This document shows positions 1 to 64,000 of a stretch of DNA of 64,000 nucleotides, one piece after another. Each line of letters opens with the position of its first letter. Positions within the stretch are counted from its first letter, which is position 1. This stretch comes from a bacterium (GTDB taxonomy: Bacteria > Bacillota > Clostridia > Lachnospirales > Lachnospiraceae): assembly GCA_023664305.1 (NCBI GenBank), contig JAMPFT010000006.1:1-64000 (forward strand), in the 5' to 3' direction. The position numbers and the translations under genes are program-made. The notes under the pieces were generated by a model. The model was not told the origin of the DNA. It was given only the letters and a program-made list of their open reading frames with translations, and did no database searches.

Positions 1-804
1 AGGTTCAGGCATATTTATAATCCGAGGTCTGTGGTGGATGCGATGAGCTGCCGGGTTTATTCGAATTATTGGACTTCTACGGAAACCTATGACGCCCTGA
101 AAATCTACATCGACATGGATTTCGACGGGCTTCGGGCGGATATTGTGCAGATGCTCGGCGGAGGACGCGTCAGGGTCAATACGAGGAGCTTTCGGAACGA
201 TATGAAGAACTTTCGGACAAAGGACGATATCCTTACCCTGTTGATTCACCTGGGGTATCTTGCCTATGACGCGGTGAAGGAAGAGACGTTTATTCCCAAT
301 AAGGAGATCATCGGAGAGTTTGAGAACGCCATGAGCGTCGGCGGATGGCCGGAGGTCATGCGGATCTTAAAGGCATCGGAAAAGCTTCTGGAGGATACCT
401 TAAGGGGCGACGCGGAGAGCGTTGCCGAGGCCCTTGACCGTGCGCATACGGAAGCCGCTTCCATATTGACCTACAACGACGAAAATTCGCTTGCCTGCGC
501 GATCGGGCTTAGCTTTTACAGCGCCAGAAAGGATTACAAGCTTATCCGGGAGCTGCCGACAGGCCGTGGGTTTGCCGATATTGTGTTCCTGCCCCTGCCC
601 TCCGTCAAGAAACCGGCGCTTGTAGTAGAGCTAAAATATGACAAAACGGCGGACGCGGCCATACAGCAGATCAAGGACAGGCGTTACACACAGGCGCTGG
701 AGGGGTACGGGGGCGAGGTGCTGCTTGTGGGAATCAATTACGACAAGGACAACGTCAACAAGCCGCATAGCTGTGTGATAGAAAGGGTGGAAAAGCAAAA
801 TTAG
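1..804 (+). CDS. AAA-ATPase-like / PD-(D/E)XK nuclease family protein, 3' part (truncated by window edge)
   Basis: Only the C-terminal 267 residues are present; the reading frame is open from base 1, so the true start lies upstream of the window. The first residues (FRHIYNP) match the 'IYNPWSI' stretch in the middle of the full-length paralog at 22023-23714, so this is the same family (AAA-ATPase-like N-terminus, PDDEXK_9/DUF1703-type C-terminus). The C-terminal nuclease-like fold shows an Asp in GFADIVF and the E-x-K signature in VVELKYD, followed by a QIKDRRY segment typical of the family. Cellular role is unknown for most members; they are abundant in gut anaerobes. The GTG at 31 is not a credible start because homology continues through it. 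Confidence 0.8.
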   Translation, partial: RFRHIYNPRSVVDAMSCRVYSNYWTSTETYDALKIYIDMDFDGLRADIVQMLGGGRVRVNTRSFRNDMKNFRTKDDILTLLIHLGYLAYDAVKEETFIPNKEIIGEFENAMSVGGWPEVMRILKASEKLLEDTLRGDAESVAEALDRAHTEAASILTYNDENSLACAIGLSFYSARKDYKLIRELPTGRGFADIVFLPLPSVKKPALVVELKYDKTADAAIQQIKDRRYTQALEGYGGEVLLVGINYDKDNVNKPHSCVIERVEKQN

Positions 805-812
805 AAAACAGG

Positions 813-865
813 CAGGTATCTGTCGGCAAAATCCGACGGACGGGCGCGGCGGCGCCGCCTACCTG
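813..865. other. Nested inverted repeats after the AAA-like gene
   Basis: CAGGTA (813-818) pairs with TACCTG (860-865). Between them lie a GTCGG/CCGAC hairpin (822-826 with 833-837) and the self-complementary GGCGGCGCCGCC (848-859). No T-run follows, so it is not a classical intrinsic terminator. It could be a structured 3' end of the upstream gene or part of the leader of the ABC transporter operon that starts at 908. Confidence 0.35.
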
Positions 866-907
866 GAAAGTAGATCGTAATATCTAAACTACCAGGAGGA
901 CAACACT

Positions 908-1747
908 GTGATCACAATGGAAAACGTATGCAAGACGTATCGGATTGCAAAAAGAAACGCAGGCCTGGCCGAGGCCTGCAGGGCGTTCTTTCGCAGGGAA
1001 TATGAGGTGATACACGCCTTGGAGGACGTTACCTTTACCATCGGCGACGGCGAGATGGTCGGCTACATTGGCCCCAACGGAGCGGGGAAAAGCTCCACGA
1101 TCAAAATCTTAAGCGGAATATTGACGCCGGACAGCGGATATGTGGCGGTGGACGGGAAGCCCTTATGGAACGCGGGAAAGGGAGCTCCCTTAACCAGGAA
1201 GGAGCGTTACAGCCGGATCGAGCATGTGCGCAGGATCGGAGTGGTCTTCGGCCAGCGTTCTCAGCTTTGGTGGGATGTTCCGGTGATCGATTCTTTTGAG
1301 CTTCTGAAGGATATCTACTCCATTCGGGACAGCGTTTACCAAAACAATCTTCAGGAATTAACGGAAGCCTTAAGTCTGGGCGAACTGCTGAAGACGCCTG
1401 CCAGACAGCTTTCTCTGGGACAGCGGATGCGCTGCGAGATTGCGGCTTCCCTGCTGCACGATCCGGATATTTTGTTTCTGGACGAGCCTACCATCGGACT
1501 GGACGCCGTGTCGAAGCTGGCGGTCCGGGACTTTGTAAAGCAGCGGAATCAGAGCCGCGGCACTACGGTAATCCTGACCACCCACGATATGCAGGATATC
1601 GAGGCCATAGCCAGTCGGATCCTTCTGATCGGGAAGGGCCGGATCCTCATGGACGGCGGTCTGGACGATATCAGGCGGGGCGGCGAGAGCATGGACGAGA
1701 CGCTGGCGGAGTTGTACCGAACCTACGAGATTCAGGAGGGCGCATGA
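908..1747 (+). CDS. ABC-2 type exporter, ATP-binding subunit
   Basis: 279-residue nucleotide-binding subunit that would power export by the two membrane proteins encoded next. Walker A is GPNGAGKSS (residues 55-63), the Q-loop region is near residue 116, the signature is LSLGQ (168-172) and Walker B is ILFLDE (188-193) followed by a D-loop and an H-switch (TTHDMQD). The insert around VVFGQRSQLWWDVP is typical of the subfamily paired with ABC-2 permeases of the COG4587/COG3694 type. It starts at a GTG with AGGAGGA seven bases upstream. The stop overlaps the next ATG (ATGA), which indicates translational coupling. Substrate is not predictable from sequence. Confidence 0.9.
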   Translation: MITMENVCKTYRIAKRNAGLAEACRAFFRREYEVIHALEDVTFTIGDGEMVGYIGPNGAGKSSTIKILSGILTPDSGYVAVDGKPLWNAGKGAPLTRKERYSRIEHVRRIGVVFGQRSQLWWDVPVIDSFELLKDIYSIRDSVYQNNLQELTEALSLGELLKTPARQLSLGQRMRCEIAASLLHDPDILFLDEPTIGLDAVSKLAVRDFVKQRNQSRGTTVILTTHDMQDIEAIASRILLIGKGRILMDGGLDDIRRGGESMDETLAELYRTYEIQEGA

Positions 1748-2547
1748 GAAAATATTATTCTTTTTTCCGGCTGCGTCTGATGACCGGACTGCAGTATCGG
1801 TCGGCGGCCCTGGCGGGGATGGTCACACAGTTTTTCTGTGGATTGATGAGTCTTTCAGTGCTTCACGCCTTTTATCGGGCGGACCCGTCAGCCTATCCCA
1901 TGACGTTGGAGGCCACGGCGTCCTATATCTGGCTGCAGCAGGGTCTTCTGGCGTTTTTTCAGGCATGGCTGTTTGACGGGGAAATCTTTGAGGTGATAAA
2001 CAGCGGGAATCTTGCCTATGAGCTGTGCAGGCCGATTCATGTCTATGACATGTGGTTTGCCAGAGGGCTGGCAAGGCGGCTGTCTATGGCGGCGCTTCGG
2101 TGTACGCCGATTCTTTTGGCGGCATCTTTTCTGCCGAAGGGGTATGGCTTAAGCGGCCCTGCCTCCGCGTCCGCGTTCCTGCTGTTTCTGTGCAGTCTGG
2201 CGCTGGGGCTTCTGGTGATGGTGGCGCTAAATATGCTGGTCTACGGGACGGCGCTCTTTACGCTTTCCGCGGACGGGCTCAGGGTGTTGTTTGCCTCCGT
2301 GGCGGAAATTCTGGCGGGACAGGTGATTCCCCTTCCCTTTTTCCCGGACAGGGTACGGCGGATCCTGGAGCGGAATCCCTTTGCGGCTATGGGGAATGTG
2401 GCGTTTCGGATTTACAGCGGCGATCTGGCAGGGCGGGAGATGAGAACCGCGATTTTACTGCAGCTTTTCTGGCTTGCGGCGCTTACGGCGGCGGGAAGGC
2501 TGCTCTGTGCGTTGGGCGAGAAAAAAGCGGTGGTACAGGGAGGATAG
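1744..2547 (+). CDS. ABC-2 family permease, first membrane subunit
   Basis: 267-residue polytopic membrane protein with about six hydrophobic segments, for example near residues 20-45, 60-80, 110-130, 140-175 and 235-260. It resembles the COG4587 class of ABC-2 permeases, which work with the ATPase of the preceding gene and a second, different permease. It overlaps the ATPase gene by four bases. The conserved-looking loop with 'NSGNLAYELCRPI' is characteristic of this class, where a cytoplasmic loop contacts the ATPase. Its stop codon abuts the first arm of a large intergenic hairpin, so the third gene of the set is separated by a paired-hairpin repeat. Confidence 0.85.
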   Translation: MRKYYSFFRLRLMTGLQYRSAALAGMVTQFFCGLMSLSVLHAFYRADPSAYPMTLEATASYIWLQQGLLAFFQAWLFDGEIFEVINSGNLAYELCRPIHVYDMWFARGLARRLSMAALRCTPILLAASFLPKGYGLSGPASASAFLLFLCSLALGLLVMVALNMLVYGTALFTLSADGLRVLFASVAEILAGQVIPLPFFPDRVRRILERNPFAAMGNVAFRIYSGDLAGREMRTAILLQLFWLAALTAAGRLLCALGEKKAVVQGG

Positions 2548-2680
2548 TGTGAGAAGAATTTCTAAGGCGTCAAGAGGGTGCGTAGCACACCTCTTTGGGA
2601 CGCCGCCTAAGAAATTCTAAGTCTCACACTGAAGAACGCCAAGAGGGGGCGCAGCCCACCTCTTTGTGAAGGCGTTCTTC
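2547..2680. repeat. Paired-hairpin intergenic repeat, copy A
   Basis: Two consecutive hairpins between the two permease genes. Hairpin 1: GTGTGAGA (2547-2554) pairs with TCTCACAC (2622-2629), AGAATTTCT (2555-2563) with AGAAATTCT (2610-2618), GGCGTC (2566-2571) with GACGCC (2600-2605), and the tip AAGAGG+GTGC (2572-2581) with GCAC+CCTCTT (2585-2595). Hairpin 2: GAAGAACGCC (2631-2640) pairs with GGCGTTCTTC (2671-2680), tip AAGAGGGGGC (2641-2650) with GCCC+CCTCTT (2654-2664). The same arrangement recurs at 13947-14096. The two tips share one 25-base palindrome with compensatory changes. No transposase or long T-run is present. Confidence 0.85.
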
Positions 2681-2708
2681 TGAACATTTGGACATGGGGT
2701 TGATAAGT

Positions 2709-3509
2709 ATGAAAGAAAAAAGGGTAGGCGGATTCCGGCTTTATCTGCATTATCTGTCGGTTATCGCAAAGAGCGCCATGCAGTACAAGGCTTCCTTTTG
2801 GATGATGGCGGTGGGGCACTTTTTCGTGTCCTTTAATGTGCTGGCGGCGGTGTACTTTCTGTTTCAGCGGTTTTCCAATGTGGGAGGTTATGTCTACAGC
2901 GAGGTGCTTTTGTGCTTTGCCGTTACGTTGATGGAGTTTTCGATTGCCGAGATCTGGGCCAGAGGCTTTGACACCTTTCCCTCCATGATCCGGCAGGGAA
3001 CCTTCGACAGGGTTCTGCTGCGTCCCAGAAACGAGATTTTACAGGTGCTGGGGAGCAAGTTTGAGCTGGTGAGAATCGGCAGGGTGCTTACGGCGGCTGC
3101 CGTATTCGGGTACGGAGTGTTTCAGGCTGGACTTCGCTGGACGGCGGGGAAGGTGTTCGCCCTGATTTTTATGCTGGCAGGCGGCGTGGCGCTTTTCAGC
3201 GCGCTTTTTCTGATTTACGCGGCCTTAAGCTTTTTTACCCTGGAGGGGTTGGAGTTTATGAACGTCTTTACGAACGGCGCGATGGAATACGGAAAGTATC
3301 CTTTTGGCGTCTACGGAAGGAAAATGCTGTGGATCACTACCTTTGTGATCCCTTATGCGCTGGTACAGCATTATCCCTTGCAGTATCTGCTGGATCGGGA
3401 GGACAATCCGGTTCTTATATTTCTGCCGCTTGCGGCGATGTTGTTTTTGGTTCCCGCCTTCTGCCTGTGGCATTTCGGCGTGAGGAAATATAAGTCCAGC
3501 GGCTCCTGA
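2709..3509 (+). CDS. ABC-2 family permease, second membrane subunit
   Basis: 266-residue polytopic membrane protein, COG3694-like, expected to form a heterodimeric channel with the product of 1744-2547 and to be driven by the ATPase at 908. Hydrophobic segments are seen near residues 15-35, 45-75, 110-135, 145-180, 215-230 and 235-255. The loop 'FPSMIRQGTFDRVLLRPRNE' corresponds to the equivalent loop in the partner permease and in other family members. The ATG at 2709 was preferred over upstream TTG/ATG codons at 2688 and 2694 because the protein then starts at a charged MKEKRV stretch. The separation from its partner by the paired-hairpin repeat may lower its relative expression. Confidence 0.85.
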   Translation: MKEKRVGGFRLYLHYLSVIAKSAMQYKASFWMMAVGHFFVSFNVLAAVYFLFQRFSNVGGYVYSEVLLCFAVTLMEFSIAEIWARGFDTFPSMIRQGTFDRVLLRPRNEILQVLGSKFELVRIGRVLTAAAVFGYGVFQAGLRWTAGKVFALIFMLAGGVALFSALFLIYAALSFFTLEGLEFMNVFTNGAMEYGKYPFGVYGRKMLWITTFVIPYALVQHYPLQYLLDREDNPVLIFLPLAAMLFLVPAFCLWHFGVRKYKSSGS

Positions 3510-3598
3510 CGGGAAAGGGTGCGCACTTTTGCTACGGTGGGATGACTTTAAAAGGCCGTTCCGGATATCGTATAAAAGCAAATAATAAGGGGATTGCC

Positions 3599-4459
3599 AT
3601 GATTGAAATGAAGCTTGATTTATTCACAAAAAGAAACCGCTTCCCTTTCTTTATTCAGTTCAAAAAACATATCGGAGATGTCGGCATGCACTCCCACATT
3701 GACTTTACAGAGTTGGTTATCGTTTTGGAGGGAAAAGCAATACATCAGGTTGGAAATGAAAGCTTTCCAATTGAAAAGGGAGACGTGTTTGTAATGAAAA
3801 AACAGTCGGCACATGCCTATCTTGAAACGGAAGATTTTAAAATCTGCAATATAATGTTTGACTGTGAAGCGCTTTTTGAAACAGGGGGAGATATAAAAGA
3901 ATGTGAAGGATTTCATGCACTCTTTTTGGTTGAGCCAATGAATGAAAAAGGGTTTAAAAGTCATTTCAGGCTTACGGCAAGCAAATACAACGATATTAAA
4001 AAGATTATTACTGATGCCTTAAAGGAATATGAAGGCAATAATTCGGCAAAAAATGCAATGATTTTTGCGTATTTTACGGAGATTGCCGTGAAACTGTCTC
4101 GTTTTTACGAAGAAGAAAGAAGGAAAAAGGAAAAAGCGGGTATTGCTGCAGCTGCCGCTTATATGGAAAGAAATTTCAGCGAAAACATTACAGGGGAAAA
4201 ACTGCTTGACATTTCACATTATTCACGCAGGCATTTTATACGGCTTTTCACAGAGTGTTATAAGGTATCGCCGACAAAATATCTGCAGGATATAAGGATA
4301 AAACATGCCTCTGTGCTTTTGTTGCAGACAAATCAGTCTGTAGCGCAAATTGCTATGAACTGCGGGTTCAACAACAGCAGTTTTTTTACAAAAGTATTTA
4401 AGAAAAGGATTGGGGTAACACCTTCAGAGTACCGGAAATTCGGATTAAGTGAATTTTAG
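3599..4459 (+). CDS. AraC-family transcriptional regulator
   Basis: 286-residue regulator with an N-terminal cupin-like sensing domain (HSHIDFTELVIVLEG near residues 30-45, and a 'GDVFVMKKQSAHAY' strand) and a C-terminal double helix-turn-helix AraC/XylS domain (about 185-280, ending in the family motif 'GVTPSEYRK'). This architecture is used for carbohydrate-responsive activators. The ATG at 3599 has AAGGGG six bases upstream and begins directly at the cupin domain; an upstream ATG at 3542 would add 19 residues without a good ribosome binding site. It precedes a glycoside-hydrolase-like gene on the same strand, and is visibly AT-richer than the ABC genes around it, suggesting that the pair was acquired together. 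Confidence 0.88.
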   Translation: MIEMKLDLFTKRNRFPFFIQFKKHIGDVGMHSHIDFTELVIVLEGKAIHQVGNESFPIEKGDVFVMKKQSAHAYLETEDFKICNIMFDCEALFETGGDIKECEGFHALFLVEPMNEKGFKSHFRLTASKYNDIKKIITDALKEYEGNNSAKNAMIFAYFTEIAVKLSRFYEEERRKKEKAGIAAAAAYMERNFSENITGEKLLDISHYSRRHFIRLFTECYKVSPTKYLQDIRIKHASVLLLQTNQSVAQIAMNCGFNNSSFFTKVFKKRIGVTPSEYRKFGLSEF

Positions 4460-4618
4460 GAATCGGCTTCATCTTTAAGTCTTTTTTTGCCAGTTTTGCA
4501 ATAAGATCAGGCTTCCCGGCACATTTATAGTAGACGATACACGAGAAACAGGATAAAATGCTGATGACAGATAAAGGAAATAATTTTGTCTGCTTACCAA
4601 ATTCTCAAGGAGGGAAAA

Positions 4619-6136
4619 ATGATCAAAAATTACACAACGCAGGTCGAAAGGTGGGGACTTTTTGAACTTTCGGTCGCCGGAAAAACAGGAGGAAATCCAT
4701 TTGTTGACGATTCTGTCGTCGCACATTTTGAAAGTCTGTCGGAAGACAAGACCGTTAGCGGTTTTTATGATGGCGGTGGAATATACAAGATAAGATTTAT
4801 GCCTTCTTTTGAAGAAACATATCGTTTCACCGTTCACGGAAGTTTTTTCGATGACGAGATCAGCGGAGAATTTACCGTTCTGCCGCCCGCCGAAAATAAC
4901 CACGGTCCCGTAAGGGTAAGCGGTAAATTTCACTTTGAATATGCAGACGGTATTCCTTATTATCCGATCGGCACGACATGCTATGTCTGGAATCTCCAGC
5001 GGGATGAGCTTATCGAAAAAACGCTTGAAAGCCTGAAACGGTCTCCGTTCAATAAAATACGGTTTTGTATCTTTCCAAAGCATTATGATTATAATTACGG
5101 CGAACCCCGTTCTTATCCGTATGAAGGTACTCCGATGGACAGCGGCGCAATTACGGAAGACAATTTCTGGAGCTTTGGAGCTGATTCGAAGGGGAATAAT
5201 TGGGATTTTGAACGTTTTTGCCCCGAACATTTCCGGCATATTGAATATTGTATTTTGGAGCTGCAAAAGCTGGGCATTGAAGCCGACATCATATTGTTTC
5301 ATCCTTATGATCGCTGGGGATTCTCGGCAATGACTCCCGGGCAAAACGATTTGTACTTAAGGTATACCATGGCAAGATTATCCGCATACAGAAACGTATG
5401 GTGGTCTTTTGCCAACGAATATGACCTGATAAAAAGTAAAACGGTTGAGGACTGGGAACAATATGCAAAGACAGTAACGGAAAACGATCCGTATAATCAT
5501 TTGCGATCTATACATAACTGCGCGGAATTTTACGACCATTCAAGGCCCTGGATAACGCACTGCAGCATTCAGCGCTCTCCCGAGGGAGCCGATGAATGGA
5601 GAAAACAGTACGGGAAGCCTGTTGTTATTGACGAAATGGCATACGAAGGCAATCTCCAGTACGGTTGGGGAAATTTCTCGGCACAGGAGATAGTACGACG
5701 TTTCTGGGAGGCGGCGTGTCGGGGCGGGTACGGAGGTCACGGCGAAACTTATCTTGATCGGGACGCCATATGGTGGTCTCATGGCGGCGTACTCAAGGGA
5801 GAAAGTCCATCGAGGATAGCATTTTTGAAAAAAATAATAGAAGAAGCTCCGTCGGGAGGACTTCGCTATAAGCCGATGTCGTGGGATGAAACGTGCGCGG
5901 TTCCCGAAGAGGAAGTCAGGGCGGAAGAAACAGGTTATCATCTTTTTTATTTTGGCATCATGCGTCCGTCGTTTCATACTTTCCATTTTGACGATGAATA
6001 CACATACCGTGTTGACGTTATCGACACCTGGAATATGACGGTAGAAAACAGAGGAGAATTTAAGGGAAGGTTTAAAATACTTCTTCCTGCCAGAGAATAT
6101 ATGGCGGTAAGGGTGACAAAATCGCAGAAAGTATGA
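4619..6136 (+). CDS. DUF5060-type glycoside-hydrolase-like protein
   Basis: 505-residue protein without a signal peptide, so probably cytoplasmic. The N-terminal 75-80 residues form a beta domain resembling DUF5060 (VERWGLFELS...). A TIM-barrel-like region follows (about 85-400) with 'YYPIGTTCYVW' at its start. E267 in FANEYDL and E339 in VIDEMAYEG are spaced like the acid/base and nucleophile of clan GH-A retaining glycosidases. A C-terminal beta domain (about 430-505, DUF5605-like) closes the protein. The start at 4619 follows AAGGAGGG. The AraC regulator just upstream probably controls it. Substrate is not predictable; pectin or plant side-chain glycosides are plausible from related families. 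Confidence 0.75.
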   Translation: MIKNYTTQVERWGLFELSVAGKTGGNPFVDDSVVAHFESLSEDKTVSGFYDGGGIYKIRFMPSFEETYRFTVHGSFFDDEISGEFTVLPPAENNHGPVRVSGKFHFEYADGIPYYPIGTTCYVWNLQRDELIEKTLESLKRSPFNKIRFCIFPKHYDYNYGEPRSYPYEGTPMDSGAITEDNFWSFGADSKGNNWDFERFCPEHFRHIEYCILELQKLGIEADIILFHPYDRWGFSAMTPGQNDLYLRYTMARLSAYRNVWWSFANEYDLIKSKTVEDWEQYAKTVTENDPYNHLRSIHNCAEFYDHSRPWITHCSIQRSPEGADEWRKQYGKPVVIDEMAYEGNLQYGWGNFSAQEIVRRFWEAACRGGYGGHGETYLDRDAIWWSHGGVLKGESPSRIAFLKKIIEEAPSGGLRYKPMSWDETCAVPEEEVRAEETGYHLFYFGIMRPSFHTFHFDDEYTYRVDVIDTWNMTVENRGEFKGRFKILLPAREYMAVRVTKSQKV

Positions 6137-6156
6137 GTGAGTCTTAGACAGCCTGA

Positions 6157-6199
6157 TTGACAACGCAGCGATTCTGTAGTAGAATTGTTGCGTTGTCAA
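6157..6199 (+). promoter_or_regulatory. Sigma-A promoter inside a 19-bp inverted repeat (likely MarR operator)
   Basis: TTGACA (6157-6162) is followed after exactly 17 bases by TAGAAT (6180-6185). The promoter is contained in an inverted repeat: arm 6157-6175 against arm 6181-6199, with a five-base spacer and only two mismatched (G-T) positions. The dyad covers both promoter boxes, the geometry expected for a dimeric repressor. The next gene encodes a MarR regulator, so autorepression of the MarR-ABC operon is the simplest reading. A terminator for the upstream hydrolase gene is less likely because no T-run follows. Confidence 0.75.
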
Positions 6200-6229
6200 C
6201 TGTTGCAGAAACAACAAAAGGAGCCTTCT

Positions 6230-6673
6230 ATGCCAAAGACGATGAAAACATTAAACAACATCAGCCGCTGTCAGGCCATGTATCGAAAGAAGACCATAGC
6301 GGCGGAGGATCTGTGTCCCAATCATTATGTATTCGTGCTGGCGATCTGCCATGAGCCAGGGAGATCCCAGGACGAGCTGGCCGCTTCCATCTGCCTCGAC
6401 AAGAGCACCGTGGCCCGGACGCTGGCCCATCTGGAAAAGTGCGGCTATATTACCCGCGTCCCCAACGAGAAGGATCGGAGGCAGTATCTGGTCTATCCCA
6501 CGGAAAAGATGCAGGACATTCTTCCTAAGGTGCTGCAGGCGAACCGGGAGTGGAACGCGCGTCTGACGGAGAGTATCCCGGAGGAGGAGCTGGAGGTGTT
6601 CCACAAGGTGCTGTCCGCCATGGAACAGAACGCGAAAAGAATTACGGAAGAGTTGGAGGTAACGGCAAGTTGA
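6230..6673 (+). CDS. MarR-family transcriptional regulator
   Basis: 147-residue winged-helix regulator. The central part (about 45-105) has the MarR DNA-binding layout: 'SQDELAASICLDKSTVARTL' as the recognition HTH, and 'RVPNEKDRRQYLVYPTEK' as the wing with its conserved D-x-R core. N- and C-terminal helices would form the dimer. The ATG at 6230 has AAAGGAG six bases upstream. The gene is the first of an operon with two ABC exporter genes, and the promoter in front carries a long palindrome. MarR proteins in this arrangement usually repress their own operon and release it when a drug or toxic compound binds. Confidence 0.9.
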   Translation: MPKTMKTLNNISRCQAMYRKKTIAAEDLCPNHYVFVLAICHEPGRSQDELAASICLDKSTVARTLAHLEKCGYITRVPNEKDRRQYLVYPTEKMQDILPKVLQANREWNARLTESIPEEELEVFHKVLSAMEQNAKRITEELEVTAS

Positions 6674-8388
6674 AGCGAATCTTATCTTATCTATCACCCT
6701 ATAAAAGGAGAATGGCGTTGGGGGTCTCGATTAAAATTCTGGGCACGGTTTCCGAGCTTATGATCCCTTTTCTCCTGACCTATATTCTGGAAAACGTCAT
6801 TGTTACTTTGGAGATCCCCCGAATCCTACTGTACGGCGGGGTGATGGTGGTCTGCTCGGTGGGGGCCTGCGTGGGGAATGTGACCGCAAACCGGATGGCG
6901 GCGAAGGTCACCGCCGATTTTTCCGTCGTCATGCGCCGGGAGCTGTTCGCAAGGACGTTGTATCTTTCCGCCCGGGACACGGACAACTTTACGGTTCCCT
7001 CCCTGGAATCCCGTATTACGTCGGACACCTATAACGTACAGAATTTTATCGGAATGATGCAGCGCATGGGGATCCGTGCGCCGATTCTGCTGCTGGGAGG
7101 CGTGACGATCACACTGTTCATGGACGGCGCGCTGGCGCTGGTGATGATCGCCACCATGCCGATCATCTTTATTACCGTCTACAGTGTGGCCCGCCGGGGC
7201 GTCCCCTTATACACCAAAGTACAGAAATCCACCGACGATATGATCCGCGTGGTGCGGGAGGATGTGCTGGGCGTGCGCGTCATCAAGGCACTCTCGAAAA
7301 ACGAGTATGAAAACCGCCGCTATGACACCTACAACCGTGCGCTGACCAGGCAGGAGTGTCATGCGGGCGTTATCATGAACGCGGTAAACCCCATCATGAC
7401 CCTGCTGATGAATCTGGGGATCGCGGGAGTCATCGCTGTGGCGGCTTACCGTGTGACAAACGGCACCTCCTCCGCCGCGACGGTGATCGCCTTTATGCAG
7501 TACTTTACCCTGATTTCCATGGCGCTGATGTCTCTTTCCCGCATGTTTATCATGTATACGAAATGCGCCGCCTCGGCCCGCAGGATCAGCGCGGTTCTGG
7601 ATACGCCGGACGCCTTCCCGCAGGAGTCGGATGACGGAAGGGGAGATACGGGCGCGAAGATTTCCCTGGAGCATGTGACCTTTTCCTATCTGGGGAAAAA
7701 GCCCAATCTGGAGGATATCACCTTAAGCGTCCCAAAGGGCGGGACGCTGGGTATCATCGGCGCTACCGGAAGCGGGAAATCCACCTTTGTCAAGCTGCTG
7801 CTTCGGTTTTATGACCCGGATTCCGGCGTGATCCGCATCGACGGGAAAAAGATCTCCTCCTATTCCCGGGAAGAGCTTACTTCCCTGTTCGGCGTTGCGC
7901 TGCAGAACGATTTCCTTTACGCGGATACCGTGGAGGAAAACATACGCTTCGGCCGGGATATCCCGGACGAGGAGATACGCCGGGCGGCCCAAATCGCCCA
8001 GGCGCACGATTTCATCTCCGCCATGCCGGAGGGGTATCGCCATAAGATTTCCTCCAAGGGGACAAACCTCTCAGGCGGCCAGAAACAGCGGATCCTGATC
8101 GCCCGGGCGATCGCGGCGCGCCCCGAAATCCTGATTCTGGACGATTCCTCCTCGGCGCTGGATTATAAGACCGACGCGAGCTTACGTCAGGCGCTGAAGG
8201 AATCCATGTCCGATTCCACGGTCATCACCGTGGCACAGCGGGTCAGCTCCGTGAAAAACTGCGATCAGATTATCGTGCTCGATCAGGGCAGGATCATCGG
8301 ACGCGGCAGACACGAGGAGCTGATGGAAAACTGTGCGGAATACCGCCAGATCAGCGATTCTCAGATGGGAGGTGCTTTCCTTGACTGA
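6670..8388 (+). CDS. Heterodimeric ABC exporter, subunit with degenerate ATPase site
   Basis: 572-residue half-transporter: six-helix membrane domain (about 1-310) and ATP-binding domain (about 335-572). Walker A is GATGSGKST near residue 364, the signature is LSGGQ, and Walker B reads LILDDSSSALD: the catalytic glutamate position is Asp492. This replacement is characteristic of the degenerate-site subunit in heterodimeric exporters such as BmrCD and TM287/288. Translation starts at TTG 6670, overlapping the marR stop codon, with GGAGG upstream; an upstream frame extension lacks homology. It pairs with the next gene, and drug or lipid-like export is likely under MarR control. Confidence 0.88.
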   Translation: MKRILSYLSPYKRRMALGVSIKILGTVSELMIPFLLTYILENVIVTLEIPRILLYGGVMVVCSVGACVGNVTANRMAAKVTADFSVVMRRELFARTLYLSARDTDNFTVPSLESRITSDTYNVQNFIGMMQRMGIRAPILLLGGVTITLFMDGALALVMIATMPIIFITVYSVARRGVPLYTKVQKSTDDMIRVVREDVLGVRVIKALSKNEYENRRYDTYNRALTRQECHAGVIMNAVNPIMTLLMNLGIAGVIAVAAYRVTNGTSSAATVIAFMQYFTLISMALMSLSRMFIMYTKCAASARRISAVLDTPDAFPQESDDGRGDTGAKISLEHVTFSYLGKKPNLEDITLSVPKGGTLGIIGATGSGKSTFVKLLLRFYDPDSGVIRIDGKKISSYSREELTSLFGVALQNDFLYADTVEENIRFGRDIPDEEIRRAAQIAQAHDFISAMPEGYRHKISSKGTNLSGGQKQRILIARAIAARPEILILDDSSSALDYKTDASLRQALKESMSDSTVITVAQRVSSVKNCDQIIVLDQGRIIGRGRHEELMENCAEYRQISDSQMGGAFLD

Positions 8389-10174
8389 AAAAAATTCTGT
8401 GAAGAAACGCGACAATCGCGGAATCATGATCCGACTCGGCGGTTATATCCTGAAGCAGTGGCCGCTGTTTCTGCTGACCGTGGCGCTGACGCTGGTCTCC
8501 AATCAGATGTCCCTTTTGGGACCGCGGTATTCCGGCGCGGCCATCGACGCCATCGGTCTGTCCTCAGGAGTGGATTTTGATGCGGTCTGGGACAGCGTGA
8601 TCAGGATGATCGTCTGTTACGCGGGTTCCGCCCTCATCGCCTATTTCCTGTCGGTGATCATGGTGAACCTCAGCCAGCGGATCGTATATACCATGCGGAA
8701 ACAGATTTTTGAGAAGCTGAACACGCTGCCGGTAAATTATTTTGACACCAATGCCACAGGCGACATCATCAGCCGGATCTCCTATGACGTGGATACCGTG
8801 AACACCTCCCTGTCCAACGATCTGGTGCAGGTTATGACAAGCATCTATACCGTTGTGGGATCGCTGGTGTTCATGTGGAAGATTTCCCGGCCCATGATTC
8901 TGATCTTCGTCCTCACCGTGCCGGTTTCCGTCCTGTTTACTCGGTATCGCTCCAAAAAGGTGCGGCCTCTGTTCAGCGCGCGCTCCCGCAAGTACGGGGA
9001 GTTGAACGGGTACGCTGAGGAGATGCTTTCCGGCTCCGCCAGTATCAGGGCCTACGGGCGGCAGGACGTGATCTCGGGCCGCTTCAATATCCACAACGAC
9101 GAGGCGATGGACGCTTATTACAAGGCGGAATACAATGCGTCCCTGCTGTTTCCCACGATCAACCTGATCAATAATGTGTCCCTTTCCATGGTGGCGATTT
9201 TCGGCGGGATCCTGTATATGTACTCCCAGAGCGGCCTGATCCGGGCGGGCTCCGCCCTGTTTATCACGCTGGGCGGAGTGGCGCAGTTTGTCCAGTATTC
9301 CCGGAAATTTGCCGGGCCTATCAATGAGTTTTCCAATATCCTCCACGAGTTCCAGTCCGCCTTCTCGGCCGCGGAGCGGGTGTTCCGGGTGCTGGATGAG
9401 AATCCGGAGCCGGCGGACGCGGAAGACGCCATGGGGATGAAGCAGGTGGAAGGGCAGGTCGAGCTGGACGACGTCACCTTCGGCTATAAAAAGGACACGG
9501 TGATTTTGCACAAGGTATCTCTGGCGGCAAAGCCGGGGCAGATGATCGCCATCGTAGGCCCCACCGGCGCGGGAAAGACCACCATCATCAATCTGCTGAT
9601 GCGGTTTTACAATCCCGTGAGCGGCGAGATCCGCGTGGACGGCGTACCGGCCTTAAAGGTTACGCGGGAGGATCTGCGGCTTGCCTATACCATGGTGCTT
9701 CAGGATACCTGGCTCTTCCACGGCACCATCTTTGAAAATATCGTCTACGGCAGGGAGAACGCCAGCCTAAAGGAAGTCCGGGCTGCGGCGAAATCCGCAA
9801 AGATCGACGGCTATATTGAAAGTCTTCCCGACGGGTACGATACCGTGCTTTCCGACGACGGCGTGAACATCTCCAAAGGGCAGCGGCAGCTGATTACCAT
9901 CGCCCGGGCGTTTCTGGCGGACGCGCCGATGTTGATTCTGGACGAGGCCACCTCCAACGTGGATTCTCGGACGGAGATCCAGATTCAGGAGGCTATGAAC
10001 GGACTGATGAAGGGCCGCACCAGCTTTGTGATCGCCCACCGGCTGTCCACCATCCAAAACGCGGATACGATTCTGGTCGTCCGGGGCGGGGAGATTACCG
10101 AGCAGGGGACGCACCAGGAGCTGCTGCAGCAGGGCGGATTTTACAGCACACTGTACAATTCGCAGTTTGTGTAA
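8381..10174 (+). CDS. Heterodimeric ABC exporter, catalytic-site subunit
   Basis: 597-residue half-transporter with a membrane domain (about 20-330) and an ATP-binding domain (about 360-597). Walker A is GPTGAGKTT, Walker B LILDEATSNVD carries the normal catalytic Glu522, but the signature is ISKGQ (497-501) rather than LSGGQ. The degenerate signature would face the degenerate Walker B of the partner, giving one inactive and one active ATP site, as established for this exporter class. The start is TTG 8381 with GGGAGG eight bases upstream; it overlaps the end of the preceding gene by eight bases, indicating coupled translation. MarR-controlled efflux is the likely function. Confidence 0.88.
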   Translation: MTEKNSVKKRDNRGIMIRLGGYILKQWPLFLLTVALTLVSNQMSLLGPRYSGAAIDAIGLSSGVDFDAVWDSVIRMIVCYAGSALIAYFLSVIMVNLSQRIVYTMRKQIFEKLNTLPVNYFDTNATGDIISRISYDVDTVNTSLSNDLVQVMTSIYTVVGSLVFMWKISRPMILIFVLTVPVSVLFTRYRSKKVRPLFSARSRKYGELNGYAEEMLSGSASIRAYGRQDVISGRFNIHNDEAMDAYYKAEYNASLLFPTINLINNVSLSMVAIFGGILYMYSQSGLIRAGSALFITLGGVAQFVQYSRKFAGPINEFSNILHEFQSAFSAAERVFRVLDENPEPADAEDAMGMKQVEGQVELDDVTFGYKKDTVILHKVSLAAKPGQMIAIVGPTGAGKTTIINLLMRFYNPVSGEIRVDGVPALKVTREDLRLAYTMVLQDTWLFHGTIFENIVYGRENASLKEVRAAAKSAKIDGYIESLPDGYDTVLSDDGVNISKGQRQLITIARAFLADAPMLILDEATSNVDSRTEIQIQEAMNGLMKGRTSFVIAHRLSTIQNADTILVVRGGEITEQGTHQELLQQGGFYSTLYNSQFV

Positions 10175-10432
10175 AACATGTCGATCACGTCAGCGTCACA
10201 GCCTTCACCTAAAATGGGTTTTAATCTGGTGTTATACCAGTCAGTGATGCTGGTATTGGCGGCCGCTTTGCGTTCATAGCTGTATTCGTCGAACAATGCG
10301 TTGCGCGGAGCCCTTATAACCACGCGAGCTACAATGTGAAAGCAGAGAAGGAAGCGTATGATACAAGTTTGATACAACAGAGAGGCATAGTGTAATAAGA
10401 GTCTTGGACAAAACGGATCGGAGAGAGATACT
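10175..10432 (-). pseudogene. Intergenic stretch with a possible coding relic on the minus strand
   Basis: On the minus strand a frame with protein-like composition runs from about 10320 down to the ABC gene (fragments 'DEYSYERKAAANTSITDWYN' and 'DADVIDMFYTN'). It has no start with a ribosome binding site and runs into the oppositely oriented ABC gene, so it may be the remaining C-terminal piece of a displaced gene. I do not recognise the family. The right part probably contains the promoter of the response regulator; TTGATA...TAATAA near 10368-10397 is a weak candidate. Confidence 0.25.
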
Positions 10433-11089
10433 ATGCTGAAAATTTTGATCGCGGAGGACGAGGAGCCTATCGCCAACCTGATAAAAATGAATCTGCGCAG
10501 GGCGGGTTATGAATGCCTGTGGGCAGGAGACGGGGAGAAGGCGGCGGATCTGATGGATCAGGAGCGTCTTGATCTGATCCTGTTGGATATCATGCTTCCG
10601 GGAATCGACGGCTATGAGCTCATGGAATACGCCAAAAGTCTGGAGATCCCGGTGATTTTCCTGACTGCTCTGGGCAGCACGGAGAATAAGGTAAAGGGCT
10701 TAAAGATGGGAGCGGACGACTACCTGACGAAGCCCTTTGAAATTGTGGAGCTTTTGGCCCGGGTGGAGGCTGTCCTGCGGAGGTATCATAAGGCGGAGAC
10801 GGTGCTGGAGGTGTTCGACGTGGTGATCGATACGGCGTCGAGAACCGTCTGCAGGAACGGAGAGGAAATTGCCCTTACCATGAAGGAGTTCGATCTTCTT
10901 CTTTTGCTGGCGCGCAACCGGAATATCGCCCTGTACCGGGAGACCATCTACGAGACGGTCTGGGGCGGAGAATACATGGGGCAGAGCAGAACGGTGGATC
11001 TGCACATCCAGAGATTGAAGAAAAAGCTGGGCTGGGATCGGGAGATATCGGCGGTTTATAAGGTGGGATATCGTTTGGAAGACGGTTGA
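10433..11089 (+). CDS. OmpR-family response regulator
   Basis: 218-residue two-component regulator. The receiver domain (1-120) has the acidic pair near D9/E10, the phosphoacceptor Asp52 in LLDIMLPGIDG, the conserved Thr/Ala region (LTALGS) and the Lys in LTKPFE. The C-terminal winged-helix DNA-binding domain (about 128-218) contains 'LTMKEFDLLLLLARN' and 'RTVDLHIQRLKKKL', diagnostic of OmpR/PhoB proteins. It would be phosphorylated by the histidine kinase encoded 93 bases downstream. Target genes cannot be read from sequence; the membrane-anchored protein after the kinase and the symporter beyond are candidates by proximity. Confidence 0.93.
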   Translation: MLKILIAEDEEPIANLIKMNLRRAGYECLWAGDGEKAADLMDQERLDLILLDIMLPGIDGYELMEYAKSLEIPVIFLTALGSTENKVKGLKMGADDYLTKPFEIVELLARVEAVLRRYHKAETVLEVFDVVIDTASRTVCRNGEEIALTMKEFDLLLLLARNRNIALYRETIYETVWGGEYMGQSRTVDLHIQRLKKKLGWDREISAVYKVGYRLEDG

Positions 11090-11181
11090 AGAGTCTGTGC
11101 TGTTGGAAACAGTACCGATGCGTTTTGGGCTGCAGGTTCGGAAATGTGCAAAGTTGATGCAGGGGTGAAAAGAAGGACGGA

Positions 11182-12723
11182 ATGAAATTCGCGGATAAGC
11201 TTTTTCTGGCGACCACGGCGCTTTTGACGGTGATTTTTACGGCTTTTGGCGTATGGATGCTTTCCTCTAATTTTTCCAGTCTTCTCGGGCGTGAGATCGA
11301 GAGGGGAAACAGCGAGAGCAGACTGTTTCGGTTTCTGTTTGAGACGGGGTATCGCTCCATGGAGGAGTACGGGGCGGACTATGCGGTCAGAAGAACCATG
11401 GATAGTATTGCGGACAGTGTGGAGCGGGACGGCAGCCATTGCTTTGTGCTGTATAAAAATGTCTGGATGTACGGTATGGAGTATATGGAGGGGAGAGGCC
11501 TTTTAGAGGCGGCGGACGGTTTGACGCAGACGGTGGGAGGGCAGAACTCTTACGGATATGTGATTCAGAAGACCGCCGAAGGTTTTTTCCTGCTGACGGT
11601 CTCGCGGGCCGAGGGCTCCGACAATTATCTGGGCCTGTGCAGGGAGCTGACGGACATTTACGGGATCAGGCAGGATCTGCTGGCACAGTACCGTATCGCG
11701 CTGTGTTTTTTGCTGCTTTTGGGGGGCGCGGGTATTTATCTGCTTTCCAGGTATATCACGAGGCCGATCGTTCGTCTGGGACGCACCGCAAAGAGGATTG
11801 CGGACGGCGACTTTGAACTGCGCAGCCGCAACCGCAGCCCGGACGAGATCGGACATCTGGCAAGAGACTTTGACCGGATGGCGGACAGGCTTGTGGAGCA
11901 GATGGAGGCGAAGGCTCTGGAAGCAAAGCAGAAGGAAGACTTTACCGCCGCCTTCGCTCACGAGTTGAAGACGCCCCTGACCTCTATCATCGGCTATGCC
12001 GACATGATGAACACCGTGAAGATGAGCGAGGCGGAAAGGTCGGAGGCCATTTATTATATCTACAGTCAGGGGAAGCGTCTGGAAAGTCTTTCCCACAAGC
12101 TTTTGGAGCTGGTGAGTATGGAAAAGAGCCCGCTGACAGTCAGACCCGTCCCGGCGAAAAAATTGGAGGAGAATCTGCGCAATACCATGCGCCCGATCTG
12201 GGAGATCAGGGAAATCCGGGGCAAGGTGGAGATGGATAAAGGTATCATCTGCGGCGACGAGGAGCTTTTGCTCTCTCTGTTTTACAATCTGCTGGATAAT
12301 GCGGTAAAAGCTACGGACAAGGGGGAGGAGAGCTTTGTCTTCCTGAAGGGCTCTGTCCGCCCGGACGGAAATTACGAGGTCAAGGTGGTGGATAACGGCA
12401 GGGGGATCCCGAAGGAGGAGATCAGCCGGATCACGGAAGCTTTCTATATGGTGGATAAATCCCGTTCCCGCAGGGAAGGGGGCGCGGGGATCGGCATGGC
12501 TTTGTGCCATAAGATCATCAAGCTTCACGGCGGCAGCCTGATGATCGACAGCAGGCTGGGGGAGGGAACCGTGATGAAGGTGATTTTCCCGGCGGTGATA
12601 AAGCAAGGGGCGACGGAATCCGGGAGAAGGAAAAAGGGCGGGAAGAGCCAGAATGAAGCAAGGAAAAAAGGCGGGAAGAGCCAGAATGAAGCACGGGGAA
12701 AAGGGCGGGAAGAGACGGGATGA
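11182..12723 (+). CDS. Sensor histidine kinase with repeat-derived C-terminal tail
   Basis: 513-residue membrane kinase. TM1 is near residues 8-28, an extracellular sensor region follows (about 30-170), then TM2 (about 173-193), a HAMP domain (about 195-245), the H-box with His260 in AHELKTPL, and an HATPase_c domain with N-box (YNLLDNAVKA), G1 (VVDNGRGIP) and G2 (GAGIGMAL) motifs. The phosphoryl acceptor is the response regulator encoded upstream. The last 35 or so residues are lysine/glycine/glutamate-rich and are encoded by a 33/34-bp tandem repeat that runs on into the next gene; they lie beyond the kinase fold and look like a recent expansion. Confidence 0.92.
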   Translation: MKFADKLFLATTALLTVIFTAFGVWMLSSNFSSLLGREIERGNSESRLFRFLFETGYRSMEEYGADYAVRRTMDSIADSVERDGSHCFVLYKNVWMYGMEYMEGRGLLEAADGLTQTVGGQNSYGYVIQKTAEGFFLLTVSRAEGSDNYLGLCRELTDIYGIRQDLLAQYRIALCFLLLLGGAGIYLLSRYITRPIVRLGRTAKRIADGDFELRSRNRSPDEIGHLARDFDRMADRLVEQMEAKALEAKQKEDFTAAFAHELKTPLTSIIGYADMMNTVKMSEAERSEAIYYIYSQGKRLESLSHKLLELVSMEKSPLTVRPVPAKKLEENLRNTMRPIWEIREIRGKVEMDKGIICGDEELLLSLFYNLLDNAVKATDKGEESFVFLKGSVRPDGNYEVKVVDNGRGIPKEEISRITEAFYMVDKSRSRREGGAGIGMALCHKIIKLHGGSLMIDSRLGEGTVMKVIFPAVIKQGATESGRRKKGGKSQNEARKKGGKSQNEARGKGREETG

Positions 12724-12830
12724 GGCAAGGGGAAAAAGGCGGGAAGAGACGGGATGGAGCAAGGGGGAAAGGTCGGAAAGAGGCAGGATGAAGCAAGGGG
12801 AAAAAGGCGGGATGAAGCAAGGAGAAAAAA
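12628..12830. repeat. 33/34-bp purine-rich tandem repeat bridging two genes
   Basis: About six units of the pattern AGGAAAAAAGGCGGGAAGAG followed by (C/A)-(A/G)-rich bases and ending in ATGAAGCA or a close variant. The first two units are 33 bp and stay in frame in the kinase gene; the next three are 34 bp and shift frame, so the kinase ends inside the third unit (TGA at 12721) and the following gene's N-terminus is read from the same array in another frame. Several units offer an ATG after a purine-rich stretch, so the array also supplies candidate start sites. Slippage would change the kinase tail and the spacing of the two genes. Confidence 0.8.
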
Positions 12831-13936
12831 GAAGGAAGCCCGATAAGCCTAAAATACTGCCGGTTTATGCCCTGGGATTTCTCGCGTCGGTTTTGTTGAT
12901 CGGAAGCGCCTTCCTGGCTCCGCAGGCGGTTTTCGGCGCGCAGGACAATATCCGCTGCGGGAAGGTGGAGCTGGGAGAGCTGGAGAGCATGGATATCGCT
13001 TCTTTCAACACCGGGTATGAGACCGACCTGTACAGGCGTCTCGAACGGTTTGCGGAGGGCTTGAGCAGGGGACGGCAGTATTATGTGGCGGATCAGGAAA
13101 TGAGGCCGGACGCGGATTTCGTGAACTTTTGGATCTCCGAACAGGGAGCGTACCAGGAGCAGATGCTGATGTGGTTTGAGGAAGGAACCATTCCTTTCGA
13201 GGTAACGGAGTACGATCTGCAAAAGTGGAAGCAGTATGTGATCTACGGCGACGATTTTTCCGTGGGGGTCAACTTTATCCTGTGGTATGTCGAGCTGGCC
13301 AATCCGGGCACGCCGACGCTGAAGCTCCTGCTGGACGGCGAGACGGGGGAAATCTACGGGCTCAGCATCGTGCAGACGGAGGAGACCTTAGGGGAGGACG
13401 AGTATGTCAGCAGATTCTACGCCACACCCTGGATTGAACTCGCTAAAATGCAGGGGAGAAACTCCATGGAGTACCTGTGGTATATGATGGCCTACGAGTA
13501 TGGCGGGGTGATCGACGAAGCTCTTTTTAAAATAATGGAAGGGTACGGTTTCTTTTTCGAGGACATGGATCTGGATATCCTCCGCGTGGAGCTTGAAATA
13601 TTGGTACAGGAACAAATCGAGTCGGGATGGAACGTGTCTGTCGATGGAGAGGCGGAAAGCAATTTGTGGAACGATGAGGAGGCGCTGCGTCTTCTGAACG
13701 ATATCAAGTGGGAGTGCAGCGAGGACGAAACGACGGCGTATTTTTCTTTCCCTTACGGGAAGGAAGGGGAGGACGGGCGGTATGAGTTGGTCTTCTGCTG
13801 GCGGATGAGTCAGATCATGCATATCGTAAGCAAACGGGGTTCCGGCGAACGCCCGGTGGAGTTTGTCCTGGGCTTTCCCGAGATTTACGGACTGATCCCG
13901 GAATTTGCGGACTCTGTGTATCTGCCGGAAGGATAG
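12788..13936 (+). CDS. Membrane-anchored extracellular protein of unknown function
   Basis: 382 residues from the chosen start. A basic, low-complexity N-terminus is followed by one hydrophobic segment (ILPVYALGFLASVLLIGSAF, about residues 26-45) and a long extracytoplasmic part without a recognised domain, rich in Glu/Asp/Tyr. It may be anchored by the single helix or released after AFG-type cleavage. The frame is open back to 12653 within the purine-rich repeat; ATG 12788 was chosen because AAAGAGG lies just upstream and it falls after the kinase stop codon, but 12653, 12686 and 12809 are possible. Its position behind a two-component system suggests a sensor accessory or a target gene. Confidence 0.65.
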   Translation: MKQGEKGGMKQGEKRRKPDKPKILPVYALGFLASVLLIGSAFLAPQAVFGAQDNIRCGKVELGELESMDIASFNTGYETDLYRRLERFAEGLSRGRQYYVADQEMRPDADFVNFWISEQGAYQEQMLMWFEEGTIPFEVTEYDLQKWKQYVIYGDDFSVGVNFILWYVELANPGTPTLKLLLDGETGEIYGLSIVQTEETLGEDEYVSRFYATPWIELAKMQGRNSMEYLWYMMAYEYGGVIDEALFKIMEGYGFFFEDMDLDILRVELEILVQEQIESGWNVSVDGEAESNLWNDEEALRLLNDIKWECSEDETTAYFSFPYGKEGEDGRYELVFCWRMSQIMHIVSKRGSGERPVEFVLGFPEIYGLIPEFADSVYLPEG

Positions 13937-13946
13937 GCAGGAAAGT

Positions 13947-14096
13947 GTGCAATTTAGATTTTCTAAGCCCGTAAGAGGGTGCGTAGCACACCTCTTTAGT
14001 ACACGGACTAAGAAAATCTAAGTTGCACAAGTTGCTAAAGCAACTTGAAGAACGCCAAGAGGGGGCGCAGCCCACCTCTTTGTGCGGGCATTCTTC
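13947..14096. repeat. Paired-hairpin intergenic repeat, copy B
   Basis: Second copy of the element at 2547-2680. Hairpin 1: GTGCAA (13947-13952) pairs with TTGCAC (14023-14028), TTAGATTTTCT (13954-13964) with AGAAAATCTAA (14011-14021), and the tip AAGAGGGTGC is identical to copy A. A small hairpin GTTGC/GCAAC (14031-14044) is inserted. Hairpin 2: GAAGAACGCC (14047-14056) pairs with the complementary arm ending in TTCTTC (14087-14096), with the tip AAGAGGGGGC identical to copy A. The outer stem bases differ from copy A but pairing is kept. It lies between the gene ending at 13936 and the symporter gene. A further GGAACC/GGTTCC hairpin follows at about 14117-14132. Confidence 0.85.
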
Positions 14097-14269
14097 CCGG
14101 AATCAACAGATTCCGTGGAACCGAATGGTTCCGTGGGATTGGTTTGTGCCGCCTCTGGTAGCATGATTGGAAAGTATGAAAAGGCAAAGATTCCCTGCCT
14201 GCGAATTTTGGAATAGTTTTCCACCCGGATCGATATATTGTACAAAGCAGTCCGGGAGGATTTGCGACT

Positions 14270-15658
14270 GTGGGAGAGTGGATCCGGAAAGCGGATAATC
14301 TGATCTGGGGGCCGTGGCTTCTGGTTCTTTTGCTGGGGACGGGGCTCTATCTGAATCTGAGGCTGGGATTTCTTCCCCTGCGCCGGCTGAAAGCGGCTCT
14401 GGGGCTCGCGCTCGGCGGAGGGGAACGGAATCGGAAGAAGGAAAAAGGCGGGGAGAAAAAGGGGAGGGTTTCTTCTTTTTCCGCCCTGATGACGGAGCTT
14501 GCCGTGACCATCGGCACGGGAAACATCGTGGGAGTGTCTACGGCCATGGTGTTGGGCGGGCCCGGCGCGCTGTTCTGGATGGTGGTTACCAGCTTTGTGG
14601 GGATGGCGACCAAGCTGGCGGAGAGCACGCTGTCGGTAAAATACCGGGGCAGAAACGAAAAGGGGCAGGCGGCGGGAGGTCCCATGTATGTCATGGAGAG
14701 GGCGTTCCCTCATCGGAAGGCGGGCCATATCCTGGCGGTCTGCTTTGCCTTTTTTGCGGTCTGCGCCTCCTTTGGCATGGGAAACATGACGCAGGCAAAT
14801 TCCATCGCGGGCGCCCTGCGGGTGACCTTCGGCGTCCCGAAGGCCCAAAGCGGTCTGATTTTTACGGTGCTGACGATTCTGGTGGTATTGGGCGGGATCA
14901 AAAGCATCGGAAAGGTGACGCAGTTCATGGTGCCGGCCATGGGGATCGCCTATCTGCTGGGAACCTTTGCCGTGATTATCCTGAACTGGAGAAACCTTCC
15001 CCTGGCGGCGGGTGGAATCCTGACGGCGGCTTTTTCTCCAAAAGCCGTGGCGGGCGGTCTGTTCGGACAGGTAACGGCGTCCGCCTTCGGCTCCCTGCGC
15101 TGGGGCGTTTCCCGGGGGATTTTTTCCAACGAGGCGGGGCTTGGGGCTGCGGGAATTTCCGCGGCGGCTGCGGATACCGAGGACTACATAAAACAGGGCT
15201 ATATCAGCATGACGGGAGTGTTTCTGGATACGGCGGTGATCTGCACCGCTACGGGACTTGCGCTGGCGTCCTCCGGCGTCTTGGGAGCCGTAGACGGCGC
15301 GGGGAACCCTTTGACGGGAACCGCCCTTGCCTTGGCAGCCTTCCGCGCCGCGCTGGGAAGCTTCGGCGAACGCTTCATCGGCGTCTGCATCGTTCTCTTT
15401 GCCTTTGCGACCATCATCGGCTGGGCTTATCAGGGGGAGAGAGCCTTTGAGTTTCTGATGCGCGGCAAGGTAAAATATAACCTTTTGTACCGCTTTGTCT
15501 ATGGCTTTGTGACCTTCGCGGGCTGTATCTGTCCGCTGCAGATTGTCTGGGATCTGTCCGATCTCTGCAACGGTCTGATGGCGGTGCCGAACCTGATCTG
15601 TGTGCTGGCCCTGTCGGGGCAGATCTGTAAAGAAATCAGGGAGTATGACGCATTTTGA
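14270..15658 (+). CDS. Sodium:alanine/glycine symporter (AGCS family)
   Basis: 462-residue polytopic transporter that couples uptake of small neutral amino acids to sodium. It has the AGCS signature region 'VTIGTGNIVGVSTAMVLGGP' near residues 80-100, the 'GPMYVMERAF' motif, and the 'RGIFSNEAGLGAAGI' motif near residue 285. About ten to eleven hydrophobic helices are visible. Translation starts at GTG 14270 with GGGAGGA nine bases upstream. A short lysine/glycine-rich insertion (about residues 51-67) sits between the first helix region and the signature; it is encoded by purine-rich DNA similar to other expansions in the window. The gene stands alone, preceded by the paired-hairpin element. 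Confidence 0.9.
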   Translation: MGEWIRKADNLIWGPWLLVLLLGTGLYLNLRLGFLPLRRLKAALGLALGGGERNRKKEKGGEKKGRVSSFSALMTELAVTIGTGNIVGVSTAMVLGGPGALFWMVVTSFVGMATKLAESTLSVKYRGRNEKGQAAGGPMYVMERAFPHRKAGHILAVCFAFFAVCASFGMGNMTQANSIAGALRVTFGVPKAQSGLIFTVLTILVVLGGIKSIGKVTQFMVPAMGIAYLLGTFAVIILNWRNLPLAAGGILTAAFSPKAVAGGLFGQVTASAFGSLRWGVSRGIFSNEAGLGAAGISAAAADTEDYIKQGYISMTGVFLDTAVICTATGLALASSGVLGAVDGAGNPLTGTALALAAFRAALGSFGERFIGVCIVLFAFATIIGWAYQGERAFEFLMRGKVKYNLLYRFVYGFVTFAGCICPLQIVWDLSDLCNGLMAVPNLICVLALSGQICKEIREYDAF

Positions 15659-15734
15659 GCCGCAGGCCTTCGTTGACTTTTATGGCGATACATGGTAAGG
15701 TAAGCTTGTGAAGATTCAGGAAAGGAGAAGCGCT

Positions 15735-16025
15735 ATGATCAGACATATCTGCATGTTTACCTTAAAGGAAGAGAACAGGGAGGCGAATCTTGCCGAGTTT
15801 AAAAAACGGGCGGAAGAGCTGCGGAAGCTAAAAATGATCCGGGCCTCTGAGGTAGTGGAAAACGCGGAAGGAACGCCGGATACGAATTACGACGTGGCCC
15901 TGATTTTTGATTTTGATACGGTAGAAGAGCTGGAGGAATACCAAAAGTCCCCGCAGCATTTGCAGTTCGGAGAATTTGTGTTTTTGGTGCGGGAGAAAAG
16001 AGCCTGTATCGACTATGAACTTTAA
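15735..16025 (+). CDS. Dabb-family (stress responsive A/B barrel) protein
   Basis: 96-residue protein beginning MIRHICMFTLKEE, the usual N-terminus of the Dabb dimeric alpha/beta-barrel family. The pattern of a hydrophobic first strand, a central 'DVALIFDFDTVEELEEYQ' stretch and a helix with 'PQHLQFGEFV' is typical. Members are small soluble dimers; enzymatic role is known only for a few and cannot be inferred here. The ATG at 15735 has AAAGGAG at good distance. Its end overlaps the start of the next small gene by 11 bases, so the two are probably translated together. Confidence 0.8.
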   Translation: MIRHICMFTLKEENREANLAEFKKRAEELRKLKMIRASEVVENAEGTPDTNYDVALIFDFDTVEELEEYQKSPQHLQFGEFVFLVREKRACIDYEL

Positions 16026-16314
16026 GAGAATTACTGCCTGCGGCGAATGCTGCGATGCCTGCCCGAAGAAAGAAAGGGGAATTTGCAAAGGCTGCCTGGA
16101 GGCGGACGGTTATGTCCCGGAATGGGCGGAATCCGGCAGATGTAAAATACACGAATGTACAAGGCGGCATGACGCTGCCTTTTGCGGTATTTGCGGCGAG
16201 TTTCCCTGCGAGCGGCTGACCTCCGTCATACACTGGAATCCCAATATTGTGGAGCATATGAAACAGCTTGCGGAGGAGTACACGACAACGGTTTCCCGGG
16301 TGACAGGAATGTGA
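16015..16314 (+). CDS. DUF3795 cysteine-rich protein
   Basis: 99-residue protein with an N-terminal cysteine cluster (CGECCDACPKKERGICKGC, about residues 7-25) and two further pairs (CKIHECT, CGICGEFPC). This matches DUF3795, a family of small cysteine-rich, probably metal-binding proteins of unknown function common in Clostridia and methanogens. It starts at ATG 16015 inside the end of the Dabb gene. The following ABC transporter gene starts nine bases after its stop codon, so the three genes may be one transcript. A second DUF3795 gene lies at 18892-19269. Confidence 0.8.
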   Translation: MNFKRITACGECCDACPKKERGICKGCLEADGYVPEWAESGRCKIHECTRRHDAAFCGICGEFPCERLTSVIHWNPNIVEHMKQLAEEYTTTVSRVTGM

Positions 16315-16323
16315 GGTGGGAAA

Positions 16324-18006
16324 ATGTACCGTTACATGACAAAGAAAAAGGCCAGATTTATCCTGCTTATTGTTCTTTTAGCGGCGAACGGTATAACAGG
16401 AGTCCTTTTTTCACTGGTTCTGAGCAGGCTGGTGGACTGTGCAGCCGGGGATGAGAAGGAGTTGTTTGCCGCATTGGCGGGCGGCGTGGCCTACGTCGTA
16501 TTTTACATTGTGCTCGCGGCCGTCTACGGATGCCTGAAGGCGGCGGTCACCGCGGACGCCAGATACGGCCTGAAAAGGGATGTGTTCGCGGGCATCCTGA
16601 GGAAGAGCATCCCGGAGTTCGACGCGGGAAACAGCGGGGAATACCTGAACGAACTGAGTAACAATTTGAACATGCTCGAAAATGTTTATTTTAACAATAT
16701 TATCTACTCGCTGGACTGTCTGGTTGCTTTTGCGGCCGCCGCAGCCGTCTGTATAAGCGTTCAGCCTCTGATGCTGGTGTTGATGCTCTTTCTGGCGTTT
16801 GTAACGCTGGGGGTAACAAAGCTTACGGCTTCCTCTCTGGGAAAAAGCACGGAGACCCTCGCGCAGCGTTCCCAGGAATATATGCAGGAGATTCAGGATG
16901 ATTTCGGAGGCTTTCGTCTGATCAGGTCTTTCGGCATGGCAAGCGTTATTTTGAACAAATACAATCTGAAAAACCGTGCCATGGAGGAAGCAAAACGGAC
17001 AAATACGGACCGCAGTATTCTGTGTTCCTGCATGGGGCAGTTTGTAGGGCTGCTTTCCACGGTTTTGGTTATGGCTGTGGCGGCATGGTGTTCTCTGCGG
17101 GGGATGTTTTCCGCGGGAATGGTTATTGCTTTCGGGCAGCTGATCGGACAGATTGTATCCCCTGTCACGGCAGTGCCATCCATTATCGCCAATTTCCGCG
17201 CTTCGAAGCCCTTGAGGGTGCGTCTGGAAAAGCTGATGGACGGGAGGCGGGAAGACGGCAGGGAGGAACTTTCGGCGCTGGAAGATTCCATAACGCTGGA
17301 AAAGCTCACTTTCCGCTATCAGGAAGACAGGGAGGCCCTGCGGGATCTGTCCTTTCGGTTTGAGGCCGGAAAGCATTACGCCGTCGTGGGAAGCAGCGGC
17401 AGCGGCAAGAGCACGCTGTTGTCCCTGATGTCGGGACATTATCCCGGCTATGAAGGACAGATCCTTTTTGACGGCACGGAGCTTGCGAAGCTGACTGAAG
17501 AGAGCAGATGCGCGTTGACGGGACTTGTGTCTCAGGATACCTTCCTGTTCAACGATACCCTGCAGAACAATATCACTCTCTTTGGAGAATATCCGCGCCG
17601 GGAACTGGAACGGGCCGTTGAGGAGGCAGGGCTGAAGGAATTTGTAGATTCGCTTCCGGACGGACTTCTGACAACGGTGGAGGAGAACGGTAAAAACTTT
17701 TCCGGCGGTGAGAAGCAGAGAATCAGCCTGGCGAGGGTCATTCTGCGAAAAAGCAAGGTTCTCTTTCTGGACGAGTTCACGGCTAATCTGGACGAAAAGA
17801 CAGCCGAGGAAATTGAAAAACGGCTGCTTTCCCGCGAGAACTGCCTGATGGTAACGGTCACCCACCGTCTGAATCCGGAGATCCTGCGGCAGTATGACGA
17901 AATTCTGGTTTTATCCCGGGGAAGCCTTGCCGCATCCGGAACCTATGGGGAGCTGCTGCAGAAAAAAGCGCTTCCGGTATCCGATGCCTATGGGGAACTG
18001 CCGTAG
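16324..18006 (+). CDS. ABC transporter, fused membrane and ATPase domains
   Basis: 560-residue half-transporter, probably a homodimeric exporter. The membrane domain (about 1-300) has helices near residues 10-35, 50-75, 130-175 and 240-280. The ATPase domain (about 325-545) carries Walker A GSSGSGKST, signature FSGGEKQRISLARV, Walker B VLFLDEFTANLD with the normal catalytic Glu, and an H-switch (VTHRL). The C-terminus (YGELLQKKALPVSDAYGELP) contains two in-frame copies of a 45-bp repeat and stops because one CAG is TAG in the second copy; related units continue as untranslated DNA downstream. Substrate is unknown. Good AGGTGGG ribosome binding site precedes the ATG. Confidence 0.88.
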   Translation: MYRYMTKKKARFILLIVLLAANGITGVLFSLVLSRLVDCAAGDEKELFAALAGGVAYVVFYIVLAAVYGCLKAAVTADARYGLKRDVFAGILRKSIPEFDAGNSGEYLNELSNNLNMLENVYFNNIIYSLDCLVAFAAAAAVCISVQPLMLVLMLFLAFVTLGVTKLTASSLGKSTETLAQRSQEYMQEIQDDFGGFRLIRSFGMASVILNKYNLKNRAMEEAKRTNTDRSILCSCMGQFVGLLSTVLVMAVAAWCSLRGMFSAGMVIAFGQLIGQIVSPVTAVPSIIANFRASKPLRVRLEKLMDGRREDGREELSALEDSITLEKLTFRYQEDREALRDLSFRFEAGKHYAVVGSSGSGKSTLLSLMSGHYPGYEGQILFDGTELAKLTEESRCALTGLVSQDTFLFNDTLQNNITLFGEYPRRELERAVEEAGLKEFVDSLPDGLLTTVEENGKNFSGGEKQRISLARVILRKSKVLFLDEFTANLDEKTAEEIEKRLLSRENCLMVTVTHRLNPEILRQYDEILVLSRGSLAASGTYGELLQKKALPVSDAYGELP

Positions 18007-18215
18007 AAAAGGCGTTTTCGGTATCGGACGCTTATGAGGAACTGCCGCAGAAAAGGTGTTTTTGGTATCGGGCGCTTATGAGGAACTGCTGCAGAAAAAA
18101 GTGTTTTCGGTATCGGACGCTTATGAGGAACTGCCGCAGAAAAGTTTTTTTCGGTATCGGGCGCTTATGAGGAACTGCCGTAGAAAAAGGTGTTTTCGGT
18201 ATCGGGCGGAAAAGA
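17944..18215. repeat. 44/45-bp tandem repeat at the 3' end of the ABC transporter gene
   Basis: Six units of a sequence containing TATGAGGAACTGC(C/T)GCAGAAAA and GGTATCGG(A/G)CGCT. 'TAT' positions are at 17944, 17989, 18033, 18077, 18122 and 18166, giving spacings of 45, 44, 44, 45 and 44. The first two units are coding and in frame; beyond the stop codon the 44-bp units break the frame. This fills most of the 343-base gap before the acetyltransferase gene. The right end of the gap (about 18240-18349) holds the likely promoter (TACTATAAAA near 18270) and a purine-rich leader; nothing else is seen. CRISPR is excluded because the repeats are contiguous without unique spacers. Confidence 0.85.
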
Positions 18216-18349
18216 CGGGGACATGTCGGTTCCGGAAAAGTAACGTGATTTCAGGGCGCAGAAATGTGTTACTATAAAAATGGTTTATGAGATGAAGCAG
18301 TGTCCGGAGCGTAAGCGGCGGACGGGACGGATGCAGGAGGCGAAGCGGG

Positions 18350-18790
18350 ATGGAGACAATCAGAGCAGCCGGGAAGGAAGACGCGGAAATAATTGCCAGT
18401 CTGGCAGTGCAGATGTGGAAGGAGTGTTCCGTACAGGAGCTGGCGGATGAATTTACGGAGCTGCTGGGAAAAGAGGACGCCGCGATTTTCCTTTTGCAGG
18501 AGCAGGACAAGTCCGTGGGATTTGCGCAGTGCCAGCTGCGGCATGACTATGTGGAGGGAACCGATTCCTCGCCCGTGGGATACCTGGAGGGGATTTTTGT
18601 CCGAAAAGAGGCGCGGCGCAAAGGCTTCGCCCGGAAGCTGCTGGCGGCATGCGAAAACTGGGCAAGGGAAAAGGGATGCACGGAGTTTGCCAGCGACTGT
18701 GAGCTCGCCAATGAGGACAGCCGGAGATTCCATATGGCTGTGGCTTTTGAGGAGGTCAATCGGATTATCTGTTTTACGAAAAAATTGTAA
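18350..18790 (+). CDS. GNAT acetyltransferase, AAC(6')-like
   Basis: 146-residue N-acetyltransferase. Beyond the general GNAT fold it has the sequence hallmarks of aminoglycoside 6'-N-acetyltransferases: DYVEGTDSSPVGYLEGIFV (about 65-83), the acetyl-CoA loop EARRKGFARKL (about 86-96), 'EFASDCELAN' and the final 'RIICFTKKL'. These segments closely follow the consensus of chromosomal AAC(6') enzymes. It would transfer acetyl from acetyl-CoA to the 6' amine of aminoglycosides, but a native non-drug substrate is equally possible for a chromosomal copy. It starts at ATG 18350 after GGAGGCGAAGCGGG. There is no sign of an integron or transposon around it. Confidence 0.8.
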   Translation: METIRAAGKEDAEIIASLAVQMWKECSVQELADEFTELLGKEDAAIFLLQEQDKSVGFAQCQLRHDYVEGTDSSPVGYLEGIFVRKEARRKGFARKLLAACENWAREKGCTEFASDCELANEDSRRFHMAVAFEEVNRIICFTKKL

Positions 18791-18891
18791 AAGCAGTTTT
18801 ACGGCGGAGGGAACAGACGCCGGAAACAGGGGCAGAAAGCGCAAAAATTTTCTCAACAAAATATATTCTTTGATTCATCCAGAGGAAGATT

Positions 18892-19269
18892 ATGGAAGAA
18901 AAAATCACTTTATGTGGGGATAACTGTATAGAATGTCCCCGTTACAACGCGCACAGTGAACAGGAATTAAATGCTGTGGCCAAATTATGGTATCGGATTG
19001 GTTGGCGTGATAGCATTCTCACGAATGAAGAAATTCAATGTACAGGCTGCTCTTCTCATAAAGAATGTACATATCAGTTGGTTGAATGTACAAAATCACA
19101 TAATGTAGAAAAATGTAATCAGTGCCATTTGTTTCCTTGTGATAGAATTTCTGATATGCTAAAGCGTTCCAGGGCAGATCAGAAAAAATGTAAAGAAATA
19201 TGTTCGCCGGAAGAATATACGATGTTGGAGAAAGCCTTTTTTCACAAAGAAAATAATTTAAAGAAATAA
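18892..19269 (+). CDS. DUF3795 cysteine-rich protein, second copy
   Basis: 125-residue small protein with cysteine pairs CGDNCIECP (about residues 8-16), CTGCSSHKEC (about 49-58) and CNQCHLFPC (about 77-85), the DUF3795 layout. It is clearly diverged from the gene at 16015-16314 and is AT-richer than its neighbours, which suggests separate acquisition rather than a recent duplication. The start ATG at 18892 has AGAGGAAG upstream. Function is unknown; metal or cluster binding is inferred only from the cysteines. Confidence 0.75.
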   Translation: MEEKITLCGDNCIECPRYNAHSEQELNAVAKLWYRIGWRDSILTNEEIQCTGCSSHKECTYQLVECTKSHNVEKCNQCHLFPCDRISDMLKRSRADQKKCKEICSPEEYTMLEKAFFHKENNLKK

Positions 19270-19367
19270 CGGCGAATCACTGTTTGTGGAGTAGTTAGCT
19301 TGCGGCGGGAAATAGACCTGAAAAAAGAAAAAGCGCGCAAAAGCAGGCGCAGAAATGAGGGAGAAAG

Positions 19368-20606
19368 ATGTCAAAGACCATCGAGAAATTTTTACGTTAC
19401 GCGAAAATCGATACGCAGTCCGACGAGACGACAGGGACAACGCCCAGCACGGCGAAGCAGCACGAGCTGGCGAGGCTTCTTGTGGAGGAGCTGGAGCAGA
19501 TGGGAGCGCAGGAGATCACCTATGACAGGGAGCACTGCTATGTCTATGCGTCGGTGCCTGCTTCGGAGAGCTGTGAGGAGGCTCCCGTGCTGGGCTTTAT
19601 CGCTCATATGGATACCTCCCCGGCGGTGACGGATACGGATGTGAAGCCCCGTATCGTGGAGCGGTACGACGGAGAGGATATTGTGCTGAACCGGGAGGAG
19701 AATATTGTCCTGAGGACGGAGGACTTCCCGGAGATCAAAAAGCTCGCGGGAAAGGATCTGATTGTGACGGACGGCACTACCCTGCTGGGAGCCGACGATA
19801 AAGCGGGAATCGCGGAGATCATGGCGATGGCGGAGCATCTGCTGACGCATCCGGAAATCCGCCACGGAAAAATCCGGGTGGGATTCACGCCGGACGAGGA
19901 GATCGGCGAGGGAGCGGATCACTTTGACGTAGCGCTTTTCGGCGCGGATTTTGCCTATACCGTGGACGGCGGGGAGCTTGGCGGGCTGGAGGACGAGACC
20001 TTTAACGCGGCGGCGGGCAGGCTGACGGTGTACGGACGCAGCGTTCATCCCGGCGGGGCGAAGGGGAAAATGATCAATTCCATTCTGGTGGCCCAGGAAT
20101 TTCAGAGTCTGCTCCCCGTGTTCCAGAATCCCATGTATACGGAGGGGTATGAAGGCTTTTTCCACTTGGACGGCATCAGCGGCAATGTGGAAAAGACTGT
20201 GGCGGATTATATCATCCGGGATCATGATAAGAATCTGTTCGAACAGAAGAAGCAGATGTTCCTGCAGTGCGCGGATTTCCTGAACCGAAAGTACGGGGAG
20301 GGAACCGTAGAGGCACAGGTCAGGGATTCCTATTACAACATGAAGGAGGTTTTGAAGCCTCACGCCCACCTGATGGAGAACGCCTGTCAGGCGCTGCGCG
20401 AGCTGGGGGTGGAGCCTGTGATCACGCCGGTGCGGGGCGGAACGGACGGCGCAAGGCTCTCCTACATGGGGCTGCCCTGCCCGAATCTGTGTACCGGAGG
20501 GGCCAACTATCACAGCCGCTTCGAATACGCCTGCGTGCAGTCCATGGAGACAGTGACCGAGCTTCTGGTGAAGCTGGCGGAGCGGTACGGAGAGGCGCAT
20601 TTATGA
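19368..20606 (+). CDS. pepT: Peptidase T (tripeptide aminopeptidase)
   Basis: 412-residue M20 metallopeptidase that removes the N-terminal residue of tripeptides in the cytoplasm. The dinuclear zinc site motifs are visible: HMDTSPA (about residue 78), GADDKAG with the bridging Asp (about 142), DEEIGEGADHFD with catalytic and metal Glu (about 175), and a C-terminal His in 'LCTGGANYHSR'. The peptidase T 'DTSP' and 'PGGAKGKMINS' motifs distinguish it from other M20 peptidases. Length matches the family. The ATG at 19368 follows GAGGGAGAAAG. The stop overlaps the start of the next gene (ATGA). Confidence 0.95.
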   Translation: MSKTIEKFLRYAKIDTQSDETTGTTPSTAKQHELARLLVEELEQMGAQEITYDREHCYVYASVPASESCEEAPVLGFIAHMDTSPAVTDTDVKPRIVERYDGEDIVLNREENIVLRTEDFPEIKKLAGKDLIVTDGTTLLGADDKAGIAEIMAMAEHLLTHPEIRHGKIRVGFTPDEEIGEGADHFDVALFGADFAYTVDGGELGGLEDETFNAAAGRLTVYGRSVHPGGAKGKMINSILVAQEFQSLLPVFQNPMYTEGYEGFFHLDGISGNVEKTVADYIIRDHDKNLFEQKKQMFLQCADFLNRKYGEGTVEAQVRDSYYNMKEVLKPHAHLMENACQALRELGVEPVITPVRGGTDGARLSYMGLPCPNLCTGGANYHSRFEYACVQSMETVTELLVKLAERYGEAHL

Positions 20607-21148
20607 AGTTCAACTGGATCAATGGGGGCAACGCGGCGGCTGTGGCGTGCCTGATTGCAATCAATCTGATCGCCGCCGGAAAGGGAGTAGCGGAAGACTT
20701 TTGCAGTAAACATGCGGTTATCAACCTTTTTGAGCAGATTGGAAGATACGGATGTATGTTTTTTATGATCTTCCCGGTTTTTGTGAAGGGCTGGGAATTT
20801 GGCTTCCGATCTGTCGCGGAAATGCTGATTTGGGTGTGTGCTTCTGTTTTGCTTTTGGCTGTTTACGGGCTTTTGTGGATAAAAAGGCAAGATTCGCTTG
20901 CTTCGAAAAATGCTTCGCATTCTTCCCAGGCTGCGGTGAAGTTTTCAAATAGAATAAAAAAGTCCGTCGGCGGCGTCAGTATTCTCTATGGACTGGCGAC
21001 TGTTCCGGTTCTTTTGTTTTTGCTGAACGGTATTTTACTTCGGCATTTTGCGTTGATTGCCGCCGCGCTGTTTTTTGGAGTTTTCCATTTGGCGGTGGTC
21101 AGGGAAAACATCAGAAAGTCTGGGAATACCTTATCAGACATTGATTAA
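20603..21148 (+). CDS. Membrane protein of unknown function carrying an internal repeat
   Basis: 181 residues with about four hydrophobic segments: 12-28, 45-62, 73-94 and 130-165. No family is recognised. The start at 20603 overlaps the pepT stop codon, implying coupled expression. The hydrophilic loop between the second and third helix pairs (about residues 97-116, SLASKNASHSSQAAVKFSN) is encoded by DNA related to the short palindromic repeat cluster at 61179-61259, so this loop appears to be an insertion of repeat sequence that kept the frame. Confidence 0.65.
   Translation: MKFNWINGGNAAAVACLIAINLIAAGKGVAEDFCSKHAVINLFEQIGRYGCMFFMIFPVFVKGWEFGFRSVAEMLIWVCASVLLLAVYGLLWIKRQDSLASKNASHSSQAAVKFSNRIKKSVGGVSILYGLATVPVLLFLLNGILLRHFALIAAALFFGVFHLAVVRENIRKSGNTLSDID
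20910..20944. repeat. Palindrome-mosaic repeat inside a coding sequence
   Basis: ATGCTTCGCATTCTTCCC (20910-20927) followed after three bases by CTGCGGTGAAGTTT (20931-20944). The same two modules in the same order occur twice at 61184-61217 and 61222-61256, where they are non-coding. The first module contains the hairpin ATGC-TTC-GCAT. Here it is read in frame in the membrane protein gene. Confidence 0.7.
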
Positions 21149-21210
21149 TTTATATTTGTCTGATTGCGTGGCATCCAAAAGAAAGCTGCAGATGGAGTGG
21201 AGGTAAGAAA

Positions 21211-21993
21211 TTGCATATAACCTTTGTAAACCCAGGGGTGGATTACATGGCTCAGAGTATTATGGCGTTTCAGACCGAGAATGAATCTGCTTTTTGGTCA
21301 GAACCCTTATATCATTTTTATCCGCAGTTGGATAAAGCCTATGCCGAAGCATGCCCTTTCCGGGAGCGGGGAAAATATATAGAACATACGTTACGGGGTG
21401 TTTATCCGGAGCTTAAGGAGGAAATCAACAGGAAGGTAGTTTTGTATTCACAATACTGGGATGTCTGTAAAGTACAGATTACAGCGGCACTGTCGGACAG
21501 CTTTGGCGTTGATTGTTCCGAGTTGTTCAACGATTTATATTGTAACGTCAGTATGAACCCGATCGAACCGCGGTTCCTTCAGGAACACAGCTTTGATATT
21601 TTCTACTGGAACAGTGAAAGAGGAGCGATCGGAGAGAGTATTCATGAAATAATACATTTTGTGTGGTTCTATGTATGGAATCGGTTGTTTGGAGACAGTT
21701 ATGAGGAGTATGAGCGTCCGTCGCTGAAATGGATATTGAGCGAGGCGGTTATCGAATCGGTGATGAAAGATAAACGGCTCAGTTCTATAAATCCTTATTT
21801 TCCAAGGGAGAATGGGGGATGTATTTATCCGTATCTCTTTGATATGAAAGCGGACGGAAAATTCATTTTGGATACGCTGGATACCATGTATAGAACCCAG
21901 GACATTGAGAATTTTATGCGAAACAGCTATTCTTATTTCCAAAAGCATGAAAAAGAAATTCGAGAGCACATTGCAAAATCAAACGTAAAATAA
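21211..21993 (+). CDS. Uncharacterised protein with HExxH metal-site motif
   Basis: 260-residue protein of no recognised family. Residues HEIIHFVWF (about 148-156) form an HExxH motif, and a Glu in 'WILSEAVIES' about 30 residues later is positioned like the third zinc ligand of gluzincin-type peptidases, so a metallopeptidase-like active site is possible. No signal peptide or membrane helix is seen, so it would act in the cytoplasm. Translation starts at TTG 21211 with GGAGG upstream. It lies in an AT-richer block (21.2-25.2 kb) of accessory genes. The peptidase idea is inference from a single motif. Confidence 0.6.
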   Translation: MHITFVNPGVDYMAQSIMAFQTENESAFWSEPLYHFYPQLDKAYAEACPFRERGKYIEHTLRGVYPELKEEINRKVVLYSQYWDVCKVQITAALSDSFGVDCSELFNDLYCNVSMNPIEPRFLQEHSFDIFYWNSERGAIGESIHEIIHFVWFYVWNRLFGDSYEEYERPSLKWILSEAVIESVMKDKRLSSINPYFPRENGGCIYPYLFDMKADGKFILDTLDTMYRTQDIENFMRNSYSYFQKHEKEIREHIAKSNVK

Positions 21994-22022
21994 GCAGGAC
22001 AAAGATAGAAGGAGAGCCGTTT

Positions 22023-23714
22023 ATGTCAAGAGCGATAGCGATAGGACGACAGGACTTTGAAAAAATCCGCGTAAATGACAATTTTTATGTGGATAAATCA
22101 GATTTTATCAGGCAGTGGTGGGAGGCGAGTGATGATGTGACGCTGATTACACGTCCCCGGCGTTTTGGAAAGACGCTGAATATGAGTATGGTAGAGCAGT
22201 TTTTTTCGGTTCATTATGCCGGACGCGGCGAATTGTTTGAAGGTCTCTCTATCTGGCAGGAGGAAAAATATCGTCGGCTGCAGGGGACGTACCCGGTAAT
22301 TGCGCTCAGCTTTGCCAAGGTGAAAGAGACCTCTTATCAGGGGGTTCGAAAAAGGATGTGCCGGATCATTCAGGATTTATACAATCGGTTTGATTTTCTG
22401 ATCGACAGCGGAAAACTGAATGACAACGAAATAAAGGCATATCGCAGCATATCGGCTGATATGGAGGATTATATCGCCGCTGATTCTCTGAATGCTTTGT
22501 CAGACTATCTGATGCGGTATTATGGGAAAAAAGTGATTATCCTGCTGGATGAGTACGACACGCCCATGCAGGAGGCCTATGTCGGGGGATATTGGGACGA
22601 GTTGGCGGCATTTACCAGAAATTTATTTGGCGCGACATTTAAGACAAACCCTTATATGGAGCGCGCGCTTATGACCGGCATTACCAGAGTTAGTAAAGAG
22701 TCTATGTTCTCGGATCTGAATAATCTGGAAGTGGTGACGACAACCTCAGAGAAATATGCGGACTGTTTCGGTTTTTCGGAGAAGGAAGTATTCGAAGCAC
22801 TGGAGGAATACGGTCTTTCCGATCAGAAGGAACGGGTTAAGGACTGGTATGACGGTTTTACTTTTGGCAACAGGGGCGAAATCTATAATCCATGGTCTAT
22901 TCTTAATTTTCTGGACAAGAAAAGAGTGGGAGCCTATTGGGTCAATACCAGTTCAAACAGATTGGCGAGCGGACTGCTTATGGAGAGTGATGCAGACACG
23001 AAGAACACCTTTCAGGATCTGTTGGAGGGCGGCGTGCTTGAGACGGAGATAGATGAGCAGATCGTCTACAACCAGCTTTTGACCAAAAAGAATGCGATCT
23101 GGAGTCTGCTGCTGGCCAGCGGGTATCTGCGGGTGCTCGACACTACTTTTGTGGAGAGGACGGGACGCACCTGTTATAAGCTGGCGCTGACCAATAAAGA
23201 AGTTCGCATCATGTTTGAGGATATGGTTCGCGACTGGTTCGACGGCCCCTCTTCCAATTACAATGACTTCCTTAAGGCACTGTTGCTGGGAGATGTGGAG
23301 GCGATGAATACCTACATGAACCGGATCACACGGGAGATGTTCAGTTATTTTGACACAGGCAGGAACCCGGAGAGTGATCCGGAACGCTTCTACCATGGTT
23401 TTGTGTTGGGGTTGATGGTGGAACTGTCCGGACGGTATACAGTTACATCCAACCGGGAAAGCGGTTTTGGACGGTATGACGTGATGCTGGAGCCCCGGGA
23501 CGCATCTCGGGATGATGCCATTATTCTGGAATTTAAAGTGCAGAGCCGCAGGGAAAAGGAATTATCCGATACGGTGGCTGAGGCTTTGCGGCAAATTGAG
23601 GAGAAGGATTATCAGGCGTCTCTGACGGCAAAGGGAATCACAGCAGAACGTATCAGGAAATATGGGTTCGCGTTTCGCGGGAAGGAAGTATTGATTGGCA
23701 GTGCGGAGGTATAG
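22023..23714 (+). CDS. AAA-ATPase-like / PD-(D/E)XK nuclease family protein
   Basis: 563 residues. The N-terminus (GRQDFEKIRVNDNFYVDKS, TRPRRFGKTLNMSM) is the AAA-ATPase-like domain with an atypical Walker A (RPRRFGKT, about residues 43-50) and a Walker B-like VIILLDEYDTPM (about 166-177). 'WYDGFTFGNRGEIYNPWSI' marks the linker region. The C-terminus (about 470-560) is a PD-(D/E)XK-type domain with Asp in GRYDVML and E-x-K in ILEFKVQ. Length and order match the family found in many copies in gut Clostridia and Bacteroidetes. Its biological role is not established. It is a paralog of the gene cut by the left window edge. Confidence 0.85.
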   Translation: MSRAIAIGRQDFEKIRVNDNFYVDKSDFIRQWWEASDDVTLITRPRRFGKTLNMSMVEQFFSVHYAGRGELFEGLSIWQEEKYRRLQGTYPVIALSFAKVKETSYQGVRKRMCRIIQDLYNRFDFLIDSGKLNDNEIKAYRSISADMEDYIAADSLNALSDYLMRYYGKKVIILLDEYDTPMQEAYVGGYWDELAAFTRNLFGATFKTNPYMERALMTGITRVSKESMFSDLNNLEVVTTTSEKYADCFGFSEKEVFEALEEYGLSDQKERVKDWYDGFTFGNRGEIYNPWSILNFLDKKRVGAYWVNTSSNRLASGLLMESDADTKNTFQDLLEGGVLETEIDEQIVYNQLLTKKNAIWSLLLASGYLRVLDTTFVERTGRTCYKLALTNKEVRIMFEDMVRDWFDGPSSNYNDFLKALLLGDVEAMNTYMNRITREMFSYFDTGRNPESDPERFYHGFVLGLMVELSGRYTVTSNRESGFGRYDVMLEPRDASRDDAIILEFKVQSRREKELSDTVAEALRQIEEKDYQASLTAKGITAERIRKYGFAFRGKEVLIGSAEV

Positions 23715-23812
23715 AGGGAGAAGTATCAAAGTTTGTATCAACAGAGTGATAAAGGCGATTGCGGATAAAGGATAGCGGATAGCCTGATCAATGTTCGCGG
23801 GGAGGAATTGGA

Positions 23813-24304
23813 ATGCACATTATGGGAAAATACTGGGACAACTATATTGGCGGCACGGACGACAGCTTAACCCTGTTAGACTATCTGGTCTGCAAGCAGA
23901 AAGAAGAACTCTCTTTAACGGAAATTTTTTCCGACACAGGACTGGATAAGCTGTGCTGGAAATTCCGGAAGACTGATTGTGTGCTGGAATACAGAGACGA
24001 GAGAGGCAGGGAATATCCGTTTTACTACGCTATTGATCTGATTACCGACCTGTCTGCACTGATGCTTGAGTGTAAGCATTGTGGCCAGGTAAATCTGCGC
24101 GAGTTTTGCGGGGGCAGTTATAAAGGTGAGGTTTCGGGCGTCTGTATTATCGCGACGGAAGAGGAACAAAAGCAAATGAACGCGGCTCTGACGGATTTTA
24201 CAGCGGATCCGCTTGCTTACGATTTATCCGAAATGTGTTCCGAGGAAGAGATGCGTAAGATGGCGGAGCTTTGCGGGGAACTGCGAAAGGAACTGTATGA
24301 TTAA
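23813..24304 (+). CDS. Small protein of unknown function
   Basis: 163 residues, acidic, without signal peptide or membrane segment. A cysteine pair (CKHCG, about residues 89-93) and a third Cys (EFCGG) could bind a metal. 'YWDNYIGGTDDSLTLLDYL' near the start suggests a small globular alpha/beta domain; no family is recognised. GAGGAATTGGA precedes the ATG. It stands between the AAA-like gene and a HAD phosphatase gene on the same strand, 12 bases before the latter, so they may be cotranscribed. Confidence 0.6.
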   Translation: MHIMGKYWDNYIGGTDDSLTLLDYLVCKQKEELSLTEIFSDTGLDKLCWKFRKTDCVLEYRDERGREYPFYYAIDLITDLSALMLECKHCGQVNLREFCGGSYKGEVSGVCIIATEEEQKQMNAALTDFTADPLAYDLSEMCSEEEMRKMAELCGELRKELYD

Positions 24305-24316
24305 CCGGGAGAAAGC

Positions 24317-25153
24317 ATGCGTATACTTTATGTGTCGGATTTAGACGGAACACTATTGAGAAGTAATGAAAAAACATCTGAATATACAAATGATGTCATA
24401 AACCGTTTGACAGAAAAGGGAATGATTTTTTCTTATGCTACCGCGCGTTCGCTGATCACCGCTAAAAAAGTGACAAGCGGACTAAGCGCTAAAATCCCCC
24501 TGATTGTATACAATGGCGCTTTCGTCATAGATAATCTTACGGAGGAGATTCTGATTGCGAATTATTTTGATGACACGGTAAATTTTGTGCTGGATGATTT
24601 GGCTGCAAATAAAGTATATCCCATTGTTTATTCCTACATAGACGGGAAAGAGAAATTTTCATTTATTTCTCGATTGTGCTCAGATGGGATGAATAAATTT
24701 CTTGACAGCAGGGAAGGGGATATTCGTACCAATGCGGTGAGTACAGTAAATGATTTGAAAGCGGGAAACATTTTCTATATTACATGCATAGATGAACCGA
24801 AAAAGCTGAAACCCCTATATGAAAAGTACAGGGACTTCTGCCATTGCGTTTATCAGACGGATATTTATACAAAAGAACAGTGGCTCGAGATGATGCCCTT
24901 GAATGCTTCGAAAGCAAAGGCCATAGAGCAGCTGCAGTCACTTTTGAAATGTGAGAAGCTGGTTGTGTTTGGCGACGGAATGAACGATATCGACATGTTT
25001 GAACTGGCAGATGAGAGTTATGCCGTTCAAAATGCACAGGAAGATTTAAAAAGGATTGCAACCTCTGTTATTTCTTCAAACGACGAGGACGGTGTTGCAA
25101 AATGGCTTGTTGAAAATTATGAAAGACAGATAAGGGAGAATGTTAAAAACTAA
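24317..25153 (+). CDS. HAD-superfamily phosphatase (Cof-type)
   Basis: 278-residue HAD hydrolase of the Cof/class IIB type. Motif I is DLDGTLLRSN (about residues 8-17) with the nucleophile Asp8 and acid Asp10, motif II is YATARS, motif III Lys is in the SKAKAIEQ region (about 195) and motif IV is GDGMNDIDMF (about 215). The cap lies between motifs II and III. These enzymes remove phosphate from sugar phosphates or cofactors such as flavin or PLP; the actual substrate is not predictable. The start is ATG 24317 with GGGAGAAAGC upstream. The gene is AT-richer than miaB that follows it. Confidence 0.88.
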   Translation: MRILYVSDLDGTLLRSNEKTSEYTNDVINRLTEKGMIFSYATARSLITAKKVTSGLSAKIPLIVYNGAFVIDNLTEEILIANYFDDTVNFVLDDLAANKVYPIVYSYIDGKEKFSFISRLCSDGMNKFLDSREGDIRTNAVSTVNDLKAGNIFYITCIDEPKKLKPLYEKYRDFCHCVYQTDIYTKEQWLEMMPLNASKAKAIEQLQSLLKCEKLVVFGDGMNDIDMFELADESYAVQNAQEDLKRIATSVISSNDEDGVAKWLVENYERQIRENVKN

Positions 25154-25164
25154 GGAGATAAGAT

Positions 25165-26721
25165 ATGCCTAAAACTAAAAATGGCGGATTTAAACTTGAC
25201 GACAGTGGACTTGCGCCTTACAATGTTTCGCCCAAACCGAAGAATGCGCCAAAATCAGGTAAAATGTATAACGAAATCGATTTAGACAAGATAGATATAA
25301 CCACAAGCCCGCCCGCAGAGGAGCCTGCCCGTCAATATTTTTTTATGGCGAAATGTCGGGAGTGGGTGCGACAGTTTGAGCGGGAGAACGGGCGCAGGCC
25401 CACCTTTTTCATCCAGACCTTCGGCTGTCAGATGAACGCCAGGGATTCCGAGAAGCTGGCGGGTATCCTGAAGGGGGCCGGGTATGAGGCGGCGGAAAAC
25501 GAAAAGGCGGATTTTGTGGCATTCAATACCTGTACGGTGCGGGATAATGCCAATCAGAGGGTCTACGGGAGGCTGGGGGAGCTGAACGGGTACAAAAAGA
25601 GGAACCCGAAGATGAAGGTTGCTCTCTGCGGGTGTATGATGCAGGAGCCTGCCGTCATTGAAAAGATCAAAAAGAGCTACGGTTTTGTGAATCTTTTGTT
25701 TGGCACCCATAATCTTTTCAAATTTGCGGAGCTTTTGTATACCGCAAACGTGACGGACGGCACGGTGATCGATATCTGGGAGGATACGGACAGAATCGTG
25801 GAGGAGCTGCCCTCGGAGAGAAAATATCCTTATAAATCCGGTGTCAACATTATGTATGGCTGCAACAATTTCTGCAGCTACTGTATCGTCCCTTATGTCA
25901 GGGGACGGGAGCGCAGCAGAGAGCCGGAGGAAATCCTGAAGGAGATCAGGGCCCTTGTGGCGGACGGCGTGTCTGAGGTCATGCTGCTGGGGCAGAATGT
26001 AAATTCCTACGGCAAAAATCTGAGAGAACCCGTGACCTTCGCGGAGCTTCTCCGGGAGGCAGAAAAAATCGAGGGGCTGAAACGGATCCGTTTCATGACT
26101 TCACACCCGAAGGATTTGTCCGACGAGCTGATTCGGGTCATGAAGGAGTCCGGTAAAGTCTGCCGTCATCTGCATCTGCCGCTGCAGTCCGGCTCCACCC
26201 GGATTTTGGAGCGGATGAACCGCCGTTATACGAAGGAGCAGTATCTGGAGCTGGCGTTAAAGATTCGGCGGGAAATTCCGGATATCGCCATCACCACGGA
26301 TATCATCGTGGGTTTCCCGGGAGAGACGCCGGAGGACTTAGAGGAGACCATCGACGTGGTGAGAAGGGTGCGGTTCGAGAACGCCTTCACCTTTCTTTAT
26401 TCAAAGCGCACCGGGACGCCTGCCGCCGCCATGGAGGATCCGATTCCGCCGGGGCAGGTAAAGGCAGGGTTCGATCGGCTGTTAAAAGTGGTACAGGAGA
26501 CGGCCAGGGAGCAGGCTGCCGGACATCAGGGGAAGGTGATGGAGGCTTTGATCGAGGAGGTAAACGAGAGCGATCCGTCCATGGTTACCGGGCGTCTTTC
26601 CAACAATATGCTGGTACATCTGCCGGGGGACGCTTCGCTGATCGGGGAAATCGTGCCGGTGGCGCTGGAGGAATGTCACGGGTTCTACTATATAGGGCGT
26701 GTGGCGGAAGACTCACTGTAA
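25165..26721 (+). CDS. miaB: tRNA-2-methylthio-N6-dimethylallyladenosine synthase MiaB
   Basis: 518-residue radical-SAM methylthiotransferase that adds a methylthio group to i6A37 of tRNAs, acting after MiaA (encoded at 33312). The N-terminal UPF0004 domain has its three cluster cysteines in FGCQMN, NTCTVRD and CGCMMQ; the radical SAM motif CNNFCSYC is near residue 232; a C-terminal TRAM domain ends the protein. The first 70 residues (lysine/proline-rich, then a helical region 'KCREWVRQFEREN') are longer than in most homologs and the first 55 codons are AT-richer than the rest, so this extension may be added or poorly constrained. AAGGAG precedes the ATG. Confidence 0.95.
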   Translation: MPKTKNGGFKLDDSGLAPYNVSPKPKNAPKSGKMYNEIDLDKIDITTSPPAEEPARQYFFMAKCREWVRQFERENGRRPTFFIQTFGCQMNARDSEKLAGILKGAGYEAAENEKADFVAFNTCTVRDNANQRVYGRLGELNGYKKRNPKMKVALCGCMMQEPAVIEKIKKSYGFVNLLFGTHNLFKFAELLYTANVTDGTVIDIWEDTDRIVEELPSERKYPYKSGVNIMYGCNNFCSYCIVPYVRGRERSREPEEILKEIRALVADGVSEVMLLGQNVNSYGKNLREPVTFAELLREAEKIEGLKRIRFMTSHPKDLSDELIRVMKESGKVCRHLHLPLQSGSTRILERMNRRYTKEQYLELALKIRREIPDIAITTDIIVGFPGETPEDLEETIDVVRRVRFENAFTFLYSKRTGTPAAAMEDPIPPGQVKAGFDRLLKVVQETAREQAAGHQGKVMEALIEEVNESDPSMVTGRLSNNMLVHLPGDASLIGEIVPVALEECHGFYYIGRVAEDSL

Positions 26722-26742
26722 AATGAATGTATAAAGATATAA

Positions 26743-26771
26743 TTGACAATTTTATGTTGCATACTTATAAT
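26743..26771 (+). promoter_or_regulatory. Consensus sigma-A promoter of the antisense small RNA
   Basis: TTGACA (26743-26748), a spacer of exactly 17 bases, then TATAAT (26766-26771). Both hexamers are perfect consensus, the strongest promoter in the window. It points right, away from miaB, with expected initiation near 26778, and reaches an intrinsic terminator about 105 bases later without any open reading frame. Confidence 0.88.
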
Positions 26772-26777
26772 ATAAAC

Positions 26778-26882
26778 ATAAGGAAAGCACTGCGACAAGC
26801 GGTTGGCTTCCGGTATAGAATGTTTAAATAATTTACTTATCTAAACAGCCGTCACTTTGCCGAGTGGCGGTTGTTGCTTTTT
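26778..26882 (+). ncRNA. Predicted small antisense RNA (type I antitoxin candidate)
   Basis: A transcript of about 105 nt is predicted between the perfect promoter at 26743-26771 and the intrinsic terminator at 26844-26882. It carries no ribosome binding site or frame. It is fully complementary to the 3' part of the minus-strand toxin-candidate transcript, covering its last ten codons plus about 75 bases of 3' untranslated region. Its bases 26782-26793 and 26799-26808 also repeat, as near-identical inverted copies, in the 5' leader of the same message. The 3'-end overlap resembles the BsrG/SR4 and TxpA/RatA systems of Bacillus. The gap 26722-27308 otherwise holds only promoters. Confidence 0.7.
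26844..26882 (+). terminator. Intrinsic terminator of the small RNA
   Basis: AACAGCCGTCACT (26844-26856) pairs with AGTGGCGGTTGTT (26863-26875) with a six-base loop and two G-T wobbles, followed by GC and five T residues. It functions on the plus strand; on the minus strand the same DNA encodes the last codons of the small peptide. Confidence 0.85.
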
Positions 26883-26929
26883 ACAATTACTGTAACAGTA
26901 AATCTACCAATATGTAGTGTAATCCGCAT
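26852..26929 (-). CDS. 25-residue peptide, type I toxin candidate
   Basis: A 25-codon frame begins MRITLHIGRFTVTVIVK and ends in a polar, basic tail (SNNRHSAK). The core is rich in beta-branched hydrophobic residues with flanking Arg/Lys, as in small membrane-acting or amyloid-like toxic peptides, although it is shorter than a full transmembrane helix. GGAGG stands eight bases before the ATG but is sequestered in a perfect hairpin, CCTCC-GAA-GGAGG on the message (26938-26950). A near-consensus promoter lies upstream on the same strand. Locked Shine-Dalgarno, long-range end-to-end complementarity and an antisense RNA are the marks of type I toxins. Toxicity itself is inference. Confidence 0.65.
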   Translation of the reverse strand: MRITLHIGRFTVTVIVKSNNRHSAK

Positions 26930-26955
26930 AAGCCTCACCTCCTTCGGAGGATGTC

Positions 26956-26987
26956 AGCCAACCGCCTGCCGCTATGCAGTGCTTCCC
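26956..26987 (-). promoter_or_regulatory. 5' leader arm complementary to the 3' end of the same message
   Basis: On the minus strand the leader of the 25-residue peptide contains GGGAAGCACTGC and GCGGTTGGCT (plus-strand 26976-26987 and 26956-26965). These pair with GCAGTGCTTTCC and AGCCAACCGC in the 3' region (plus-strand 26782-26793 and 26799-26808), 22 pairs in total with one G-T. Such 5'-3' foldback keeps other type I toxin messages translationally inactive until processed. Confidence 0.65.
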
Positions 26988-27007
26988 ATCCTTGTTAAGG
27001 ACTTTTT

Positions 27008-27036
27008 ATTGTATCAAATCAGCTACTTTCCGTCAA
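27008..27036 (-). promoter_or_regulatory. Near-consensus promoter of the 25-residue peptide
   Basis: On the minus strand TTGACG (plus-strand 27031-27036) is followed after 17 bases by TACAAT (plus-strand 27008-27013). Initiation is expected near 27001, giving a leader of about 70 nt before the ATG at 26929. It points toward the small RNA promoter, so the two transcripts converge and overlap. Confidence 0.8.
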
Positions 27037-27093
27037 TTGCTTTACAAAATATTGACATTATTCGTATTTTTTTGAAAGTATTTCACTCAATTC

Positions 27094-27122
27094 TTTTCAC
27101 CTGATTTATATTGTGTTATACT
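27094..27122 (+). promoter_or_regulatory. Candidate promoter of the phosphoesterase gene
   Basis: TTTTCA (27094-27099), a 17-base spacer and TATACT (27117-27122). The -10 box is good and the -35 box weak. The leader to the ATG at 27309 is about 180 bases, purine-rich near the end, with no recognised riboswitch. Confidence 0.45.
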
Positions 27123-27308
27123 TTGTTACGGGTTTTTCCCTTATTCCTGTTTGCGGAGTTGAAAAGAAAGTCAGGAAACGGATGAAGCTTCATGGAAATG
27201 TTGGGAAATAACGGTGGGAACACTTTTCCAAAAAAGTAATTCTTCTGCAGGGAAAAGGAAAAAGGCAATAGAAGCGTTTCCCAAAGAGAGAGAAAAGGAC
27301 AAAAAAGC

Positions 27309-28469
27309 ATGGGAAAAAATCTCAGGACAAGCATAGAAAAGATTCCGGCGGCCCCGGGCCAGCGGATTCTTGTGGTCAGCGATATCCACGGGCATGTAAA
27401 CCGGCTGGTACAGCTGTTAAAAAAGCTGGAGTACGGCGAAAGCGATATTCTGGTCATCGTGGGGGATCTGATCGATAAGGGGCCGGAGAGTCTGCGGGTG
27501 GTGCGGTATGTGATGGAGCTTTGCAGGCAGCGTCCGGTCTATGTGTCTATGGGGAACGTGGATTTGGGAAGGCTGCGGCAGATCTGGGATGACACGCAGG
27601 AATCGGACGGGGACTTTGCGGGTTTTTTGAGGTGGTCCCAAAAGGCCTGGGGGAGTTGTCTTGCCCTGGAGATGCTGAAGGAGCTGGGAATCGACGTCAG
27701 CCAGGTGGACGGCGGAAACGCCGGAGAAATAAAAAAGCGGCTCCGGGAAGCGTTTCGGGAGGAGCTGGACTTTCTGTGGAGCCGTCCGACCGTCCTGACG
27801 GCGGGAGATTATCTCTTTGTGCATGGCGGAGTTCCCACAGACGATTTGGAGGCTCTGGCAAAGGAGGAGCCTTTTTCTCTTTTGAAAAACGACGATTTCC
27901 TGAATAAGGGCTTTTGCTTTGAACGGTATACGGTGGTGACGGGGCATTGGCCGACCTGCCTTTACCGGCGGGATCAGGAGGACGTCAGCCCCCTGATTGA
28001 GCGAAAGAGGAGGATTGTCTGCATCGACGGCGGCTGTGGGCTGAAGTCTTCCGGACAGCTCAACGGGCTGATCCTGCCGGACTGCAGGGCGGGGCTTGAC
28101 CGGGTCCGTTGGACGTCCTATGATGACTTTCCGGTGGCGAGGGCGCTGGAGAACCAGGAGCCGACGCCATCCGCCATCCATATTCAGTATTTTGACAGCA
28201 GGGTCGAGCTTTTGGAGGAGAGGGACGGGCTTGCGAGAGTAAGGCATCTGTCCTCCGGAGGAATTTTAACCGTTCCCAAAAGCTGGACTTATCACGGCGG
28301 CCACGGCAATCTGCACTGCAGCGACTGGTGCGACGGGAAGCTTTCGGTGGCCGCGGGAGAGGAGCTGTCGGTCATTTTTGAGGCGGATGGCAGCTTTTAT
28401 GCGAAGAAGGAAGGACGTATCGGGTACTACGACGGACCGGTAGAGTGGGTGACGGCGCAGGAGGCGTAA
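27309..28469 (+). CDS. PPP-like metallophosphoesterase
   Basis: 386 residues. The N-terminal two thirds follow the PPP-type serine/threonine phosphatase layout: SDIHGH (about residues 24-29), GDLIDKGPES (about 50-59), then GNVD (about 79-82) where GNH(D/E) is usual, HGGVPTDD (about 176-183), and GHWPT with 'CIDGGCG' near 215-240. The catalytic histidine of the third motif is therefore Val here. The last 100 residues form an extra beta-rich domain not found in PrpA-type phosphatases. It probably binds two metals and acts on a phosphoester in the cytoplasm; substrate unknown. GAGAGAAAAGGAC precedes the ATG. Confidence 0.8.
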   Translation: MGKNLRTSIEKIPAAPGQRILVVSDIHGHVNRLVQLLKKLEYGESDILVIVGDLIDKGPESLRVVRYVMELCRQRPVYVSMGNVDLGRLRQIWDDTQESDGDFAGFLRWSQKAWGSCLALEMLKELGIDVSQVDGGNAGEIKKRLREAFREELDFLWSRPTVLTAGDYLFVHGGVPTDDLEALAKEEPFSLLKNDDFLNKGFCFERYTVVTGHWPTCLYRRDQEDVSPLIERKRRIVCIDGGCGLKSSGQLNGLILPDCRAGLDRVRWTSYDDFPVARALENQEPTPSAIHIQYFDSRVELLEERDGLARVRHLSSGGILTVPKSWTYHGGHGNLHCSDWCDGKLSVAAGEELSVIFEADGSFYAKKEGRIGYYDGPVEWVTAQEA

Positions 28470-28590
28470 AGCCCGTGCAGGTCATGAACATCGTTTGCCT
28501 TATTTGCCTGTACTCGAATAAATTCAGTATAGGCTAATGCGACATACGATCAAAAGGGCCGACTTTGCGGAAAACCTTTCCTCCTGTTGA

Positions 28591-28619
28591 TTTACAAATA
28601 CAATATTTTGTGGTAAAAT
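28591..28619 (+). promoter_or_regulatory. Promoter upstream of mutS
   Basis: TTTACA (28591-28596), 17 bases, TAAAAT (28614-28619). Initiation would fall near 28626, inside the left arm of the hairpin-plus-T-run at 28621-28658, so the position of the start site decides whether the hairpin can form in the mutS message. Confidence 0.6.
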
Positions 28620-28620
28620 C

Positions 28621-28658
28621 AGAGCAGATGCGCAATTCGTTGTGCGTCTGCTCTTTTT
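28621..28658 (+). terminator. Intrinsic terminator/attenuator in front of mutS
   Basis: A 15-base arm (28621-28635, AGAGCAGATGCGCAA) pairs with 28640-28654 around a TTCG tetraloop, with two G-T wobbles, and runs into a T-run (28654-28658). It lies directly between the mutS promoter and the mutS start. It could end transcription from the phosphoesterase gene or limit mutS transcription. Confidence 0.8.
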
Positions 28659-28697
28659 GATGAACAGAGGAATGTGAAGAACAGGAGAGTACCGAAG

Positions 28698-31376
28698 ATG
28701 CCGGAACAACAGATTCCAGTGGAAGATCTGACCCCCATGATGCAGCAGTATATGGAGACAAAGAAGCAATATCCTGACTGTATCCTTTTTTATCGGCTGG
28801 GGGATTTTTATGAGATGTTTTTTGAGGATGCCAAAACGGTGTCAAGGGAACTGGAGCTTACCCTGACCGGAAAGGCCTGCGGGCTGGAGGAAAGGGCGCC
28901 GATGTGCGGTGTGCCTTATCATGCCGTCGAGGGATACTTGACCAGATTGGTCAACAAAGGATATAAGGTTGCAATCTGTGAACAGATGGAGGATCCCAAG
29001 CTGGCGAAGGGGCTGGTAAAGCGCGATGTGATCCGCATTGTCACACCCGGCACAAATTTGAACGTACAGGCGTTAGAGGAATCTAAAAACAATTTCCTGA
29101 TGTGTATCGCCTATACCCCCACAAAGATCGGAATCTCCGCGGCGGATGTGACGACGGGCGACTATTATCTGACGGAGGTAGAGGATTTAAAGAAACTGAA
29201 CGACGAGCTGATGAAGTATGAGCCTTCCGAGATCATCTGCAACGAAGCTTTCCTGATGAGCGGTTTTGAAGTGGAGGAGCTGAGAGGAAGGTATCATGTT
29301 CCCGTCAATGCGCTGGAGACGCATCTGTTCGACGAGGACGGCTGCAGACGCGTTCTGCTGCGTCATTTCAGGGTGAACACACTGATCGGGCTGGGAATCG
29401 AGGAGTTCCCCATGGGCATGATTGCCGCCGGAGCGCTCCTGCAGTATCTGTATGAGACGCAGAAGACGGAGCTGGCGCATTTCACGCATCTGTACCCCTA
29501 TCTGACCAACAAGTACATGCTGTTAGACAGTGCCACGAGGCGTAATCTGGAGCTGACGGAAACGCTGCGGGAAAAACAGAAAAGAGGTTCTCTTCTCTGG
29601 GTGCTGGATAAGACCAAAACGGCTATGGGAGGGAGGCTGCTGCGCAGTATGCTGGAGCAGCCGCTGATCGACAGAGGCGAGATGGAGCGCCGTCTGGACG
29701 CGGTGGAGGAGCTGTGTAAGGACAGTGTATCCAGGGATGAGCTCCGGGAATATCTGAATCCGGTTTACGATCTGGAGAGACTTTTGAGCAAGGTGACCTA
29801 TAAGACGGCAAACCCCAGGGATTTCATCGCTTTTCGAAATTCCCTTCAGATGCTGCCCGCGGTGAAGAAGGTTCTGAAAGGGTTTGAGAAGGAGGAGATT
29901 TGCGCCATCGAAGAGGATATCGATGCCCTTGAGGATATTTATCGGCTGATTGAAGCTTCCATTGAGGAGGAGCCGCCCGTCACGGTCCGGGAGGGCGGCA
30001 TGATCCGGGACGGCTTTGACGAGACGATAGACATGCTGCGGAGCGCAAAGCGGGACGGCAAGCAGTGGCTTGCGCAGTTGGAGGAGCAGGACCGGGAGAG
30101 AACCGGGATCAAAAATCTGCGCATCAAGTACAATAAGGTCTTCGGCTATTATTTTGAGGTGACAAATTCCTATCGGAATATGGTGCCGGAGGATTATGTC
30201 CGCAAGCAGACTTTGGCCAACGCGGAGCGGTATACCACGCCCCGCTTAAAGGAGCTGGAGGACATGATCCTGAACGCGGAGGACAAGCTTACCACACTGG
30301 AATATGAGATTTTCTGCAAGGTCAGGGATGCGATTGCCCTGGAGCTGGAGAGGATCCAGAGGACGGCTAAGGCTGTAGCGAGGCTGGACGTCTATGCGTC
30401 TTTGTCCCTTGTGGCGGAGCGGAACCGCTATGTACGCCCGAAGCTGAACGAAAAGGGCGTCATCAATATAAAGGACGGCAGGCATCCCGTGGTGGAACAG
30501 ATGATTACCAACGATCTGTTCATCTCAAACGATACTTATCTCGACAACGGGAAACACTGTATCAGCGTGATCACCGGCCCCAATATGGCGGGGAAATCCA
30601 CTTATATGCGTCAGACGGCGCTGATTGTCCTGATGGCGCAGGTGGGCAGCTTTGTCCCCGCGGGCAGCGCGGATATCGGGATTGTGGACAGAATATTCAC
30701 CCGGGTCGGAGCCTCCGACGATCTGGCAAGCGGACAGTCCACCTTTATGGTGGAGATGAACGAGGTGGCAAATATTCTGCGCAACGCCACTTCCCAAAGT
30801 CTGTTGATCCTGGATGAGATCGGCCGCGGCACCTCTACCTTTGACGGCTTAAGCATCGCCTGGGCGGTCATAGAGCATATCAGCAACCGCAAGCTTCTGG
30901 GGGCGAAAACCCTGTTCGCGACGCATTATCACGAGCTCACGGAGCTGGAGGGAAAGATGAATAACGTCAACAATTACTGCATTGCCGTAAAGGAGTGCGG
31001 GGACGACATTGTCTTTCTGCGGAAAATCATTAAGGGCGGGGCGGACAAAAGCTACGGTATCCAGGTGGCAAAGCTGGCAGGGGTGCCGGATATGGTGATT
31101 GACAGGGCGAAGGAAATCGTAGAGCAGCTGACGGACAATGATATCACGGAAAAAATCCAGAGCATCACGGTCGATGTAAAGGGCGAGGGAAAGGCCAAAA
31201 AGGTGCCTCATCTCGATGAAGTGGATTTGGCGCAGATTTCTCTCTTTGACACGGTGACGGACGAGGATGTGCTGAAGGAGCTGATGGAGGCGGAGGTCAA
31301 CACCATGTCGCCTCTGGACGCGCTGAACACGCTGTACCGGCTGCAGAATAAGCTGAAAAACCGGTGGCAAGTGTGA
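28698..31376 (+). CDS. mutS: DNA mismatch repair protein MutS
   Basis: 892-residue mismatch-recognition ATPase. The N-terminal domain has the mismatch-binding F-x-E equivalent region in LGDFYEMFFEDA (about residues 35-46); the connector, core, clamp and ATPase domains follow. Walker A is GPNMAGKST (about 626-634), with 'DELGRGTST'-type Walker B as LDEIGRGTSTFDG and a signature 'DDLASGQSTFMVEM'. A C-terminal helix-turn-helix and beta-clamp-type tail complete it. The ATG at 28698 is preferred over GTG 28674 because its GGAG is better spaced and homologs begin close to this point. mutL follows after 15 bases, so they form a mismatch-repair operon. Confidence 0.96.
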   Translation: MPEQQIPVEDLTPMMQQYMETKKQYPDCILFYRLGDFYEMFFEDAKTVSRELELTLTGKACGLEERAPMCGVPYHAVEGYLTRLVNKGYKVAICEQMEDPKLAKGLVKRDVIRIVTPGTNLNVQALEESKNNFLMCIAYTPTKIGISAADVTTGDYYLTEVEDLKKLNDELMKYEPSEIICNEAFLMSGFEVEELRGRYHVPVNALETHLFDEDGCRRVLLRHFRVNTLIGLGIEEFPMGMIAAGALLQYLYETQKTELAHFTHLYPYLTNKYMLLDSATRRNLELTETLREKQKRGSLLWVLDKTKTAMGGRLLRSMLEQPLIDRGEMERRLDAVEELCKDSVSRDELREYLNPVYDLERLLSKVTYKTANPRDFIAFRNSLQMLPAVKKVLKGFEKEEICAIEEDIDALEDIYRLIEASIEEEPPVTVREGGMIRDGFDETIDMLRSAKRDGKQWLAQLEEQDRERTGIKNLRIKYNKVFGYYFEVTNSYRNMVPEDYVRKQTLANAERYTTPRLKELEDMILNAEDKLTTLEYEIFCKVRDAIALELERIQRTAKAVARLDVYASLSLVAERNRYVRPKLNEKGVINIKDGRHPVVEQMITNDLFISNDTYLDNGKHCISVITGPNMAGKSTYMRQTALIVLMAQVGSFVPAGSADIGIVDRIFTRVGASDDLASGQSTFMVEMNEVANILRNATSQSLLILDEIGRGTSTFDGLSIAWAVIEHISNRKLLGAKTLFATHYHELTELEGKMNNVNNYCIAVKECGDDIVFLRKIIKGGADKSYGIQVAKLAGVPDMVIDRAKEIVEQLTDNDITEKIQSITVDVKGEGKAKKVPHLDEVDLAQISLFDTVTDEDVLKELMEAEVNTMSPLDALNTLYRLQNKLKNRWQV

Positions 31377-31391
31377 GAAGAGGGGGAAAAA

Positions 31392-33296
31392 ATGGCACAG
31401 ATACATATCCTGGATTCTGAGACAATTGATAAGATCGCCGCGGGCGAAGTGGTGGAGCGGCCCTCCAGCGTGGTGAAGGAGCTGGTGGAAAACGCCATAG
31501 ACGCGGGCGCGACGGCTGTCACCGTGGAGATAAAGGACGGCGGTATCGAGTTTATAAGGGTCACCGACAACGGCTGCGGCATGGCCGGCGAACAGCTGAG
31601 AACCGCTTTCCTGCGTCATGCCACCAGTAAGATCGAGAATGCGGATGATCTGGCGCAGATCTCCAGCTTGGGGTTTCGGGGCGAGGCGCTGTCGAGCATT
31701 GCGGCGGTGGCAAAGGTGGAGGTCATCACAAAGACGGCGGACAGCATCTCGGGGAGCCGGGTCCTTTTGGAGGGCGGACGCGAGATAAGCTTTGATGAAG
31801 TCGGAGCGCCGGAAGGGACCACGTTTATCATGCGCAATCTGTTTTTCAACACTCCGGCGAGACGCAAATTCTTACGGCAGCCGGTCACGGAGGGAGGGTA
31901 TATCGCAGACCTGATGGAGCGGCTCGCCCTGTCCCGGCCGGACATTTCCTTCAAGCTGGTCATGGGAAGCCAGATGAGGTTTCACACCTCGGGGAACGGC
32001 GATCTCAGGGAAGTTATCTACCGTATCTACGGAAGAAGCGCCGCCGGGGCGCTGGTGCCTGTTCAGACGGAGCAGGACGGCATAAAGATTGAGGGATATC
32101 TGGGGACGCCTGTCCAGGTGCGTTCCAACCGCAATCACGAGATCTATTTTATCAACGGCAGATATATCCGCAGCAATGTCATCTCAAGAGCCGTTGAAGA
32201 GGGCTATAAGGAGTACCTCATGCAGCATAAATTCCCGTTTTGCGTGCTGCATATCACGATGAACAGCGCCCGGGTTGACGTGAATGTACATCCGACCAAG
32301 ATGGACGTGCGCTTTACCAACGCCATGGGCTTCAGCGCCTTTTTGTGCGGCGCGGTGAAGTATACTCTGATGCATCATGAGATGATACCGGAGGCGGTTC
32401 TTTTCACAAAGCGGGAGCTGGCGGCGGAGCAGCGCGAGGAAAAAAAGCAGAGGGAGAGCGAGAAAGCGCCGGAACCCTTCGAGCAAAAACGGAGCGTCGC
32501 TTATCAGGTGATGGAGGAAGCAAAATACAGGGCGGAGCATCCCGAAATGAAGGAATTTATTCAGAATCCCGCCTGGAAGAGGGAGGAGCAGGCGGAAAAC
32601 CGCGAAAAAGTGACGGAAAAGCCGTCAGTTATTCCGGAAGCCGCTCCGACGGAAAAGGAAAAAGCGGCGGTTCAGCTGGAGCTTTTTGAGGAAAAGCTTC
32701 TTTCCGCACAAAACCGGGCAAAATACCGTATCATCGGACAGGTGTTTGAGACCTACTGGCTGATCGAATATGAGGATAAGCTGATGATGATCGACCAGCA
32801 CGCGGCGCATGAAAAGGTAAATTATGAACGGCTGATGAAGCAGTTCCGAGAGAAAAACGTCGCTTCACAGTCTCTGATGCCGCCTGTCATTGTGAGCCTT
32901 TCCGGACAGGAAGAGGCGGCGTTCCTGGAAAACAGGGAAGTGTTCGAAAGTCTTGGATTTGAGGTGGAGGCTTTCGGAGGCAGCGAGTATGCTCTGCGGA
33001 GCGTGCCGACGGATCTGTACGGCTGCGGCGAGAGGGGAATGTTTCTGGAGGTGCTGGATCAGCTGGCGGAGGGAGGAAACTTCGGCAGCATCCGCGTGAT
33101 AGAGGAAAAGATTGCGTCTATGTCCTGCAAAGCGGCGGTGAAGGGGAACAGCCTGCTGCATCCGGCGGAGGCGGAGGCTTTGATCGATGAGCTGCTTACG
33201 CTGGAGAATCCCTACAACTGTCCTCACGGCAGACCCACGGTCATTATCATGACCAAATCCGAGATGGATCGGAAATTCAAGAGAATTTTAAATTAA
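31392..33296 (+). CDS. mutL: DNA mismatch repair protein MutL
   Basis: 634-residue partner of MutS. The N-terminal GHKL ATPase shows ENAIDAG (about 34-40), DNGCGM and GFRGEAL, with a transducer domain to about residue 330. A variable linker (about 340-440, Glu/Lys-rich) leads to the C-terminal dimerisation domain with the endonuclease motif DQHAAHEKVNYE (about 472-483) and the conserved CPHGRP near residue 615. The nicking-endonuclease type is normal for bacteria without Dam/MutH. GGGGGAAAAA precedes the ATG. It is the middle gene of mutS-mutL-miaA. Confidence 0.96.
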   Translation: MAQIHILDSETIDKIAAGEVVERPSSVVKELVENAIDAGATAVTVEIKDGGIEFIRVTDNGCGMAGEQLRTAFLRHATSKIENADDLAQISSLGFRGEALSSIAAVAKVEVITKTADSISGSRVLLEGGREISFDEVGAPEGTTFIMRNLFFNTPARRKFLRQPVTEGGYIADLMERLALSRPDISFKLVMGSQMRFHTSGNGDLREVIYRIYGRSAAGALVPVQTEQDGIKIEGYLGTPVQVRSNRNHEIYFINGRYIRSNVISRAVEEGYKEYLMQHKFPFCVLHITMNSARVDVNVHPTKMDVRFTNAMGFSAFLCGAVKYTLMHHEMIPEAVLFTKRELAAEQREEKKQRESEKAPEPFEQKRSVAYQVMEEAKYRAEHPEMKEFIQNPAWKREEQAENREKVTEKPSVIPEAAPTEKEKAAVQLELFEEKLLSAQNRAKYRIIGQVFETYWLIEYEDKLMMIDQHAAHEKVNYERLMKQFREKNVASQSLMPPVIVSLSGQEEAAFLENREVFESLGFEVEAFGGSEYALRSVPTDLYGCGERGMFLEVLDQLAEGGNFGSIRVIEEKIASMSCKAAVKGNSLLHPAEAEALIDELLTLENPYNCPHGRPTVIIMTKSEMDRKFKRILN

Positions 33297-33311
33297 AGGG
33301 AGGGGCTTGAA

Positions 33312-34514
33312 TTGGAGGGAAAAAAAACAGCGGGACGGCCTCCCCTGATTGTACTCACGGGTCCGACGGCCGTGGGGAAGACAAAGCTGTCCGTCGCACT
33401 GGCAAAGGCGGTGGACGGGGAGATCATTTCCGCGGATTCCATGCAGGTTTACCGCCATATGGATATCGGCTCGGCAAAGATTACGCCGGCGCAGATGCAG
33501 GGCGTGCGGCATCATATGATCGATATTCTGGATCCCCGGGAGCCCTTCAGCGCGGCGCTCTTTCAGGAGCGCTGCAAGAGAACCGTCGGGGAAATCTGCG
33601 GCAGAGGGCATATCCCGATTATCGTCGGCGGCACGGGCTTTTATATTCAGGCAGTCCTGAAAGACGTTGACTTTTCCGGCGGGCAGGAATCGCCGGGAGA
33701 GGAGGGGGAGGCCGGACCAAAGCCGGAAAAAGAGCAGGAAAACGGATCAAAGCAAGAGGCAGGAAAGGAACAGAAAAGCGGATCAAAGCAGGAAACAGGG
33801 AAAGAGCAGGAAAACGGACCGGAATGGAAGACAGGGGAAGGGAAATCCCCGGAAAGCAGACAGAACGGCGGAGCCGGATATCGGGAGGAACTGGAGAAAC
33901 TGGCCCGGGAAAAAGGCCCTCTGTATCTTCACGAAATGCTGCGGCAGGCGGATCCGGCCTCGGCAGAGATCATTCACGCAAACAATATCAAGCGTACCGT
34001 CCGCGCGCTGGAGTTTTATCATCAGACGGGACGGCGGATTTCGGAGCATAACAGGCGGGAAAGACAAAAGGAAAGCGTTTACCGCTCCTGTTATTTCGTG
34101 TTGAACGATGAGCGGGACAGGCTGTACGCCCGCATCGAACAGCGGGTGGACGAGATGCTGGCGGCTGGGCTGGCGGATGAGGTAAGGGCTCTTCGCGGGA
34201 TGGGCTGCGACAGAAGTATGGTTTCCATGCAGGGGCTGGGCTATAAGGAGATTCTTGCCTGGCTTGAAGGGGAATGCACTTATGAACAGGCGGTGGAAAA
34301 TCTGAAGCGAAACACCAGACATTTTGCCAAGCGCCAGCTGACCTGGTTTCGGCGGGAAAAGGATGTGATCTGGATCAACAAGAGCGAGTTTGACTATGAC
34401 GAGGGGAAAATGCTGGATTTCATGCTTGACCGGCTGCGGGAGCGGGGGATCGTCATTTTTTGCGCGGGAGAGTCGGATGCCTGCGGAGAGAAACCTTTGA
34501 GAGAACCGCTCTGA
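33312..34514 (+). CDS. miaA: tRNA dimethylallyltransferase MiaA with internal repeat insertion
   Basis: 400 residues against about 310 in typical family members. It transfers dimethylallyl to N6 of A37 in tRNAs reading U-starting codons, the step before MiaB. Walker A is GPTAVGKTK (about 16-24); ISADSMQVYRHMDIGSAK and GGTGFYIQAVL are the family's substrate motifs; 'YREEL', 'NNIKRTVRALEFY' and 'RDRLYARI' follow. Residues about 120-190 are a glutamate/lysine/glycine-rich insertion including three 12-residue repeats (141-176), placed where the swinging insertion domain begins. The rest of the enzyme is intact, so activity is likely retained. Start is TTG 33312 with GGGAGGGG upstream. Confidence 0.93.
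   Translation: MEGKKTAGRPPLIVLTGPTAVGKTKLSVALAKAVDGEIISADSMQVYRHMDIGSAKITPAQMQGVRHHMIDILDPREPFSAALFQERCKRTVGEICGRGHIPIIVGGTGFYIQAVLKDVDFSGGQESPGEEGEAGPKPEKEQENGSKQEAGKEQKSGSKQETGKEQENGPEWKTGEGKSPESRQNGGAGYREELEKLAREKGPLYLHEMLRQADPASAEIIHANNIKRTVRALEFYHQTGRRISEHNRRERQKESVYRSCYFVLNDERDRLYARIEQRVDEMLAAGLADEVRALRGMGCDRSMVSMQGLGYKEILAWLEGECTYEQAVENLKRNTRHFAKRQLTWFRREKDVIWINKSEFDYDEGKMLDFMLDRLRERGIVIFCAGESDACGEKPLREPL
33732..33839. repeat. 36-bp tandem repeat within miaA
   Basis: Three in-frame units (33732-33767, 33768-33803, 33804-33839) encoding EQENGSKQEAGK, EQKSGSKQETGK and EQENGPEWKTGE. Flanking codons are similarly purine-rich. The period of 12 codons preserves the frame, so copy-number change would only alter the length of a surface loop. 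Confidence 0.85.
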
Positions 34515-34564
34515 CAGGACTGTCTGATTGTCGGATCAGGCGGTCAGAACAGGAGGATTTTAAT

Positions 34565-35125
34565 ATGGCACCGTCTATTTATCTGTTTTCCGGGCCCTGC
34601 GGCTGCGGGAAGACAAGTCTGACAAACGCTTATGCAAAAAGAATCGTGAATACAGGAAAAAGAAAGCAGATCTATGTGATTCACGGCGATGATTTTCACG
34701 CGGGATTTGTGGAGACGGACGATAAGGGAGCCTTTTTTGAGGACGGACAGGCGACGGACATGCTCGCCTGGCTGGAAATTTTGAAATTTAACTGGGAATG
34801 TATTCTGGATACCGCCGCAAGAGCGCTTGCGAGGGGAATCGACGTGGCGGTGGACTATGTCGTGGAAGAGGAGCTGCCGCTGATGAAAGACCTGGCGGAG
34901 CGGTACGGCGCCGGGCTGTATTATGTTGTGCTGACCGCTTCCGAGGAGACTATCCGACAGCGGATCGCGGACAGGGGAGATACGGAGATGACGGAGCGCG
35001 CCCTGTTTTTGAAGAATAAGCTGGATCATATGCCGGAGAATCAGGGACATCTTTTCGACAATACGGGAAAAACGGTGGAGCAGGAGCTGGAAGAGCTGAA
35101 AATGGAGTGTTTCTTCTGTCGGTAA
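34565..35125 (+). CDS. P-loop kinase-like ATP-binding protein
   Basis: 186 residues. The Walker A motif GPCGCGKTS (about residues 9-17) opens the protein; HGDDFHAGF resembles the Asp-containing phosphate-acceptor site of AAA_33/zeta-toxin-like and shikimate or gluconate kinase-type enzymes; 'SEETIRQRIADRGD' is an LID-type arginine region. It is expected to phosphorylate a small molecule or nucleotide in the cytoplasm; the substrate is not identifiable. The ATG at 34565 has AGGAGG nine bases upstream. It sits between miaA and the methionine gamma-lyase-like gene, which are often adjacent in Firmicutes, so it may be an insertion into that order. Confidence 0.7.
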   Translation: MAPSIYLFSGPCGCGKTSLTNAYAKRIVNTGKRKQIYVIHGDDFHAGFVETDDKGAFFEDGQATDMLAWLEILKFNWECILDTAARALARGIDVAVDYVVEEELPLMKDLAERYGAGLYYVVLTASEETIRQRIADRGDTEMTERALFLKNKLDHMPENQGHLFDNTGKTVEQELEELKMECFFCR

Positions 35126-35235
35126 GGCGCACGGAACGAAGCCCCTGCAAAAGGGCGATGCGCGGGACACAGACAGATCAGGACGCAAACAGGCGGCAGG
35201 ACAAAACAGATTTCAGGAAGAAGGGGATCTATACT

Positions 35236-36567
35236 ATGCTGGAGAAAGATCGGAAAGAAATGTACGCCCGGATGGGGGTGGAAGAGGCCGTTTATGAATA
35301 CGGGGAGAAGATTCTGGAAAAACTGGATACGCGTTTTGGGGAAATCGACGCCGTGGCGGAGTATAATCAGCTGAAGGTGGTGAAGGCCATGCAGGACAGC
35401 CGGGTCAGCGAAGCCTGTCTGTCGGGCACTACGGGCTACGGCTACAACGACCTGGGCCGGGATACTCTGGAACAGGTTTACGCAAAGGTATTTGGCGCCG
35501 AGGACGCGCTGGTGAGGCCCCAGATCACCTGCGGAACCCATGCTCTGGCTCTGGCGCTGATGAGCAATCTGCGGCCCGGTGACGAGCTCCTTTCCCCGGT
35601 GGGAAAGCCTTATGACACCTTAGAGGAGGTCATCGGGATCCGGCCCTCTAAGGGATCGCTTGCGGAATACGGCGTCACCTACCGACAGGTAGAGCTGCTG
35701 GCGGACGGAAGCTTTGACTATGAGGGGATCCGAAACGTCCTGAACGAGCGGACCAGGCTGGTGTCCATACAGCGCTCCAAGGGATATCAGACAAGGCCGA
35801 CCCTGTCCGTGGAGCGCATCGGGGAGCTGATCTCATTTGTCAAAGAGATCAAACCGGATGTGATCTGCATGGTGGATAACTGTTACGGAGAGTTCGTGGA
35901 GACGAGGGAGCCGGGGAACGTGGGAGCCGATCTGACGGTGGGCTCCCTCATCAAGAATCCCGGCGGCGGGCTTGCGCCCATCGGCGGCTATATTGCCGGG
36001 CGTAAGGAGTGCGTGGAAAACGCGGCCTGCAGGCTGACCTCGCCGGGACTGGGCAGGGAGGTGGGAGCCTCTCTGGGCGTGTTAAAGGATTTTTATCAGG
36101 GACTGTTTCTCGCGCCGACGGTCACGGCCGCCGCCCTGAAAGGCGCCGTCTTTGCGGCAAATCTTTACGCGCCGCTGGGGTATCCCGTGGTGCCGGACGG
36201 CCGGGAGAGCCGTCACGATATCATCCAGGCCGTCACCTTTGGAAGCCCCGAGGGCGTGATCGCCTTCTGTCAGGGGATCCAGTCCGCGGCTCCGGTAGAC
36301 AGTCATGTGACGCCGGAGCCCTGGGATATGCCGGGGTATGATGCAAAGGTCATCATGGCGGCGGGCGCTTTTGTGTCGGGCTCCTCCATCGAGCTTTCCG
36401 CGGACGGCCCCATCAAGCCGCCCTATGCGGTTTACTTTCAGGGCGGGCTTACCTGGCCGCACGCCAGATTCGGCATCCTGAAATCGCTGCAGTCCCTTGT
36501 AAACGGCGGCCTTGTGGAAAGAGAGAGGCTCCGGCAGGCGCATTGCGTCGAAAAAGATAAAAATTAA
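35236..36567 (+). CDS. Methionine gamma-lyase-like PLP enzyme (aluminium-resistance family)
   Basis: 443-residue fold-type I PLP enzyme of the Alum_res family, related to cystathionine and methionine gamma-lyases. 'GTTGYGYNDLGRDTLE' near residue 60, 'TCGTHALALAL' (PLP phosphate-binding), 'MVDNCYGEFVE' with the PLP-contacting Asp, and the Schiff-base lysine in SLIKNPGGGLAP (about residue 239) are visible. It is soluble and probably acts on a sulfur amino acid. The name aluminium resistance comes from early plant/bacterial screens and does not define the reaction. The ATG at 35236 has AAGGGG upstream; longer in-frame starts lack support. Confidence 0.88.
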   Translation: MLEKDRKEMYARMGVEEAVYEYGEKILEKLDTRFGEIDAVAEYNQLKVVKAMQDSRVSEACLSGTTGYGYNDLGRDTLEQVYAKVFGAEDALVRPQITCGTHALALALMSNLRPGDELLSPVGKPYDTLEEVIGIRPSKGSLAEYGVTYRQVELLADGSFDYEGIRNVLNERTRLVSIQRSKGYQTRPTLSVERIGELISFVKEIKPDVICMVDNCYGEFVETREPGNVGADLTVGSLIKNPGGGLAPIGGYIAGRKECVENAACRLTSPGLGREVGASLGVLKDFYQGLFLAPTVTAAALKGAVFAANLYAPLGYPVVPDGRESRHDIIQAVTFGSPEGVIAFCQGIQSAAPVDSHVTPEPWDMPGYDAKVIMAAGAFVSGSSIELSADGPIKPPYAVYFQGGLTWPHARFGILKSLQSLVNGGLVERERLRQAHCVEKDKN

Positions 36568-36581
36568 ATCTTTGATTTTTG

Positions 36582-36610
36582 TGTACAGCCGTTCCTTTTT
36601 GTGGTACTAT
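36582..36610 (+). promoter_or_regulatory. Candidate promoter of the DUF4321-radC genes
   Basis: TGTACA (36582-36587), 17-base spacer, TACTAT (36605-36610). It begins just after the stop codon of the lyase-like gene and would start the DUF4321-radC, and possibly the mre, transcript. Confidence 0.5.
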
Positions 36611-36684
36611 ATAAAGGCGTATGGAACGTATTTTGCGTGGGCGGCAAAATATCCTGCAATACGAAAGAAAGAAGAGGAATCGTT

Positions 36685-36924
36685 TTGAAAAAGGGAAATT
36701 GGCTGCCGGTGCTCCTGGTTTTGGTGGGCTTTGTCATCGGCGGGTTTATCGGTTCTTATTTTGAGGGAAGCTTTTTGAATTACGGGAGAGCTTTCGGATT
36801 GAGTTCCCCGATTATTCTGGATATGGGCTTTTTCGTCCTGACCTTCGGTCTGACGATCAACATTACCATTGCCAGCGTCATCGGCGTTATCATCTCTCTA
36901 ATAGTATACCGTTTCATCCGTTAA
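36685..36924 (+). CDS. DUF4321 small membrane protein
   Basis: 79 residues with two hydrophobic helices (about 8-27 and 50-76) separated by 'GSFLNYGRAFGLSSPIILDM'. It matches DUF4321, a short membrane protein family regularly found next to radC or mreB in Clostridia; its role, perhaps in envelope growth, is unknown. Translation is set at TTG 36685, with GAGGAA five bases upstream, because the in-frame upstream part is not membrane-like and overlaps the promoter. Confidence 0.75.
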   Translation: MKKGNWLPVLLVLVGFVIGGFIGSYFEGSFLNYGRAFGLSSPIILDMGFFVLTFGLTINITIASVIGVIISLIVYRFIR

Positions 36925-36965
36925 AACCGTATTTGTGTGTCGGAGAAGGTAGAAGGAGACACACG

Positions 36966-37658
36966 ATGCAGAACAAAAAGAAAAATCAGCAGGAACTGCC
37001 TTACGAGAGGTTTCTGCGCTTCGGGCCGGAAAGCCTGACGGAAGCGGAGCTTCTGGCGATCATCATCCGGACCGGGACAAAGGAAAACAGCGCGCTTCAG
37101 CTGGCGGAGCAGGTGCTTCAGCTGGCAAGGTATCCCCGGGAGGGGCTTTTGGGGCTTTACGAGGTGAAGCTGGAGGAACTGGAGAAGATCAAGGGGATCG
37201 GAGAGGTCAAGGCGGTAAAACTGAAATGTCTTGCGGAGCTTTCCATGAGAATGAGCACGGCGTCCGCAAAGGAGGGAGTCCAGCTGAAAAGCTCCGGACA
37301 GGTAGCGTCTCTCTTTATGGAGCGGCTGCGCCACCGGGATACGGAATGTGTCTTCCTGCTGTGCCTTGACGCAAAATGCAGGCTGCTCAGGGAAAAGAAG
37401 CTGTCCGAGGGCAGCGTGCGGACCTCGCTGATTTCGCCCAGAGAGATTTTTCTGGAGGCGCTGGACGCAAGGGCGGTCAATATACTGCTGATTCACAATC
37501 ATCCCAGCGGAGATCCCACGCCCAGCAGCGCGGACAGGGAGCTTACCGCCAACGTCAGGGAGATGGGAAAGAAGATGGATATTCCGCTGTTGGATCACAT
37601 CGTGATAGGCGACAACAGATATATCAGCTTTAAGGAGTTCTCCTGGTTTACAGATTAA
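36966..37658 (+). CDS. radC: RadC family protein (JAB/MPN domain)
   Basis: 230 residues. The N-terminal helix-hairpin-helix-like region (about 20-85; 'GPESLTEAELLAIIIRTGT', 'IKGIGEVKA') precedes a C-terminal MPN+/JAMM domain (about 105-228) with the metal motif HNHPSGDPTPSSAD (about 178-191) and an upstream Glu. The JAMM signature implies zinc binding. Despite the name, a role in DNA repair is not established. AAGGAG stands seven bases before ATG 36966. Its position just before mreB is a conserved order in Firmicutes. Confidence 0.92.
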   Translation: MQNKKKNQQELPYERFLRFGPESLTEAELLAIIIRTGTKENSALQLAEQVLQLARYPREGLLGLYEVKLEELEKIKGIGEVKAVKLKCLAELSMRMSTASAKEGVQLKSSGQVASLFMERLRHRDTECVFLLCLDAKCRLLREKKLSEGSVRTSLISPREIFLEALDARAVNILLIHNHPSGDPTPSSADRELTANVREMGKKMDIPLLDHIVIGDNRYISFKEFSWFTD

Positions 37659-37695
37659 CAGGCTCCATCATTACGATCAGAAAGGGGTTGTCATT

Positions 37696-38706
37696 TTGGC
37701 AAACAACGCATTTGGTATCGACCTCGGTACAAACAACATTAAAATTTACAGCAGGGCTGACGACACTGTTTTACTGGAGAAAAACATGATCGCCATCGAA
37801 AACAAAAACACCCTGTTCGCTTACGGGGACTCTGCATTTGAAATGTATGAAAAGGCTCCCGGAAATATTCATATTTCCTATCCGCTTTCCAACGGCGTGA
37901 TCGCGGATATCAAGAATATGGAGACGCTGGTCCGCTATTTTATCAACGATATGCAGAAGGGCAACGGCAAGCCTGCGGATTTCTTTATCGCCGTGCCCAC
38001 CGACGTGACGGAGGTGGAGAAGAGAGCCTTTTATGACCTGATCCGCGACGCCGGGGTAAAGGCGAAGAAAATCATGGTGGTGGAAAAGGCTGTGGCGGAC
38101 GGCCTCGGACTTGATATCGACGTCAAAAATTCCCAGGGCGTTCTGGTCGTCAACGTCGGATATGAGACCACGGAAATTTCCATCCTGTCCCTGGGCGGCA
38201 TCGTCTTAAGCCGTCTGATCAAAACAGGAGGGCTGAAGTTCGACGAGGCGATCCGCGCGGCCGTGCGCAAGGAGTTCAGTCTGATCATCGGCGGAAAGAC
38301 CGCGGAGAACGTAAAGATTATTTTAAGCGATCTGGAGCAGGACGGAACGGGAGCCGTCGTCTACGGCAGGGATATCGTCACCGGCCTTCCCGTGGAGAGG
38401 GAAATCCCCACAAAGCTTCTGGACGACTGCCTGGAAGAGCACTTCAACACGATCATTGACAATGTAAAGGTGATTTTGGAGAGAACGCCTCCCGAGCTGG
38501 CGGCAGACATCTACCGCAACGGCATCTATCTCACCGGCGGAGCGTCCCAGGTGAGCCACCTGGCGGAAAGGCTTGCGGCCGGAACCGGTCTGCGGGTAAA
38601 TCAGACGGAGAATCCTTCCACCAGCGTGGTCATGGGACTGGCAAAAATCATCAAGGACGATAACTATAAATCCATAGCCTATGCGATTGAAGGGATGAGT
38701 AGATGA
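37696..38706 (+). CDS. mreB: Rod shape-determining protein MreB
   Basis: 336-residue bacterial actin that organises the elongation machinery along the inner membrane. Phosphate-1 motif FGIDLGTNNIKIY (about residues 6-18), connect-1 and phosphate-2 ('VLVVNVGYETTEIS', about 150-163), and adenosine motif GGASQVSHL (about 282-290) are present. It is slightly more diverged than typical MreB (for example GIDLGTNN for GIDLGTAN). Translation starts at TTG 37696 with AAAGGGG upstream. The stop codon overlaps the mreC start (ATGA). It heads the mreBCD-PBP2-minCDE-rodA cluster. Confidence 0.93.
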   Translation: MANNAFGIDLGTNNIKIYSRADDTVLLEKNMIAIENKNTLFAYGDSAFEMYEKAPGNIHISYPLSNGVIADIKNMETLVRYFINDMQKGNGKPADFFIAVPTDVTEVEKRAFYDLIRDAGVKAKKIMVVEKAVADGLGLDIDVKNSQGVLVVNVGYETTEISILSLGGIVLSRLIKTGGLKFDEAIRAAVRKEFSLIIGGKTAENVKIILSDLEQDGTGAVVYGRDIVTGLPVEREIPTKLLDDCLEEHFNTIIDNVKVILERTPPELAADIYRNGIYLTGGASQVSHLAERLAAGTGLRVNQTENPSTSVVMGLAKIIKDDNYKSIAYAIEGMSR

Positions 38707-39575
38707 GCCCGATAGTAAAAAGAAAGGGGGAGAAGTTTACTCTGCCGAGTAAATATCTCCTCTTAATTTTGACAGTCCTCTGCACGGTCCTGATGCTGGT
38801 GACATTTGGCACGGATGTGTTCAACAGACCGTTAAATTCCGTGGTGGGTTATGTGGTTGTTCCCTTCCAGCAGGGGATCGGAAAGCTTGGAGAATGGCTG
38901 TCAAACCGTTCCGAGGAGCTGGTTCAGATCAGGACGCTGTTAGACGAAAACGCGAGGCTGAAGGAGGAAATCGCCCGGCTCACAGAGGAAAACACCCTGC
39001 TGCAGCAGGATAAATATGAGCTGAACAGTCTGCGCTCCCTCGTGGAGCTGAGCGAGCAGTACGGCGAGTATAACAAGGTGGCCGCCCGTATTATCGGCAG
39101 GGACACCGGCAACTGGTATTCCTCCTTTATCATCGACAAGGGAGAGGACGCGGGGTTTGCGGTGGATATGAACGTCATCGCGGGGGGCGGGCTGGTGGGT
39201 CGGATCACCTCCGTCGGCCCGAACTGGGCGAGAGTCACGGCCATCATCTCCGACAATATCAATGTCAGCGGTATGACGATGTCTACGGAGGATAATCTGA
39301 TGGTACACGGAGATCTGCGGATGATGTCGGAAAACTGTATCACCTTCAGCCAGCTGATCGACAGCAGGGATCTTGTGGCGGAGGGAGACAAGGTGGTAAC
39401 CTCCAATATCAGCGATAAATTCCTTCCCAATATTCTGATCGGATATATCAGCTCAATTGAAAAGGACGCGAACAACCTTACGAAATCCGGACTGATCACT
39501 CCGGCGGTGGATTTTGAGCACCTGGGAGAGGTTTTGGTGATTACGGACAGGAAGCAGTCTGTGGAGGAGGACTGA
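38703..39575 (+). CDS. mreC: Rod shape-determining protein MreC
   Basis: 290 residues. One N-terminal membrane helix (about 20-40), a coiled coil (about 65-110; 'DENARLKEEIARLTEEN') and two extracytoplasmic beta-barrel domains (about 120-275; 'AARIIGRDTGNWYSSFIIDKG' start, 'GGGLVGRI' loop). MreC links MreB to the elongation transpeptidase on the outer face. Length and architecture are normal. The start overlaps the mreB stop codon. Confidence 0.93.
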   Translation: MSPIVKRKGEKFTLPSKYLLLILTVLCTVLMLVTFGTDVFNRPLNSVVGYVVVPFQQGIGKLGEWLSNRSEELVQIRTLLDENARLKEEIARLTEENTLLQQDKYELNSLRSLVELSEQYGEYNKVAARIIGRDTGNWYSSFIIDKGEDAGFAVDMNVIAGGGLVGRITSVGPNWARVTAIISDNINVSGMTMSTEDNLMVHGDLRMMSENCITFSQLIDSRDLVAEGDKVVTSNISDKFLPNILIGYISSIEKDANNLTKSGLITPAVDFEHLGEVLVITDRKQSVEED

Positions 39576-39587
39576 CCCGGAGGATTT

Positions 39588-40094
39588 ATGCTCAGAAAAT
39601 TTATTGTGACGGTATTTGTAATTGCCTGCTTTATCCTGCAGTGCAGCGTGTTTGAGAAGATAGCCTTTGCGGACATTATCCCCAACCTGATGATTGTCCT
39701 GACGTCCTCCTTCGGTTTTATGAGAGGGGAAAAGGACGGTCTGGTGATCGGGTTCTTCTGCGGGCTGTTAAGCGACGTGTTTTTCGGAGGCTTTCTGGGG
39801 TTTTACGCCCTGGTTCTGATGTACATAGGTTTTCTGAACGGAAAGTTCAGCAGGATATTTTATCCTGAAGATATCAAGCTGCCCATGGCGCTTATCATCA
39901 TCAGCGATCTGTCCTACGGCGTCATCTGCTATGTGCTGTTGTTTATGCTTCGGGGAAGATTGCAGTTTTCCTACTATTTTTCGCATGTGATACTGCCTGA
40001 GGCGCTGTATACCGCTGTGGTAACCGTGTTTTTGTATCCCGTGATCCTGAAGGTAAACGGAAAACTGGAGGATCACGAAAAGAGGAGAGCTTAA
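39588..40094 (+). CDS. mreD: Rod shape-determining protein MreD
   Basis: 168-residue membrane protein with about five helices (near 5-22, 28-48, 55-90, 100-125 and 135-155), the standard size of MreD. It bridges MreC and the PBP2/RodA synthase complex. 'LLSDVFFGGFLGFYAL' is a recognisable family segment. CCGGAGGATTT precedes the ATG. It lies 12 bases after mreC and 4 bases before the PBP2 gene, so the four genes are one translational unit. Confidence 0.9.
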   Translation: MLRKFIVTVFVIACFILQCSVFEKIAFADIIPNLMIVLTSSFGFMRGEKDGLVIGFFCGLLSDVFFGGFLGFYALVLMYIGFLNGKFSRIFYPEDIKLPMALIIISDLSYGVICYVLLFMLRGRLQFSYYFSHVILPEALYTAVVTVFLYPVILKVNGKLEDHEKRRA

Positions 40095-40098
40095 CGAA

Positions 40099-42987
40099 TT
40101 GTTTGACGAATTTAAAGATAAACTGATCAGTTTCATAACCAGCCGTCTGACGCTTTTTACCCTGGTCTTTCTCGCACTGGGCGGACTTCTGATTTACCGC
40201 TGTTTTGATCTGCAGATTGTCCACGGGGAGGAGTATCTGGAGGATTTTGTCCTGCAGATCGAAAAGACCCGCGATATCAACAGTACCCGGGGAAACATCT
40301 ATGACCGCAACGGCAACGTCCTGGCCTATAACGAGCTGGCTTACTCCGTCAAGATTGAGGACGTGTTTGAGTCCGGCAAAAAAAAGAACGCAAACCTGAA
40401 CGAAATGCTGATGCGCCTGATCCGCATGATCGAGCGCAACGGGGATCATGTGATCACGGATTTCAAAATTGTGATCAACGAGGACGGAGAATTTGAGTAT
40501 ACGGTGGACGGCACCGCCAGACTGCGTTTTCTCGCGGATATCTACGGGAAGAAAACCGTGGATCTGCTGGAGGAGAAGCAGCGCAACGCCACGGCCCTGG
40601 ACGTCATGCAGTATCTGAGCCGAAATTCCTCCCTTGCGTTTGCCATCGGCGCGTTGGAAGACCCGGAGGATGAAAAGAGCGACTTTGTGCCCGGCAAGGG
40701 GTACTCCATGGACGACTGGCTGAAGCTTGTGACGCTGCGGTATGCGATGAACCTGACGTCCTTCCGCAAATATATCGGGACGACCGTGGCCACTGACGTC
40801 AGCGACAGGACGGTGGCGGTTATTATGGAAAATTCCCGGGATCTGCCCGGCGTGACGATCGTGGAGGACACGGTCCGCAAATATGTAGACAGTAAGTATT
40901 TTGCCCATATTCTGGGCTATACCGGAAAGATTTCGTCTGAGGAGCTGACGGAGCTGAACGGGGAACTGACGGAGCAGGGAAAGGAAGCGGTCTATAATAT
41001 CAGCGATGTGGTCGGAAAGAACGGCATCGAGTCCTACATGGAAACCACTCTGCAGGGCACAAAGGGCTATGAAAAGGTAGTGGTTGACAATACCGGCAAG
41101 GTGATCTCCATCATAGAAAGGGCGGAGGCCCAGGCAGGACAGGACGTATATCTGACGATCGACATGGAGTACACCAAGGCGGTCTATAACATTTTAGAGC
41201 AGTCCCTGGCGGGGCTGGTCTCCCAGAAGATTATCAACGCAAAGGAATACAAGGCGGCCGCAAACGCCAGCAGCTCGGATATCATGATTCCGATCTATGA
41301 CGTATATTTTACCATGTTTAACAATTCTGTCATCGATTTGAAGCATCTGGCGTCCGAAAATGCGGAGGAGACGGAGCAGGCGGTTTATCAGGCGTATCTT
41401 GCGTACAGAGACGCGGTCTACGAAAAGCTGACGTATGAGCTGACGGAGGGGAAAACCCCGTACAATAAGCTGACGAAGGAATATCAGGTCTACGAGAGCA
41501 ATATCGTAAGCCTGTTGAACCGAAACGGCATCATCATGGCCGGGGCGGTAGACGCGGACGATCCTACCCAGATTGCCTGGGCCACACAGGAGGTCATCAG
41601 CCTCAACGAATATCTGAAATACTGTATCGCGAAAAACTGGATCGACGTCAGCAGGCTGGAGCTGGACGAAAAGTATTCCGATTCCGAGGAAATCTACCAG
41701 AAGATCCTGGAATATATTATCGCCATGATCGACAAGAACACGGAATTTCAGAAGCGCTTTTACAAGTATATGCTTTTGTCGGATACCATAAGCGGCAGAC
41801 AGGTCTGCATGGTGCTCTGCGAACAGAATCAGGTGGAGGTCTCCCTGGAGGACGAGGTGGCGCTGTACAACGGCAAGCTGTCGGCTTATCAGTTTATGCT
41901 CAACCGGATTGAAAATATTGACATCACCCCGGCGCAGCTGGCCTTGGATCCCTGCAACGCGTCCTGCGTGATCACGGACGTCAATACGGGGGATGTGATC
42001 GCCTTGGTGTCCTATCCGGGATACGACAACAACAAGATGGCAAATTCCATTGACGCGGAGTATTACGCAAAGTTAAACAGCGATAAATCCAACCCGCAGT
42101 ACAATTACGCCACCCAGTATAAGGCGGCTCCCGGCTCCACCTTTAAGATGGTTTCCGCCACAGCCGGCCTGATGGAGGGGATCATCACCCTGAAAAGCAG
42201 GGTCACCTGCACGGGTACTTTTACGGAGGTCACTCCTTCCCCCAGGTGCTGGCGCAGAAGCGGCCACGGAAACGAGACGGTGGTCACGGCAATCCGCGAT
42301 TCCTGCAATTATTTCTTCTTTAACGTGGGATACCGGCTTTCCGCCAGAGACGGCGCCTATAACTGGACGGCAGGCCTGAATACGCTGTATGAGTATGCGG
42401 ATCTGTACGGACTGACGGAAAAATCCGGCGTGGAGATTTCGGAGTCGTCGCCCGATGTAGCGGACAAGGATCCGGTGCGTGCCGCGATCGGCCAGGATAC
42501 GCACAGCTTTACCGCGGTGGGACTGGCCAGATATGTCACCACGGTGGCAAACAGCGGGACCTGCTATGACCTGACGCTGATAGACAAGGTCACGGATTCC
42601 GAGGGAAATGTGATCCGGGAGACCGAGCCGGACATCCGAAACGTAATCGAACTGCCGGAGGAATATTGGGACGCCATACACCGCGGTATGAGACAGGTGG
42701 TCCAGAACAAGGTCTATTTTGACGATCTTGCGGTAAACGTCGCGGGAAAGACGGGAACGGCGGAGCAGACCACATCCCGGCCGAGCCACGCGCTGTTTGT
42801 CTGCTACGCGCCCTATGAAGCGCCGGAAATCTCGATTACCACAAGGATTCCCTTCGGCTATTCCTCCGATTATGCGGCAAAGGCCACCAAAAAAATCATC
42901 GAATATTATTACGGCCTTGCCGAGGAGGACGAGCTGATCACCGGCGTGGCGGACAACCTGGAGGGCGGCATTTCCAACGAAATGTAG
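40099..42987 (+). CDS. mrdA: Penicillin-binding protein 2 (elongation transpeptidase), enlarged form
   Basis: 962-residue class B PBP. A short cytoplasmic tail, one membrane helix (about 17-35), a dimerisation domain with the motif 'STRGNIYDRNGNVLAYN' (about 56-72), and the transpeptidase domain with SxxK (S680-T-F-K683), SxN (S735-C-N737) and KTGT (884-887). About 250 residues between the two domains (about 365-600) are an inserted helical region, which makes the protein larger than the 600-700 residues of model PBP2s. Similar insertions occur in Clostridia. It cross-links peptidoglycan with RodA, encoded downstream. The TTG start at 40099 is supported by the membrane-proximal N-terminus; an upstream GAGGAG is rather distant. 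Confidence 0.93.
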   Translation: MFDEFKDKLISFITSRLTLFTLVFLALGGLLIYRCFDLQIVHGEEYLEDFVLQIEKTRDINSTRGNIYDRNGNVLAYNELAYSVKIEDVFESGKKKNANLNEMLMRLIRMIERNGDHVITDFKIVINEDGEFEYTVDGTARLRFLADIYGKKTVDLLEEKQRNATALDVMQYLSRNSSLAFAIGALEDPEDEKSDFVPGKGYSMDDWLKLVTLRYAMNLTSFRKYIGTTVATDVSDRTVAVIMENSRDLPGVTIVEDTVRKYVDSKYFAHILGYTGKISSEELTELNGELTEQGKEAVYNISDVVGKNGIESYMETTLQGTKGYEKVVVDNTGKVISIIERAEAQAGQDVYLTIDMEYTKAVYNILEQSLAGLVSQKIINAKEYKAAANASSSDIMIPIYDVYFTMFNNSVIDLKHLASENAEETEQAVYQAYLAYRDAVYEKLTYELTEGKTPYNKLTKEYQVYESNIVSLLNRNGIIMAGAVDADDPTQIAWATQEVISLNEYLKYCIAKNWIDVSRLELDEKYSDSEEIYQKILEYIIAMIDKNTEFQKRFYKYMLLSDTISGRQVCMVLCEQNQVEVSLEDEVALYNGKLSAYQFMLNRIENIDITPAQLALDPCNASCVITDVNTGDVIALVSYPGYDNNKMANSIDAEYYAKLNSDKSNPQYNYATQYKAAPGSTFKMVSATAGLMEGIITLKSRVTCTGTFTEVTPSPRCWRRSGHGNETVVTAIRDSCNYFFFNVGYRLSARDGAYNWTAGLNTLYEYADLYGLTEKSGVEISESSPDVADKDPVRAAIGQDTHSFTAVGLARYVTTVANSGTCYDLTLIDKVTDSEGNVIRETEPDIRNVIELPEEYWDAIHRGMRQVVQNKVYFDDLAVNVAGKTGTAEQTTSRPSHALFVCYAPYEAPEISITTRIPFGYSSDYAAKATKKIIEYYYGLAEEDELITGVADNLEGGISNEM

Positions 42988-43042
42988 CCGGACGGATGAA
43001 AACGCCGGGCGGGTATGACTGAAAATGGGGGAAAGGAGAAGC

Positions 43043-43714
43043 ATGAAGGACTGTGTATTGATCAAGAGCTTTCCCAACGGGATTGCACTGCATTTGGACG
43101 CGGAAGCTCCTTTTGAACAGCTTTTGGAAGAGATCGCCTGTAAATTTTCCGAGGCGAGAGGTTTTTTCGGCGCGGCGTCCATGGCGCTTTCCATCGAGGA
43201 CAGACAGATCACGGGGGCGGAAGAGATCCGGATTCTGGACGCCGTCAGACACAACAGCGATCTGAATATTATCTGCATCGTCGGAAAGGACGACGCCACC
43301 AACAAGAATTTTATCAAGGCCCTGACGCATGTGGAAAAAAAGCTTTCCGGCGGCGACGAGGGACAGTTTTTCAAGGGAAGCCTGAAAAACAAGGAGGTAT
43401 TGGAGACCGATAACAGTATTATCATATTGGGGGACGTCTACCCGGGCAGCGCGGTGATCAGCGCCAGAAACATCATCATCCTGGGCGGACTGTTCGGCGA
43501 GGCCTATGCCGGGGGAAGCGGACAGCCGGACGCATTTGTTGCAGCGCTTGAAATGGAGCCGGAGAGAATCAAAATCGGCGATTTCAAATATAAATCAACC
43601 GCAAAACAGTCGAAATGGGGCATCCGCCCAAAGGTACAGCCGAAAATAGCGACCGTAAAGGACGGAAAGATAACGTTTGAACTGTTTACCAAAGAGCTGC
43701 TGGGCACATTCTGA
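43043..43714 (+). CDS. minC: Septum site-determining protein MinC
   Basis: 223 residues. An N-terminal FtsZ-inhibitory domain (about 1-100; 'VLIKSFPNGIALHLD') and a C-terminal beta-helix domain (about 115-215; 'GDVYPGSAVISARNIIILGGLFGEAYAG', shown here only as a family landmark). MinC blocks FtsZ polymerisation away from mid-cell when recruited by MinD. ATG 43043 has AAAGGAG directly upstream; 43025 is a weaker alternative. First of minCDE, placed after the PBP2 gene as in other Clostridia. Confidence 0.9.
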   Translation: MKDCVLIKSFPNGIALHLDAEAPFEQLLEEIACKFSEARGFFGAASMALSIEDRQITGAEEIRILDAVRHNSDLNIICIVGKDDATNKNFIKALTHVEKKLSGGDEGQFFKGSLKNKEVLETDNSIIILGDVYPGSAVISARNIIILGGLFGEAYAGGSGQPDAFVAALEMEPERIKIGDFKYKSTAKQSKWGIRPKVQPKIATVKDGKITFELFTKELLGTF

Positions 43715-43766
43715 GAACTTTGGGAAACGCCCGACGGGACGACAAAAAAATCTGGAGGATAGGAAG

Positions 43767-44588
43767 ATGGAAAATCAGTTTTCCCAGGAGCAGAAGAGCT
43801 CCGAAGTCATTGTCGTCACTTCAGGTAAAGGCGGTGTGGGCAAGACCACCACATCCGCAAACGTAGGAACCGGTCTTGCAAAACTCGGGAAAAAGGTATG
43901 TCTGATCGACACGGATATCGGGCTGAGGAACCTCGACGTCGTGATGGGGCTGGAAAACCGTATCGTCTACAACCTTGTGGACGTAGTGGAGGGAAGCTGC
44001 CGGGTCAAGCAGGCGCTGATCCGGGACAAGCGTCATCCGGGACTCTACCTGATGCCGTCCGCCCAGACCAGAGACAAAACCGCTGTGTCGCCGGGGCAGA
44101 TGGTAAAGGTCATCGAGCATTTAAAGGAACAGTTTGACTACATTATTCTGGACTGTCCCGCGGGGATCGAGCAGGGCTTTCAAAACGCCATAGCCGGGGC
44201 GGACAGGGCGCTTGTGGTGACGACGCCGGAGGTCTCCGCCATCCGGGACGCGGACCGTATCATCGGCCTTTTGGAGGCCAACGGGTTTAAAAAGATGGAT
44301 CTGATCATCAACCGGCTGCGGATGGATATGGTGCGGCGGGGCGATATGATGTCCGCGCAGGATGTGGTGGATATTCTTGCCATACCCTTGATCGGGATCA
44401 TTCCGGATGACGAAAACGTGGTGATTGCCACCAATCAGGGAGAACCCCTTGTCGGCGGCGACAGTCCCGCGGGACAGGCCTACGCGAACGTGGTGCAGCG
44501 CGTCGAAGGGAGGGAAATTCCTTTCCTGAACTTTGAAAAGGGGATTTCCTTCTGGACAAGAGTCACGGGCATTTTCCATAAAATTTAG
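43767..44588 (+). CDS. minD: Septum site-determining ATPase MinD
   Basis: 273-residue deviant Walker ATPase. Deviant Walker A is TSGKGGVGKTTTS (about residues 18-30), followed by 'LIDTDIGLRNLDVVMGLENR', and a C-terminal amphipathic helix (FEKGISFWTRVTGIFHKI) that binds the membrane when ATP is bound. MinD recruits MinC and is released by MinE. ATG 43767 follows GGAGG. The sequence is strongly conserved throughout. Confidence 0.96.
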   Translation: MENQFSQEQKSSEVIVVTSGKGGVGKTTTSANVGTGLAKLGKKVCLIDTDIGLRNLDVVMGLENRIVYNLVDVVEGSCRVKQALIRDKRHPGLYLMPSAQTRDKTAVSPGQMVKVIEHLKEQFDYIILDCPAGIEQGFQNAIAGADRALVVTTPEVSAIRDADRIIGLLEANGFKKMDLIINRLRMDMVRRGDMMSAQDVVDILAIPLIGIIPDDENVVIATNQGEPLVGGDSPAGQAYANVVQRVEGREIPFLNFEKGISFWTRVTGIFHKI

Positions 44589-44599
44589 GGAGGAGCAAA

Positions 44600-44899
44600 A
44601 TGAGACGTTTTTTTCGAAGAAAGAGCTCCTGCCAGATTGCCAGGGACAGGCTGAAAATTCTGCTGATCTCCGACAGAATAAACTGTTCGCCGGAAATGAT
44701 GGAGCTGATTAAGACGGATATTGCAAAGGTGATATCCAAGTACATGAAGATAGATTCCGAAAATATGGAGATCCAGATCAATACGAAGGCAGGCAAGACC
44801 GGCCGGACCGTTAAGCCCAGTCTCTGCGCCTGCATTCCCATTGTGGATGTATCCGTGCCGGAACCTGCGGGACAGGAAGCACAGAAAATACAGCGGTAA
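44600..44899 (+). CDS. minE: Cell division topological specificity factor MinE
   Basis: 99 residues, the usual MinE size. The N-terminal half has the MinD-binding helix region ('SSCQIARDRLKILLISDRI' with the anti-MinCD segment around residues 12-30), and the C-terminal half forms the dimerisation domain ('MMELIKTDIAKVISKYMKID'). It stimulates MinD ATPase to confine division to mid-cell. GGGAGG precedes the ATG, 11 bases after minD. Confidence 0.92.
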   Translation: MRRFFRRKSSCQIARDRLKILLISDRINCSPEMMELIKTDIAKVISKYMKIDSENMEIQINTKAGKTGRTVKPSLCACIPIVDVSVPEPAGQEAQKIQR

Positions 44900-44947
44900 G
44901 AATGCCCGTCCTTTGCGGTTCAAAAGGCCGCAGCGCGGAGGCTTAAA

Positions 44948-46078
44948 ATGTTTACGAGATTCAGGATACGAGATTATGATTTCAAACTTGTTTTCATGAC
45001 GCTGGCGCTCTCCGCCATCGGCGTCATGGCCATCGGCAGCGCGGAGCCGTCGCTTCAGGCCAGGCAGCTGGGAGGAGCGGTGGCCGGCGCGGCCCTGATG
45101 ATTATTCTTTCTTTCTTTAACTATTCCTGGGTGCTTAAGATGTACTGGCTTATGTACCTTGTGAATATTGCGCTGCTTCTGGCAGTGAAATATTTGGGCG
45201 ACGATGGGGGCGGCGCCCAGCGTTGGCTGGAATTGGGGGGACTTCGTTTTCAACCGTCAGAAACTGCGAAAATATTGTTGATTTTATTCTTTGCACAGTT
45301 TATTATGAAATATAGAACCAAATTAAACACGGTTCGTATTATCGGAATCAGCATTATTCTCGCGGCGGTGCCGTTTTATCTGATCTACAAACAGCCGGAC
45401 CTTTCCACCAGCATCGTCGTGGTCGTCCTGTTCTGTGTGATCATGTTTGCCGGGGGGATCAGCTGGAAGATCGTAATCGGGGCCATGGCGGTGGCGATCC
45501 CGGCTGTGGCGCTTATCGTGTCGCTGGCGCTGGATCCCGACGTGGATCTGCAGATTTTTGAGGGGTTTCAGGTAGAGCGCATTCTGGCCTACATCAATCC
45601 GGAGGAGTTTGCGACGACAACGGCCTACCAGCAGCTTAATTCCGTGACGGCCATCGCTTCCGGACAGCTGGACGGCAAGGGCTACAGGAACAATGAGATC
45701 ACTTCCGTAAAAAACGGCAACTTTATCTCCGAAGCGCAGACGGATTTTATCTTTGCGGTTCTGGGAGAGGAGTTTGGATTTAAGGGAAGTCTGGCGGTGA
45801 TCCTTTTATTGTTCGGAATATCGCTGGAATGTATTGCGGTGGCGAGAAAGGCGAAGGATCTTGCAGGCACGGTCATCGCGGCCGGTATGGGAGGACTGAT
45901 TGCTTTTCAGGGGTTCTTCAATATCGGCGTGGCGACGTTTATTCTGCCGAATACGGGTCTTCCGCTTCCTTTTGTCAGCTATGGGCTTACTTCGCTGATG
46001 AGTCTTTTTATGGGAATGGGGTTTGTGTTGAACGTAAGATTACAGGCAAAAAAGCAAAACAGAGAAGGGGTTGGTTAA
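44948..46078 (+). CDS. rodA: Peptidoglycan glycosyltransferase RodA
   Basis: 376-residue SEDS-family membrane enzyme with about ten helices. Landmarks are 'GAQRWLELGGLRFQPSE' (about residues 96-112), 'YKQPDLSTSIVVVV', the catalytic Asp region in 'QTDFIFAVLGEEFGF', and the final 'NTGLPLPFVSYGLTS' motif (about 335-350). It polymerises glycan strands from lipid II together with the PBP2 encoded four genes upstream. GCGGAGG precedes the ATG. The placement behind minCDE makes one envelope-growth and division-site cluster. Confidence 0.93.
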   Translation: MFTRFRIRDYDFKLVFMTLALSAIGVMAIGSAEPSLQARQLGGAVAGAALMIILSFFNYSWVLKMYWLMYLVNIALLLAVKYLGDDGGGAQRWLELGGLRFQPSETAKILLILFFAQFIMKYRTKLNTVRIIGISIILAAVPFYLIYKQPDLSTSIVVVVLFCVIMFAGGISWKIVIGAMAVAIPAVALIVSLALDPDVDLQIFEGFQVERILAYINPEEFATTTAYQQLNSVTAIASGQLDGKGYRNNEITSVKNGNFISEAQTDFIFAVLGEEFGFKGSLAVILLLFGISLECIAVARKAKDLAGTVIAAGMGGLIAFQGFFNIGVATFILPNTGLPLPFVSYGLTSLMSLFMGMGFVLNVRLQAKKQNREGVG

Positions 46079-46079
46079 A

Positions 46080-46475
46080 ATGAATATTGCATTAATTGCG
46101 CATGATTCAAAAAAGAAGCTGATGCAGAATTTCTGCATTGCCTACAGGGGGATTTTAAGCAAAAACGAATTGTTTGCCACAGGTACTACAGGGCGTCTGA
46201 TAGAAGAAGTTACCAATCTGGATATTCACAAGTTCCTTGCAGGCCACCTGGGCGGGGAACAGCAGATCGGCGCCCAGATCGAGCACAATCAGATGGATCT
46301 GGTCATCTTTCTGCGGGATCCTTTCAGCCCGAAACAGCATGAGCCGGACGTAAACAACGTGGTGAGACTCTGCGATATGCATAATATTCCGCTGGCTACA
46401 AATCTTGCCAGCGCGGAACTGTTGATCAAGTCCCTTGACAGAGGAGATTTAGAGTGGCGTGAAATGTACAAATAG
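46080..46475 (+). CDS. mgsA: Methylglyoxal synthase
   Basis: 131-residue enzyme converting dihydroxyacetone phosphate to methylglyoxal and phosphate, a bypass used under sugar-phosphate stress. The motifs are ALIAHDSKK (His/Asp near residues 8-9), FATGTTGRLIE (phosphate binding), HLGGEQQIGA, the catalytic Asp in IFLRDPF (about 83) and 'NIPLATNLASAE'. ATG 46080 directly follows the rodA end, with AAGGGG upstream. Position behind rodA is common in Clostridia. Its 3' end overlaps the next gene by 17 bases. Confidence 0.93.
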   Translation: MNIALIAHDSKKKLMQNFCIAYRGILSKNELFATGTTGRLIEEVTNLDIHKFLAGHLGGEQQIGAQIEHNQMDLVIFLRDPFSPKQHEPDVNNVVRLCDMHNIPLATNLASAELLIKSLDRGDLEWREMYK

Positions 46476-47448
46476 AAAACGGCGGACGGCGTGCGTCTGT
46501 CTGCTTGCAGTTATGATCTGGTCCCTGACCGGCTGCGGCAATCTGGCTTACGATCTGGCGTACAGTGCGGATTCGCCTGTCAGCAGCTTCAATGTTGTGT
46601 CCGGACAGGATGCCGGGAGAAGCGCTCCCTTTGCGTCGAATCTCTGCGTCGTCACGAAAGACCAAACGGACGGCGTCAGCGCGGACTTAGGAGGCGCTCT
46701 GGCGGCCGCGTTGTTTTCGCTGGATGACAATGAGGTACTTTATGCAAAAAACGTCCATGAGGTACTGCATCCGGCCAGTCTGACGAAGGTTATGACGGCG
46801 CTGGTGGCTATAAAGTACGGCAGCCTGAATCAGCAGCTGAAGGCGTCAAACGCGGTGAATATCACGGAGACCGGCGCGGTGCTCTGCGGCCTTAAGTCGG
46901 GGGACACCATGACGCTGGACCAGGCGCTGCGTATCCTGCTTGTCTATTCCGCAAACGATGTGGCCATGCTGATTGCGGAGGGTGTCGGGGGTTCCGTAGA
47001 CCGCTTTGTGGAGATGATGAACGAGGAAGCGAAGCGGCTTGGCGCAACCAACACGAACTTTGCAAATCCTCACGGCCTTACGAACGCGAACCATTATACG
47101 ACGGCCTACGATCTTTATCTGATTTTCAACGAGGCCCTGAAATACGAGACCTTCAGTGAGATTATCCAGATGACCGCGTACCAGACCGTCTACTACGATA
47201 AGAACGGAAAGGAAAAGAGCTTTGACAGGAGCACCACGAACCAGTTCTTAAGGGGCGAGTACAGTGCCCCGGCAAATGTGACCGTGATCGGCGGAAAGAC
47301 CGGCACTACAAGTGCCGCGGGACACTGTCTGATGCTTCGGGTCAGGGACGTAAACGGCGCTCCCTACATCTCGATTGTGATGGGAGAGCCATCCACGCAG
47401 GAATTGTATGAGGCAATGATCGATTTGCTTGACGAGATTAACAAATAG
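46459..47448 (+). CDS. D-alanyl-D-alanine carboxypeptidase (DacA/DacF type)
   Basis: 329-residue low-molecular-weight PBP. The N-terminal hydrophobic stretch ends in LTGCGN, a lipobox-like sequence, so it may be an exported lipoprotein. The active-site motifs are SLTK (107-110), SAN (in 'YSANDVAML') and KTGTT (280-284). It trims the terminal D-Ala from peptidoglycan pentapeptides. No C-terminal amphipathic anchor domain is present, consistent with lipid anchoring instead. It starts at GTG 46459 inside the end of mgsA, with a rather distant GAGGAG. Confidence 0.9.
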   Translation: MKCTNRKRRTACVCLLAVMIWSLTGCGNLAYDLAYSADSPVSSFNVVSGQDAGRSAPFASNLCVVTKDQTDGVSADLGGALAAALFSLDDNEVLYAKNVHEVLHPASLTKVMTALVAIKYGSLNQQLKASNAVNITETGAVLCGLKSGDTMTLDQALRILLVYSANDVAMLIAEGVGGSVDRFVEMMNEEAKRLGATNTNFANPHGLTNANHYTTAYDLYLIFNEALKYETFSEIIQMTAYQTVYYDKNGKEKSFDRSTTNQFLRGEYSAPANVTVIGGKTGTTSAAGHCLMLRVRDVNGAPYISIVMGEPSTQELYEAMIDLLDEINK

Positions 47449-47451
47449 AGG

Positions 47452-47480
47452 TTGTTTTTTGAGGCTGTATCCCTTATAAT
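47452..47480 (+). promoter_or_regulatory. Promoter of the small P-loop protein gene
   Basis: TTGTTT (47452-47457), 17 bases, TATAAT (47475-47480), directly after the carboxypeptidase stop codon. A weak GTAATA/TATTAC hairpin lies between it and the ribosome binding site AGGAGG. Confidence 0.7.
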
Positions 47481-47527
47481 TGTGGTAACGGGTAATACAA
47501 ATAATATTACTATAGGAGGGCATTCCA

Positions 47528-47947
47528 ATGGTTCAATTGATTGTAGGCAATAAGGGTAAGGGTAAGACGAAGCAGTTATTGGATAAGGTCAACAGCGAGA
47601 TCAGGGAAATTTCTGGCAATATTGTTTATCTTGACAAGAGCACGAAGCATATGTATGAGCTGAACAACAGAGTCCGCCTGATCGACGTATCTCAGTTTTC
47701 GGTTGAAAACAGCGATCAGTTTATCGGATTTGTGGCGGGCGTTCTCTCTCAGGATCACGATGTACAGCAGATGTATTTCGACAGCTTTTTGAAGATTGCC
47801 TGTCTGGAAAATCAGGATATCACTGCGACCATTGACAAATTGGAAAAACTCAGCGGAAAATTTGACGCAACCTTTATTTTGAGCGTTTCTTTGGACGAGT
47901 CCGAGCTTCCGGAGACCCTGCGGGACAAGGTGATCGTTTCCCTGTAA
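47528..47947 (+). CDS. Small P-loop protein of unknown function
   Basis: 139 residues with a Walker A-like IVGNKGKGKTKQ (about residues 5-16) and no clear Walker B; a 'DATFILSVSLDESELP' strand near the C-terminus may act in its place. No membrane segment. Members of this conserved clostridial family are sometimes loosely labelled PilT-like, which the sequence does not support. It has its own promoter and is followed by a terminator-like hairpin, so it is probably a single-gene unit. Confidence 0.7.
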   Translation: MVQLIVGNKGKGKTKQLLDKVNSEIREISGNIVYLDKSTKHMYELNNRVRLIDVSQFSVENSDQFIGFVAGVLSQDHDVQQMYFDSFLKIACLENQDITATIDKLEKLSGKFDATFILSVSLDESELPETLRDKVIVSL

Positions 47948-47985
47948 ATAGTAATTCAAATAGATCCTATCAAGAAGGAAAGTAA

Positions 47986-48014
47986 CAAAAGCCTCGGTCG
48001 ATCCGGGGCTTTTG
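47986..48014 (+). terminator. Intrinsic terminator after the P-loop protein gene
   Basis: AAAAGCCTCGG (47986-47996) pairs with CCGGGGCTTTT (48002-48012) with a five-base loop and one G-T pair; the TTTT of the right arm provides the U-tract. The following gene starts 16-18 bases later. Confidence 0.7.
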
Positions 48015-48029
48015 TACAGAGGCGGGAAA

Positions 48030-49424
48030 TTGGCAAAAAAGAGCAAAATAAAAAAATACAGAAAACCCTTAAATCTGAATATCGGCATGATTGTTTTCGG
48101 CGTGATCTTCATCTATGTCACTGTCTGCGTCATCCTGTATTTTCAGACGACCCATATTGTCCGTTATGAGGTGATAGAGGGTTCCCTGGCTACGAATAAT
48201 ATCTATAAGGGAGTGATTATCCGGGACGAGACGGTGGTCTACAGTCCGACGGCAGGGTATGTCAATTATTACGCCAGCGAAGGAGAGCGGGTGGCAAAAA
48301 ACGCTCTTGTGTTTATCGTAGACGAAACCGGACGTCTCAGCCAGGAGCTTGACTCGGCTTCTCAGGGGGAGAACAGTCTCAGTGAAAAGGAACTCTCTGA
48401 GTTTAAGAGCGAGATTGTCAATTTCATCCACAGCTTTGACAGCACACATTACGATACTACCTACGACGTGAAGCATTCCCTGAAGAATACGGTATTAAAG
48501 ATTGCCAATTTCAATATGCTGGAAAGCATCGGCGGCCTGAACGCGGGAGGAAACAGAATCAATTATTATTACGCGCCCGTGACGGGGATCGTGTCCTACT
48601 GGATTGACGGGTACGAAAATTTAAAGCCCCAAAGCGTAACCGAATCCACCTTTGACACCAAAAACGGCTACGAAAAAAAGCTGATGCTGACAAATTCCCT
48701 GATGGCGGCGAACGACGCGGTCTATAAGCTTTCCACCAGCGAGAGCTGGTCTTTGGTCATCCCGATCGAAGCGGCAAGGGGCGCGCAGCTCGAACAGGAG
48801 GAATTTGTAAAGGTCCGCTTTCTAAAGAATCAGTACGAATCCTGGGCCGAGGTCCATCTGCTGGCAAATGCCGACGGAAACACCTATCTGCAGCTTGATT
48901 TCAACAATTCCATGATTACCTTTGTGAGCGACCGTTTCCTGGATGTGGAGCTGATCGTGGAAGATGAGACGGGACTGAAAATCCCCGTTTCCTCCATTGT
49001 GCAGAAGGAATTTTTCCTGATTCCCGAGGACTTTATCATCCCCGGAGGAAACAACGGCGGAGACAGTATCATACGGCAGCGATTCCTGGAGGACGGAACC
49101 ATTTCCAGCGAACAGCTGGATGTGGAGGTGTATTATTTCGACAGCGAAAGTAAGGAGTATTATTTAGACAGCTCTCTTCTGAACGCGGGAACGGTGCTGT
49201 ATAAGCTCGACAGCCAGGAAACCTATACCGTGAGCAGGCGGGCAACGCTCATCGGCGTCTATAACATGAACAAGGGTTACGCGGATTTCACGCAGATCAG
49301 CATTCTCTATCAGAACGACGAGTATGCAATTGTCAAATCGAATACAAAATACGGTTTGAGCGTTTATGACTACATCGTGCTGAACGCGGAAGCGGTCATA
49401 GACGACCAGTTTATCAATCAATAG
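48030..49424 (+). CDS. HlyD-like membrane-fusion/adaptor protein
   Basis: 464 residues. A basic N-terminus is followed by one membrane helix (about 18-40) and a long extracytoplasmic part. 'GVIIRDETVVYSPTAGYVNYYASEGERVAKN' (about 62-92) is a lipoyl/barrel-sandwich hybrid half motif, and 'YAPVTGIVSYWIDGYENL' is the second half, separated by a helical region, as in HlyD/RND-type adaptors. In Gram-positive bacteria such proteins are not tied to an outer membrane channel; this one is typically next to yggS-sepF and may serve in division or envelope assembly. TTG 48030 with GAGG seven bases before is preferred over TTG 48012. Confidence 0.75.
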   Translation: MAKKSKIKKYRKPLNLNIGMIVFGVIFIYVTVCVILYFQTTHIVRYEVIEGSLATNNIYKGVIIRDETVVYSPTAGYVNYYASEGERVAKNALVFIVDETGRLSQELDSASQGENSLSEKELSEFKSEIVNFIHSFDSTHYDTTYDVKHSLKNTVLKIANFNMLESIGGLNAGGNRINYYYAPVTGIVSYWIDGYENLKPQSVTESTFDTKNGYEKKLMLTNSLMAANDAVYKLSTSESWSLVIPIEAARGAQLEQEEFVKVRFLKNQYESWAEVHLLANADGNTYLQLDFNNSMITFVSDRFLDVELIVEDETGLKIPVSSIVQKEFFLIPEDFIIPGGNNGGDSIIRQRFLEDGTISSEQLDVEVYYFDSESKEYYLDSSLLNAGTVLYKLDSQETYTVSRRATLIGVYNMNKGYADFTQISILYQNDEYAIVKSNTKYGLSVYDYIVLNAEAVIDDQFINQ

Positions 49425-49454
49425 GCGGCAAGACGGACAAGGGAGGAATCGGAA

Positions 49455-50156
49455 GTGATTCGTGAAAATCTGGAAAGCGTAAAGGCAGAGATCCTGCAGG
49501 CCTGCGGGAGGGCAGGAAGAAGCGCCGACGGGGTGAGGCTGATTGCGGTGAGCAAAACGAAGCCCGTGGAGCTGCTGCGGGAGGCGTATGACGCGGGCGT
49601 AAGGGACTTCGGAGAAAACAAGGTACAGGAGCTTCTGGATAAGATACCGCAACTGCCGGGGGATATCCGGTGGCATATGATCGGCCATCTCCAGCGCAAC
49701 AAGGTAAAATACATTGTGGGCAAGGTGTTTTTGATTCACAGCGTGGATTCGCTGAGGCTTGCCGAAGAAATCAGCAGAGAGGCCGTAAAGCAGCATATTA
49801 CGGTCAAAATCCTGATAGAGGTCAACGTGGCTGAAGAGGAAGGAAAGTTCGGAGTTTCCGCAGAGGAAGCGCCTGCGCTGGTCCGGGCCGCCGCGGCGTT
49901 AGAGGGAATCCGTGTCGAAGGACTGATGACGGTGGCGCCTTTTGTGGAAAATCAGGAGGACAACCGTGTTATTTTTAGAAAATTGAAACAATTGTCTGTT
50001 GACATAGCCGACAAAAACATTGATAATGTTAGTATGAGTGTTCTTTCCATGGGGATGACAGGCGACTACGGCGTCGCTGTCGAGGAGGGCGCGGTCTGCG
50101 TGAGAGTTGGAACCGGGATATTCGGCCAGCGGGATTACACGAATCGTCAGCCTTAA
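49455..50156 (+). CDS. YggS-family pyridoxal-phosphate homeostasis protein
   Basis: 233-residue PLP-binding protein of the alanine-racemase-like fold. The PLP lysine is in IAVSKTKPVE (about residue 36), 'FGENKVQEL' and 'RWHMIGHLQRNK' are family signatures, and 'LSMGMTGDYGVAVEEG' binds the phosphate. It buffers PLP and influences amino-acid pools rather than catalysing a known reaction. It starts at GTG 49455 with GGGAGG upstream. Neighbouring sepF is the standard partner in Firmicutes. Confidence 0.92.
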   Translation: MIRENLESVKAEILQACGRAGRSADGVRLIAVSKTKPVELLREAYDAGVRDFGENKVQELLDKIPQLPGDIRWHMIGHLQRNKVKYIVGKVFLIHSVDSLRLAEEISREAVKQHITVKILIEVNVAEEEGKFGVSAEEAPALVRAAAALEGIRVEGLMTVAPFVENQEDNRVIFRKLKQLSVDIADKNIDNVSMSVLSMGMTGDYGVAVEEGAVCVRVGTGIFGQRDYTNRQP

Positions 50157-50188
50157 GGAAAAGGGCGGCGGAAAGGTATGGTTATAAT

Positions 50189-50713
50189 ATGGGAGTGATG
50201 GATAAGTTTATTAAAGCGATGAAGATTGACCCGGAGGAAGACGAGTATTTTGACGACGACTATCTGGACGACGACGAGGAGATAGAATCCGCCCCCGTCA
50301 GAAAGTCTCCGCCGCAGAAGGCCCGCGAGGAAGAGGAGCCCGAGGAAAGGAGCGCAAAAAGGACGCCGATCGGCGGAGGCAAGATCACGCCGATCAAGCA
50401 GCCTGCGTCGCGGAGGATCCCCACCGGAACAGGGATGGAGGTCTGTGTCATTAAGCCGACGACGGTGGAGGATGCCAGAGAGATTACGGAAACGCTGCTT
50501 GCAAACCGCACGGTGGTTTTGAATCTGGAGGGACTGGATGTGGATATCGCCCAGAGAATCATTGATTTTACCAGCGGCTCCTGTTTTGCGGTTTCCGGTA
50601 ATTTACAGAAAATTTCTCACTATATTTTTATTATTACGCCTGCCAGCGTGGATATTTCAGGGGACTTTCAGGATATTTTCGGCGGTTCCTTCGATATGCC
50701 GTTAAATAATTGA
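50189..50713 (+). CDS. sepF: Cell division protein SepF
   Basis: 174 residues. An N-terminal amphipathic membrane-binding helix (MGVMDKFIKAMKI), an acidic, disordered linker (about 14-75) and the C-terminal SepF domain (about 85-170; 'VEDAREITETLLANRTVVLN', 'DIAQRIIDFTSGSCFAV'). SepF polymerises into rings that tether FtsZ to the membrane. The start at 50189 keeps the complete amphipathic helix; 50198 is an alternative. The linker's run of Asp/Glu is longer than usual. Confidence 0.92.
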   Translation: MGVMDKFIKAMKIDPEEDEYFDDDYLDDDEEIESAPVRKSPPQKAREEEEPEERSAKRTPIGGGKITPIKQPASRRIPTGTGMEVCVIKPTTVEDAREITETLLANRTVVLNLEGLDVDIAQRIIDFTSGSCFAVSGNLQKISHYIFIITPASVDISGDFQDIFGGSFDMPLNN

Positions 50714-50744
50714 AGGCGGGGAAGATACTGTCAGGGAGAAAGAG

Positions 50745-51854
50745 ATGGCGGAAAGATTATCGATTTTATACAATAAAAAGCCCTGCTATGACATCGTGTT
50801 TGACCGGTCGTTTGACGGTCTTTGGGAGGAGCTTTCCAATCTGGGCTGCGAAACCAAAAAGCTCTGTGTGGTCACGGATTCCAAAGTGGACGGGTACTAC
50901 GGGAACGAGGTTTTGGAGCTTTTGGCGGGGAAATGCCGCAAGGCGGTAAAGTATGTGTTCCCGGCGGGCGAGGAGAGCAAAAATCTTGACACGGTGCGCG
51001 ATATCTACCGTTTCCTGATCGAGGAGGGCTTTGACAGGAAGGATTTCCTTCTGGCGCTGGGCGGAGGCGTCACAGGTGATGTGACGGGGTATGCCGCGGC
51101 CACCTACCTTCGGGGAATCGATTTCGTACAGGTCCCCACCAGTCTTTTGGCCCAGGCGGACAGCAGCATCGGCGGGAAGACGGGAGTGGATTTTGACGGC
51201 TATAAAAACATGGTGGGAGCGTTTAAGATGCCCCGCCTGGTTTATATGAACGTAAGCGTGCTGGCGACGCTGGAGGACAGGCAGTTTTTTTCCGGCTTCG
51301 GCGAGGTCATGAAACACGGACTGATCCGCGACGCCGCCTTTTACGAGTGGCTGATTGAAAATATGTACGAGATCTGCGAGCGGGATCCAAAAGTGTTGCA
51401 GGAGATGCTGATCAAAAGCTGTACCGTGAAAAAGCTGATCGTGGAAAAGGATCCCACGGAGCAGGGCGAGCGGGCGCTTTTGAATTTCGGCCACACCGTA
51501 GGCCACGCCATCGAAAAGGCCAAAAGCTTTACCCTCTGTCATGGCGAATGCGTGGCGCTGGGGGCTGTGGCGGCGGCTTACATCTCCTGGAAGCGGGAGC
51601 TTCTCTCCATGGAGGAGTATTACGAGATCCGGGACATGTTTGTTCCCTTTTACCTGCCGATCTCCGTGGAGGATATCGATCCGGAGGAAATCCTGCGGCT
51701 GACCAAGTCGGATAAAAAGATGGAGTCCGGAAAGATCAGATTTATCCTGCTGAAAAAGATCGGAAAAGCAGTCATTGACAGCACCGTGACGGACGAAGAG
51801 ATTCTGGCGGCTGTCCGTGAAATTTATTTCAGCGAAGAGGATGCCCATGCGTAA
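50745..51854 (+). CDS. aroB: 3-dehydroquinate synthase
   Basis: 369-residue enzyme of the shikimate pathway, converting DAHP to 3-dehydroquinate with NAD and a divalent metal. The NAD-binding 'GGGVTGDVTGYAAATYLRG' (about 103-121), 'PTSLLAQADSSIGGKTGV', the metal ligand region 'NFGHTVGHAIE' (about 247-257) and 'HGECVALG' are diagnostic. Length is normal. The ATG follows GGGAGAAAGAG. Its place between sepF and lspA is unusual compared with the ylmG/ylmH/divIVA genes found there in Bacillus. The 3' end overlaps lspA by eight bases. Confidence 0.95.
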   Translation: MAERLSILYNKKPCYDIVFDRSFDGLWEELSNLGCETKKLCVVTDSKVDGYYGNEVLELLAGKCRKAVKYVFPAGEESKNLDTVRDIYRFLIEEGFDRKDFLLALGGGVTGDVTGYAAATYLRGIDFVQVPTSLLAQADSSIGGKTGVDFDGYKNMVGAFKMPRLVYMNVSVLATLEDRQFFSGFGEVMKHGLIRDAAFYEWLIENMYEICERDPKVLQEMLIKSCTVKKLIVEKDPTEQGERALLNFGHTVGHAIEKAKSFTLCHGECVALGAVAAAYISWKRELLSMEEYYEIRDMFVPFYLPISVEDIDPEEILRLTKSDKKMESGKIRFILLKKIGKAVIDSTVTDEEILAAVREIYFSEEDAHA

Positions 51855-52371
51855 GAAGGTTTTGTTATTATTGGCGGATGCGCTGATCGCCGCGCTTTTG
51901 CTCGCGGTGGATCAGTTTACCAAATATCTGGCCGTCGTGTATCTCAAGGACGCGCCGGCCATTATCCTGATCCGGGATGTGTTGGAGCTGAGTTATCTGG
52001 AAAACAGAGGGTCTGCTTTCGGGATGTTACAGAATCAGAAATTTTTTATCCTGTTTGTAGGCTTTGTTTTTCTGATACTGATTCTGTTTTTCCTTTTCAA
52101 GCTGCCTGCGGAGAAAAAATTCATAACGGTGCATATCTGTCTGGCGGCTGTGATCGCCGGAGGAATCGGCAACATGATAGACCGTTTCCGCCTTGACTAT
52201 GTGGTGGATTTCATTTCCTTTGTGCTGATCCATTTCCCGGTTTTTAATTTTGCGGATTGCTGTATTGTTGTCGCGGTCATCGGTCTGTTTATTCTTTTCC
52301 TGTTTGTCTTCAAGGAAAAGGATCTGGAGTTTTTAAGCTTTAAACAGAAGAAATTCCGTGAGATGAAATAG
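51847..52371 (+). CDS. lspA: Lipoprotein signal peptidase (signal peptidase II)
   Basis: 174-residue aspartic membrane protease that cleaves prolipoprotein signal peptides. Four helices are visible (about 5-25, 57-80, 92-112, 130-155). The catalytic aspartates are in 'GNMIDRFRLDYVVDFI' (about 108-123) and 'FNFADCCI' (about 133-140), with the 'NRGSAFGML' motif near residue 47. ATG 51847 has GAGG six bases upstream and is chosen over 51841. A likely substrate in this window is the large lipoprotein at 53482. Confidence 0.94.
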   Translation: MRKKVLLLLADALIAALLLAVDQFTKYLAVVYLKDAPAIILIRDVLELSYLENRGSAFGMLQNQKFFILFVGFVFLILILFFLFKLPAEKKFITVHICLAAVIAGGIGNMIDRFRLDYVVDFISFVLIHFPVFNFADCCIVVAVIGLFILFLFVFKEKDLEFLSFKQKKFREMK

Positions 52372-52379
52372 GCTTTTGT

Positions 52380-53291
52380 ATGGATAATTTTCGGTTTGAG
52401 ATAACGGAAGAGATGGAAGAGGAGAGAATCGATAAGTGTTTGACAATGCTTGTCGATTCTTTGTCGCGCTCTTTTATTCAGAAAATGATTCAGGAAAAAG
52501 GCGTGACGGTAAACGGGGAACCGGTAAAAAGCAGCTACCGCGTCAAAGCGGAGGATCTTGTGGAATTTGAGCTTCCGGATCCGATCCGCCCCGCCATCGA
52601 GCCGGAGGACATCCCTCTGGATATCCTTTATGAGGACGGAGACGTCATCGTGGTCAACAAGCCGAAGGGCATGGTGGTTCACCCGGCCGCAGGGCATTAC
52701 AGCGGCACGCTGGTAAACGCGCTGATGTACCGCTGCGGAAGCGGTCTGTCCGGCATCAACGGCGTGATGCGGCCCGGAATCGTCCACCGCATCGACAAGG
52801 ATACCACAGGCTCCGTCATTGCCTGCAAGAACGACCGGGCACACAACAGTATTGCCGCCCAGCTAAAGGACCATTCCGTGGTAAGACGCTATCACGCGAT
52901 CTGCCACGGCGTTCTGGCGCAGGAGGAGGGAACCGTTGACAGACCCGTCGGAAGGCATCCGACGGAACGCCGGAGGATGGCGGTGAACGAGAAAAACGGG
53001 AAGCCTGCGGTCACCCATTATCGGGTTTTGAAGCGTTTTCGGGACTATACCTATATCGAGTGCGTCCTGGAGACGGGCCGGACCCACCAGATCCGGGTGC
53101 ATATGGCCAGTATCGGCCACCCGCTGCTGGGGGACGAAGTCTATTGCAGCTTGAAAAGTCCTTTCAAGCTCCAGGGGCAGACTCTGCACGCTAAAATTCT
53201 GGGCTTTTGCCATCCTTCCACAGGGGAGTATATCGAGACGGACGCGCCGCTGCCGGAGTATTTCGAGCATTTGCTGAAGATACTGAAGTAA
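52380..53291 (+). CDS. rluD: 23S rRNA pseudouridine synthase, RluD-like
   Basis: 303 residues. An N-terminal S4 RNA-binding domain (about 12-75; 'DKCLTMLVDSLSRSFIQ') precedes the RluA-type catalytic domain with the active-site Asp in HRIDKDTTGS (about residue 141), 'RRYHAICHG', and 'TGRTHQIRVHM' (about 235-245). In Firmicutes the gene behind lspA is usually the RluD/YlyB-type enzyme modifying large-subunit rRNA. Eight bases separate it from lspA. Confidence 0.92.
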   Translation: MDNFRFEITEEMEEERIDKCLTMLVDSLSRSFIQKMIQEKGVTVNGEPVKSSYRVKAEDLVEFELPDPIRPAIEPEDIPLDILYEDGDVIVVNKPKGMVVHPAAGHYSGTLVNALMYRCGSGLSGINGVMRPGIVHRIDKDTTGSVIACKNDRAHNSIAAQLKDHSVVRRYHAICHGVLAQEEGTVDRPVGRHPTERRRMAVNEKNGKPAVTHYRVLKRFRDYTYIECVLETGRTHQIRVHMASIGHPLLGDEVYCSLKSPFKLQGQTLHAKILGFCHPSTGEYIETDAPLPEYFEHLLKILK

Positions 53292-53481
53292 ATGATTTCC
53301 TGTTTACAAATCGAAGGCTGTGGGAAAGAACTAATGTAAATTGTTTTCCTGAATCGGTAAATTATGGTGTAAAATAGAGCTTTCATTTCAAAAATGGCGT
53401 AGTTCGCCGGGAATGAACTTCAGGTGAAAGAACTTTGTTTCAGAATAAAGGATGGAAAAGAGTTAACAGGAGGAATCAACG

Positions 53482-55851
53482 ATGAGAAGGCAGATTGTTA
53501 TATTTCTGACGGTTCTGGTCAGCCTGCTTTTCTCCGGCTGCGGAAAAGACTCCGACGCGCCGTCCGCGCCGGAAACGAGTCAGAAGGCCGTACCCTGGAG
53601 GACGGAAGGCTTTGCCCTGCCGGGGACGTTGGAGGAAGATCCTCTCTGGGCGGAGCGGTATCAGCCCTGGGAGCATGAGATTGTCTCAGGGGAGGAAACA
53701 GGCGGCGTGGGGCGCTGGGCTTCAGGCTCATGCGGCGGGCTGATCTGGTACTTCGGCCAGGAGCAGGATGCAGACGGCGAATTTGTCCGGGGTTCCGAAG
53801 GGAACTATTATCTGGAAATTTATGATACAGGAAGCGGGGAGTCCGAGACAGAACGATTTTCGCTGAAAAGTCTGGGTCTGGAGAGCGAGCTGGGGTATCT
53901 TTGCGACATGGATCTGTACGATGGCGGGCATTATGTGTTCCGTTTTGTGGATTATGAGTGGGACGAAGAGGGCGTATGCCGTCAGACGCAGGACAAAATG
54001 ATCTTCACGGATCTTGCGGGCGACGTCCGGTCTGTGGAGCTTTGGCCGTTTTATCTGGAAAAGAGAATCGAACAGGAAAGCCTTGAGAACCTAACGGAAG
54101 AGTTCTTAAGCGTTCCGATCCTGCAGTCCGTCTCCTGGGGTTTAAGCGGGGAGGACGGTATTTATGTGATGCATCCGGATCTGTCCGGATTCTATTTGCT
54201 CGACGGCTCGGGGAATATTCTGCTGGAATATGAGGCTCCCGACGGCAGACAGCTCATGGAACCCCTGCGCACTGCGGACGGGGAACTGATTTTTCCCGTC
54301 TATGACAATCGGGGAAACAATTACGACTTCCTCTGGGCGGATCTGTCGGAGGGCAGGCTGCGTTCTCTTGCTGTGACAGAGGCGGCGGCCCCTTTTATCA
54401 GCGGGATGTACGGTATGCTGGGAGACGATATCTATTACCGCTCAACCGAGGGGACGGAGGAAGCGATCGTCCGCTGGAATATCAGAGACGGCAGGCGGAC
54501 GCAGCTGTTTTCCCTGCGGACCGCCGGAATCGAGACGGGGTATGAGGTTTGGCTGGCGCTTCGGGAGGGTCAGACGCCTATGCTTTATCTGTCAAAAGTA
54601 AAGGATGGAGAGCGAAGGGAATGGATTGCGGCGCTGACGGATCAGAAGCCTGCGGAGGAAGGGACGGTTCGGGTGGCCGATCTGACCGCTTTCCGCTTCA
54701 ACAGCGAAATCTTGGAGTCCTGCACCCAGTCTGCGTCCTTGGAGACTCCGAGCTTTTCCTACGAATATGAAAACGCGTCCGAAAAGGAGGCCCGGGATCG
54801 GATTTTTGCCGAGCTTTCCCAGGGAAAGGGGCCGGATCTGTTGTTTCTGGATCGGGAGGATCTCTATCTTTTGCAGGAGAGAGGGCTTTTGCTGGAGATC
54901 GGGGACTTGATTTCCCCGAAGCTTCTGGACGGGCTTCTGCCGGGCGCTCTGGAAAACGGAACCGTTGACGGAACGCTTTACGGCGTGCCTGCCGCAGTCC
55001 GGGCGGAAACCCTGGCGGCTGCGGAAAGCGTCTGGGCGAAGGATACATGGAAGCTGGAGGAGCTGATCGGCCTGATCGGGGAGGGAAAGCTTAACGGGGC
55101 GATCCGTTCTCCCTATCTCATGGGCGATTACCTGGGGCCGTCCGTCGCTGTGACTACGTTCACGGCAAACTGTCTGGCGGATTCCTTCCTGATCGACTGG
55201 GAAAACCGGAAGAGTCATTTTGACGACGAGCGGTTCATCCGCCTGCTGGAATATACCGAGAAGGACCGAAGCGCCGTCTCTGACGAAACGGGAGACTGGC
55301 TGGACGGCGGGGAAAGCATCCTCTGGGGATATTTCAGGAACGAAACGGATTTCCTTGATTTTTTTGAACATCTGGAAAAGGAAGAGGGCCGGATCATAGG
55401 CTACCCCACGGAGGGCAGCTGCGGAAGCTATCTGGTGGCGGACGGCGGTCTGCTCGCGGTAAACGCCAATATTGAGGACAAAGAGGCCGCCGCCTGCTTT
55501 CTGGAGGTTCTGCTGGGGAAAGAAATTCAGGACAGGCTCAAAAGCAATCCCTGGTATCTGAGCGTCCGGAAGCTGTCCCCGGTGGACTATATTACGGAGG
55601 ACGAATCCGGAAGACTTCTGTTTCTGGGAAATTCGAGGCTGGAGATACCGGTATTTGAGGACGGCTCCACCGCCCTGCATCGCGCAAAGGATTTTCTGGA
55701 AAGCTGTGTGGCGCCTCCGCTAAACTATACCAAACTCAATCAGATCATCCAGGAGGAGCTGAGCGCCATGTACGCGGAGAAGAAATCCGCTGGGATTACG
55801 GCGGATATCATCAACAGCCGCATTCAGAATTATCTGGACGAAGGGAACTGA
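53482..55851 (+). CDS. Large lipoprotein with solute-binding-protein-like C-terminal half
   Basis: 789 residues. The signal peptide ends in the lipobox LLFSGC (Cys about residue 20), so it is lipid-anchored outside the membrane. Residues about 50-400 look like a beta-propeller-type region (repeated short strands with Gly-Asp turns), and residues about 415-770 resemble an extracellular solute-binding protein: 'LSQGKGPDLLFLDREDLYLL', 'GTVDGTLYGVPAAVRAETLAAA', and 'FLEVLLGKEIQDRL'. No permease or ATPase gene is adjacent, so it may be an orphan receptor or sensor. Good AGGAGG before the ATG. The combination of the two parts is assigned from pattern only. Confidence 0.7.
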   Translation: MRRQIVIFLTVLVSLLFSGCGKDSDAPSAPETSQKAVPWRTEGFALPGTLEEDPLWAERYQPWEHEIVSGEETGGVGRWASGSCGGLIWYFGQEQDADGEFVRGSEGNYYLEIYDTGSGESETERFSLKSLGLESELGYLCDMDLYDGGHYVFRFVDYEWDEEGVCRQTQDKMIFTDLAGDVRSVELWPFYLEKRIEQESLENLTEEFLSVPILQSVSWGLSGEDGIYVMHPDLSGFYLLDGSGNILLEYEAPDGRQLMEPLRTADGELIFPVYDNRGNNYDFLWADLSEGRLRSLAVTEAAAPFISGMYGMLGDDIYYRSTEGTEEAIVRWNIRDGRRTQLFSLRTAGIETGYEVWLALREGQTPMLYLSKVKDGERREWIAALTDQKPAEEGTVRVADLTAFRFNSEILESCTQSASLETPSFSYEYENASEKEARDRIFAELSQGKGPDLLFLDREDLYLLQERGLLLEIGDLISPKLLDGLLPGALENGTVDGTLYGVPAAVRAETLAAAESVWAKDTWKLEELIGLIGEGKLNGAIRSPYLMGDYLGPSVAVTTFTANCLADSFLIDWENRKSHFDDERFIRLLEYTEKDRSAVSDETGDWLDGGESILWGYFRNETDFLDFFEHLEKEEGRIIGYPTEGSCGSYLVADGGLLAVNANIEDKEAAACFLEVLLGKEIQDRLKSNPWYLSVRKLSPVDYITEDESGRLLFLGNSRLEIPVFEDGSTALHRAKDFLESCVAPPLNYTKLNQIIQEELSAMYAEKKSAGITADIINSRIQNYLDEGN

Positions 55852-55949
55852 TACGAATGAACCTTTTATGAAAATCGGGCTTTTCCATGACTTCAACGGG
55901 AATGAGGCAATTTTTGGAAATATCATAAGGTTTTATGCAAATTCTGTTG

Positions 55950-55978
55950 TTGTCTAAATCTTGAAGGTGGTGTATAAT
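55950..55978 (+). promoter_or_regulatory. Promoter of the cytidylate-kinase-like gene
   Basis: TTGTCT (55950-55955), 17 bases, TATAAT (55973-55978). A leader hairpin ATAAAAGC/GCTTTTAT follows at about 55987-56020, before the ATG at 56048. Confidence 0.75.
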
Positions 55979-56047
55979 GTAATCAGATAAAAGCAGATAT
56001 TTTCGCGAATTGCTTTTATACTTTAGCCGAAAGAGAGGGCAGACAGT

Positions 56048-56683
56048 ATGAATACAGTGATTACCATCGGAAGACAGTTCGGTTCTGCGGGCCGTGAAAT
56101 TGGCGAAATGGTTGCGGATTATTTCGGAATCAAATGTTACGACAAGGAGCTTTTGAGCAGGGCGGCGAAGGAAAGCGGATTTTGCGAGGAGATGATCCAG
56201 AATCATGACGAGCGTCCCACCAATTCCTTCCTGTACAATCTGGTCATGGATACCTATTCCTTCGGCTACAACGCCTCCTCCTTTGTGGATATGCCCATCA
56301 GCCACAAGGTGTTTCTGGCGCAGTTCGATACGATCAAGAAGATTGCGGAGGAAGGCCCCTGCGTCATTGTAGGACGCTGCGCGGACTATGCCCTGGCGGA
56401 TTACGACAATGTGGTAAATCTCTTTATCTACGGCGACGACAAGACGAAAACAGAGCGGATTATGCAGAGATACAATCTCAGCGAATCCAAGGCCAGGGAC
56501 ATGATTATCAAAAAGGACAAACAGCGCCAGAGCTACTACAATTATTACTCCTCCAAGAAGTGGGGCCGGGCGGACAGCTATGATCTCTGCATCAACAGCA
56601 GCGTCCTGGGGCTGGAGGGAACGGTGAGGCTGATCGTCCAGTATATTGAAGATTTTGAGAAGAAAAACAGCGAAAAAGCTTGA
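56048..56683 (+). CDS. Cytidylate kinase-like family protein
   Basis: 211 residues. It begins with ITIGRQFGSAGREIGEMVA, the modified P-loop of the cytidylate-kinase-like family (AAK6), and has 'YDKELLSRAAKESGF', 'CVIVGRCADYAL' (about 105-116) and an LID-like 'MIIKKDKQRQSYYNYYS'. True CMP kinase is encoded elsewhere in most genomes of this group; this family's substrate is not settled. The stop codon TGA (56681-56683) lies within the -35 box of the rplU promoter. GAGAGGG precedes the ATG. Confidence 0.85.
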   Translation: MNTVITIGRQFGSAGREIGEMVADYFGIKCYDKELLSRAAKESGFCEEMIQNHDERPTNSFLYNLVMDTYSFGYNASSFVDMPISHKVFLAQFDTIKKIAEEGPCVIVGRCADYALADYDNVVNLFIYGDDKTKTERIMQRYNLSESKARDMIIKKDKQRQSYYNYYSSKKWGRADSYDLCINSSVLGLEGTVRLIVQYIEDFEKKNSEKA

Positions 56684-56708
56684 CAGATAAGGCACCTCAT
56701 GCTATTAT
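56680..56708 (+). promoter_or_regulatory. Promoter of the rplU-prp-rpmA operon
   Basis: TTGACA (56680-56685), 17 bases, TATTAT (56703-56708). The -35 box contains the stop codon of the upstream gene. The spacer carries AAGGCACCTC (56689-56698), which is the exact complement of GAGGTGCCTT (56841-56850) covering the rplU ribosome binding site. Confidence 0.85.
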
Positions 56709-56714
56709 ATTATA

Positions 56715-56854
56715 GTATGCCGCATGGCTCGGTAAAAGTGTGTCCGGGGCAGCTTTCGGATGCCACCAAAGTCAGCGAGTAATATGGGAAAGCGGCCTGT
56801 GCGGGAGAGATTTTCTGATCGGCCGGGGACTCATGAATAGGAGGTGCCTTATTT
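56715..56854 (+). promoter_or_regulatory. Structured rplU leader (L21-leader-like)
   Basis: About 140 bases between the promoter and the L21 start, containing several paired stretches and ending in AGGAGGTGCC. A structured, L21-binding leader is a known feature of rplU operons in Firmicutes. I assign it by position and length; I did not verify its consensus structure. Confidence 0.55.
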
Positions 56855-57160
56855 ATGTACGCAATTATTGCAACAGGCGGAAAACAGTACAAGGTTTCTG
56901 AGGGCGATGTCATCAAGGTGGAAAAACTGGATGCGGAGACCGGCGCTGCTGTTACTTTTGACCGTGTGATCGCAGTAAGTGACGGAACCCTGAAGGTTGG
57001 CGCGGATGTGGAAAACGCTTCCGTAGCGGCTACCGTTATGGCGCAGGGAAGAGGTAAGAAGGTTATTGTATATAAGTACAAGAGAAAAACCGGATACCAT
57101 AAAAAGAACGGTCACAGACAGGCATACACGCAGGTTAAGATCGACAAGATCAACGCGTAA
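56855..57160 (+). CDS. rplU: 50S ribosomal protein L21
   Basis: 101 residues, the standard size. It begins [18 protein letters not shown] and has the family C-terminus '[20 protein letters not shown]', the conserved rRNA-binding hairpin. It is a primary component of the large subunit. AGGAGG precedes the ATG at the right distance. The stop codon overlaps the start of the prp gene by one base. Confidence 0.97.
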
Positions 57161-57492
57161 TGACAACGGTGGTAATCTGTAAAGACCGGGCAGGGGCTTA
57201 CAGGGGCTTCTACTGCATGGGACATGCGGGATATGCAAAACGCGGTAATCCGGATGTTCTCTGTGCGGCGGTATCCGCCCTGACGATCGGAACCGTCAAT
57301 TCCTTAGAGGAGCTGGCGGGAGAAAAGCTGAAGATTTCCCAAAATGAAGAGACAGGCTTTTTAAGGTGCGATTTTGAGAGCCGGCTGCAGGAGAGGTCAA
57401 GCTTTCTCATGGATTCCATGGTGTTTTCCCTGGAAAACATCAGCAGGGAATACGGAGAAAAATATTTACAAGTAAAATACGAGGAGGTGTAA
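57160..57492 (+). CDS. prp: Ribosomal-processing cysteine protease Prp
   Basis: 110-residue cysteine protease that removes the N-terminal extension of L27. The catalytic dyad is His22 in CMGHAGYA and Cys35 in DVLCAAVSAL. It is encoded between L21 and L27, the invariant arrangement in Firmicutes with cleaved L27. The product of the next gene carries the matching cleavage site. The start overlaps the rplU stop codon. Confidence 0.94.
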   Translation: MTTVVICKDRAGAYRGFYCMGHAGYAKRGNPDVLCAAVSALTIGTVNSLEELAGEKLKISQNEETGFLRCDFESRLQERSSFLMDSMVFSLENISREYGEKYLQVKYEEV

Positions 57493-57495
57493 CCC

Positions 57496-57780
57496 ATGTT
57501 GAATATGAACCTTCAATTTTTCGCTCATAAGAAGGGAGTCGGATCCACCAAGAACGGCAGAGATTCCGAGTCCAAGAGATTAGGCGCGAAGAGAGCTGAC
57601 GGACAGTTCGTAAAGGCAGGAAACATTCTTTACAGACAGCGTGGAACCAGGATTCATCCCGGCGTAAACGTAGGAAGGGGCGGAGACGATACCCTGTTTG
57701 CGCTGGTTGACGGCGTCCTTCGCTTTGAGAGAAAGGGCAGAGACAAGAAGCAGGCTTCTGTTTATCCTGTAGAAAAGTAA
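57496..57780 (+). CDS. rpmA: 50S ribosomal protein L27 with Prp-cleaved N-terminus
   Basis: 94 residues. The N-terminus [14 protein letters not shown] includes the Prp site, with cleavage expected between Phe9 and Ala10, leaving the AHKKG end that reaches the peptidyl-transferase centre. The remainder ([17 protein letters not shown]...) is typical. AGGAGG precedes the ATG. Confidence 0.97.
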
Positions 57781-57790
57781 TCCGAGTCAG

Positions 57791-57828
57791 AGGGCTTCAG
57801 ACCTGTGGGTTTGAAGTCCTTTCTATTG
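57791..57828 (+). terminator. Intrinsic terminator after rpmA
   Basis: AGGGCTTCAGACC (57791-57803) pairs with GGTTTGAAGTCCT (57808-57820) through a four-base loop with two G-T wobbles, followed by the T-rich TTCTATT. It separates the ribosomal protein operon from obgE. Confidence 0.6.
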
Positions 57829-57844
57829 TGAGAGAGGTGGCAAG

Positions 57845-59140
57845 ATGTTTGCAGACAGAGCCAGAATCTTTGTCAGAAGCGGCAAGGGCGGGGACGGTCA
57901 TGTCTCTTTCCGGCGCGAAAAATATGTGCCTGCGGGCGGCCCGGACGGCGGGGACGGCGGACGCGGCGGAGACGTCATTTTTGAGATCGACGAAGGGTCG
58001 AATACCCTGGGGGATTTCCGAATTACCCGCAGATATCAGGCGGAGGACGGCGAACCCGGCGGGAAGAAAAACTGCAGGGGAAAGGACGGAAAGGATATCG
58101 TCATCAAGGTTCCCCCCGGGACCGTGATTAAGGAGGCCCAGAGCGGGAAGGTTATTACGGACATGTCCGGCAGCAATCAAAGGATCGTCTTTTTACAGGG
58201 CGGTAAGGGCGGCAACGGGAATCAGCATTATGCCACGAGCAGCATGCAGGCCCCCAAGTATGCGCAGCCTGGCCAGCCTGCAAAAGAGCTGGAGCTTCTG
58301 CTGGAGCTGAAGGTAATCGCCGACGTCGGGCTGGTGGGCTTTCCGAACGTGGGAAAATCGACCTTTTTGGCCCGGGTCACCAACGCGAGGCCGAAGATTG
58401 CAAATTATCATTTTACAACCCTGAATCCGAATTTGGGCGTGGTGGATCTCGACGGGGCCGACGGCTTTGTCATTGCGGATATTCCGGGGCTCATCGAGGG
58501 AGCCTCCCAGGGCGTGGGGCTGGGCCATGAGTTTCTCCGTCACATCGAGAGGACGAAGGTCATCATTCACATTGTGGATGTGGCAGGCACGGAGGGCAGG
58601 GACCCCGTTGCGGACATTTATGCCATCAACAAAGAGCTGGAGGCCTATAATCCGGAGATTGCAAAAAGACCCCAGGTGATCGCCGCCAACAAGACGGATG
58701 TGATCACAGATACGGAGCATGATCCGGTAGAGACGGTCCGAAAGGAATTTGAGCCGAAAGGAATTTCGGTATATCCCATATCGGCGGTCACCGGACAGGG
58801 CGTGCGGGAGCTTCTCTATCATGTCAGCAAAATGCTGGCAGGCGTCAGCCGGGAGCCGGTAGTGTTTGAGCAGGAATTTTTTCCCGAGTTGTCCGCCCTC
58901 AGGGGGGCAGATGAACCGTACACAGTGGACTATGACAAAGAGGCGGACGAATATGTGGTGGAAGGACCCAGAATCGAGAAGATGCTGGGCTATACCAACT
59001 TAGAGAGCGAGAAGGGTTTTACCTTTTTCCAGAATTTCCTGAAGGATACCGGTATCCTCCGGGAGCTTGAGGAGCTCGGCATACAGGACGGCGATACGGT
59101 CCGGATGTACGGCCTGTCCTTTGACTATTATAAATCGTGA
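57845..59140 (+). CDS. obgE: GTPase Obg
   Basis: 431-residue GTPase linked to 50S assembly and stress control. The glycine-rich Obg fold is residues 1-158 (GGDGHVSFRREKYVPAGGPD), the G domain follows with GFPNVGKST (about 165-173), DIPGLIEGA (G3) and NKTD (G4), and the C-terminal OCT domain (about 345-425) is present, as usual in Firmicutes. AGAGGTGGCAAG precedes the ATG. Confidence 0.96.
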   Translation: MFADRARIFVRSGKGGDGHVSFRREKYVPAGGPDGGDGGRGGDVIFEIDEGSNTLGDFRITRRYQAEDGEPGGKKNCRGKDGKDIVIKVPPGTVIKEAQSGKVITDMSGSNQRIVFLQGGKGGNGNQHYATSSMQAPKYAQPGQPAKELELLLELKVIADVGLVGFPNVGKSTFLARVTNARPKIANYHFTTLNPNLGVVDLDGADGFVIADIPGLIEGASQGVGLGHEFLRHIERTKVIIHIVDVAGTEGRDPVADIYAINKELEAYNPEIAKRPQVIAANKTDVITDTEHDPVETVRKEFEPKGISVYPISAVTGQGVRELLYHVSKMLAGVSREPVVFEQEFFPELSALRGADEPYTVDYDKEADEYVVEGPRIEKMLGYTNLESEKGFTFFQNFLKDTGILRELEELGIQDGDTVRMYGLSFDYYKS

Positions 59141-59162
59141 CGCAGAGAGGTTGGGAAATAAA

Positions 59163-59453
59163 ATGACCAGTAAACAGAGAGCATATTTGAAGAGCCTGGC
59201 AAGCGGGCTGGATCCGATTTTTCAGGTGGGAAAGGCGAGTCTGTCTCCGGAAGTGACAAACGCCATCGGCGAGGCCTTTCACAACAATGAACTGATCAAG
59301 GTGGCGGTTCTCAAAAACTGCACGGACGATCCCCGGGAGATCGCGGAGACTGTGGCGGAGAGGACCCATTCCCAGGTAGTACAGGTGATCGGGAAGAAAA
59401 TCGTGCTTTATAAGCCGGATAAGGACAAGCCGAAGATTGAACTGCCGCGGTAA
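59163..59453 (+). CDS. yhbY: YhbY-family RNA-binding protein
   Basis: 96-residue CRM-domain protein. 'MTSKQRAYLKSLASGLDPIFQVGK' and 'VVQVIGKKIVLYKP' are the ends of the conserved CRM fold, with a GKxG-like loop. It associates with pre-50S particles and fits between obgE and nadD as in other Firmicutes (obg-yhbY/yqeI-nadD-yqeK-rsfS). GAGAGG precedes the start. Confidence 0.92.
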   Translation: MTSKQRAYLKSLASGLDPIFQVGKASLSPEVTNAIGEAFHNNELIKVAVLKNCTDDPREIAETVAERTHSQVVQVIGKKIVLYKPDKDKPKIELPR

Positions 59454-59479
59454 GACGGCGGGAGAGGAGTTTTAAGGCG

Positions 59480-60094
59480 ATGAAAAAGGTCGGTATTGTA
59501 GGCGGAACCTTTAATCCGATCCACATAGGGCATCTCATGCTGGCGGAATGGGCCGCGGATGCCCTGGGTTTAGAGGAGGTTTGGATTCTTCCGGCGGGAA
59601 TCCCGAACGGAAAACCAGACGGCAGCAATATCCTTCCCGGCCGGGAGCGGCTGCATATGACAGAGCTTGCCGTACAGGGAAATCCCAGACTGCGCTGCCT
59701 CGACCTTGAGGTCAGGCGGGAAGGCCGCAGTTATACCTGCGAGACCGTGGAGGAATTGAACAGAACCTTTCCCGGGACAAAATTTTATTTTGTGCTGGGA
59801 GCGGATTGTCTGTTTACGCTGGAAAACTGGAAGAGTCCGGACAGAATCCTGCAAGGCTGCACTTTGGCGGCAGCTGTCAGGGACGGTATGCCGGAGGAAG
59901 CGATGCGGAAGAAAAGAGAAGAGCTTTTGCAGAAATTCGGCGGCGAAATCCTGCTGATTCCTTTTGTAAACATGTCCCTGTCCTCCTCGGAGATCAGGGA
60001 GCGTGTCAGGACCGGAAAAAGCATTCGCTATATGGTGCCGGAAAAGGTAGAGGCCTATCTCACGGAAAGGGGATTTTACCGTGAATCAATCTAA
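59480..60094 (+). CDS. nadD: Nicotinate-nucleotide adenylyltransferase
   Basis: 204-residue enzyme making deamido-NAD from nicotinate mononucleotide and ATP. The nucleotidyltransferase motif GGTFNPIHIGHLMLA (about residues 8-22) contains the HxGH signature, and 'MSLSSSEIRERVRTGKS' near residue 165 is the second ATP-binding motif. Length is normal. GGAGAGGAG precedes the ATG. It overlaps yqeK by 14 bases. Confidence 0.95.
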   Translation: MKKVGIVGGTFNPIHIGHLMLAEWAADALGLEEVWILPAGIPNGKPDGSNILPGRERLHMTELAVQGNPRLRCLDLEVRREGRSYTCETVEELNRTFPGTKFYFVLGADCLFTLENWKSPDRILQGCTLAAAVRDGMPEEAMRKKREELLQKFGGEILLIPFVNMSLSSSEIRERVRTGKSIRYMVPEKVEAYLTERGFYRESI

Positions 60095-60737
60095 AAATCT
60101 GAGGAAGCTGAGAAAGAAAATCGAAAAGGTGCAGGACGGTAAAAGATTCGAACATACGCTGGGCGTGGAATATACGGCGGCGGCCCTTGCCATGTGTCAC
60201 GGCGCCCCCGTTGCGGACGCTCAGCTTGCGGGGCTCCTCCATGACTGCGCAAAATGCATGTCCGACGAAAAGAAGCTGACCCTTTGCAAAAAACACGGGC
60301 TTTCCGTGTCCGAGGTGGAAAAGAGGAATCCTTTCCTCCTGCATTCCAAGGTGGGCGCCTGGCTTGCAAAAGCCAAATACGGGGTGGAAAACGAGGATAT
60401 CTTAAACGCCATCCGCTACCATACCACGGGCAGGGAAAATATGAGTCTTTTGGAAAAGATTGTATTTGTGGCGGATTATATCGAGCCGGGCAGGAAGCAG
60501 CTTCCGGTGGCGCAGCTGCAAACGCTGCGGGAGCTTGCCTTCCGGGATCTGGATGCGGCGCTTTTGCAGATATTGGACGGCACACTGCATTATCTGCAAA
60601 AGGGAAACGGGGAGATCGATCCGGCGACGGAAACCACCTGGCACTATTACAGAAACCAGGCAAAAGAAAGCAAAAAGCAGGCCCGGAAAAAGAACAAAAA
60701 AGAAAACATCTCACAGGACGGAGGACAGAATGGATAA
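60081..60737 (+). CDS. yqeK: YqeK-family HD-domain bis(5'-nucleosyl)-tetraphosphatase
   Basis: 218 residues. 'HTLGVEYTAAALAMCHG' (first His), LLHDCAK (HD pair, about 57-63) and 'HSKVGAWLAK' and 'HTTGRENMSLLEKIVFVADYIEP' mark the HD phosphohydrolase of the YqeK type, which degrades Ap4A symmetrically. The last 25 residues are lysine-rich. It starts at GTG 60081 within nadD, with AAAGGGG upstream, and overlaps rsfS. Confidence 0.92.
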   Translation: MNQSKNLRKLRKKIEKVQDGKRFEHTLGVEYTAAALAMCHGAPVADAQLAGLLHDCAKCMSDEKKLTLCKKHGLSVSEVEKRNPFLLHSKVGAWLAKAKYGVENEDILNAIRYHTTGRENMSLLEKIVFVADYIEPGRKQLPVAQLQTLRELAFRDLDAALLQILDGTLHYLQKGNGEIDPATETTWHYYRNQAKESKKQARKKNKKENISQDGGQNG

Positions 60738-61086
60738 AATGAATGCTCTTGAAGCGGCAAAAAAGGCGATCGAAGCGCTTGAGGACAAAAAGGCGGAGGA
60801 TATCAGAGTCATCGATATCAGCGAGGTGTCTGTGATCGCCGATTACTTCATCATTGCCGGCGGAAACAACCGCAGTCAGATTCAGGCGTTATGCGACAAT
60901 GTGGAGGAAAAGCTGGGAAAGGCCGGTACGCCGGTAAGACAGATCGAAGGGTATGACACGGCAAACTGGATCCTGATGGATTTCGGGGATGTGATCGTAC
61001 ACATCTTTGACCGGGAAAACCGGCTGCTCTATGATCTGGAGCGTATCTGGAGAGACGGGAAGCAGGTGGATCCGAAGAGCCTGTAA
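60730..61086 (+). CDS. rsfS: Ribosomal silencing factor RsfS
   Basis: 118 residues, standard size. It has 'AIEALEDKKAEDIRVIDIS', 'ADYFIIAGGNNRSQIQAL' (about 40-57) and 'WILMDFGDVIVHIFD', the family core. It binds L14 and blocks subunit joining under starvation. Last gene of obgE-yhbY-nadD-yqeK-rsfS. GGAGGACAGA overlaps the end of yqeK just before the ATG. Confidence 0.95.
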   Translation: MDKMNALEAAKKAIEALEDKKAEDIRVIDISEVSVIADYFIIAGGNNRSQIQALCDNVEEKLGKAGTPVRQIEGYDTANWILMDFGDVIVHIFDRENRLLYDLERIWRDGKQVDPKSL

Positions 61087-61092
61087 AAAAGT

Positions 61093-61259
61093 GCCGCTTG
61101 CGGCGAAATTACCTATAAGGTAAAAAGCGTCCCTTCGTGACACAAAGCCAGTAAAAAAGCGTCCCTTCGTGACGCTTAGAAGAATGCTTCGCATTCTTCC
61201 CTTGTTGCGGCGAAGTTTCCTATGCTTCGCATTCTTCCCTTTGCTGCGGCGAAATTACC
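61093..61259. repeat. Mosaic of short palindromic repeats
   Basis: Contiguous small hairpins: GCCGC/GCGGC (61093-61104), TTACC/GGTAA (61109-61123), AAGCGTCCCTTCGTGAC twice (61125-61141 and 61157-61173, the second completed by GCTT into a hairpin), GAAGAATGC/GCATTCTTC (61179-61199). ATGCTTCGCATTCTTCCC occurs twice (61184 and 61222), and the module TGCGGCGAA(A/G)TT occurs three times. The last two modules recur together inside the gene at 20603-21148. No reading frame is supported here. Confidence 0.75.
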
Positions 61260-61279
61260 AAAAGATAAAATACATGAGG

Positions 61280-61311
61280 AAAGCCCCAACAACGGTCGTT
61301 GAGGCTTTTCA
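61280..61311. terminator. Bidirectional terminator between rsfS and the DUF378 gene
   Basis: AAAGCCCCAAC (61280-61290) pairs with GTTGAGGCTTT (61298-61308) with one mismatch and a seven-base loop; T-rich on the plus side. It lies between convergent genes, so it can serve both. Confidence 0.65.
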
Positions 61312-61313
61312 TT

Positions 61314-61529
61314 TTACGAGTTTTCACTCCGGCTGCTTAAGTGCATATAGAAGCTGATAAGATAAACTCCACAGATACCTACGATGGCATAAACGATTCT
61401 GGAAAACCAGGACATATTGCCAAAGACAAAAGCCACCAGGTCAAAACGGAATATACCGATCAGCAGCCAGTTAATCGCGCCGACGATCACAACTGTGAGA
61501 GCGGCGCCGTCCAAATACTTATTTCCCAT
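61314..61529 (-). CDS. DUF378 membrane protein (YuzA-like)
   Basis: 71 residues with two hydrophobic helices (about 10-28 and 42-62). 'GAINWLLIGIFRFDLVAFVFG' is the DUF378 core with its NW-x-L-x-G motif. Function unknown; small integral membrane protein. It is read leftward toward the shared terminator, 95 bases after the lexA stop codon. Confidence 0.8.
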   Translation of the reverse strand: MGNKYLDGAALTVVIVGAINWLLIGIFRFDLVAFVFGNMSWFSRIVYAIVGICGVYLISFYMHLSSRSENS

Positions 61530-61624
61530 AGCTACCTCACATTCTGCGCGGTTTTATGGAACCGGCTGTATTAATATCTGCAGATTCCTGAAATTTATTC
61601 ACAATTTATTGAAAGAAGATTCCG

Positions 61625-62242
61625 TCAGTGAAAAAAGCGCATTACGCCGTATACCCGGCCAAGGATCTGACAGTCTTCCACGATAATCGGATCCATCGTA
61701 TCGTTTTCCGGCTGCAGGCGGATATGTCCGTCCTCCTTATAAAACGTTTTTACCGTGGCGGAATCGTCAATCAGCGCCACAACGATCTCGCCGTTGTTCG
61801 CGGTACTGCAGGAATTGACGAACAGGCGGTCGCCGTTATAAATACCGGCGTTGACCATGGATTCTCCCCGCACGTTCAAAATAAAGGACTCGCCCTTAGG
61901 CACCACATCGGCGGGAACGGGAAAGTATTCCTGAATATTTTCTTCCGCCAAAATAGGCTGTCCCGCCGCCACATTGCCGATTACGGGAATACTCACCATC
62001 TCCGTGCGGACCATCTGGAAGCTGTCGTCGCAGATTTCGATTGCTCTGGGCTTCGTGGGGTCGCGGCGGATATAACCGTTCTTTTCCAGCGTTTCCAGGT
62101 GGGAATGTACGGAGGAAGTGGACTTTAAATGAACGGTCTCGCAGATCTCGCGGACGGTGGGCGGATATCCTTTTTTCAATATTTCATCTTTAATATAATC
62201 AAGAATTTCCTGTTGTTTCTGGGTGATCTTTCCGTATGCCAT
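61625..62242 (-). CDS. lexA: SOS repressor LexA
   Basis: 205 residues. The N-terminal winged helix (about 1-70; '[28 protein letters not shown]' region) recognises the SOS box, and the C-terminal S24 protease domain carries the Ala93-Gly94 self-cleavage site, Ser128 in RGESM and Lys165 in ATVKTFY. RecA filaments trigger self-cleavage. AAAGGAGG precedes the ATG. It is divergent from a yneA-like gene and shares a control region with it containing several LexA-box-like sites. Confidence 0.97.
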
Positions 62243-62267
62243 AGGCTACCTCCTTTATTGTAAATCC

Positions 62268-62296
62268 AGTGTAGCATACTTCGGACAAAAAAGCAA
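62268..62296 (-). promoter_or_regulatory. lexA promoter with adjoining LexA box
   Basis: On the minus strand TTGCTT (plus-strand 62291-62296), 17 bases, TACACT (plus-strand 62268-62273). A LexA-box-like sequence, GGAAT-ATAT-GTTTG (plus-strand 62294-62307), overlaps the -35 box, as expected for autoregulation. Confidence 0.7.
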
Positions 62297-62327
62297 ACAT
62301 ATATTCCAAAAATATGTTCGATTTTTG

Positions 62328-62378
62328 TTGACAAACATTTGTTCAGGCGATATAATGAAGAAAACAGAACAAACGTTC
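62328..62378 (+). promoter_or_regulatory. SOS promoter of the yneA-like gene with two LexA boxes
   Basis: TTGACA (62328-62333), 17 bases, TATAAT (62351-62356), both perfect. A LexA-box-like CAAAC-ATTT-GTTCA (62332-62345) occupies the spacer and a perfect GAAC-AAAC-GTTC (62367-62378) follows the start site. A third half-conserved site ending in TGTTCG lies at 62307-62320. Tight SOS repression is expected. Confidence 0.8.
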
Positions 62379-62417
62379 CGAACAAATGATCAAAAAAATA
62401 GAGAGAGGATGCTGAAA

Positions 62418-62810
62418 GTGAGAGAGCAGAAAAGATTGTATGAAATGAACGACAGGGAGCTTCGCAGCTACAAGCGCGCGCTGAAAGCCCGCAGGCAGCG
62501 CAGGCGCAAAATAGCCGCGGTATCCTTGATTACATTTGCGACTCTGTGCTTTATCGTTATTTTTGCGGTTTCCCACAATGCGATTTCCTCAAAAGCGGGA
62601 AGCGGCTTTAAGTATTATACCCGGATCACCGTGGCCGCAGGCGATACGCTCTGGGATATCGCGGACGATTATATGGATGAAAACGCCTACCGGAACAGGG
62701 ACAGCTATATCGCGGAGGTCCGCAGCATCAATCATCTTGACGAAGACGAGCCGATTATCGCAGGGCAGACGCTGATCGTCCCCTATTATCTGCAGGAATA
62801 TATTTATTGA
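62418..62810 (+). CDS. LysM membrane protein, YneA-like SOS cell-division inhibitor
   Basis: 130 residues from GTG 62418. A basic cytoplasmic N-terminus is followed by one membrane helix (about residues 32-52) and an extracellular LysM domain (about 73-125; 'ITVAAGDTLWDIADDYMDE'). Size, topology, divergence from lexA and SOS boxes match YneA, which delays division during DNA damage. GTG was chosen because AGAGAGG stands nine bases upstream and the start lies after the expected transcript start; ATG 62409 has its purines too close and ATG 62355 overlaps the -10 box. Confidence 0.82.
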   Translation: MREQKRLYEMNDRELRSYKRALKARRQRRRKIAAVSLITFATLCFIVIFAVSHNAISSKAGSGFKYYTRITVAAGDTLWDIADDYMDENAYRNRDSYIAEVRSINHLDEDEPIIAGQTLIVPYYLQEYIY

Positions 62811-62850
62811 GGCAGCCTTTTGCTTTTTTCGTTTTTATTTCTTTCATTTT

Positions 62851-63909
62851 TTATTCTTCCCGCAGGCGGACCTTATTTGCCGCGCTTCTGCGCCGTTCGT
62901 CCGCCTGTGCGGCATAATGCTTTCTGGTAGTATTCACGTCCTTATGTCCCAGCACGTCCGCCACAAGGTAAATATCGTTTGTCTCCCGGTACAGGGAAGT
63001 GCCGTAAGTGCTTCTGAGCTTATGAGGCGTGATTTTTTTCAGGGTAGTTACCCGGGAAGCATACTTTTTGACCAGATTTTCCACGCTTCTCACGGCAATC
63101 CGCCGGTTCTGCAGCGAGAGAAACAGAGCGTTTTCGTGCCCCTCGGCGGGAATGATGTGTTCCCGCTCCTCCAGATAATCCAAAAGAGCGGTCTCGACTT
63201 CCTCCCCGAAATAGACGACCGCCTCATAGCCCCCCTTCCTGCGGATTTTAATTCCGCCCTCGTCGAAGTTCACGTCCTGAATATCCAGCCCGACGCATTC
63301 TGACACACGGATTCCGGTTCCCAGAAGAAGCGTCAGGAGAGCGACGTCCCGCAGCTTTGTCTTTTTATGATACTCCAGTTCCTTTTTGGTCAGCTTTGTG
63401 CCGTCCTCCACCTGATCCAGCAGAACGGCGACTTCATTGGGCTCCAGTCGGATGATCTCTTTTTCGTGCTTTTTCGGCATCGGCACCAGAGAAGCAGGAT
63501 TATTCTTAATCAGCTCGCCCTGATAAAAATAGTTGTACATACTGCGCAGAGCCGCCAGCTTGCGTTCTTTTCCCCTCTCGTCGTTGGTTATTTCCCTGCC
63601 GTCTTTTTCGTAGTAGGACATGTATTCCAGATATTCCTCGATATCGATACGCGTCAGCTGGTCCAGTATCTCCAGCTCAAAATCCCGGATCTCTGTTTTG
63701 GCACAGATGGGATTCTGTTCGTGCAGATACTCGAAAAACAGACGGAGATCGTAGGCGTAGGCCAGACGGGTACGGCTGGAAGTATAATCCTCTATGCCTC
63801 TGAAATAAGTCTTGCAGAAGAGCGGAAGCGTCTCCAGAACGGCCCGCATTTTCAGGATATTCTGTCTGTTTTGTTCATCATGGTAATTATTGCGGTTTAC
63901 GACGGCCAT
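62851..63909 (-). CDS. Tyrosine recombinase (Xer-type, XerS-like size)
   Basis: 352 residues. An N-terminal SAM-like core-binding domain (about 30-135) precedes the catalytic domain with the full residue set: Arg201 (GTGIRVSE), Lys225 (RRKGG), His296 and Arg299 (HKLRS), His322 (LGHKD) and Tyr332 (KHYA). It is longer than XerC/XerD (about 300) and close to XerS (356), which resolves chromosome dimers alone in streptococci. No phage or plasmid genes are nearby, so a chromosomal Xer role is more likely than a mobile-element integrase. AAAGG precedes the ATG on the minus strand. Confidence 0.85.
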   Translation of the reverse strand: MAVVNRNNYHDEQNRQNILKMRAVLETLPLFCKTYFRGIEDYTSSRTRLAYAYDLRLFFEYLHEQNPICAKTEIRDFELEILDQLTRIDIEEYLEYMSYYEKDGREITNDERGKERKLAALRSMYNYFYQGELIKNNPASLVPMPKKHEKEIIRLEPNEVAVLLDQVEDGTKLTKKELEYHKKTKLRDVALLTLLLGTGIRVSECVGLDIQDVNFDEGGIKIRRKGGYEAVVYFGEEVETALLDYLEEREHIIPAEGHENALFLSLQNRRIAVRSVENLVKKYASRVTTLKKITPHKLRSTYGTSLYRETNDIYLVADVLGHKDVNTTRKHYAAQADERRRSAANKVRLREE

Positions 63910-63936
63910 TTTTCTGATCCCAACCTTTCATACTGC

Positions 63937-63957
63937 TGTTTACTATGGCGGTAAACA
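63937..63957. other. Inverted repeat in front of the recombinase gene
   Basis: TGTTTAC (63937-63943) and GTAAACA (63951-63957) are perfect inverted arms with a seven-base centre, 28-48 bases before the recombinase start. Arm and centre size resemble a small tyrosine-recombinase core site or a repressor operator. The rest of 63910-64000 shows nothing further. Confidence 0.4.
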
Positions 63958-64000
63958 TTCTTTCTTTTACGCCCGGATTTTCCCGGTTTAAGCTGCAAAG

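What the first reader, a model, noticed from the sequence alone, without database searches (positions are those of the whole stretch)
26722..27308. Complete type I toxin-antitoxin-like module between miaB and the phosphoesterase gene
Seen directly: a 25-codon minus-strand frame with a ribosome binding site locked in a CCTCC/GGAGG hairpin; a near-consensus promoter for it (TTGACG-17-TACAAT); on the other strand a perfect TTGACA-17-TATAAT promoter and an intrinsic terminator defining a frameless RNA of about 105 nt that is antisense to the end of the small gene; and 22 complementary bases linking the 5' leader and 3' region of the peptide message. Established: type I toxins such as BsrG/SR4, TxpA/RatA and Hok/Sok combine a short hydrophobic peptide, a sequestered Shine-Dalgarno, 5'-3' foldback and an overlapping antisense RNA. 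Inference: this is such a system with a peptide core (MRITLHIGRFTVTVIVK) unlike the classical toxin families I know.
Basis: partly seen in the sequence, partly recalled or inferred. Interest (0 to 1): 0.85.

Follow-up and report, generated by a model that had tools for sequence, protein, structure and literature searches.

The report
Gut-bacterial toxin-antitoxin cassette, new peptide family
A short stretch of DNA in a gut bacterium looks like a self-poisoning switch: it encodes a tiny, selectively conserved peptide and, on the opposite strand, an RNA that probably silences it, and the same RNA cassette carries unrelated peptides in other places.

Summary
One pattern taken from the antisense RNA gives 135 distinct places in hand, mostly in Clostridia; 98 carry an intact family peptide by script. 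The 25-27 residue peptide is under purifying selection in that frame only (pN/pS 0.11 and 0.39). The antisense promoter has both consensus hexamers in 76 of 103 modules scored. The 5'-3' foldback covaries and persists where its sequence has changed. Twenty of the 135 places keep the antisense RNA without the toxin gene; 45 of 45 usable toxin-side places keep the antisense RNA, in genomes that had been chosen by that RNA. The same chassis also carries Hol_Tox-like helical peptides; one contig holds such a module next to two of this family. Best reading: a type I toxin-antitoxin module with an undescribed cationic, strand-like peptide on an exchangeable RNA chassis. The family peptides scanned reach no Pfam, NCBIfam, PHROGs or PADLOC cut-off, and the RNA no Rfam one. 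Toxicity, transcription and silencing are untested.

The parts
26852..26929 (-). Toxin candidate frame, 25 aa plus stop: MRITLHIGRFTVTVIVKSNNRHSAK
   Evidence: purifying selection on the family
26938..26950 (-). Shine-Dalgarno hairpin: GGAGG (26938-26942) paired with CCTCC (26946-26950)
   Evidence: SD stem columns pair in 86.8% of cells over 51 sequences
26956..26988 (-). Leader arm of the 5'-3' foldback
26782..26811 (-). 3' arm of the foldback (the same DNA encodes the antisense RNA's 5' hairpin on the + strand); possible mRNA terminator (inferred)
27008..27036 (-). Promoter of the peptide mRNA, TTGACG-17-TACAAT with TG before the -10
26743..26771 (+). Promoter of the antisense RNA, TTGACA-17-TATAAT
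   Evidence: both hexamers perfect in 76 of 103 family modules
26778..26881 (+). Antisense RNA, about 103 nt (ends inferred from promoter and terminator)
26844..26875 (+). Intrinsic terminator of the antisense RNA, overlapping the 3' end of the frame

Best explanation
A chromosomal type I toxin-antitoxin module. Shown from sequence: a peptide frame under purifying selection; a leader with a hairpin that locks the Shine-Dalgarno; a covarying 5'-3' foldback; on the other strand a near-perfect promoter and a terminator for a roughly 100-nt RNA complementary to the 3' half of the peptide mRNA. Inferred: the mRNA (about 230 nt, from near 27001 to near 26772) folds into a translationally closed form; the abundant antisense RNA pairs with its 3' half and keeps it untranslated and/or has it degraded; when the antisense RNA is lost or outpaced, remodelled or trimmed mRNA is translated. 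The cationic, amphipathic, strand-like peptide then most likely harms the cell's own membrane. The RNA chassis is exchangeable: elsewhere the same leader, foldback and antisense RNA carry Hol_Tox-like helical peptides.
For: Purifying selection in one frame only: pN/pS 0.11 (37 sequences) and 0.39 (33), other frames 0.98-4.58. Foldback covariation: 14 pairs and 110 cells changed on both sides against 7.2 and 32.2 in shuffles; own arms bind better than foreign arms, 0 of 2000 permutations; foldback kept in divergent loci. Antisense promoter consensus in 76 of 103; antisense structure 96.1% of cells paired. Loss pattern: 20 of 135 places antisense-only, 45 of 45 usable toxin-side places keep the antisense RNA. 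Peptide-only scan: 16 of 16 type A stretches hold a full peptide and 15 of 16 an antisense promoter downstream. Chassis shared with Hol_Tox peptides: L164 and L265 pass the Pfam cut-off; L061, L112 and L232 carry similar peptides on the window-type leader.
Against: No expression, toxicity or silencing data. The peptide lacks the strong hydrophobic helix usual in type I toxins (mean maximum 15-residue hydropathy 1.31 against 2.49 for five Hol_Tox-like peptides). The Shine-Dalgarno hairpin is closed with or without the foldback, so what opens it is unknown. The antisense RNA's 5' end resembles the leader and would compete with it for the 3' arm. Two of five covariation measures for the antisense RNA do not exceed shuffles (147/500 and 93/500). 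Antisense-only loci could also mean that the RNA has its own function. The toxin-side genomes were picked by the antisense pattern. The antisense promoter regex found only 1 of 5 type B viral loci.
Confidence: 0.76

Rival explanations
1. An RNA regulator: the plus-strand RNA is a trans-acting small RNA with its own targets, and the minus-strand transcript is its sponge (its leader mimics the RNA's 5' hairpin), the peptide being a minor product.
For: 20 of 135 places keep the RNA without the toxin gene; the leader and the RNA's 5' end share sequence; the GACAAGCGGTT loop core is invariant among the sequences aligned, although that core was part of the search pattern.
Against: Strong frame-specific selection on the peptide; the toxin can be replaced by an unrelated small peptide in the same chassis, which a sponge would not need.
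Confidence: 0.1
2. The module is right, but the peptide is a secreted or released antibacterial or signalling peptide that acts on neighbours rather than on its own cell.
For: Cationic and amphipathic, mean net charge +4.9 over 76 peptides. [quoted passage not shown]
Against: No signal sequence is evident in the 25 residues, and antisense-only loci with no observed toxin-only locus fit an internal poison better.
Confidence: 0.06
3. A miniature inverted-repeat mobile element (the two foldback arms as its ends) whose frame is incidental.
For: The arms are inverted repeats in DNA; copies occur singly and in tandem; the nearest relative lacks the module at this site.
Against: Both promoters lie outside the arms and are conserved; the frame is under purifying selection; no clean insertion boundary or target duplication was seen.
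Confidence: 0.03
4. Chance arrangement of promoter-like and hairpin sequences.
For: Single-locus motif scans have a non-zero background.
Against: Conservation, selection and covariation across dozens of loci.
Confidence: 0.01

Closest known systems
Hol_Tox (PF16935) and PepG1 (NF041589) toxin modules
   Same: Same RNA chassis: L164 and L265 (above the Hol_Tox cut-off) have the foldback; L061, L112 and L232 combine the window-type leader and antisense RNA with similar helical peptides.
   Different: The peptide is unrelated in sequence, less hydrophobic and strand-like. PepG1 similarity of L164 is below its curated cut-off (22 against 70 bits).
TxpA/RatA, BsrG/SR4, and C. difficile RCd modules
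   Same: Small peptide mRNA and an antisense RNA overlapping its 3' end in convergent orientation (PMC6563280, sections 4 and 5; BsrG/SR4 detail recalled).
   Different: Those toxins are membrane peptides of 28-60 aa (B. subtilis) or 34-59 aa (C. difficile) per that review; here 25-27 aa, no sequence match found, and a conserved 5'-3' foldback.
AapA/IsoA (H. pylori) and Hok/Sok
   Same: 5'-3' long-distance interaction of the toxin mRNA and transient SD-sequestering hairpins (PMC6733600, passages; Hok/Sok as cited there).
   Different: In aapA3 the SD is sequestered by the 3' end in the full-length RNA; here the SD has its own stable hairpin and the 3' end pairs with the leader upstream of it. 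The antisense RNA here covers the 3' half.
Fst/par (pAD1)
   Same: Convergent toxin and antitoxin RNAs sharing repeats (recalled).
   Different: Fst uses direct repeats and a bidirectional terminator (recalled); here the repeats are inverted, and the terminator stem has G-U pairs on the antisense strand that are mismatches on the mRNA strand.

Membership tests
Type I toxin-antitoxin system | Small protein-coding gene maintained by selection | tested here: met
   pN/pS 0.11 and 0.39 in frame, codons 2-17
Type I toxin-antitoxin system | Own promoter and terminator for an RNA antisense to the toxin mRNA | tested here: met
   By sequence; transcription itself not tested
Type I toxin-antitoxin system | Peptide is toxic to its own cell | not testable with these tools
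   Only indirect: antisense-only loci and no toxin-only locus among 45 usable toxin-side places
Type I toxin-antitoxin system | Antisense RNA prevents toxin synthesis | not testable with these tools
   Complementarity only
Hol_Tox (PF16935) | Peptide matches the profile | tested here: not met
   No match for the window peptide nor for the family variants scanned
Hol_Tox-type RNA chassis | Leader-3' arm foldback with an antisense RNA overlapping the end of the frame | tested here: met
   side by side in L232
AapA/Hok-type mRNA control | 5'-3' long-distance pairing of the toxin mRNA | tested here: met
   94.1% of 1472 cells paired, covariation
AapA/Hok-type mRNA control | SD occluded by the 3' end and opened by 3' trimming | tested here: not met
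   Modelled SD stays closed after removal of 45 nt from the 3' end
Membrane-helix type I toxin | Strongly hydrophobic helical segment | tested here: not met
   Strand moment 2.39 against 1.65 shuffled, helix moment 1.33 against 1.57; hydropathy 1.31 against 2.49; no structure model was obtained
Known Rfam RNA family | Covariance match at gathering score | tested here: not met

The most novel reading that the evidence does not exclude
A modular type I chassis of gut Clostridia into which structurally unrelated toxins are swapped (helical Hol_Tox peptides, other short hydrophobic peptides, and this family), with the family found here being a type I toxin that works as a cationic amphipathic beta-hairpin instead of a membrane helix.
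Probability: 0.45. Interest if true: 0.82.

Novelty: new variant of a known kind. Interest (0 to 1): 0.72.

Why it matters
Type I modules are hard to find because both toxins and RNAs diverge. Here a recognisable RNA chassis (foldback leader, terminator over the end of the frame, near-consensus antisense promoter) can be searched directly and reports its payload. It yields a peptide family of gut Clostridia that carries no annotation in the one annotated record that held it, a natural swap experiment (one chassis, unrelated peptides), and a candidate departure from the helical type I toxins described in the passages seen of PMC8309996. It also makes a mechanistic question testable: why does the antidote's 5' end copy the toxin leader?

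Tried and rejected
Chance: rejected by conservation, selection and covariation. Known ncRNA. Known protein family: the window peptide and the family variants scanned reach no cut-off in Pfam, NCBIfam, PHROGs or PADLOC; a sub-threshold YrzI match of one variant (E 0.15 and 0.098) was not pursued beyond a literature search that listed no paper with that word. Mobile inverted-repeat element: see rivals. Peptide-profile scan of viral contigs: failed, alignment too variable. tblastn: no phage record with the 25-aa query, two with the 27-aa query, and one Vescimonas replicon among plasmids with either. Prevalence: strict pattern in 3 of 393 genomes of the order; covariance model in 21 of 393 of the class, two of them strong (window genome and G045) and 19 weaker, some of which are other chassis and some plain terminators. 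Literature: searches listed no description of this peptide or chassis; the library lacks most subscription papers, so absence from print is not shown. A structure prediction was not obtained.

Full report
The observation. The predicted peptide mRNA folds far better than shuffles (z -7.7, 0 of 200), as does the plus-strand RNA (z -3.5, 0 of 200). No Rfam family matches at gathering score, and no Pfam or NCBIfam family matches the peptide.

Relatives. BLAST of the region gave matches in 7 of 99 genomes, the window's own included: one at 93% identity (L005), L006, L007 (antisense RNA kept, toxin gene decayed), L008, and two that are not modules (L009 only a terminator-like stem, L010 a coding match). 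A Vescimonas replicon and two phage records also matched; no feature is annotated there in the Vescimonas record, and the phage records have no annotation at all. Of 140 matches in hand: 5 duplicates; 98 with an intact family peptide by script; 5 with a leader that the script did not credit, of which L053, L102 and L123 show a family frame and L061 and L112 a Hol_Tox-like peptide on reading; 2 disrupted (L084, L089); 20 antisense-only; 6 running off a contig; 4 without the terminator stem (two of them in Mesorhizobium and a Binatia MAG, probably chance). The script can credit an antisense-only copy with the toxin of a tandem neighbour (L011's first copy), so 98 is slightly generous; one of the 20 (L016) is a frame-broken toxin rather than a deletion. 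Most loci are MAG contigs, where misassembly can mimic a deletion; L011 lies in a complete replicon.

The peptide is a protein. Two main length classes, MRITLHIGxFTVTIIVKSxNRHSAK and MPITLTFHxxxxTxTIxVKSxNRHSAK, share a core. In codons 2-17 pN/pS is 0.11 (37 sequences) and 0.39 (33); the other frames give 0.98-4.58. In the C-terminal codons, which overlap the antisense terminator, it is 0.69 and 0.63. A scan of viral contigs with the peptide's first codons alone, no RNA feature asked, gave full peptides in 16 of 16 type A stretches (five of them the same peptide) and 5 of 6 type B; by regex an antisense promoter follows in 15 of 16 and 1 of 5. Of the other four type B loci, L256 and L257, the two whose sequence I printed, show weaker promoter-like sequence by eye.

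The RNAs are selected. On 51 aligned modules the foldback plus the inner SD stem pairs in 94.1% of 1472 cells; slid registers give 32-53%; 14 pairs and 110 cells change on both sides against 7.2 and 32.2 in shuffles. Leaders bind their own arm at a mean of -45.8 kcal/mol against -39.7 for foreign arms, and 0 of 2000 permutations reach the observed sum. Relatedness inflates such controls. Divergent loci (L248, L256, L257) keep the foldback with other sequence. The antisense RNA structure pairs in 96.1% of cells over 53 sequences; two of five measures do not exceed shuffles. Its promoter has both perfect hexamers in 76 of 103 modules scored (spacers 16-19, duplicates not removed); toxin upstream regions average 9.4 of 12 over 82 modules against 7.6 after shuffling. 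Three of the 82 (L063, L108, L114) carry GAAC-N4-GTTC, which I recall as the LexA-box form of Gram-positive bacteria.

Which half is lost. 20 of 135 distinct places are antisense-only. From the toxin-leader side, 31 of 40 genomes matched. In the loci fetched from them there are 49 distinct places, 45 with room downstream, and all 45 keep the antisense RNA: 41 by regex, L199, L200, L215 and L231 by eye, L199 diverged. Two listed matches that look like chance (G852 C2, G833 C16) were not fetched. The genomes had been chosen by the antisense pattern, so the asymmetry is suggestive only.

Shared chassis. In the window's own genome two weaker model hits carry other peptides: L162 (MYVTYSDLIQIGIFIVALAGLLYQIFRGKK) and L164 (MVTYSDMIQTGIFIVALISLCYKIFRDKKK). 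L164 passes the Hol_Tox cut-off (30.1 against 23.3 bits) and L162 does not (17.1); L164 resembles PepG1 and ComI below their cut-offs; L265 passes Hol_Tox (32.6). L061, L112 and L232 have similar peptides on the window-type leader; L061 and L112 give no Pfam match at E 1 and L232 a sub-threshold one (13 bits), but the L061 and L232 peptides align with L164 and L265 peptides (45% and 54% identity). In L232 the Hol_Tox-like module is followed by two modules of this family within about 1 kb. In 15 chassis tested the leader-arm duplex beats 100 shuffles with z from -2.4 to -8.6; that script's promoter regex missed several, L162 and L164 included.

The window's site. miaB matched in 50 of 61 genomes of the genus; loci were available and examined for 30, the window included. 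Only the window carries the module downstream of miaB; the phosphoesterase gene follows miaB in 4 of the 30. The closest relative (L166) has roughly 130-140 bp of unrelated DNA where the window has about 430 bp with the module, with no clean insertion boundary.

Mechanism. Shown: gene, promoters, structures, selection, complementarity. Inferred: closed mRNA, antisense-driven silencing or decay, toxicity, membrane target. For the peptide: strand moment 2.39 against 1.65 in shuffles, helix moment 1.33 against 1.57, maximum hydropathy 1.31 against 2.49 for five Hol_Tox-like peptides, net charge +4.9 on average (76 peptides). No structure model was obtained. Unresolved: the Shine-Dalgarno hairpin is closed in all three forms modelled, and the antisense 5' end resembles the leader it would compete with.

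Literature. PMC6563280 (outline, sections 4 and 5) describes C. difficile and B. subtilis modules with membrane toxins and convergent antisense RNAs. PMC6733600 (passages) describes the 5'-3' interaction and SD-sequestering hairpins of aapA3. PMC8309996 (passages) describes membrane-associated type I toxins, helical where structure is mentioned in those passages. PMC7699646 (passages) concerns C. difficile modules. PMC9045289 (passages) reports a TSS for an unannotated holin-like toxin gene of C. acetobutylicum. None of the passages seen describes this family.

Noticed in passing
G000 C7:50807-50909 (L162) and C44:26369-26457 (L164): The window's own genome holds two further modules with Hol_Tox-type peptides and an antisense RNA of similar design.
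   Followed up: partly
L232 200-1400: Tandem array: one Hol_Tox-like module followed by two modules of the window's family, all on the same chassis.
   Followed up: partly
L063, L108, L114 toxin promoters: GAAC-N4-GTTC boxes overlap the toxin promoter, suggesting SOS control of some members (3 of 82 scored).
   Followed up: partly
L142, L151, L153: Weak model hits with other short hydrophobic peptides (MEYVLAFALVVMVIVLIIKK and others) and a leader-arm foldback: probably further payload classes.
   Followed up: partly
L011 1383-1472: Extra antisense RNA copy with its own promoter just upstream of a complete module in Vescimonas fastidiosa.
   Followed up: no
L088 4372-4470: In this antisense-only locus the otherwise conserved U-G pair of the terminator stem has become U-A, as if freed from the toxin's stop codon.
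   Followed up: no
L005 1541-1757: The 93% identical relative lacks three bases in the Shine-Dalgarno hairpin region; its toxin may be poorly translated.
   Followed up: no
MPITLTFHLFGFTFTIKVRK (L012, L059): Sub-threshold resemblance to YrzI small proteins (E 0.15 in Pfam, 0.098 in NCBIfam).
   Followed up: no
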